Source of the DNA: a virus
Virus record (IMG/VR): IMGVR_UViG_3300049893_000404
Coordinates: 1-27,518 of that record
DNA length: 27,518 nucleotides
Reading direction: 5' to 3' (one strand)
Part shown: piece after piece, positions 1 through 27,518 of the stretch
Position numbering within the stretch: position 1 is the stretch's first letter
Layout of the letters: each line of letters starts with the position of its first letter
Translations under genes and position numbers: made by a program
The notes under the pieces: generated by a model
What the model saw: the letters and a program-made list of their open reading frames with translations, nothing else
The model's database searches: none
What the model was told of the DNA's origin: nothing

Positions 1-416
1 GAGTTATAGTCAGGATAGTTTTCAACTCTTGGCTCAACTTCATTTCCAGTTTGAGCTTTCTTAATCTTCTTACCACGCTTGGCATCTGCAGGTGGTGCAG
101 TGAAGATTTCTTCTGATGCAGATTGTAATGTATCGGGATCTATACCATACTGATCAGCAACTCCTCCAAGAGCTTCTATTTTCTCTCGGTCAGAACTGGT
201 TAGACCTGTGAGCTGATACTCAAGCTCATCATACATCCCACGGACATCAGCAGGGCTGTAGACAGGCATTTCAGCCTGGCTAGTAATATAGCTACCTATC
301 TGAGCTTTTTTAAAAGCCTTACCATGTGCCTTCATAAATGCTTCTTCTGTAGGAAACTTCTTGTAGAATTCCTTTTCAGACTTGACACCAGCAATTTTGA
401 GGATCTGTTTTTTCAT
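1..416 (-). CDS. Cargo-type virion protein, N-terminal 138 residues (cut by window edge)
   Basis: The frame opens at an ATG at 416 and stays open to base 1, so only the N-terminus is visible and the stop lies outside the window. The start is supported by the TAATATG junction with the preceding gene: its TAA ends at 418, one base intervenes, then ATG. The visible part begins with a basic, helical stretch (MKKQILKIAGVKSEKEFYKK). It contains two AQxG motifs, KKAQIGS at residues 36-42 and KKAQTGN at 119-125. The same motif recurs in the next-door 900-aa protein. From position after the muzzle gene I infer a capsid-packaged (ejected) protein, as is known for this genome region in crAss-like phages. 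No enzymatic domain is visible in this fragment. Confidence 0.7.
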   Translation of the reverse strand, partial: MKKQILKIAGVKSEKEFYKKFPTEEAFMKAHGKAFKKAQIGSYITSQAEMPVYSPADVRGMYDELEYQLTGLTSSDREKIEALGGVADQYGIDPDTLQSASEEIFTAPPADAKRGKKIKKAQTGNEVEPRVENYPDYN

Positions 417-417
417 A

Positions 418-3120
418 TTAGTTATATTTGTCTAACCAATTATTCTTGGTTGGTTTGTTATAGTTTGTAAAGTTAAGCAATTGATCTAGCTTTTTGAGAG
501 GTTGAGCATCAGCATTATTCACACCACCATTCCTCTGTTTAGATATAATCTTTGGACTGTATGCACCCTTTCTTCTTAAGAAAGATGATAGCTCCTCAGC
601 GTTATTCAACAGATCTATATCCTTCTGATTTGCAGATCTTCTACCTGCCGTGTTCTCATAATCAGGATAAAACTCTTGTGTATCCCAATTAAACATACCT
701 ATTAAAGAATTATTAGGACCATAGATAGGAGCATCTCCCTTCATCTGGTATTTTGGTTTAGCAGCTGGTTGTTCAGCAGCGGCTGGTTTTTCTACAACCT
801 TTGGTTGTTCAACTGGTTTAGGTTCTGGCTTTTTATATTTAACAGGCTGTACTGGTTTTTTATATTCTTTGGTACCAGTGAAAGCATGTTCACCAAAATC
901 ATAAATTGCTGTAGGTTTTATAGTAGGGTGACTTTTTTCTTCCTTTGGATGCTTCTTTATCCAATTATAATGTTCTTTATATTCTTTTGAACCAATGGGT
1001 CTTCTTAAGTGCTCAAATCCTTTTAAAACATTCTTTACATTTGTTCTGTAATAATCAGCTGCCCATTTTACATCTTTCAAATAATCATTGTATAAACTTA
1101 AACTATCCTGATAGTTTTTTAGTCTAGGGTCATTAGGATTATCGACAAAAATAGGTTCAGGTTGTTTACTATATTTATTAAATAAACCATGTCTACGAGG
1201 ATCACCCTCAGGATATTCTGGATATGGAGGTTTTGCTTTTATATCTTTGGAACTATATACCTTTTTACCTCTTTGGGCTACAGGATATTCTGTTACATAA
1301 TCTCCTTCAAACTGATAGTCTTCTCCAGGCTCCATGTATTGAACATCTCCTGTGTCAGAGATACCAATCAATGGAACATCTACACCCTCCATAGTGATGT
1401 CTGTGGATGGGATGATTACAGGGTTGCCCCAATTGTCAGGGTTCCAATAGCCCATAGAGTCTACAGGTATTTCTGAACCATCTTGACTAATAGTCTTAGG
1501 TTTAAAATCCAGTCCTGCTTGATAGAACTTCATCTCCTGACCATTCTGAGCACTAGCTTTTGTCTTCTTAGCGTAAGGACCGTTAGAAGGAGCAGCTCCC
1601 ACTGTACGTGCGTACGTGAATCCAACAGCACCAGGAAGACTACCTCCCATTGCTAGTTGCATTGGGATGGGTTTAACACTATCTCCTAATTGAGCCATAG
1701 AGACTGTCTGATTAGCACCAGCCATAGCAGGCATGATGTTACCACCACTATTAAATCTTACAGCTCTGTTCCATTCAGGTTTTTTAAATTCAGCATTTCT
1801 AACAGCTCTTATAAGAGTACTAAGTTTTTCTATATTACCGCTAGATCTTTCTGGTATATCTGGAAAATTTTCAACCCACTCAAATCCCTTTGTAGGTTTA
1901 CCCATAGATTTAGGAGGATTATTTTTATCTCCTGCTCTTTTTTCATTGCTTCCATCAGGAAATTTCTTTAACCAACCTGTATAAAATGTAGGAACAAGTG
2001 GAATTTCTGTTTGTTTTTTATGAAAGAAATCATCAAATTTATCATCTTCTAATAAAGATGGAGCAGGTTGATTATAATGAGCAACCCATTGGTTACGAAA
2101 GTTGTTAATATAATCTCTAGAATATGGGGTAATTGGATCATTAACTTTCCCACCATTTTGCATTGTACCACCCCATGCACCATTATAATTAAATCCTTTA
2201 TCTGTTAATCCACCCATTGTTCCCTCAATACCGTTCTGTGCCTGATCAATATCACCTTTAGAAACTTTGGAGACACTGTTTAAAAGATTAACTATTTCTT
2301 CAGGTGTATATAATTCTCGTAATTCTTCGTATGGAGAAGCTCCTCTGGTCTTTGAAAAAGGTATTTTTTTGTTAAGTTGTTTTAGTTGTTCTAAATTTAT
2401 GCTTTCATTAAAAGGATCGTAGACTCCAAGATCTTTTCCAAGAAATCTAAGTTCGTTTAATCTAGCTCTTACTTCTGTTGGATTTTTTAAATATCTTTTA
2501 TATCCAGTTAGTTCATCACGACTGCCAATCATCTCTCTGTCTTTAGCAGGTATGATAGATGTTTCTGGATTATATGGATCATAAAAATCCATGTCACTGG
2601 TGTGACTTCTTTCATGAATTAAAATAGATGCTCTTTCTAAAGGAGACACAGAAGCAAATTTCTCAGGACTATATCTTACATCAAATCCAATTTTTTCAGA
2701 AGGTCTATCTACAGAACCAGGTATAAAAGGATTAGCATATTGTCTAGGTGAATATAGAATATTTGTACTAGCTATATTTCCTTGATTTAGAATATCGTCT
2801 TCTTTTATTTCACTTTTAGTGTAAGGTCTGTTTATATTCTCTAATCTACCACTAGCTATAGTTTTAAATTCTTCTGGTGAGACTGTGCTTTTAGTAAGCA
2901 TCTGTTTATACTTGGGAGAATCCATCCATTTTCTCAGAAAATCTGTTTCTCCACTTTCATCCTCACTTGGACCAATAAATCCATTCTGTGCCTTATAGGG
3001 CTTAGCACCTCCAGCAATAGCACCAAAGAATCTCCTTTGCTTGTCTGTCAAAGGATGTCCGTGCACGCTCTTGTCGTGCAGGATTTCTTTTGCTTTTGAT
3101 TTGGTGAGTTTCTTTGCCAT
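418..3120 (-). CDS. 900-aa cargo-type virion protein with embedded HExxH metallopeptidase motif
   Basis: I place the start at the ATG at 3120 rather than an in-frame ATG at 3177. The downstream ATG follows the previous stop as TAATATG, and the upstream one would run back into the preceding gene. The N-terminus is basic (MAKKLTKSKAKEILHDKS), followed by GAIAGGAKPYKAQNG. Around residues 115-280 there is a probable metallopeptidase domain: HERSH at 169-173 fits HExxH, and a Glu at 216 in NPTEVRAR is a candidate third zinc ligand. AQxG motifs recur (AQNG three times, AQLG, AQRG). LPGAVGFTYAR at 495-505 resembles the capsid protein N-terminus. The last third is Lys/Pro-rich and low complexity. Position after the muzzle gene suggests a packaged cargo protein. 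The zinc site is read by eye and the substrate is unknown. Confidence 0.8.
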   Translation of the reverse strand: MAKKLTKSKAKEILHDKSVHGHPLTDKQRRFFGAIAGGAKPYKAQNGFIGPSEDESGETDFLRKWMDSPKYKQMLTKSTVSPEEFKTIASGRLENINRPYTKSEIKEDDILNQGNIASTNILYSPRQYANPFIPGSVDRPSEKIGFDVRYSPEKFASVSPLERASILIHERSHTSDMDFYDPYNPETSIIPAKDREMIGSRDELTGYKRYLKNPTEVRARLNELRFLGKDLGVYDPFNESINLEQLKQLNKKIPFSKTRGASPYEELRELYTPEEIVNLLNSVSKVSKGDIDQAQNGIEGTMGGLTDKGFNYNGAWGGTMQNGGKVNDPITPYSRDYINNFRNQWVAHYNQPAPSLLEDDKFDDFFHKKQTEIPLVPTFYTGWLKKFPDGSNEKRAGDKNNPPKSMGKPTKGFEWVENFPDIPERSSGNIEKLSTLIRAVRNAEFKKPEWNRAVRFNSGGNIMPAMAGANQTVSMAQLGDSVKPIPMQLAMGGSLPGAVGFTYARTVGAAPSNGPYAKKTKASAQNGQEMKFYQAGLDFKPKTISQDGSEIPVDSMGYWNPDNWGNPVIIPSTDITMEGVDVPLIGISDTGDVQYMEPGEDYQFEGDYVTEYPVAQRGKKVYSSKDIKAKPPYPEYPEGDPRRHGLFNKYSKQPEPIFVDNPNDPRLKNYQDSLSLYNDYLKDVKWAADYYRTNVKNVLKGFEHLRRPIGSKEYKEHYNWIKKHPKEEKSHPTIKPTAIYDFGEHAFTGTKEYKKPVQPVKYKKPEPKPVEQPKVVEKPAAAEQPAAKPKYQMKGDAPIYGPNNSLIGMFNWDTQEFYPDYENTAGRRSANQKDIDLLNNAEELSSFLRRKGAYSPKIISKQRNGGVNNADAQPLKKLDQLLNFTNYNKPTKNNWLDKYN

Positions 3121-3121
3121 A

Positions 3122-3988
3122 TTACTTGTAAGAGATTTGGGCTGGTGTAATAATGAACTGAGATACCAAGTGGGCATCGGAGCGATTATCCAGTATGTGT
3201 CTCACCTTCAACTCTTTAGCTCTCAGAGGTTCCTTCTTGAAGGATCTCTTACCATAGTCCATATTAGCCTGGTTTACCACCTTATCCAAAGATAAGGACT
3301 CACATGTACGTATGAAAAGAGGTTCCTGCTTATACTTAACCAATGACCAGAATGTGTTGTACTGGTAGAAGTTATCACTCTTAGTAAACGTAATTGTCTT
3401 ACTACCAGTGTTATATAAAGGATACTTCAAGTAGTCCTTGAGGTTGTTGATTGGTTTAGGAACCAATTCCAGAATACCAGAGGACTGTTGACCATTGTAA
3501 ACTACAGCTTTATTGAACCAAGCATCATCAGTTTCTATCTTGCGGCTGTCATCAGACACACCATCTATATCAGGGAAGTATTTATACGCTTTGGTATAGT
3601 CTTGCACACTCTGTAGGATCTCATCCTGATAAGAGTAGGCAAATGGATACTCAATGATGTAAGGTTCGATGTTTCCGTAGAAGTAGTTATATATCACTGG
3701 ATTCTTCAGGTGCCTCCAGATACAAGCTGTTGTGGTTCTTGTATATTCTGTGGCTGCTAAAGCTACAATGTTTGTAACAGTGATTGGGAATGTCTTTTTG
3801 TTTTTACACTTGCCAGTAGACTCAACCGTCACCATGATAACATTATCATCTACAACATAACTAATTCCTTGAATCAGCTCATCTCTGGTAACATCTGTTG
3901 CCAGAATGGTACCGTATTCAGTGCTAATTGTAAAGGGTCCTGCTGTAGGCCCTGAGCTAGTTAACTTTATGATGATTGTTTTTGACAT
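3122..3988 (-). CDS. Conserved crAss-like virion protein, 288 aa, Ig-like N-terminus
   Basis: The gene starts 12 bases after the muzzle stop and ends one base before the next ATG (TAATATG). Residues 1 to about 70 look like a small beta module (TSSGPTAGPFTIST, then VTVESTGKCKNKKTFPI). I have the impression that this type of module is common in tail and fibre proteins of crAss-like phages. Residues 90-288 are aromatic-rich, with a long segment around WFNKAVVYNGQQSSGILELV. They end in a basic, conserved-looking tail (FKKEPLRAKELKVRHILDNR, then FIITPAQISYK). I infer a virion protein associated with the tail or muzzle from its place directly after the muzzle gene. It could instead be a cargo protein. 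I cannot name its function. Confidence 0.65.
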   Translation of the reverse strand: MSKTIIIKLTSSGPTAGPFTISTEYGTILATDVTRDELIQGISYVVDDNVIMVTVESTGKCKNKKTFPITVTNIVALAATEYTRTTTACIWRHLKNPVIYNYFYGNIEPYIIEYPFAYSYQDEILQSVQDYTKAYKYFPDIDGVSDDSRKIETDDAWFNKAVVYNGQQSSGILELVPKPINNLKDYLKYPLYNTGSKTITFTKSDNFYQYNTFWSLVKYKQEPLFIRTCESLSLDKVVNQANMDYGKRSFKKEPLRAKELKVRHILDNRSDAHLVSQFIITPAQISYK

Positions 3989-4000
3989 TCTTTTATTCTT

Positions 4001-7000
4001 TTACACTATACAGAAACCGCTTGCTGAAACAGTTCCAGATCCACCAGTGATGGTTATTGAACCTGTGATTGCACAAACATTCGCAGTGGTGGTAAATGAG
4101 CCCAAGGCAGGTTCACCAGTTCCACACTCTGACCAGCTAAGTTGAATAGAACCAATTGGTTCAACAAGATAGTTTGTACAGTTGTCCAAATAAGAGGTTG
4201 TAGTGGTTGTAGTTGTGCTACTGCTTGTAGTGGTGGTCGTAGTTGGTTCTATAGTTGTAGTGGTAGTTGTGGTTGGAATACAAGAAGCACAGTCTTTTTC
4301 AGATGTACAAGGTGTTCCACAATTGTACTTGTACAGTATACCACCAGCTGGGCTAGTAACTATAAACAAACTTCCAGCCTTAATGCAATGCTCTGTAGAG
4401 ACTCCTACAGACAAAGTGTTAGTTTGCTGAACACCTTCACAATCTGTGTATTTGTAAGTTACTGGTAAAACATCTCCATTTAACACTGTCCAGCACTCAC
4501 AAGGCAATACTGTAGTGGTAGTGGTAGTTGTGGGAACAGCTGTAGTAGTTGTACTAGTAGTTGATGTAGTAGATGTACTTGTTGTAGTGGTTGATGTAGT
4601 GGAGCTGGTAGATGTACTAGATGTAGTGGTGGTAGTTGGAACAGGTCCAATTGTAGCAGCCAATACATCAAAGTCATCACAGCAGCCGTTAATACCAGAA
4701 TAGAAGAAGTTGTTCTCTCCAATATACCAGTTAGGTAGATAGCTATGGAAGCTTATCCAACTCTTTGTGTTGAAGTTGAAAGACACTGTCCAGCTCTTAT
4801 TACAGAAGTATTCTGTATCTGTTAGATATACTACCTTGCGTGTAACCAAAGGAGCAATAGTAGTAGTTGTTGTAAGAGTGCCTGGTTTAGTAGTTGTACT
4901 AGTTGTAGTGCCTGCGGATGTAGTGGTGCTGGTAGTAGTGGGAGGATTTTGAGGATATACATTATCCACATAAAACTCATTAGTTACAGGATCCCATTTA
5001 ACATCCTTACTGTTTGGTATATAATCAAGCTTTGTGATGATAATACGATCATATTTACTATCATACACCCCATGTAAACCAATACCATTGAAGTGGTTAT
5101 CAATAGGCATATCTGGGAAGTAACGCAAGATTTCAAATGCCAGATGGTCTGTAAAGAACCTATTCATTCCTGATCCAAAGGCTGACAGATCTGTAACCTG
5201 TGTACCAGCAACCAGAAATATCTGACCACGTTTAGCATCTACAGTAACCTGTCCTTGTGGAATCTTAAGAAGCATCTTGTGTTGGCTTCCTACATATCCC
5301 AAATCAGTTTCGGCAAAATCGATTGGAGGTGCTCCTCTGAATAGAGATGGATTACCAACATAAGCTGCTTGAGGATTGCTAGTGTCAATAGTTAACAGGT
5401 TATTGTACAACAAGCTCTTGTTCTCAAATCTAGCCAGAATAGCTTTGTTCTGAATTCCATCCAGAGAAATAAGATTTCCAAAGTTTTGAGGGAAATCAAA
5501 ATAAGATATAGCTCTGTAAGTGAGCCAGTTGTTCACTGTATTATCAGCATCTATATTCTGTGCATCTGAATAGATTGCTCTAAACGGATACTGTGTGAAA
5601 CATATAGCCTTCCAGTCATATGGCAGGTGTGTAAATACATTCTCTTTATTCTGCTTACTATATGTTACATTATAATAGTAAGTGTTATCCTGAGAAATAG
5701 GTACATAATTTTCTTGTACCCAGTCATCAGGAATACCTGTACTTACGTGAGGCCAGAAGTCACCTTCTCTATTATTGAAAGCCTGACGTAGATCTACGTT
5801 ATAGGAACTCTCACAATAGAAATAAGGAATACCATAAGCAAACACATACATCTTACCATCATAGTAGGTTCTACCAGGACTTGTGATGGGAGTTTGACTA
5901 TTAGGACAGTCTAGCTGATTTGCCTTAATAGAGATGAAGTTTGTAAGATTCTGTTGACCAGCTGTTGCTGTAGTGAGGATGGAACGTGCTGAGTGCCAGT
6001 ATTTTGGATAGGCAACGTTACCAATCTCATCGTAGAATATATCACTATCATCAGGAGCATTCACCCTATTATCAATAAAGAAAGGAAGCTTGGTCTTAAA
6101 GGCAAACTTACTGATGAATGTATCACCTCCAAAGAACGTAGCAGTGCTTACTGTCAGAGGAGTGATATCTCTTTGGAATCCTGTATCTACAGTTGCATAA
6201 GAATAGATCTGCCCATATTGATTGGCATATATATTCTTCAGAGATGCATAATAGGATATTGTACTTATGTATTCTTCCTTAGCAGGAGTGCTACAGTTAT
6301 TATCAGTTCCATTAACACCAGCAGCACTAAGAGTCATTCTAGATCTATCGTTAACTGCTCCACCGATAGTAGGTGTCTGGTTGGGGAATGGTAGAGGCGG
6401 TCTGTTAGCATTTGTCTTTAGGTAGACAGAACTTTCTCTGTTCCAGTTATTTACAACTTTATCATCACCTACCCCTTGTACACCAGGAATTAGATATTGT
6501 TTTAAATCAAGCTCACGCTGTTTAACACCTAAGTTATTGTTGATATCACTACTATAATCATAACTAGCTGTAGAGTTATATGAGTAGGCATAGTTACGTC
6601 TGGTGATACCATTTACATAGATTGTAAGATAGGACTGATAGGCAGCAAAGAGAGCTGTAGCATTGTAGGGATTTGTGATAGCTGCTATATTATTAGCACT
6701 ATTCAATGCATCCTGCTGAGCCTCAGCACTTAGAAGCCTGTACATGGCGTTCTTGTTCACCTGCACAAAGTGAGCTCTACCAGCTCCATAGATTACATTC
6801 TCTAGTTTGAGAATGCTACCCAAGAATGGCTGTCCAAAAGAAGTCTCAGGAGAGTTAAATACATGTCTGTATTGGGATGCGGGATCACCAAAAGCATCCA
6901 GTTTGTCTGGATAACAATTGCTTGTTCCCACTGAACGAACATATTCTATCTTAAAGGTTGTACCTGCACCTAGATTACTTTGATCAAATGTAGGTGATGT

Positions 7001-9352
7001 CAGTGATGCAACTAAGAAAGAATAGCTACCTGATCCACCAGTGTCTACTGCTAGATACTGATTACTCAGGTCAAGAGGTTTATTAAAAACCGAGTCACAG
7101 CAAGAAACTGAAGGATTAAGAGCACAATACTTTGTCCAACCATCAATAGGACCACCAGGCATTGCATATCCTGCAGGAGGTGGAAGTGGGTTTCCTTGGT
7201 ACAAGCCACATCTGGTAATTGGCCAAACCAATCTAAATACAACAGTTTGTGGTGTAGAAGGGACTAAATCAATTGTAATCCTATATACATTATAAGTGTT
7301 AGATCCTATTGATCCAGCAGCACCATTTCTAAAGGTAGGTTTTGGATAGTCAAGAGCACACAGGTGAATAATAGTTCCCACCTCAGCAGGCGTGATATCC
7401 CTGGTGGTTATTTCTCCTGTGTAACAGTCAAGGTATTCAATTTGACCAGCAGCTGTTGGATAGATGCTGAAATCTCTACATATAGAGGTGGTGCTTGTTG
7501 CAGCAAGTGGAACAGTATAAGCATTGCTCTTCTCAAGCAAGAATGGGTCTTGTCTAAGATCGTTATAAGGATAGTTGGGGAAGTAGTATTCTGTACCCTC
7601 ACGGTTATACTTACCCATGTTTCTAAGAATACCCTTAGCTACGATAGATCTATTGGTGCTTCTGTCACCACGAATAATCTTAAATCCAGCTATCTGATTC
7701 TTCTGTTCAGTGGTGAGATTGGATGCTTGGATGAGAGATTGTACTTGTTGTACGTCTATTTTTACACCCATTGGAAAGACAGCATCCTTCTGAATCACCA
7801 TTGTGTCTTGTCCTGTGAATAGGGCAGACTCAAATATAGGGCTCACTAGAACATCTGGAAACTTATGATGTCTGATCTTCTGACCAGCTAGGTTTCCCCA
7901 TAATTCTTTGTTACAAGGATATTCTTCTAGAGACTCCCAGTAGGCAAATTCGCCATATTGATAGGCACCCTTGTAACTTGCTGCTGGAGAATAGCCAGGA
8001 GAGAATCCTGATACAGATCCTGTATTATATATCTTCCAATAGGGACTGGTTCCTGTAATAGGATCTGGCTCACCTATGAAATCATCATTAGTTTGTGGAA
8101 CAGGAACTAAATCATTATTAACTGCTACTCTTCCAGGGATATGGAATCCATCAGTTTGTTTACCGTTATGTAGGAGGAATACAATCTCAAAAGCATACAC
8201 TTCATCCCTTAGATACCCACGCAGGTTTGTAGCATTTAGCTCGTCTGCATAAGTTTCTGTGCTAGGAATACGGTAGGTTTCCCACTGGAGGGTGATGCCA
8301 CTAGCTATCTGCTGGTAGTTAATTCTTTCAACAGATGTAAGTTGGTCCCATACAAGAATATCACGCACAGCTGTTACGTCCTGAGCAATCTCGTAATAAG
8401 GAAACTTCTCAAATATATCATCAACTGTAAGACGAACATTAGTCTTGTTTTGACCTGAGTAAGTGATCACCTGACTTGGACCATCAATAAAATACGTACC
8501 TATCAACTGTACGGATGTGATAGCATTTATAGTTCTAACAACTGCTATATTAAAGTATTGGTAGAGTCCTGTGTTATCTAAGTTGCTGACAGTGAGCTCA
8601 ATAGATCTACCCACTGGATAATTAAAATTAGCAGTGGTGATACTTGGGTCAGCAATAGGAGTGGGATTGGTAACAGAGTAGTAGGAAGTGTAAGGATTAG
8701 AAGCAGAGTCACAATACTGAATAGCAAACTGATATGTACCTGCCTCCAACTCACCACCTGAAACTATATTTGTAACATCTAGTTGAGGAATAACAAAGTC
8801 GGGCTGTACATTTAATCCATTACAATCTATTTGATCACTGTAAACAGGATCGCAGGCAGGTGTACCTCCTATAAGAATATAGGGTAGATTTTCAGGATTG
8901 AGATCAATATATCTGCGAGGATTAAGTCCGTCTGTCCAATACACCTCTGTTGTGCACTCTGTAATCTTGTGGACAGACTTATGAATAGGATGATTAATGT
9001 TGAAATTAAGACAGGGAGCATCTACATACTTATGGTAGATACAATCGTTATTATCCATGTACCCTATCTGAGAAGCACCTGTTTCTGGGTTGGTAATAAA
9101 AAATACGTGTTTGTTCTTCTCTTGGATGGAATGTGTACCAATTAATACAAAGCCAGAAGGGAATGTAACGCAAAGTTCATTCCCTGGCTCATTCTGATAG
9201 TTTACAGAATTTGAGTCAAAGTTTTCTACAGCAGCGTTCAGCGCGTACGTTAGCTTACCTTTACCAATCTGATTAAGAGTCTGATCTAGGTTTAAGCCAG
9301 TGGTAGCGTTGTTGAACTCCTGTCTAATACTCCCTTGTTCTTGCTCAGCCAT
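4001..9352 (-). CDS. Muzzle / P22 gp10-like tail protein, 1783 aa, with Thr-linked C-terminal modules
   Basis: This is the largest gene in the window. Its length, the beta-rich repetitive body and its position after the ring proteins fit the muzzle protein that forms the distal tail of crAss-like phages (described in older annotation as P22 gp10-like tail stabilisation). The start MAEQEQGSIRQEFNNATTGL is followed by a large, probably propeller-like region up to about residue 1465. It includes HFNGIGLHGVYDSKYDRIII near 1415-1440. The C-terminus is modular: a Thr/Ser linker near 1469-1500, an aromatic segment with SWISFHSYLPNWYIG, a long Thr/Ser linker near 1570-1615, then two Cys-bracketed beta modules of about 60-75 residues separated by another Thr linker. 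The modules resemble those of the 682-aa fibre. The first 1465 residues probably do the conserved structural job, and the tail may be exposed and variable. Confidence 0.8.
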   Translation of the reverse strand: MAEQEQGSIRQEFNNATTGLNLDQTLNQIGKGKLTYALNAAVENFDSNSVNYQNEPGNELCVTFPSGFVLIGTHSIQEKNKHVFFITNPETGASQIGYMDNNDCIYHKYVDAPCLNFNINHPIHKSVHKITECTTEVYWTDGLNPRRYIDLNPENLPYILIGGTPACDPVYSDQIDCNGLNVQPDFVIPQLDVTNIVSGGELEAGTYQFAIQYCDSASNPYTSYYSVTNPTPIADPSITTANFNYPVGRSIELTVSNLDNTGLYQYFNIAVVRTINAITSVQLIGTYFIDGPSQVITYSGQNKTNVRLTVDDIFEKFPYYEIAQDVTAVRDILVWDQLTSVERINYQQIASGITLQWETYRIPSTETYADELNATNLRGYLRDEVYAFEIVFLLHNGKQTDGFHIPGRVAVNNDLVPVPQTNDDFIGEPDPITGTSPYWKIYNTGSVSGFSPGYSPAASYKGAYQYGEFAYWESLEEYPCNKELWGNLAGQKIRHHKFPDVLVSPIFESALFTGQDTMVIQKDAVFPMGVKIDVQQVQSLIQASNLTTEQKNQIAGFKIIRGDRSTNRSIVAKGILRNMGKYNREGTEYYFPNYPYNDLRQDPFLLEKSNAYTVPLAATSTTSICRDFSIYPTAAGQIEYLDCYTGEITTRDITPAEVGTIIHLCALDYPKPTFRNGAAGSIGSNTYNVYRITIDLVPSTPQTVVFRLVWPITRCGLYQGNPLPPPAGYAMPGGPIDGWTKYCALNPSVSCCDSVFNKPLDLSNQYLAVDTGGSGSYSFLVASLTSPTFDQSNLGAGTTFKIEYVRSVGTSNCYPDKLDAFGDPASQYRHVFNSPETSFGQPFLGSILKLENVIYGAGRAHFVQVNKNAMYRLLSAEAQQDALNSANNIAAITNPYNATALFAAYQSYLTIYVNGITRRNYAYSYNSTASYDYSSDINNNLGVKQRELDLKQYLIPGVQGVGDDKVVNNWNRESSVYLKTNANRPPLPFPNQTPTIGGAVNDRSRMTLSAAGVNGTDNNCSTPAKEEYISTISYYASLKNIYANQYGQIYSYATVDTGFQRDITPLTVSTATFFGGDTFISKFAFKTKLPFFIDNRVNAPDDSDIFYDEIGNVAYPKYWHSARSILTTATAGQQNLTNFISIKANQLDCPNSQTPITSPGRTYYDGKMYVFAYGIPYFYCESSYNVDLRQAFNNREGDFWPHVSTGIPDDWVQENYVPISQDNTYYYNVTYSKQNKENVFTHLPYDWKAICFTQYPFRAIYSDAQNIDADNTVNNWLTYRAISYFDFPQNFGNLISLDGIQNKAILARFENKSLLYNNLLTIDTSNPQAAYVGNPSLFRGAPPIDFAETDLGYVGSQHKMLLKIPQGQVTVDAKRGQIFLVAGTQVTDLSAFGSGMNRFFTDHLAFEILRYFPDMPIDNHFNGIGLHGVYDSKYDRIIITKLDYIPNSKDVKWDPVTNEFYVDNVYPQNPPTTTSTTTSAGTTTSTTTKPGTLTTTTTIAPLVTRKVVYLTDTEYFCNKSWTVSFNFNTKSWISFHSYLPNWYIGENNFFYSGINGCCDDFDVLAATIGPVPTTTTTSSTSTSSTTSTTTTSTSTTSTTSTTTTAVPTTTTTTTVLPCECWTVLNGDVLPVTYKYTDCEGVQQTNTLSVGVSTEHCIKAGSLFIVTSPAGGILYKYNCGTPCTSEKDCASCIPTTTTTTTIEPTTTTTTSSSTTTTTTTSYLDNCTNYLVEPIGSIQLSWSECGTGEPALGSFTTTANVCAITGSITITGGSGTVSASGFCIV
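4188..4945 (-). repeat. Thr/Ser-rich linker tracts in the muzzle gene C-terminus
   Basis: Three tracts of mostly ACN codons lie at about 4188-4282, 4506-4642 and 4854-4945. They encode runs of Thr broken by Ser, Pro or Val. On the plus strand they appear as G/T-rich DNA. Threonine codons are mixed (ACA, ACT, ACC), so these are not pure triplet repeats. They separate an aromatic segment and two Cys-bracketed modules. Confidence 0.85.
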
Positions 9353-9358
9353 TGGTTA

Positions 9359-10333
9359 TTAATTATTACGTCTCCAACCATACATTCCTCCAACTCGGTT
9401 GGGAAGTTCATACATATTAAATCTGTTCAGGTCGTTCTTAATTCTACGTTGCTTAGCCCACGGATCTTGCTTCTTAATCTCAATATCAGCCATGATGAAT
9501 GCCTCTTCAGCTTGTTGTTTGTAATATCCAAGCTTTTGTTGTAGTTGATTAAAGGTCTCATCATTAGTCTGATTGGTGAGAGTCTCCATCATTTTGTACT
9601 TGATGAAAGCCTCAATATATTCTCTCACACGGAAGTTATCAGGGATCATTTGATTACCACCAGCATCATATTCTGTAGCGTAGAAAATCAAATGCACCAC
9701 TCCATTACGGAAGTTGGTTACAAACTTATTATCTCTAATGTCAAATGAATCATATCCAGCAGAGCCAGGGGTAAACTCACGAAGAGGGGGTGCCTCTTGA
9801 TAGAATTCCCAATTGCTGGTATAGTCCACTCCACAGTTATTTCTAGCAGAAATATTTCCTGGTTTCAGGAGATACTCTCTTGTATAAAGTACAGGGGCTT
9901 GGTTGTTTGTCTTATAAACAGCCTGTACTAGATTGGGCATACATTTAGGGCAGAACTCCTGACCACAGTTACCAGCTTCACAAGGATTGCCGTACACAAT
10001 AACAGGGCTCACCTGAATTGTTGTAGAGCTAGCAGCCTGTGAGTAGAAAGAGTTAGCTTGCTGATAAGGGAAGCCATTTACAGCTGTGCAAAGCCACGCT
10101 TCACGAACAGCATAGAAGTTATCTGGAAGTCTAGATTCATAGTCACAGATGTACAACACCTGCTCTTGAATTACATATGTTGCTCTACCCAGCTTTCTAA
10201 GACACTTGTCCAGATAGGTGGGGAACATAAGATCATCTATAGCTCCTGTATCAAAGTAGCTTTTAAACTCCTCTTTTACAGTGGAATAGACAACCTCAGG
10301 AGAGATGAAGTTATATTTGTAATAGTATGACAT
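9359..10333 (-). CDS. Ring / head-tail adaptor protein, 324 aa
   Basis: This protein directly precedes the muzzle gene (TAA, then 6 bases to ATG) and follows the IHF-like gene. The N-terminal part (FPTYLDKCLRKLGRATYVIQ, then a loop with LPDNFYAVREAW) and the C-terminal helical part (YIEAFIKYKMMETL, then an Arg/Lys-rich tail) resemble tail-tubular or P22 gp4-type adaptor proteins: a helical bundle interrupted by a beta-rich insertion. The insertion carries a cysteine cluster C118-x4-C123-x4-C128-x2-C131 that could bind a metal. I infer one of the ring proteins stacked between portal and muzzle. The ring assignment rests on position and character, and the exact ring number is not assignable. 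Confidence 0.7.
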   Translation of the reverse strand: MSYYYKYNFISPEVVYSTVKEEFKSYFDTGAIDDLMFPTYLDKCLRKLGRATYVIQEQVLYICDYESRLPDNFYAVREAWLCTAVNGFPYQQANSFYSQAASSTTIQVSPVIVYGNPCEAGNCGQEFCPKCMPNLVQAVYKTNNQAPVLYTREYLLKPGNISARNNCGVDYTSNWEFYQEAPPLREFTPGSAGYDSFDIRDNKFVTNFRNGVVHLIFYATEYDAGGNQMIPDNFRVREYIEAFIKYKMMETLTNQTNDETFNQLQQKLGYYKQQAEEAFIMADIEIKKQDPWAKQRRIKNDLNRFNMYELPNRVGGMYGWRRNN

Positions 10334-10338
10334 CTAGA

Positions 10339-10815
10339 TTATTTTTTCCATTCGTTATAAATGTGCTGATACTTCTCGTCAGTTTTGATAAAGTGTGACA
10401 ACAATCTCGATGTGTTTCTGGAGGGTTTAAAATACCATAGCCCTGAGTGTCTAAATCTGGCTGTTTCTTTAAACCAAACCCATCCAAAGAAATAACCCTC
10501 TGTGTGAAAGTTGAAGTTGTAGATGCGCTTACCTTTCTCTTTGGTCTTTTTCCAGTCGATGGGTAGGTTTACAAACTCTTTACCATCCACCCCTTTCATC
10601 TTTCTACGCTTCTTCTTGTTAATAGAGAACTCACCAAATCCAAACGGAAGCCTTGCTCTTTCTCCTGTCTCTAGGATGTATTCTTTGAAAGCTTCGTTAT
10701 AGGTGTAGATAACATCTCTCCATTGATCAAACGTCAGCTTGATAGAGGGATTCTTCTTACAGAAATTGTTGTAGTTTTCTTTACTGGCGCTTCTCCAGTC
10801 TATTTTGATTCGCAT
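10339..10815 (-). CDS. IHF/HU-fold subunit in the neck gene block, 158 aa
   Basis: Residues 43-72 (FKEYILETGERARLPFGFGE, then FSINKKKRR) match the HU/IHF pattern in which a helix is followed by a Gly-Glu turn, then GFGxF and a basic strand. An IHF-like subunit at this place among tail genes is known for crAss-like phages. The start ATG follows the upstream TGA by one base (TGATATG), and the gene is flanked by two ring-type proteins. The C-terminal half (residues 90-158) is aromatic and basic (FFGWVWFKETARFRHSGLWY) and goes beyond a minimal HU protein of about 90 residues. Given the neighbours I infer that it is a structural neck component using the fold. A DNA-binding role is the alternative. 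Confidence 0.72.
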   Translation of the reverse strand: MRIKIDWRSASKENYNNFCKKNPSIKLTFDQWRDVIYTYNEAFKEYILETGERARLPFGFGEFSINKKKRRKMKGVDGKEFVNLPIDWKKTKEKGKRIYNFNFHTEGYFFGWVWFKETARFRHSGLWYFKPSRNTSRLLSHFIKTDEKYQHIYNEWKK

Positions 10816-10816
10816 A

Positions 10817-11545
10817 TCATCTCAAGTTTGGAGCGTTTGGTGCTTGACCATCAACTCCATCACTTGTGATGTCTGTTTTCAACCTGAAGTAGGTAGCTAA
10901 TAACTTCTGAGAAGTTAATTCAAGAACTTGCTTTTCTAGGTAACCAGGAACAGGAGACTCTTTGTCAAGAGGATTCTTGCATAGTTCTTCTGTTGTGTAT
11001 TCTGGAGTACCACAGCCACATTCTGGATACATAATGGAATTAGGTACATCCTCCTCGAACAAAGCAACAAGTCTGATAGCTTTTAGGAGGGGATTGTTTA
11101 CGTACAGATATCCATTAGAAATCCAGTAGTATTCTTCCTTCTTAATGATAGGAAGCTTAAGCAAATTAATGTATCTGTTGATGGTTATTTCTTTTAGTTT
11201 CTTTCCTTGTCCACTCATCGCATTAATTGAGTAGACACCTTGTATAACATACTGGTAGTTGCCCTCTGTAATGCGTGGAAGTTTGAACTTGGTTCTAGCC
11301 ACAGAACAAGGATCTACATAATCACAACATTCAGAAATAGGAACTTCTACCATCTCCAGACAGGGGATGGTAGTGAATACTGTGTCAGTAGCCCAAAGCT
11401 TCCTCAGATTAGTCTCACGTTTAATCAGAAGGAAGGCATTGTTCTTAATCTCAGACATAACAGCTCTATCCGTGATCAAGTTGTCCGTAGAGAGCAACTT
11501 GTGCATGGAGCGTACATCTGAAACTAATTTCCTAAAAGTAGCCAT
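10817..11545 (-). CDS. Ring / neck structural protein, 242 aa
   Basis: The start codon overlaps the phosphoesterase stop by one base (TAATG), indicating translational coupling. The N-terminus is helical and charged (MATFRKLVSDVRSMHKLLST). It is followed by a Cys-containing beta region (PISECCDYVDPCSVARTKFK), a segment around YYWISNGYLYV, and a second Cys cluster (YPECGCGTPEYTTEELC). The C-terminus is helical up to a Gly/Pro/Asn-rich tail. I know proteins of this kind as conserved in the tail block of crAss-like phages and infer a ring protein between portal and muzzle. No enzymatic motif is seen. Its exact place in the particle cannot be told from sequence alone. Confidence 0.65.
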   Translation of the reverse strand: MATFRKLVSDVRSMHKLLSTDNLITDRAVMSEIKNNAFLLIKRETNLRKLWATDTVFTTIPCLEMVEVPISECCDYVDPCSVARTKFKLPRITEGNYQYVIQGVYSINAMSGQGKKLKEITINRYINLLKLPIIKKEEYYWISNGYLYVNNPLLKAIRLVALFEEDVPNSIMYPECGCGTPEYTTEELCKNPLDKESPVPGYLEKQVLELTSQKLLATYFRLKTDITSDGVDGQAPNAPNLR

Positions 11546-12795
11546 TATAAATACTGTTTGAATATGTTCGTTATTCCGTCTACAAAATCTATCAGGAATC
11601 CTGTCACCTCACCTTTCACCGCTGTATATCCATTCTTATCATCCCAAGAACTCTTGGCTGTAGAGAAGGCAGGGAGCTGGTAGAACTTAATACCGTTGAA
11701 ATCCAGACTCACCTCGTGGTGTTTGTCTCCTGTAAATATGTAGAAATTATCGTGATCTGACCACTCGTTTTTAAATTCTATAGGGAACAAGTGAGCAAGT
11801 TTTGCTGGTTTTAAAGCATCCCCATGATTGAACATCATTGCTGAGGTTCCGTAACTTACATACTTTCTATATCTTGGAGAGATGTCAAAGAACACACGCT
11901 CCTCGTTTCTAAAGTAGGTTTGTAACCAACTAGCCAAGTGCCAGCCTACAAACTCATCGTGATTACCAGCTACAAAGATTATATCAACTGAATCACCTTT
12001 CTGAAGGAGGAGGTTGATAACACTCACCTCATGATCACAGATTGCTTGGAAAGCATCGTGATAAGAGAGGATATTTTGCTGGGGAGTACCCTTTGTAGTT
12101 GTGTTAGTGAACTCACTATTGAACTCATCAGAACCAATAATGTACTTGATATCTGTGAGATTGTTGGCTAAAGAAGCCTGATTTAAGATGATTTCCACCC
12201 TCTGGATAAAATCACCAAAGCGTTTGTCTATATCATTATCACCTCCAATATCTAGCTTGTTTAAGTGGGCATCCTGTTTGTTTATAATTAGACAGGCATC
12301 CTTCTTAGCTGTGTCAAACTTTGGAGCCATTATTTCAGGGGAGGATGGTCGATAGTTCTCAAGGAAGTTGATAAAGCTATCCTGGAATATCTGCTCATTC
12401 TTCTTTTTACCCAACCAAGCTTTCACCTGATAGTGAGGCTGGTCAGCATTTCCCCAGTAGTTTTGGACGTATTTAGTTATCTCCCACTTATCTGTATCTA
12501 TCTTACATTTTTCAATCAGCTCGTCTAAACTCTTGATTTCTTCCTTAGAGTTGAGTACCACTTCACCTGTTCCCTTCTGAATATCCTCAAAAAACCTTAC
12601 CACCTGATCCTCTAATTCTCCAATATAGTTACCAACTTCTGCTTCTTCCTGTGCCACTTGTGAGCCTCGCAGCTCCTTTATCAATTCATCCACCTCACTT
12701 TCTGTAATGTTGAGTTTGTCTGCATAGAACTTCTTGCTCTTTTTCCAGTGTAGCATTTGCTCCAGCTGGTGCAGAAGGGATTGATTTTCAGGCAT
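11545..12795 (-). CDS. Calcineurin-like metallophosphoesterase with N-terminal helix-turn-helix-like region, 416 aa
   Basis: Metallophosphoesterase motifs appear in order: DAH at 175-177 (the DxH motif), GSDEFNSE at 221-228 (in place of GDxxD/N), GNHD at 277-280, NHGD at 323-326, and GDKHH at 356-360 (in place of GHxH). The spacing fits a complete catalytic domain from about residue 165 to 385. Residues 19-45 (KKFYADKLNITESEVDELIK) look like a helix-turn-helix, and 50-150 is helical. The reaction would be metal-dependent hydrolysis of a phosphoester; the substrate (nucleic acid, nucleotide or protein) is not evident. It is the first gene after a terminator and promoter candidate and is coupled (TAATG) to a neck gene. 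Two motifs are non-canonical, so altered activity is possible. Confidence 0.85.
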   Translation of the reverse strand: MPENQSLLHQLEQMLHWKKSKKFYADKLNITESEVDELIKELRGSQVAQEEAEVGNYIGELEDQVVRFFEDIQKGTGEVVLNSKEEIKSLDELIEKCKIDTDKWEITKYVQNYWGNADQPHYQVKAWLGKKKNEQIFQDSFINFLENYRPSSPEIMAPKFDTAKKDACLIINKQDAHLNKLDIGGDNDIDKRFGDFIQRVEIILNQASLANNLTDIKYIIGSDEFNSEFTNTTTKGTPQQNILSYHDAFQAICDHEVSVINLLLQKGDSVDIIFVAGNHDEFVGWHLASWLQTYFRNEERVFFDISPRYRKYVSYGTSAMMFNHGDALKPAKLAHLFPIEFKNEWSDHDNFYIFTGDKHHEVSLDFNGIKFYQLPAFSTAKSSWDDKNGYTAVKGEVTGFLIDFVDGITNIFKQYL

Positions 12796-12823
12796 TTACA
12801 TTTTGATTTAGTTAAAATTGCAG

Positions 12824-12855
12824 TAAAGGTACAAAACTTTTTAATATTTTCCAAA
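12824..12855 (-). promoter_or_regulatory. Bacteroides-type promoter candidate for the phosphoesterase/neck operon
   Basis: On the minus strand TTTG (12852-12855) is followed after 20 bp by TACCTTTA (12824-12831). This fits the Bacteroidota consensus TTTG, 19-21 bp, TAnnTTTG at all but the last base. It lies 29-60 bp upstream of the phosphoesterase ATG and just after a terminator. The match is short in an AT-rich sequence, so confidence is moderate. Confidence 0.55.
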
Positions 12856-12882
12856 TTATTTTAACCACTCAGGTTAGCGTGG

Positions 12883-12899
12883 ATAACTAAGTTAGTTAT
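12883..12899. promoter_or_regulatory. 17-bp palindrome, operator candidate
   Basis: ATAACTAA and TTAGTTAT form a perfect 8+1+8 inverted repeat. It sits between the terminator (12901-12968) and the promoter candidate (12824-12855), with its promoter-proximal edge 27 bp upstream of the TTTG box. An activator or repressor site is possible. It could also simply be part of a larger RNA fold. Confidence 0.4.
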
Positions 12900-12900
12900 A

Positions 12901-12968
12901 AAATAAAAACTCCCCAGGGTAGAAACCCCAGGGAGAACACCCTGAAAACCAACAAACAGGGAGTTTTT
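12901..12968 (-). terminator. Intrinsic terminator after the 682-aa fibre gene, with an alternative outer arm
   Basis: On the minus strand CTCCCTGGGG and CCCTGGGGAG form a 10-bp stem (two G-U pairs) with a TTTCTA loop at 12910-12935. It is followed directly by TTTTTATTT. On the plus strand the two G-U pairs become A-C mismatches, so the hairpin favours minus-strand RNA. An outer perfect 10-bp inverted repeat, AAAAACTCCC (12905-12914) with GGGAGTTTTT (12959-12968), competes for the same 3' arm and could also work in the plus direction. Confidence 0.85.
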
Positions 12969-12974
12969 GACTAT

Positions 12975-15023
12975 TTACGGAATCTCATCAACGGTTACCG
13001 TGATGCTATGGTTACCATCTAGGAAGTAATTCTTAACAGAGTTAACTGTTGTTGATATTGCAAAAGGTATACTGATTGTTTCACCAGAGCTACCATCATT
13101 GGCAGTTCCCACAATTGTTATTGTGTATCCCTGCGCTAACACCAGCTGACGCATTGTTATGTTACAGTATCCAGCTATGTTGGACTGAGTGATAGGACCA
13201 GCTTGACCAGCATCAATTGTCACCCCAATTGCAGTTCCACTTCCAGGACCATATAGACAGTTTGCCATATCTGCTGTATAGTCATTGGTTGTAGGATCTC
13301 CAGCTCCTCTTTGAATTATCATGTCACCAGGAGTAATTCCAATTGCAGTTACCACTGTGAAGCAAGCATTAGCGCTCAAAGAAGGAAGAGGTTCAAATAC
13401 TGTTTCACCAGGTATACAAGTGAAAGGATCAAGAGGATTAGATGAATACGGGAAGTAGTCAATAAAATATGCGTATTCTGTACTTCCTGATCCAATCAGA
13501 TATGGAGTTCCACCCACTGTAATAGAATAGCTATTTAGGGTGGTAGCCAAAGGTGTTGTCAAACCTGCATCTGAGAAGAATGCAATCCATACAGACTTAG
13601 ATTGAGAAGGTTCCACTACAGGATTACCATCACAACTAATTGTAATTGATGTGTCTACTTCTCCCTGAGACCAGAATAGGGCAGCATAGGCATTAGTAGG
13701 GAATCCGTTTGTGATACAAGAAGTAGTAGTTGTAGTGGTTGTTGTTGGAGGAGGAGGAGGTGCTTCAGTAGTAGTTGTAGTAGTTGTTGGACAAGTGTTT
13801 CCACAAAGTGTACCTGCAGTGATATTTGCAAATCCACCTATTATCACTACACTATTCTCTACAGCACAAGTGATTGCATAAGGAGTAGAGTCACTTAACA
13901 CTGCGTCTCCTGTAGTTCCATTACAGTTAATCCATTGAATTGTTGCAGTGGGATCAGCTGTAACTGTGTATGAATAGCAATTATCACATACTAAAGTGGT
14001 AGTTGTTGTGGTGGTAGGAGGAGGGACACAAGAATTTCCACAATAGGTTCCTTGTGTAATTATTGGATCTCCTCCCTCATTTAAAACACTACCTTCTTGT
14101 GCACAAGAAATGATTGTAGGTTCAGTGAATGTTCCACTACCACCAGTTCCATTACAATTAGTCCAAGACACACTAGCAGTTCCTAAAGGATCTACAGTAT
14201 ACTCATAACAATCAATACACACTGTAGTGGTAGTTGTAGTGGTAGGAGGAGGTACTTCAGTTGTTGTAGTGGTTGTTGTTGGGGGAACAAGAGTAGTAGT
14301 CGTAGTGGTTGTAGGAGGTATAACAGTAGTGGTAGTTGTGGTGGTTGGGGGAATAACAGTGGTAGTGGTTGTAGTGGTTGTAGGAGGAATAGTAGTTGTT
14401 GTAGTTGTAGTTGGTGTAGGACATACTCCAAGATCTGTAACAGTTACACCAGGTACTGGTGAAACAACAACAGATCCTGTACATGCACATATGTAAATAA
14501 CATCAGGTCCTGTTATAGATGTGGTTACATAAGTTCCTCCACAAGCATAGTAGGCAACATTAATAGTTGTAACAGTAGAATTATTTACAGAATACAGCGT
14601 ACAAGAAGAACATGCTATTGTGGTGGTAGTAGTTGTTGTTGGAGGGAAAGCTGTGGTTGTGGTAGTTGTGGTTGGAGGAATAATTGTAGTGGTAGTAGTT
14701 GTACTTGGGGGAAGTAGTGTAGTGGTAGTTGTTGTACTTGGAGGAATAATCGTAGTGGTGGTTGTAGTGGTTGGGCAGCAATTATTTATAGCAATGTATA
14801 TATTTGTAATTTGCTGTTTAATAAGACATATCTGAGCATCAATCTTTTGAAATGCCACACTTACCGAGTCACAATTTTTAATTTGTGTACACGGAAGAGT
14901 GGGACCATTATAAAAAACATTATTGGTTGATATGGGAGATGCATTACAAGGGTCACATCCATTATGCGTGCCACATGGAGAAGGTACTGTTGTGCAGCAA
15001 GGATTTGGTGGCAGAAATATCAT
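12975..15023 (-). CDS. Fibre-like virion protein with poly-Thr linkers and Cys-bracketed beta modules, 682 aa
   Basis: The N-terminus is Cys-rich with a short helical segment (VAFQKIDAQICLIKQQITNI). Residues 38-61 align without gaps to residues 21-44 of the neighbouring collar fibre, suggesting a common anchor. Then follow a Thr linker of four PPTTTTTT-type units (84-137), a Cys-bracketed module (138-201), a second linker of five units (202-268), module 2 (269-332), a short Thr linker, module 3 (346-411), a Pro/Thr linker (412-435) and a distinct beta-rich domain (436-682) with no family I recognise. Modules 2 and 3 share the pattern CYxYTV, W.NCNGT, C..E.SV, CGN.C. I infer a surface appendage on the head or tail, built as beads on flexible, possibly glycosylated Thr rods. 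A terminator follows 7 bases after the stop. Confidence 0.75.
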   Translation of the reverse strand: MIFLPPNPCCTTVPSPCGTHNGCDPCNASPISTNNVFYNGPTLPCTQIKNCDSVSVAFQKIDAQICLIKQQITNIYIAINNCCPTTTTTTTIIPPSTTTTTTLLPPSTTTTTTIIPPTTTTTTTAFPPTTTTTTTIACSSCTLYSVNNSTVTTINVAYYACGGTYVTTSITGPDVIYICACTGSVVVSPVPGVTVTDLGVCPTPTTTTTTTIPPTTTTTTTTVIPPTTTTTTTVIPPTTTTTTTLVPPTTTTTTTEVPPPTTTTTTTVCIDCYEYTVDPLGTASVSWTNCNGTGGSGTFTEPTIISCAQEGSVLNEGGDPIITQGTYCGNSCVPPPTTTTTTTLVCDNCYSYTVTADPTATIQWINCNGTTGDAVLSDSTPYAITCAVENSVVIIGGFANITAGTLCGNTCPTTTTTTTEAPPPPPTTTTTTTTSCITNGFPTNAYAALFWSQGEVDTSITISCDGNPVVEPSQSKSVWIAFFSDAGLTTPLATTLNSYSITVGGTPYLIGSGSTEYAYFIDYFPYSSNPLDPFTCIPGETVFEPLPSLSANACFTVVTAIGITPGDMIIQRGAGDPTTNDYTADMANCLYGPGSGTAIGVTIDAGQAGPITQSNIAGYCNITMRQLVLAQGYTITIVGTANDGSSGETISIPFAISTTVNSVKNYFLDGNHSITVTVDEIP
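14220..14420 (-). repeat. Tandem PPTTTTTTT-type linker, five units
   Basis: The encoded unit is two variable residues, then two or three Pro, then seven or eight Thr, about 11-13 residues long (IPP, VIPP, VIPP, LVPP, EVPPP, each followed by Thr). At DNA level the units are similar but not identical because Thr codons vary. The plus strand is G/T-rich and almost free of C. Confidence 0.9.
14613..14774 (-). repeat. Tandem PP(S/T)TTTTTT linker, four units
   Basis: Units IIPPS, LLPPS, IIPPT and AFPPT are each followed by six or seven Thr and lie between the fibre N-terminus and its first beta module. The codons are mixed ACN. It is the same kind of repeat as 14220-14420, but with different spacer residues. 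Confidence 0.9.
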
Positions 15024-15044
15024 TTTATATAAAGAGTTTAACTA

Positions 15045-16157
15045 TTAAGGAATGTACATGATGTAATAACATCCAAGACCAGGTTGGAAGTTAGGATGGC
15101 CTAATCCTCCTCCTGCAGAAGCAACTGTGACAGTAGTGCCTACGGTGACACCAGTTTGTGCTGTATCTACCACATCAACTCTTTCCTTGCTCTGCCAGTC
15201 AAAACAGTCAGTACCACTAGGACTAACACTATTTCCTCTATCTCCAGTACCAGCCCACGTGTCTGCAACAAGACTATGCTTGTGACCAGGATCTGTTACA
15301 GTGCTTACAGCACTAGCAGTGTGAGTGTGAGAAGGAATCTGATTAGTGGTAAGTATTACAGAGTTAGTTCCTTGTGTTCCTAATAATGCATAAGCAGGAT
15401 TACCAAGAGCTGGGTCAACAGCAGGATTCAGAGTGCCACCACCCATACCAGCGGTAACACCAACTGGTACACGTCCTCTTTTATCGGGTGTACCATTGTT
15501 TCCATTACAGAGGTAGATTTTCTCCCAAAGACCAAGACCAGCACCTGTAGTATCAAAGTTACCTGTAAGACTGCCATAGTATTCTACAACAGTGTAGGGC
15601 ACCATCTTAGTGTTATACTTGACACCACCTCCACTAATTGATGCTAGATAGGCAGCAATAAGTGTATTCAGGTTTGCAATCTGTACATAGTTTGTATGTA
15701 CATCTAGAGCAAGAGCATTTAGTGCAACCTCTAGACCACAAATCTTAGTGATGGCTGCCTGAAGGATGGCATGAGTTCCAGATGTGCTAGTTACACCAGT
15801 GAGACATCCTACAGTGTAGGGTCCTTCTAATGCAGCAAAATCACCCTCTAATTCTGTAAGACGTTCATCTAATTCACAGATGGCCTTAATGAGAGCAGTG
15901 ATTACATTAGGAAGACTAAGCTCTTCACAAGCAATTAAATTTTTCTTTATAATATCACAAATGATGGTAGGATTAATATCCAACTTGATACCCTCACCAT
16001 TCAGTGTAGATGTGAGAAACTCGATCAATGCTTGCTCTACATATGAGAGCGAATCACCAGTTTTGATTCCCAAAACGGGAACATCAATTCCTGTATATTT
16101 TACGCACTGATCGGATACAATCTCTGTACACCCATTATAGCAATTAGAACAAGACAT
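15045..16157 (-). CDS. Tail-collar-domain fibre protein, 370 aa
   Basis: The start ATG abuts the previous stop (TAAATG). Residues 1-60 are a Cys-containing anchor-like region with YTGIDVPVLGIKTGDSLSYV. Residues 60-175 are helical (ICELDERLTELEGDFAALEG). About 185-235 fits the phage tail collar domain (WEKIYLCNGNNGTPDKRGRV). It is followed by IPSHTHT (274-280), GHKHS (291-295) and the C-terminal HPNFQPGLGCYYIMYIP (354-370), the typical ending of such fibres. The His-x-His motifs recall the metal-binding sites of T4 gp12-like fibres. I infer a trimeric fibre, probably in receptor binding or as a head fibre; its attachment site is not shown by sequence. The next gene downstream is another fibre with a similar anchor. 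Confidence 0.82.
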   Translation of the reverse strand: MSCSNCYNGCTEIVSDQCVKYTGIDVPVLGIKTGDSLSYVEQALIEFLTSTLNGEGIKLDINPTIICDIIKKNLIACEELSLPNVITALIKAICELDERLTELEGDFAALEGPYTVGCLTGVTSTSGTHAILQAAITKICGLEVALNALALDVHTNYVQIANLNTLIAAYLASISGGGVKYNTKMVPYTVVEYYGSLTGNFDTTGAGLGLWEKIYLCNGNNGTPDKRGRVPVGVTAGMGGGTLNPAVDPALGNPAYALLGTQGTNSVILTTNQIPSHTHTASAVSTVTDPGHKHSLVADTWAGTGDRGNSVSPSGTDCFDWQSKERVDVVDTAQTGVTVGTTVTVASAGGGLGHPNFQPGLGCYYIMYIP

Positions 16158-16424
16158 TTATCTAAATTTTAGAAGTTTAACTCTGCTGGCAATCATATTT
16201 ACAGTGAAGGCAGCGTTATAATTAGGATTGCAATATTTATAAACAAGAATCCTCCTGTAATTCAGGAGGTCCAACATTGCTCCACCAGGAACAGGTTGGT
16301 TTAAAATGTACACAACATTGTTGTACAAATTATTGGCCAGGTTGGCTAACTTGCAATCAATCTCAGCAATAAGTGCTGGGATATTAGCGCATTCTGGACA
16401 ATTTGTAAGCCTGGGTGATAACAT
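16158..16424 (-). CDS. Small conserved helical protein, 88 aa
   Basis: The ATG at 16424 lies inside the preceding 50-aa gene, overlapping it by 41 bases in another frame, and the stop abuts the next ATG (TAAATG). It begins MLSPRLTNCPECANIPALIA, with a CPEC pair, followed by helices and a basic C-terminus (MIASRVKLLKFR). Size and place between an auxiliary protein and fibre genes suggest a small virion or assembly protein. I do not recognise its family. Confidence 0.65.
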   Translation of the reverse strand: MLSPRLTNCPECANIPALIAEIDCKLANLANNLYNNVVYILNQPVPGGAMLDLLNYRRILVYKYCNPNYNAAFTVNMIASRVKLLKFR

Positions 16425-16536
16425 TTGTTATAATTTTTCGTCCTTGTTTAACAGCTGCATTACAAGCTCCACAAAGACCATTAATCAATTGACATCCACA
16501 CCCAACGTTAGCTCCGCAGTTTCTACATTTAGCCAT
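16384..16536 (-). CDS. 50-aa cysteine-rich zinc-ribbon-like protein
   Basis: An ATG at 16536 follows the previous TAA by one base (TAATATG, the same junction seen elsewhere in the window) and opens 50 codons ending in TAA at 16384. The product starts MAKCRNCGANVGCGCQ, continues LINGLCGACNAAV and ends in a basic helical tail. Six cysteines in the order CxxC, CxC, CxxC strongly suggest a small zinc-binding protein. Its 3' 41 bases overlap the 88-aa gene. It could bind nucleic acid, or stabilise a head or fibre component. The function is unknown, but the junction and cysteine spacing make it a credible gene. Confidence 0.72.
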   Translation of the reverse strand: MAKCRNCGANVGCGCQLINGLCGACNAAVKQGRKIITNVITQAYKLSRMR

Positions 16537-16537
16537 A

Positions 16538-17101
16538 TTAATAGAAGTTTATTACGTAGTTATTTCCAGAGCAACCGCAGTTATTTTTAAGGAAATTATC
16601 AAGCATCATGTCTGCCTGGTTATACAGCTTCATTGCTTCATCTACAGCACAGTTGTTTGCCGCTGCTATAGATCCTTGGATGAAGAAGTATATAGATGTG
16701 AGGTCCACCTTTGCTTGTGTTTTGATAGCTCTATCACACTCCATCATATCAAGCTTCATAAATGCACCATCAAACTTTTCTTGTAGTTTCTCAACACGCA
16801 TGATTGACTTCTCTACAAAGTTAAGGTATGCGGGCGCTACAGAATACTTTAAATGATACACACCATCAGGAAGTGGTTGATCCACACCTGGTGCAGTGAT
16901 GCCTAAGTTTGAAGAGTTGAAGATGTTAAAATCATTAACACTGAAAGGTCTAATTACAATACCAAAACCAGGAACATTAATCTCGATAGTGGCTCCAGAA
17001 ACAACAGGAGGGTTTGTAGGATAGACAGATGCATCAGCAACTCCCAACGTAAGTGTGTTGTACGTAGGAATCACCAGTATGTCTAGTTTCAAGTCTGCCA
17101 T
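16538..17101 (-). CDS. Putative auxiliary virion protein, 187 aa
   Basis: This is the first gene after the terminator at 17118-17157. The N-terminal half (MADLKLDILVIPTYNTLTLG, up to about residue 90) is rich in beta strands and Gly/Pro turns (VPGFGIVIRPFSVNDFNIF). The C-terminal half is helical (FVEKSIMRVEKLQEKFDGAF) and ends in a Cys/Gly-rich tail (NNCGCSGNNYVINFY). A beta-sandwich plus helical arm would fit a capsid decoration or fibre-base protein. This is inference from composition and from its place between the 395-aa virion protein and the fibre genes. I do not recognise a named family. Confidence 0.65.
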   Translation of the reverse strand: MADLKLDILVIPTYNTLTLGVADASVYPTNPPVVSGATIEINVPGFGIVIRPFSVNDFNIFNSSNLGITAPGVDQPLPDGVYHLKYSVAPAYLNFVEKSIMRVEKLQEKFDGAFMKLDMMECDRAIKTQAKVDLTSIYFFIQGSIAAANNCAVDEAMKLYNQADMMLDNFLKNNCGCSGNNYVINFY

Positions 17102-17117
17102 GTTGTTTTAAATAAAT

Positions 17118-17157
17118 AAGCCAGAGGATTGAGTTTTAATCCTCTCACCTCTGGCTT
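17118..17157 (-). terminator. Intrinsic terminator after the 395-aa virion protein gene
   Basis: AAGCCAGAGG and CCTCTGGCTT form a perfect 10-bp stem; inside it TGAG and CTCA can add four pairs. On the minus strand the hairpin is followed by ATTTATTT. It stands 37 bp after the stop of the 395-aa gene and before the ATG at 17101, so it may limit read-through into the fibre genes. The U-tract is imperfect. Confidence 0.65.
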
Positions 17158-17193
17158 AGGTTAATATAATATTTCTATGTACCTACCTTACTA

Positions 17194-18381
17194 TTACGGA
17201 ATCAAAGTTGATGTAGTAGTAGTAGAAGGCCATACAGTGGTTGTGGTAGATGTAGTGGTGATACAAGAGTTATCAGCAGTTACAGTACCCAAACCAGCCT
17301 CAAGAACAGCTTCGATAAGTCCACCAATAGGATTAGCAGATCCAGAACCATCAGTCTGAGGAGTAGCGATGATTACAGTGCTATCTTCTTTGATGTAGTC
17401 ACCCCAGCTGTATGCAGATTTATCCAGCTCGTTGAACTTGATGTAGTAAGTATCGTAGGTAGTACCATCAGATACCCAGCTTTCAAAGTTCTCATTGTAG
17501 CCGTTCATTCTGTAGAGGTGCTTCAAGTAACCAGCTTGGTAGCTGTAGAAGTTCTTCTCCAGTTGAGCAATCTCAGCGGATGTACCAACAGCGTAAGAAG
17601 AACGCTGTACAATCACTGGGTTAGCTACAATGTTACAATTGTCTGCTACGATGAAGTCAGCTGTGGTAGCGGGACCGCTGTACACGAATGTACGGAACCA
17701 CATTCTGTCATACTCGAAAGGAAATGCTGCTACATCACAAGGCTGACCATATTTGGTAAGAGGCTTACCAGTGATACGCAAGAAAGCGTTTTGGTCGTCA
17801 CCAATTCTCTGGAACTGATAGAAGTCAGAGAAAGTGATGTTGTCAGGGTTGTTACCAGGAGCCTGATACAAGAAGTGAAGGATGATGTCATCGATCAAAG
17901 CAGGCACATCAACAGTAGTACAAGGATCACCACCACAATCGCAACAAGGTGCATTTACAGTGATAGAACGAGTGAAACCGTTGAAGTACAGGGTATCCAA
18001 GTAGCTAGAGTGAGCACGCAAAGTGATAGTAACGATGTCACCACACTGTACATTCCAGTTTCCTACGTCTGTAATCTGAGTTACAGGAGTAGGGCAACCA
18101 ATCACTTTGTACCACTCAGTTACGTTGGTATTGCAACCAGCACCTGAAGGACAACCTTTAATCTTATCAGAACGCTTAGAGCCTTGCAGATAAGTGTTAG
18201 TACGGCCCTGCGCAACATAAAAATAGGGAGCAGCAGCAATGTTACCAGCTGTTGCTAAGCTATAGTCATTGAGGAAGATACCTACCTGACCAGCTGTTAA
18301 GTCTTGCGTAGATCCAGAGCTAGGGAGCGCAGTTTGCCCTACTGGTACTACGAAGAGCGTAGTTAATGAAAAATCAGCCAT
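17194..18381 (-). CDS. Virion structural protein with C-terminal Thr tail, 395 aa
   Basis: The start MADFSLTTLFVVPVGQTALP follows a 29-bp AT-rich gap. The body is beta-rich with paired cysteines (GCPSGAGC, NAPCCDCGGDPC) and a helical stretch around 265-300 (AEIAQLEKNFYSYQAGYLKH). The last 23 residues switch to a Thr/Ser run (CITTTSTTTTVWPSTTTTST) and then stop, with no module after it. A cluster downstream of the capsid gene and its own terminator suggest a well-expressed head protein, perhaps auxiliary capsid or head-fibre base. I know similar proteins as conserved virion components in crAss-like phages, but cannot name this one with certainty. Confidence 0.68.
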   Translation of the reverse strand: MADFSLTTLFVVPVGQTALPSSGSTQDLTAGQVGIFLNDYSLATAGNIAAAPYFYVAQGRTNTYLQGSKRSDKIKGCPSGAGCNTNVTEWYKVIGCPTPVTQITDVGNWNVQCGDIVTITLRAHSSYLDTLYFNGFTRSITVNAPCCDCGGDPCTTVDVPALIDDIILHFLYQAPGNNPDNITFSDFYQFQRIGDDQNAFLRITGKPLTKYGQPCDVAAFPFEYDRMWFRTFVYSGPATTADFIVADNCNIVANPVIVQRSSYAVGTSAEIAQLEKNFYSYQAGYLKHLYRMNGYNENFESWVSDGTTYDTYYIKFNELDKSAYSWGDYIKEDSTVIIATPQTDGSGSANPIGGLIEAVLEAGLGTVTADNSCITTTSTTTTVWPSTTTTSTLIP

Positions 18382-18410
18382 TTTTCTTTATTTTAGGTGA
18401 TTAAAAAAAT

Positions 18411-19142
18411 TTATTCGTTCGTTTGAATTCTGTATATCGAGTTCTGTACAGCAGGTTGATTCTCAGTGTACATCGCAAGGTTCTGTACTGTTAAGTCTAA
18501 CAGTTCATCCTCTAGATATAGTTCAAGTTCGCAGTCCTGATCAAATGATGGTTGCCCGTCTAACATGATATATCCTGTCTTGTTTATATATACAGGGTAA
18601 CGCATGTAGGACATGTAAATCTTGCTCGGAGTGAATGTACCATCAGTGAAGATGGATATTTCATCTGTCGAAAGGAAGTTGAAAGTCTCTTGATATTCAA
18701 AAGAAGGCTTGTAGTGATCGTTGTTCAGGATGAACTGAAGGTCACCGTGTTTAGCCAGATCTCTGTTAATCCAGATCTTTCTGTCCTTACACACCCCTTT
18801 GTCAGCCAGTACATAACTATCAATATAGAACATGTACTTGGGATCAAGCAGGTGTATGTTAGCAAACCATTGATTTAGTTCAGCGTTCTTGAGAGTAAGA
18901 TCAAGAGGTTGGTGATTATAAGTTACGACCAAGCTTTGGAGGTCCTCATAACGCTTCTTAAAAGCATCGAGTCCCATTCCACTTACTACACTAAAACCAT
19001 CAACCTTTTGTTTTATCAGCTTTATCTGAGCCTCATTGAGTGCTAAGATCTTATCTTCTAAGTTTATCTGCTGGTGAATATTGGTCGATAGTTTATTTAG
19101 TTTTTGGTCAATCTTATATAATAAACTATCTACTGGTATCAT
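18411..19142 (-). CDS. Unknown structural-region protein, 243 aa
   Basis: The ATG overlaps the preceding TGA by four bases (ATGA), so it is probably translationally coupled. The N-terminal 55 residues are predicted coiled coil (MIPVDSLLYKIDQKLNKLST, then EDKILALNEAQIKLIKQK). The rest is mixed, with aromatic beta segments (YPVYINKTGYIMLDG) and a helix near the end (LEDELLDLTVQNLAMYTEN). No catalytic motif is visible. Its place two genes after the capsid protein suggests a head, connector or assembly role. I do not recognise its family with confidence. Confidence 0.6.
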   Translation of the reverse strand: MIPVDSLLYKIDQKLNKLSTNIHQQINLEDKILALNEAQIKLIKQKVDGFSVVSGMGLDAFKKRYEDLQSLVVTYNHQPLDLTLKNAELNQWFANIHLLDPKYMFYIDSYVLADKGVCKDRKIWINRDLAKHGDLQFILNNDHYKPSFEYQETFNFLSTDEISIFTDGTFTPSKIYMSYMRYPVYINKTGYIMLDGQPSFDQDCELELYLEDELLDLTVQNLAMYTENQPAVQNSIYRIQTNE

Positions 19143-20107
19143 ACTGCAGCTAATTTCTTAGTTTTCAACTTGCCTTCAAGAGTCAGAAGCATGTCCTGAT
19201 TATCATCGTCAGCAAGCAGCTTAATTAAATCATCTTCGTCCTTAGCTACTTCAAATTCACCCTCATAAACCTTACCGTTAGGTCTGAGTCGGTATATGGA
19301 ATGAGTGATTGCTTGTTTCACTAAGTCCTTGATATGGAGTAAGTTATCCTTCATATCTGCGAAGCGTGTGAACACTTCAACAGGATTTAACCCTTGATAC
19401 TTACCGTTTTTAAATTCGGTTTGTTTGAGAACATTGTCTACAAGGTTGTAAACTGCTTCCTCTTTAGTATCATCAGTTACAGGCAATCCCAACAAGCGAG
19501 CCACTTTTCTTTTTCTCTCAGGGGTCATACTGTCAAACTTGACAATAGCCTTATTGATGAGTTGCTTTTTCTTGAACATCACTGCGTTTTCAATATCCTC
19601 GTCAGCCACATAAAACTGTGTATCTGCAGGAAATTCACCACGCTCCCAAGCTTGATAAGAGCTTGCAATTGTGGGATGAACACGCAACCAAGAGAAAGCC
19701 AATTCCTGGAGAGGAATAGAAAGATCGAAGAAATTATCTCCATCTAACAACTTTACAGGCTGAACATGCAATGAGTCATTTGAGGATGTAGACAATCCAT
19801 AGTTCCAGAAGTTGGAACGAGGACCTAAGTCAACATCTCCTAATGCAGCTTGAAGTTTGTCTCTTAAAGCTATTACACGCTCAGTCTCTAATTCTCTCTC
19901 AAGAGGATCAGAGATTCTGCGAATGTAGGCAGCCTCAGGATCAACTCCTGTGCGGTATTTACCATCAAGCTCTCTATAAGGATACTTAAATACCCCTGTT
20001 CCAGGGATACGTGTAAGCCCTCTAAGAGCTAGACCACCTTGCATTGTTTGCAACTGAGAGTTGTTATACTCTTTCTTAATAGTTGAGATTTTACCTAACT
20101 TACCCAT
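19139..20107 (-). CDS. Conserved post-capsid gene product, 322 aa
   Basis: I place the start at the ATG at 20107 (MGKLGKISTIKKEYNNSQLQ) and not at an in-frame GTG at 20215. The longer reading would translate a strongly structured region, while the chosen ATG has the same leader (AACTACATATGG) as the scaffold gene. The protein is charged and mostly helical, with a segment DPLERELETERVIALRDKLQ. It has Trp/Pro-containing loops around WLRVHPTIASSYQAWERGEF and an acidic C-terminal part (AKDEDDLIKLLADDDNQDML). It overlaps the next gene by four bases. Function is unknown; a head-assembly or connector role is inferred from place only. Confidence 0.65.
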   Translation of the reverse strand: MGKLGKISTIKKEYNNSQLQTMQGGLALRGLTRIPGTGVFKYPYRELDGKYRTGVDPEAAYIRRISDPLERELETERVIALRDKLQAALGDVDLGPRSNFWNYGLSTSSNDSLHVQPVKLLDGDNFFDLSIPLQELAFSWLRVHPTIASSYQAWERGEFPADTQFYVADEDIENAVMFKKKQLINKAIVKFDSMTPERKRKVARLLGLPVTDDTKEEAVYNLVDNVLKQTEFKNGKYQGLNPVEVFTRFADMKDNLLHIKDLVKQAITHSIYRLRPNGKVYEGEFEVAKDEDDLIKLLADDDNQDMLLTLEGKLKTKKLAAV

Positions 20108-20130
20108 ATGTAGTTTATTTATTTGGTTTA
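20104..20130 (-). promoter_or_regulatory. Start-codon leader shared with the scaffold gene (copy B)
   Basis: The stretch upstream of and including the ATG of the 322-aa gene reads TAAACCAA, an A/T run, then AACTACATATGG. It matches 23132-23159 before the scaffold gene except for one indel and a few substitutions in the A/T run. It has no clear Shine-Dalgarno sequence and may serve in ribosome binding or transcription start. Confidence 0.5.
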
Positions 20131-20134
20131 TTTG

Positions 20135-20192
20135 CAGAGTGATTCCCATCGAAGGGAGCAGCAATCGGGAATCCCCCAATCCACTCACTCTG
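20135..20192 (-). promoter_or_regulatory. Composite stem-loop B upstream of the 322-aa gene
   Basis: On the minus strand CAGAGTG (20186-20192) pairs with CACTCTG (20135-20141) and ATTCCC (20167-20172) pairs with GGGAAT (20142-20147). The 3' arms are contiguous and the 5' arms are separated by 13 nt; the loop is 19 nt. The architecture matches the element at 23201-23259. Confidence 0.5.
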
Positions 20193-20198
20193 TGATTT

Positions 20199-20241
20199 GA
20201 GAAGAGCTCCCCCACCCTGAAGTGGGGGGCACTCTCTTCTC
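20199..20241 (-). promoter_or_regulatory. GC-rich hairpin between capsid gene and 322-aa gene
   Basis: GAGAAGAG pairs with CTCTTCTC (8 bp, outer) and CCCCCAC with GTGGGGG (7 bp, inner) around a 6-nt loop. It is far more GC-rich than its surroundings. No U-tract follows, so a classic intrinsic terminator is not supported. RNA processing, pausing or mRNA stabilisation are alternatives. Confidence 0.6.
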
Positions 20242-20249
20242 GGATATAG

Positions 20250-20264
20250 TGCAGCTATGCTGCA
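20250..20264 (-). other. Small hairpin just after the capsid stop codon
   Basis: TGCAGC, a 3-nt loop and GCTGCA form a 6-bp stem starting 6 bases after the capsid TAA. It lacks a following U-tract. It may protect the capsid mRNA 3' end together with the hairpin at 20199-20241. Confidence 0.4.
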
Positions 20265-20269
20265 GCAGT

Positions 20270-21823
20270 TTAGAACTGCGGGATTTCTTCAATCAACACT
20301 GTACGAGACAGGTCTTCGATGAATACATCACAACGGTCCTTCATCCAGATTTCATATCCTGGGAATTTGTTCGCAGAGCTCATACCCTGAGACTTAGCAA
20401 AGCCTAAGTGGTGGCGAGTTCCATCGATATATCCCCAAGTCATAGAAGGTGCACCCTTCATACGAACTTCACGGATGTTGTTAACCATAGAACCATCAGA
20501 CATTGGAGATACGTCAAACACCATGAATACAGGGGTAGACTTCTTGTTCTGTCCAAATTCCAGGTTAGTTTGAGGAAGGTCAAGTTCTTTCAGGTGAATC
20601 AGTTCAACACGACCAGTCTCACGAGTTACCATTGCATCGAATGCAAAGTTGTAAGTGATGTGTTGTCCTTCTCCCTGCATGTAACGGTTTCCGCTATCAG
20701 CCATGAAGGTAAGACCACTGTTCAAAGCGTCTGTCTTCAAAGCTTGTTGGAACACGTCAAAACCTGCTTCGTTTGTATACATTTTAACACGACGGTCTTT
20801 AACATCCACACGACGATAGAACAGGTCACCAAACACAGCACGGATCAAGTTCGCAGTGAACTCACCACGGTTGTACTGTACGAGGTTACCGTTGTTACGC
20901 ATACGATGGTAAACACCAGCAGATGTACGCTTCAGTTCTTGCTTGCTACCGTTAGTCTTAACAGTACCAGGACGAGACCAAATCATACGCTTAACTTTCA
21001 ACTCAAGCATAGACTTACGCATCCAGAACTCGATAAATGGCTCCCATTTAACATCGTTACGAGTTAAAGGAAGTTGGTTACGACGCTGAGGTGCATATAC
21101 AAGGATATCCAAAGGACGTCCTGCAGAGTCACGCATCATTTTGTCATCAGCCCACTCAGTGATTTTGTGCTCGAAACCATATGCAGAACCCAAAGATTCA
21201 AACATAGTGATTTGCTCACCCAAACGGGGAAGACCAAGCAGATCCTGATCGAATTCACCGATTGCAGCATCTACCAGCTCAAGCTCAATACCCACTTGCA
21301 AGAATGTAGGACTTACAAAGTCTACAGTGGGGTTGTCAGTCACAAGTGTGAAACTGTACAAGAATCCCATGTTCCAAGGAATAGGATCCTTGATAACATA
21401 GAAGCGAGGACCATACTGACGGCTACCAACAGAAACGATTGCGTTCTTAGAGAACTCGTTTGTGTCAAGTACCAATTGGAACTCTTGACCATCGATACCA
21501 GGCTTGCTCAACTCAAGAGTAGAGTTTGGTACGTCGATGATTTTAGGGAATTTGTAGGGAACAGCTACTTGCCATTTCCAAGCATCGCTATTATTATCAA
21601 TGTAATAAGGCGTGCTTTTGTTGATCATGTCAAGGAAGTCATTGCTGTACAGAGAGCTCTGTGTATAGAGACTGATGATCTTTTTGTCATAATCAGCAGG
21701 CTCGGTTGAGTGAAAGCTCTCCAGGTGGTTAGCGTCAGTCAGCTTACCTACAGCACGCTTGTCCATAGAAGCGACACGAGCATACGTGAAGCCAGTTAGA
21801 CCTGGGATTGTTTGAATTGCCAT
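20270..21823 (-). CDS. Major capsid protein, crAss-like, 517 aa
   Basis: The start MAIQTIPGLTGFTYARVASM is preceded by AAAAGGATAAAAA, one of the few purine-rich, Shine-Dalgarno-like sites in the window. Length, position after the scaffold candidate and the overall sequence (PLTRNDVKWEPFIEFWMRKS, later GTRHHLGFAKSQGMSSANKF) fit the HK97-fold capsid protein of crAss-like phages. It would form the icosahedral shell. Codons look more regular than in the fibre genes, as expected for high expression. Two hairpins follow the stop. The motif PGLTGFTYAR at residues 7-16 recurs in altered form (PGAVGFTYAR) in the 900-aa cargo-type protein. No delta domain or obvious cleavage site is seen, so scaffolding is presumably a separate protein. 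Confidence 0.88.
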   Translation of the reverse strand: MAIQTIPGLTGFTYARVASMDKRAVGKLTDANHLESFHSTEPADYDKKIISLYTQSSLYSNDFLDMINKSTPYYIDNNSDAWKWQVAVPYKFPKIIDVPNSTLELSKPGIDGQEFQLVLDTNEFSKNAIVSVGSRQYGPRFYVIKDPIPWNMGFLYSFTLVTDNPTVDFVSPTFLQVGIELELVDAAIGEFDQDLLGLPRLGEQITMFESLGSAYGFEHKITEWADDKMMRDSAGRPLDILVYAPQRRNQLPLTRNDVKWEPFIEFWMRKSMLELKVKRMIWSRPGTVKTNGSKQELKRTSAGVYHRMRNNGNLVQYNRGEFTANLIRAVFGDLFYRRVDVKDRRVKMYTNEAGFDVFQQALKTDALNSGLTFMADSGNRYMQGEGQHITYNFAFDAMVTRETGRVELIHLKELDLPQTNLEFGQNKKSTPVFMVFDVSPMSDGSMVNNIREVRMKGAPSMTWGYIDGTRHHLGFAKSQGMSSANKFPGYEIWMKDRCDVFIEDLSRTVLIEEIPQF

Positions 21824-21851
21824 TTTTTATCCTTTTGTGTTTAAGAAAAAA

Positions 21852-23135
21852 TTATAAAAACCATGAATTTTGTTTAGAAGGCTGAGAGCTACTTGCTGTC
21901 TTAGTTTTTGTAACTTGTCTAGCAACTTCCCCAAACAGCTCGTTAGATTTCTTTGTAACGCCTGTTTTTTGGATGGTAGATAGAGTGGGATCTTTTTCTA
22001 AGATCTTCAGTAGCAATGCAACCTTCACTTTAGTTGCATGGTTTTCAGGTCTTTTCAACTCTAAGATGGTACGGTCGAAATCTGTGAGAGTTTCTCCTGA
22101 TGCTGTTTTGTACTTATCTACCAGCAGGAAGTCTTGTAGTTCGTTTGCCAACTTAGGGTTGATGGGGATTCCGTCAAACTCCTTAGATTTCAGCTTATCC
22201 TGAAGGACTTGCTGAACGTTATTAATATACTGATTCTTTACAGCTTGTTTCTGTTGTAGCTCCACCTCAGCTTTTTGCTCCATTTGGGCAAGTTTCTGGG
22301 CTTCCTTTTTAACAAGCACTTTGTGGTGCTTTGTTGCTACGCTTTCCAGATCACCGTAGTTTTTGAGTCTTTCAACCTCTGTGTTGATGTCTTCAGGCTC
22401 AAACCCTTGATCAGCTAGAGCTTGCTTAATTACTGACACTTGATTGTTCTCTTGTGACAGGTCCATATCAGCGAAGCTCACTACGTTATTATATGTACCG
22501 AAATAGTCTTTCGGATTAACGCCTTTTACAAATATAGCCTCGAACGCTTGTTGATAATCTTCACCAAATTGACCAATGAAGTTGTTCACCACCTCAATAG
22601 CTCCCTTTTTCTTTTCCTCTTGGAAACGTGCTAGGAATTCTTCAGGGGTGGAGATATTTAATTCTTCTTCTTCTTCATCCTGTGAAAAGACACCTAATTT
22701 GAGGAGGTCTCTAGACAGAGCTGTGAATTGACTCACTTGCTCTTCTTCTCCACCTTCTTCAGTTGTTTCAGGAGCTTGCTCTGCAGGTTTAGCTTCAGCA
22801 GCAGGAGCTTTCTTCTTAACTGGTTGAGGATCAGCTTCTTGCGCTTCTTCCTCATCCCCAGCGTTATCTCCCAGGAAGCTAGAAATCAGGTCTTGACCTG
22901 AAAGTTCTTTACCATCTTCTTTTGGAACAATCTCCTTACCCTTTGGAACATCTGGTGTTTTGGGGGCTTCAGGAGGAGTGGCCTCTTTTACAATCTCCTG
23001 AATCTGATCAGGACTACTTGTAGAGGTTTCGGGGGACAAAAGATCATTAAGAAGTTCTGTACTACCAGGACCCATCTCCATGGTGTTCTCAATACTAAAG
23101 TTGCCAAATGATGGCGTATCAAGGTTCTCAGCCAT
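21852..23135 (-). CDS. Scaffold-like acidic coiled-coil protein, 427 aa
   Basis: The gene lies between the portal/band-7 genes and the capsid gene, the usual place for a scaffold. Residues 40-175 are acidic, Pro/Ala-rich and low complexity (AEAKPAEQAPETTEEGGEEE, then SQDEEEEELN). A helical middle follows with a coiled coil near 260-310 (KEAQKLAQMEQKAEVELQQK), and the C-terminus is basic (KTGVTKKSNELFGEVARQVT, then Ser/Gln). Acidic N-terminus plus basic helical C-terminus is typical of capsid-binding scaffolds. It has its own leader and promoter candidate upstream. The role is inferred; an inner-capsid protein is the alternative. Confidence 0.72.
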   Translation of the reverse strand: MAENLDTPSFGNFSIENTMEMGPGSTELLNDLLSPETSTSSPDQIQEIVKEATPPEAPKTPDVPKGKEIVPKEDGKELSGQDLISSFLGDNAGDEEEAQEADPQPVKKKAPAAEAKPAEQAPETTEEGGEEEQVSQFTALSRDLLKLGVFSQDEEEEELNISTPEEFLARFQEEKKKGAIEVVNNFIGQFGEDYQQAFEAIFVKGVNPKDYFGTYNNVVSFADMDLSQENNQVSVIKQALADQGFEPEDINTEVERLKNYGDLESVATKHHKVLVKKEAQKLAQMEQKAEVELQQKQAVKNQYINNVQQVLQDKLKSKEFDGIPINPKLANELQDFLLVDKYKTASGETLTDFDRTILELKRPENHATKVKVALLLKILEKDPTLSTIQKTGVTKKSNELFGEVARQVTKTKTASSSQPSKQNSWFL

Positions 23136-23159
23136 ATGTAGTTGTTTTTTATTGGTTTA
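23132..23159 (-). promoter_or_regulatory. Start-codon leader of the scaffold gene (copy A)
   Basis: TAAACCAA, an A/T run, then AACTACATATGG leads into the scaffold ATG. It is nearly the same as the leader of the 322-aa gene (20104-20130). No other gene start in the window carries it. Confidence 0.5.
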
Positions 23160-23166
23160 TAAGACG

Positions 23167-23197
23167 TAAAAATATACAAAGGTCATTGAATCACAAA
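23167..23197 (-). promoter_or_regulatory. Bacteroides-type promoter candidate for the scaffold/capsid genes
   Basis: On the minus strand TTTG (23194-23197), 19 bp, then TATTTTTA (23167-23174) fits TTTG-N19-TAnnTTTG except the last base. It lies 32-62 bp upstream of the scaffold ATG. The region is AT-rich, so a chance match cannot be excluded. Confidence 0.45.
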
Positions 23198-23200
23198 GAG

Positions 23201-23259
23201 TTAGAGTGCTATATACACCATTTTTGTAGATAATATAGCATTAATGTTTTTTACTCTAA
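23201..23259 (-). promoter_or_regulatory. Composite stem-loop A at the band-7 gene end
   Basis: TTAGAGT (23253-23259) pairs with ACTCTAA (23201-23207) and GCTATAT (23233-23239) pairs with ATATAGC (23208-23214). The 3' arms are contiguous, the 5' arms are 13 nt apart and the loop is 18 nt. The 5' arm includes the TAG stop of the band-7 gene. Confidence 0.5.
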
Positions 23260-23786
23260 TCAAGTTTGTTTATCACCGTGTCGTTTATAAGCCTGTAGCT
23301 TCTAATGGGAGCTAGGTCTGTGAGCGTAACTTGTTGAATTTCAACACCCCACTTCTTAGCTTCCACTCTAGCCTTCTTAGCCAACGTGTTGTCTATCTCA
23401 GGATCAATACACTCATCGAGGGTTTTATCCATTACAATGTTCTTAATAATGGACTGGGTCATGTCAGATATAGCATCCTGTGCATCATATACTTCCAGAA
23501 GGAATGTCTGTACATCAGCAATCCTGTATTTGATAACCCCCTTCACCACAATATTCTGTTTGTCCTTAGTATACAAACTCTGGGGAGGAAGACTGAGTGT
23601 GGTGACAACCACGTGGTTTGTCATGGGCTCATCCACAAAAGGAATCCTCCAGTGAAAACCAGGTTTAGCCACCCTATGGAATTTACCAAATCTAAGAATG
23701 ACAGCCTCCTCATAATCCATAACAATGAAAAATGGAAGAAGCTTTTCTAGCCAATTTGATATGAGATCTATTAGCCTATCAAACAT
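23256..23786 (-). CDS. SPFH / band-7 (stomatin-like) protein, 176 aa
   Basis: The start overlaps the portal stop by one base (TAATG). The N-terminus is hydrophobic and amphipathic (LIDLISNWLEKLLPFFIVM), suggesting membrane contact. The rest matches the SPFH fold: GxFhrvakPGFHWRIPFVDE region (34-53), TKDKQNIVVKGVIKYRI (73-89), and the helix-strand ending ARVEAKKWGVEIQQVTLTDL (139-158). The family typically forms oligomeric rings on membranes. The 176 residues cover the domain without the long coiled coil of cellular prohibitins. In a capsid cassette it might tether portal or prohead assembly to the membrane, or alter host membrane proteins; both are inference. It uses a TAG stop, the only one in the window, with a TAA five codons further. 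Confidence 0.85.
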   Translation of the reverse strand: MFDRLIDLISNWLEKLLPFFIVMDYEEAVILRFGKFHRVAKPGFHWRIPFVDEPMTNHVVVTTLSLPPQSLYTKDKQNIVVKGVIKYRIADVQTFLLEVYDAQDAISDMTQSIIKNIVMDKTLDECIDPEIDNTLAKKARVEAKKWGVEIQQVTLTDLAPIRSYRLINDTVINKLD

Positions 23787-26377
23787 TACTTCTTAGGTTT
23801 TTTAGATCTACCCTTTGCGTTCTCTTTAGCTACAGCTAAGTCATTTCTCTGGTTCTCACGAGCCACCTGAAGTTTCTCTCTTTCAAGAGCTAGCTTCTCA
23901 GCAGCCAGTCTATTCTTTGTGTTGATGTCAGCCATCTTCATCTGGTAGTCCTTTGCAGTTTTATCTCGTTCTGCACTTATCTTACTGATTTCCAGCACAT
24001 CAGGAGTTCCAGACTCATCAACATCAGCTAGTCCCATACCCATAGACTTGGACTCCGCAGCAATTAGAGCAATCTCTTTTTTATTGATACGGTCTAGCTC
24101 ATTCTGATAGTTCTCATTAGCTATATCCTGTTCTTTCTGAACCTGAGCTTGTTCTATCTGAGCTTGAGCAATTTGACCTTGTTGTTCAATTTGTTGCTGC
24201 TGCATCTGTATTTTCTGCTCTTCCATTTTCTGCTGTCTGTCACGCAAATCCTTGAACACCTTCTTCATTTGTCTCATGGACTTGGTGCTGTACAGCTCAA
24301 TTACATCATACAGAGATCCACCGTTCTGCATCAAAGGTTGGGCCAGCTGACGCAACTCATTGAACATCTGTGTATCCTCAGGACGATTTGTCAAGAACAC
24401 TTTCAGGTCACGGAACTTTAAGTCAGATCCATTAACAGAAACAAAAGCTGACTCACCCTCACTAGTGATATAGCTAAGAGTGGACTGAGGCTTCTTGCTT
24501 TCTACATACAGGGCAGCATCAATAATAGCTTGATAGAGCTGACCCATTACATATTCATGTGCTATAAACAGAGGCTCTGTTTGAGAGTAAGACTGCTGAA
24601 CAGCTGTGTTTACACCTGTAGCAGACTCACTAGATGATATAGATCCCATACGCTGTCTACTCATTCCTACAAGTTCCCAACATTCGCTCTTAAGCTGTTG
24701 GGCCAGTGTGTAACGAGATTGTATCTCTTGTGTACGTGTGAGGTCAATATCTCTAAACTGATTGAAGCTGGAAGGACTCTTTAGGTTTTCAGGGCTGTCA
24801 TCAATAAACACAACACCCCTGTTGCGAGCTTCCATTTCCCAGATGTCTAGGGCATCCTGAGCATCACCATCCTTAGGAACGGGAATGTGTCTGATGGATG
24901 TCAAATACACCTTACCCACTTCCTTCTCGAGAAGTTTGTACAACTGGTTCATACAAACATTGTACAACACCTGGAAGGGCTTCATCAAATCAACCAAACT
25001 CTTAGCCTCTGTGTTCTTCACCTCAAAGGTGATACCAATGATAGGACAATAGTTAAGAAGCTTGAATGGTTTAACGTGATAGATATCTGGACCAATCTTT
25101 GTACCCTGATACCACTGGTTAATCCATCCCCACTCCAAACTCTGTTGTGTGGGAATTGTACCGCTCTTGTAGTTTTCATCTACTAGAACAGACTGCTCAT
25201 TACCAAGTTCATCGATATAGATAAGCTTACCAATCTTCTTCTTACTTAACCAATAGCTTCTAACAACAACATATTTGTATCCAAATGAAGACACATTTGA
25301 TGTAAGTCCCAAGAAGTCTTTCAGTCCATCACTGTTCTCTTTCATCTCGCTTTCAATAATCATACGAGTTTGGAGAACAAGCGGGTCAAATGTATCATAT
25401 GTCACTGAGTCAATACCAGGAACCACGTTGGGGTTTCCAAGATTGGACTCACGTACGTTAATTAATCCATAGTCTTGAAGTGAACTTCTGAGGTGATCAA
25501 TCTCCTCTTTGGTGAGATCAGGAATGCTTTCAATAATCTCTGAAAGCTCCATAACCTGCACTGTACCAGCAGCATAAGCACCCTGTGCCCTACCTGTAGG
25601 ATCAGAAATATACTTTCTATCAGGGGTTGTGAGGAACCATGTATTCTTAGGGTTAGCCACATCAATATTGAATCCTAGCTTAGAGTTGTCCTCATAGATG
25701 TGGTAGAACTCTCGTCCAGAAATTAGCATATCTCTGAAGGCATCTTCTGATTTTTCCTTCAGATTAAACTCAGCCTTCTGACATGTAAGCACATGATTGG
25801 CCCACTTCTCAGCTACAGATGTGTAACTGTCTAGGACATCCTGCACATCTTCCATTGTCATTTGTTGCACTTCTTCCTCAGAAAGCTCTTCGCCATTCAT
25901 AGCAGCATTTGCTAAGATCTGTTGTCTAGCTCTTCCCAAAACATATTCTTGAAGAATCTGTGTCTTGAATTCTAACTCCTCAGATTTACTATCATCATCA
26001 AATGCTTTCACTCTGAATGTATCAGGGCGTTTACTAATCTCACCAACCAGTTCGTTAACAGGAGTGGTGATGATTGAGTACATCTTTACATAGGCTGGCA
26101 ATTGCAGATCTGCTGTAAGTACATCTGTGAATGAACGCACCTGAGGCTCCTGATAGAAATCTTCCATCCTCAGGATGCCTTTCATTAGGTCATAGTTCTT
26201 AACAAATGTATCTCTGTTCTTTACAAACTCAGCGTAAGCCTTGTTTGCAAAGTAGTCCATCGTGTTTTTAATCCAGCTTTCATCTTGCTTCTCCTTATCA
26301 GTTTTGAACTGGTCAGGAAAGATGTTAAGATAGGCATACCTAATGGTAGCATCTTTGGTATATCTAATAATTGCCAT
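23786..26377 (-). CDS. Portal protein, 863 aa
   Basis: It overlaps the terminase stop by one base (TAATG) and precedes head genes, the standard place for the portal. The body fits a large podovirus-type portal: a helical N-terminus, a beta/helix clip and wing region (IYHVKPFKLLNYCPIIGITF), and a stem-like helical stretch with SMGSISSSESATGVNTAVQQ-type Ser/Thr-rich sequence near 590-615. From about 710 to 863 it becomes a Gln/Glu/Lys-rich coiled coil (QKMEEQKIQMQQQQIEQQGQ), ending basic (NAKGRSKKPKK). This would correspond to the long barrel seen in P22-like portals. It forms the dodecameric DNA entry ring. At 863 residues it is large, in line with crAss-like portals. Confidence 0.85.
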   Translation of the reverse strand: MAIIRYTKDATIRYAYLNIFPDQFKTDKEKQDESWIKNTMDYFANKAYAEFVKNRDTFVKNYDLMKGILRMEDFYQEPQVRSFTDVLTADLQLPAYVKMYSIITTPVNELVGEISKRPDTFRVKAFDDDSKSEELEFKTQILQEYVLGRARQQILANAAMNGEELSEEEVQQMTMEDVQDVLDSYTSVAEKWANHVLTCQKAEFNLKEKSEDAFRDMLISGREFYHIYEDNSKLGFNIDVANPKNTWFLTTPDRKYISDPTGRAQGAYAAGTVQVMELSEIIESIPDLTKEEIDHLRSSLQDYGLINVRESNLGNPNVVPGIDSVTYDTFDPLVLQTRMIIESEMKENSDGLKDFLGLTSNVSSFGYKYVVVRSYWLSKKKIGKLIYIDELGNEQSVLVDENYKSGTIPTQQSLEWGWINQWYQGTKIGPDIYHVKPFKLLNYCPIIGITFEVKNTEAKSLVDLMKPFQVLYNVCMNQLYKLLEKEVGKVYLTSIRHIPVPKDGDAQDALDIWEMEARNRGVVFIDDSPENLKSPSSFNQFRDIDLTRTQEIQSRYTLAQQLKSECWELVGMSRQRMGSISSSESATGVNTAVQQSYSQTEPLFIAHEYVMGQLYQAIIDAALYVESKKPQSTLSYITSEGESAFVSVNGSDLKFRDLKVFLTNRPEDTQMFNELRQLAQPLMQNGGSLYDVIELYSTKSMRQMKKVFKDLRDRQQKMEEQKIQMQQQQIEQQGQIAQAQIEQAQVQKEQDIANENYQNELDRINKKEIALIAAESKSMGMGLADVDESGTPDVLEISKISAERDKTAKDYQMKMADINTKNRLAAEKLALEREKLQVARENQRNDLAVAKENAKGRSKKPKK

Positions 26378-27518
26378 TATGTGAACAATTTACTTTTTTT
26401 TCTTTGGAATAGTCCTCTTGATTCTGTAAATAGCTGGTTTTTCTTATTTGGTCTAAAGAATGCTTTCATTTTATCATCTCCTGATCCACCCACCTTTCCA
26501 AGTATAGGGTCCATCTTAAGAGCCTGAGCAATAGCAAGTTCTGCAGCCACAATACGGTCAAAGTTACCCTGATCGTTATACTGAATTATCTCTTCCAGCA
26601 GAACAGGATCAAATATCTTTGACACACCTGTCACCTCTTTGATGATATCACCATCCTCGTTCTTTTCCTGATACACAACAGCCTCCATATACTTCTTCAG
26701 ACAGTTATGTAGATAATCTCTTATCTTTTCTGCTGAACGGTGTACACCATAATCACGTTTCACTGTTGTTCCAGGTACCACTTCTTTCAACCATTCAGGT
26801 TGCTTCTCGAGGTAGTGTGCATCTCCTTTAGCTTTCATATATTCTATGAAGGAGATATCATCATTTTCACAGAGCGTACGTGCATTATAGTATTTGATAA
26901 GAAGTCTAGCCTGTTCTTCCCAGGTTTCCTTCTTATCAGGTCTTGCACAATACGAAGCTACGAACATATCCTGGTATTTCTCACCAGTTATGTCGTGCAT
27001 TCTCTTATAAATATATACAGACCCCAATGATGTAGAATAGGCAGCCTGTCCCTGTCTATAAGGGTCCACTCCTGCTACATAGAGTCCATACGGTGGGTTT
27101 TCTAAAGGAAACTCATATACCACTACAGGAGCATCCTTCAGATCCGTATTCTTTAGAGGGAAGTTAGTGATGGGTTGTTTGTCTGTAAACTCATGACTAA
27201 TCTTCTCTCCATCATGGAACAATATTACAGGTGTACCTGTACGTTCCTGATTAATGAGCCTAGCTTTCTGTCGCTTGGCTGCTTCTATATCAAATATGTT
27301 TGTGTCCTCATTCAGGAAGATGTCATCCACTTCCATAGGATAGTACATCTTCTCTTTCAGATAGGCCACTCTATCTCCTGCCTTCTTAAGACGCTCTAGG
27401 TTGTTTTCTGTTATCTGTTTAGCCTTCTCCCCATTACTCACCAACATCTTAATGTTGTGAAGATCGCTTCCTTCAGGCTGTTCCAAAAATTCACCAAGCG
27501 TACTTTCTTCCTTAGCTT
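26377..27518 (-). CDS. terL: Terminase large subunit, C-terminal part (cut by window edge)
   Basis: The frame is open to base 27518, so the ATPase domain lies outside; an apparent TTG start at 27486 is not a true start. The visible 379 residues hold the RNase H-like nuclease domain: the first acidic motif YVAGVDPYRQG, a central LCENDDISFIEY, and a late NFDRIVAAELAIAQ whose Asp would complete the metal site. The C-terminal tail is basic (FRPNKKNQLFTESRGLFQRK). The enzyme cuts concatemeric DNA and drives it into the prohead through the portal. Its stop overlaps the portal start. Confidence 0.87.
   Translation of the reverse strand, partial: AKEESTLGEFLEQPEGSDLHNIKMLVSNGEKAKQITENNLERLKKAGDRVAYLKEKMYYPMEVDDIFLNEDTNIFDIEAAKRQKARLINQERTGTPVILFHDGEKISHEFTDKQPITNFPLKNTDLKDAPVVVYEFPLENPPYGLYVAGVDPYRQGQAAYSTSLGSVYIYKRMHDITGEKYQDMFVASYCARPDKKETWEEQARLLIKYYNARTLCENDDISFIEYMKAKGDAHYLEKQPEWLKEVVPGTTVKRDYGVHRSAEKIRDYLHNCLKKYMEAVVYQEKNEDGDIIKEVTGVSKIFDPVLLEEIIQYNDQGNFDRIVAAELAIAQALKMDPILGKVGGSGDDKMKAFFRPNKKNQLFTESRGLFQRKKSKLFT

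Follow-up and report, generated by a model that had tools for sequence, protein, structure and literature searches.

The DNA analyzed here (the window) comprises the 27,518 nt of IMG/VR record IMGVR_UViG_3300049893_000404, positions 1 to 27,518, an incomplete record that belongs to a crAss-like phage. Its minus strand encodes, in two adjacent genes, the muzzle, the tail-tip protein of crassviruses (PMC10172136), and an ORF that we refer to as fibre-like; the muzzle N-part and the fibre-like ORF both carry small cysteine-containing modules, named M1-M2 and F1-F3, on linkers made of (T)6-8 tracts with PP/xP spacers (Table 1). For comparison, we used 80+ related contigs (L-numbered), many of which are fragments.

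Table 1. Muzzle, fibre and module features in window coordinates
Feature	Position	Strand	Remark
Muzzle C-part, separate gene, 288 aa	3122..3988	-	Residues 1458-1645 of the Lbo-JY46 muzzle
GPF domain, about 75 aa, at start of muzzle C-part	3764..3988	-	
Muzzle N-part, 1783 aa	4001..9352	-	Residues 31-1457 of the single-gene Lbo-JY46 muzzle
M2, family A module at C-terminal end of muzzle N-part	4004..4192	-	
Thr/Ser linker region around M1 and M2	4190..4636	-	Tracts 4505-4636 and 4190-4273
M1, second module type (CxC start, additional Cys-rich end)	4277..4507	-	Same fold family (fold predicted)
Additional Thr/Ser linker in muzzle	4853..4939	-	Inserted between outgroup residues 1408 and 1412
Lineage-specific muzzle core insertion, about 215 aa	6872..7522	-	Not in Lbo-JY46
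Family A-like domain within core insertion	7295..7480	-	Without Thr linkers
Fibre-like ORF, 682 aa	12975..15023	-	"Fibre" inferred from position and architecture
Large unrelated C-terminal domain of fibre-like ORF	about 12978-13720	-	
F3, family A module of fibre	13788..13991	-	Missing from L004
F2, family A module of fibre	14025..14222	-	Missing from L004
F1, family A module of fibre	14418..14615	-	
Bare Thr/Ser tail, C-terminus of 395-aa ORF 17194-18381	17206..17259	-	

The core of the muzzle N-part is a homologue of the annotated crassvirus muzzle, as documented by matches to csAssE-Sib (28.8% identity, E 2e-46), Lbo-JY46 (34.4% identity, E 9e-91) and phrog_37948 (E 2.9e-107). The nearest named muzzle relatives belong to a Leptolyngbya phage, to the epsilon crAss-like csAssE-Sib from the human gut and to a marine Cellulophaga phage; nothing links this phage to the gut, whose phage proteins were proposed for comparison in an earlier interpretation made without database searches (the sequence-only reading). 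Raw blast matches between the muzzle and other proteins in L079 and L074 reflected Ser-Thr low complexity and were disregarded.

The muzzle is fused in three outgroup phages (L087-L089), and the two parts found here are exactly contiguous in the Lbo-JY46 protein (1457|1458). By comparison, the C-part is a separate gene in 65 of the 65 contigs with enough length to show it. The module array is located exactly at the split, and in 16 of 60 cases the two halves are spaced by 249-1734 nt. Because the halves in the window are in one frame and only 12 nt apart, we considered that they might be joined by readthrough or a programmed frameshift. This was ruled out because the two frames stand in random relation among contigs (23/19/18), the stop is TAA in 58/60 and a conserved ATG opens the second part. 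We conclude that the crassvirus muzzle is split in this lineage, with both parts homologous to the single-gene protein but not forming a single polypeptide. The split was overlooked in the sequence-only reading, and no paper found in the literature searched reports a split muzzle gene.

The fibre-like ORF combines a cysteine-rich, coiled-coil-like N-terminal anchor with 14 Thr tracts, F1-F3 and the unrelated C-terminal domain. The modules (family A) are small and beta-rich, comprise about 60-70 residues with 4-6 cysteines and follow the pattern C-x2-Y-x-V ... W/Y-x2-C-x-G ... C-A-x2-G-S-V/I ... C. Chance was controlled with shuffles, including shuffles in which the cysteines were held in place. 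The F2-F3 pair scored 167 against 33 +/- 8 in shuffles, and F2-M2 and F3-M2 scored 97 each against about 31 +/- 6, with 0/500 shuffles as high. F1 was weaker, its score with F2 being equalled by 4/500 shuffles and that with M2 by 0/500. Pairwise scores of M1 were at shuffle level, except with F1. When a profile was built from the fibre modules only, it picked up M2 (E 2.4e-6) but not M1. Once relatives were added, M1 was joined by hhalign (96.3%, score 46.5, where 100 column shuffles that left the Cys columns in place reached at most 19.9), and a profile not containing M1 matched it at E 2.4e-9. Thus, F1, F2, F3 and M2 are family A members by profile above cysteine-preserving controls, and M1 is a member by profile-profile comparison and by the profile built without it.

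The claim from the sequence-only reading that fibre and muzzle carry modules in common therefore held, with three fibre and two muzzle modules in one family, as did the fibre module positions it had given (14421-14612, 14028-14219 and 13791-13988, all in frame). A CxxC start is true of the fibre modules, while M1 starts with CxC and M2 with a single C. The sequence-only reading did not list the further family member in the muzzle core, at about 7295-7480, which is conserved across muzzles of the lineage.

Family A is represented in neither Pfam nor PHROGs. When searched against Pfam, 30 modules gave only chance-level matches to unrelated families; fibre and muzzle matched no Pfam family, including Ig-like, BACON and PKD, and the fibre ORF had no match in PHROG. 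Similarly, a search of 50,697 phage records returned nothing for the fibre or F3. In 296 genomes from the phylum of G001, the family A profile had no match, while the same profile does match the window and its relatives; a search of genome contigs with module patterns returned no relative. The module alignment A1 was too divergent to be used for scanning a collection. Family A represents a new small protein family that is not covered by databases.

In AlphaFold models of F3 and M1 (pLDDT 95.6 and 92.1, respectively), strand positions match and the strand order is the same, and the leading BFVD neighbours A0A6J5M7Y7, A0A6J5MG40, A0A6J5NSF4 and A0A516LQL8_1 are common to both. The models thus predict one common fold; unrelated predicted folds, which the sequence-only reading had named as its refutation, were not obtained. 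Searching the sequences of modules and muzzle against solved structures was uninformative, and structural matches were weak (best Z 4.5 and 5.1), including CBM36 (Foldseek E 0.49, Z 3.2) and CBM29 (Foldseek E 0.65 or above), with TMq 0.34-0.42. The Bacillus endospore appendage proteins Ena1C and Ena2A were among the top or near-top neighbours (Z 4.5 and 4.8, rmsd 3.3 and 2.9 over 63-64 residues). This, and the small cysteine-rich beta domain as such, would be compatible with the modules being structural spacers or head-to-tail disulphide-linked appendage subunits rather than receptor binders. We regard this as unlikely: these Z values lie within the range that the structure-comparison tool calls uninformative, the Foldseek E values are above 0.3, and the number of modules ranges from none to several, unlike in a polymer subunit.

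In the related contigs, the GPF domain also opens many small module-bearing ORFs, giving three anchors: GPF (79 proteins), the fibre N-terminus (70) and the muzzle core (70). Among the 35 module clusters with at least two members, 12 occur on more than one anchor, or 10 without two artefacts, one being a segment of the muzzle itself and the other a fibre at a contig end. F3 illustrates this, as its closest kin are a fibre module of L006 and modules at the muzzle C-terminus of L001-L003 and L015, and it is ~75% identical to the C-terminal muzzle module of L001-L003; in L002 and L003, an F1-type module is the only one on the fibre ORFs seen. Accordingly, the earlier claim of different cores with the same detachable parts held. 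Because Fib_succ_major (PF09603) occurs on the muzzle C-terminus of L055 (E 9e-36) and on a GPF ORF of L026 (E 2e-42), this alternative module fills the same slot as family A.

At the DNA level, several modules are far more alike than the genomes carrying them. The same terminal module is present on the GPF ORF of L011 and L077 and on the fibres of L005 and L085 (99.0-99.5% identity, cores 80-84%), fibre modules of L008 and L015 are 100% identical (cores 77%), and F2 is 95.6-95.7% identical to a module of L006 (cores 83%). L004, the closest relative (core identity 94%), differs from the window by lacking exactly F2 and F3, with both edges in Thr tracts. We conclude that modules have been exchanged between genomes and anchors. 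Alternatively, old duplications could have been inherited vertically with gene conversion within genomes and no exchange between phages. In favor of this, F1 represents a position-specific subfamily (common to the fibres of L002-L004, L085 and others) whose members form an almost fibre-only group in the module tree, and anchor labels are clustered beyond chance. Also counting against exchange, the tree is only weakly resolved, with 17 anchor changes by parsimony, of which well-supported branches force only 1-2 per group. Nevertheless, we consider vertical inheritance very unlikely, because the best within-genome pairs reach only 74% and 69% while between-genome identity is 99-100% despite cores of 77-84%, and because of the two-module difference from L004.

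The sequence-only reading had attributed exchange to recombination at Thr tracts. This is supported at the DNA level by near-identical module patches in otherwise diverged genomes, 15/16 of whose in-gene ends lie in Thr/Ser tracts; this count somewhat overstates the evidence, because alignments can break off in these fast-diverging tracts in the absence of any crossover. The patch data do not distinguish whether the tracts cause recombination or are merely tolerated junction sites. In the latter case, joints would form anywhere, with selection keeping those in flexible linkers. Consistent with such tract-independent shuffling, tract codons are mixed (26% adjacent identical codons versus 33% expected), codon identity between tracts is not above shuffles (161/2000 as high) and the longest exact fibre-muzzle tract match is 18 nt. 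Ordinary homologous recombination within tracts would therefore be inefficient. On the other hand, several patches begin in a tract, span the module and continue into conserved DNA downstream, fitting a double crossover with one homologous end, and identity between aligned tracts is about 75%, a similarity that relaxed phage recombinases may be able to exploit. On balance, we lean slightly against the tract-independent alternative. Replication slippage of the tracts was rejected, as codons are mixed without neighbour excess.

Our working model, which we consider likely as a whole, is that a single new family of small beta-rich domains supplies interchangeable modules for surface display, carried on flexible Thr/Ser linkers that would leave the tail from at least three anchors: the muzzle N-part, the fibre and small GPF-starting ORFs. 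Each tract is a degenerate (ACN)n stretch and therefore has partial homology with every other tract; in the model, recombination with junctions in these tracts drives module gain, loss and swapping among anchors and phages. The muzzle has been cut at a loop into two adjacent genes, with the cut as the insertion place of its module array and often of extra module-carrying ORFs; the two parts presumably come together as a single tail-tip complex from which the modules point outwards. The data show family membership of the modules, their anchors and their exchange, as well as the location of patch ends at tracts and the split muzzle. Virion assembly, including any hexameric tail tip of the crassvirus muzzle kind, is inferred without experiment, as are display on the outside and a binding role towards glycans or proteins of host surfaces or the environment; host-surface binding, suggested already in the sequence-only reading, remains an inference with no binding data. 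In a bolder reading, for which we see no better than balanced odds, the tail tip is an open platform: the conserved gatekeeper muzzle is permanently split, and its split serves as a recombination slot that takes up Thr-linked binding modules as well as entire GPF-anchored module genes as cassettes, which are traded with fibres and other phages via generic (ACN)n tracts. If so, host recognition would evolve through anchors swapping cassettes, not through point mutation or diversity-generating retroelements (DGRs).

Modular display domains on phage tails are already known; here the exchange is readable at the DNA level as one module on differing anchors, near-identical in sequence and with joints in threonine tracts. 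The defined anchors, linkers and cassettes open the way for tests of host-range evolution in uncultured crAss-like phages. Compared to the published muzzle (gp44 of phicrAss001; "Muzzle protein" of csAssE-Sib; PMC10172136), the core is homologous over most of its length, and the published muzzle, too, varies in length via insertions in its distal part; the muzzle described here differs in being encoded by two genes, with Thr-linked arrays where it is split and a core insertion that contains a family A domain. Fib_succ_major is a different domain of about 185 aa, and no family A member matches PF09603 in Pfam. In zeta crAss-like phages, the lectin domain of a tail fibre is diversified by DGR point hypermutation (PMC12386605); tail fibres are thus diversified in both cases, there by point hypermutation and here by exchange of whole modules. 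Finally, phage virion proteins bear Ig-like and BACON domains, likewise small modules occurring in varied number and combination, and epithelial adhesion has been shown for Ig-like modular adhesins of gut Crassvirales (PMC13370021). Family A differs from these in being cysteine-rich, in its poly-Thr linkers and in having no Pfam Ig, BACON or PKD match, and its exchange among muzzle, fibre and small ORFs is shown at the DNA level.

The three fibre modules (F1, F2, and F3) proposed by the sequence-only reading were all confirmed at their proposed positions. The kinship of F2, F3, and the muzzle module M2 lay far above that of shuffled sequences with every cysteine fixed in place, and a fibre-module profile found M2 with an E-value of 2.4e-6. 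Kinship of the other muzzle module, M1, to the remaining modules was not supported by the cysteine-preserving shuffles and the fibre-module profile. With relatives added, the M1 type matched the other modules in hhalign (96.3%, score 46.5; maximum of 19.9 in 100 controls with cysteine columns kept and the remaining columns shuffled), and M1 was recovered by a profile built without it (E 2.4e-9). Because these two results join M1 to the rest, the earlier grouping of all five modules held, documenting a module family; family A, the small Cys-rich family defined here, is absent from Pfam and PHROGs.

Unrelated folds, which would have refuted this grouping, were not seen in AlphaFold models of one fibre module (F3, pLDDT 95.6) and one muzzle module (M1, pLDDT 92.1). 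Strands are predicted at residues 4-22, 27-32, 38-44, and 49-65 in F3 and at 3-10, 16-22, 27-32, 37-43, and 58-67 in M1, and thus nearly coincide, with the caveat that the models were not superposed directly. Their leading viral structural neighbours are common to both and are mostly unnamed proteins of uncultured phages; matches to solved structures were weak (Ena appendage proteins, Z 4.5-4.8), as were those to CBM29/CBM36 (Foldseek E ≥ 0.49).

The window is the entire 27.5-kb virus record, and its minus strand holds the terminase, portal, and major head protein. The muzzle ORF matched phrog_37948 (E 2.9e-107) and the annotated muzzle of csAssE-Sib (28.8% identity), with phage Lbo-JY46 as best match (34.4%). 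No Pfam or PHROG family match was found for the 682-aa ORF 12975-15023; because it is the adjoining ORF 15045-16157 that matches tail-fibre families, the label "fibre" is only an inference. The C-terminus of ORF 17194-18381 (395 aa) is a bare Thr/Ser tail carrying no module, and homologues of this ORF in many relatives also have Thr tracts. The hosts described for Crassvirales are Bacteroidetes (PMC10136315). L087 (PP438436.1), which bears the closest named muzzle, has a cyanobacterial recorded host, Leptolyngbya boryana; two relatives were placed in MAGs named Flavobacteriaceae and Tissierellales, respectively, and binning alone is weak host evidence.

Muzzle features of the window
Feature	Position	Strand	Remark
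Muzzle, crassvirus-type	4001-9352	-	1783-aa ORF; PHROG and homologue matches
Muzzle-core insertion	6872-7522		about 215 aa relative to Lbo-JY46; starts with family A-like domain
Muzzle C-part, separate gene	3122-3988	-	starts 12 nt past muzzle stop codon

Relatives comprised 80 loci from a muzzle search together with L001-L003 and L084-L086 from module searches. In this lineage, the muzzle C-terminus is an array of differing modules on Thr/Ser linkers. Iterated searching gave about a hundred family A copies, one of them within the muzzle-core insertion, which is absent from Lbo-JY46; profile comparison assigns this copy to family A (hhalign 95.1%, score 39.3; control maximum 15.1). Thr-tract proteins belong mainly to three module-carrying anchor types: 79 have the GPF domain, and the fibre N-terminus and the muzzle core account for 70 each. 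Anchors are held in common: 12 of 35 module clusters with at least two members occur on more than one anchor (ten without two artefacts), and the family A and M1-type clusters occur on all three. The known domain Fib_succ_major occupies the module slot in a muzzle C-terminus (L055:14423-15016) and a GPF-anchored ORF (L026:5602-6414). Within locus L079, Ser-Thr repeat runs of about 90 residues are common to three proteins (3366-4664, 6253-7125, and the muzzle C-terminus).

Exchange between genomes and anchors is recent. At the DNA level, a terminal module carried by a GPF ORF in L011 and L077 matches that on the L005 and L085 fibres at 99.0-99.5% identity, while the cores of these genomes are 80-84% identical; upstream, identity collapses within the Thr tract, and on the other side it runs past the stop codon. 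Fibre-module identity between L008 and L015 is 100% (cores 77%). F2 of the window is part of a 227-nt patch that shares 95.6% identity with L006 (cores 83%) and has both ends in Thr tracts. F3 of the window's fibre shares about 75% identity with the muzzle's terminal module in L001-L003. L004, with a muzzle core 94% identical to that of the window, lacks precisely F2 and F3, both edges lying in Thr tracts. By our own tally over the pairs examined, excluding a patch consisting of a tract, 15 of 16 high-identity patch ends within genes lie in, or at most about six residues from, Thr/Ser tracts. On a tree of 88 modules, which is weakly resolved, 17 changes of anchor are required. The tracts are degenerate (ACN)n, about 75% identical to each other and without perfect repeats, and may thus be either substrates of relaxed recombination or merely tolerated joints. 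Directly 3' of the last fibre/GPF gene, L011 has a GC-rich hairpin followed by a T-run (1868-1960; CTCCCTGGGG...CCCTGGGGAGTTTTT), identical in L005 and almost identical in L085, which possibly represents a terminator.

The muzzle itself is split, and this split is general in the lineage. The C-part aligns to the C-terminal end of muzzle family phrog_15100; residues 31-1457 of the Lbo-JY46 muzzle correspond to the window muzzle ORF and 1458-1645 to the C-part, with no residues lost between. The C-part is its own gene in 65/65 loci with room (some loci are counted in duplicate), whereas the outgroup phages L087, L088, and L089 have it fused to the rest of the muzzle. The module array is located exactly at the split, and the GPF domain that opens the C-part also opens small module-carrying ORFs. 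Intervals of 249-1734 nt separate the halves in 16 of 60 loci, and most of these intervals contain additional Thr-tract or GPF ORFs. Readthrough or frameshifting as a common mechanism joining the halves was ruled out because their frame relation is random across loci.

The muzzle of phicrAss001 makes up the tail tip, shows insertional variation, and is presumed to contact the cell surface (PMC10172136); by analogy, display of the modules at the tail tip would therefore be the natural reading for the phage studied here. We infer that the two muzzle parts may assemble together, that the modules would face outwards, and that they may bind host or environmental surfaces. For crassviruses, our searches of the literature found no description of a split muzzle or of modules on poly-Thr linkers, whereas modular display domains as such are already known (PMC13370021).
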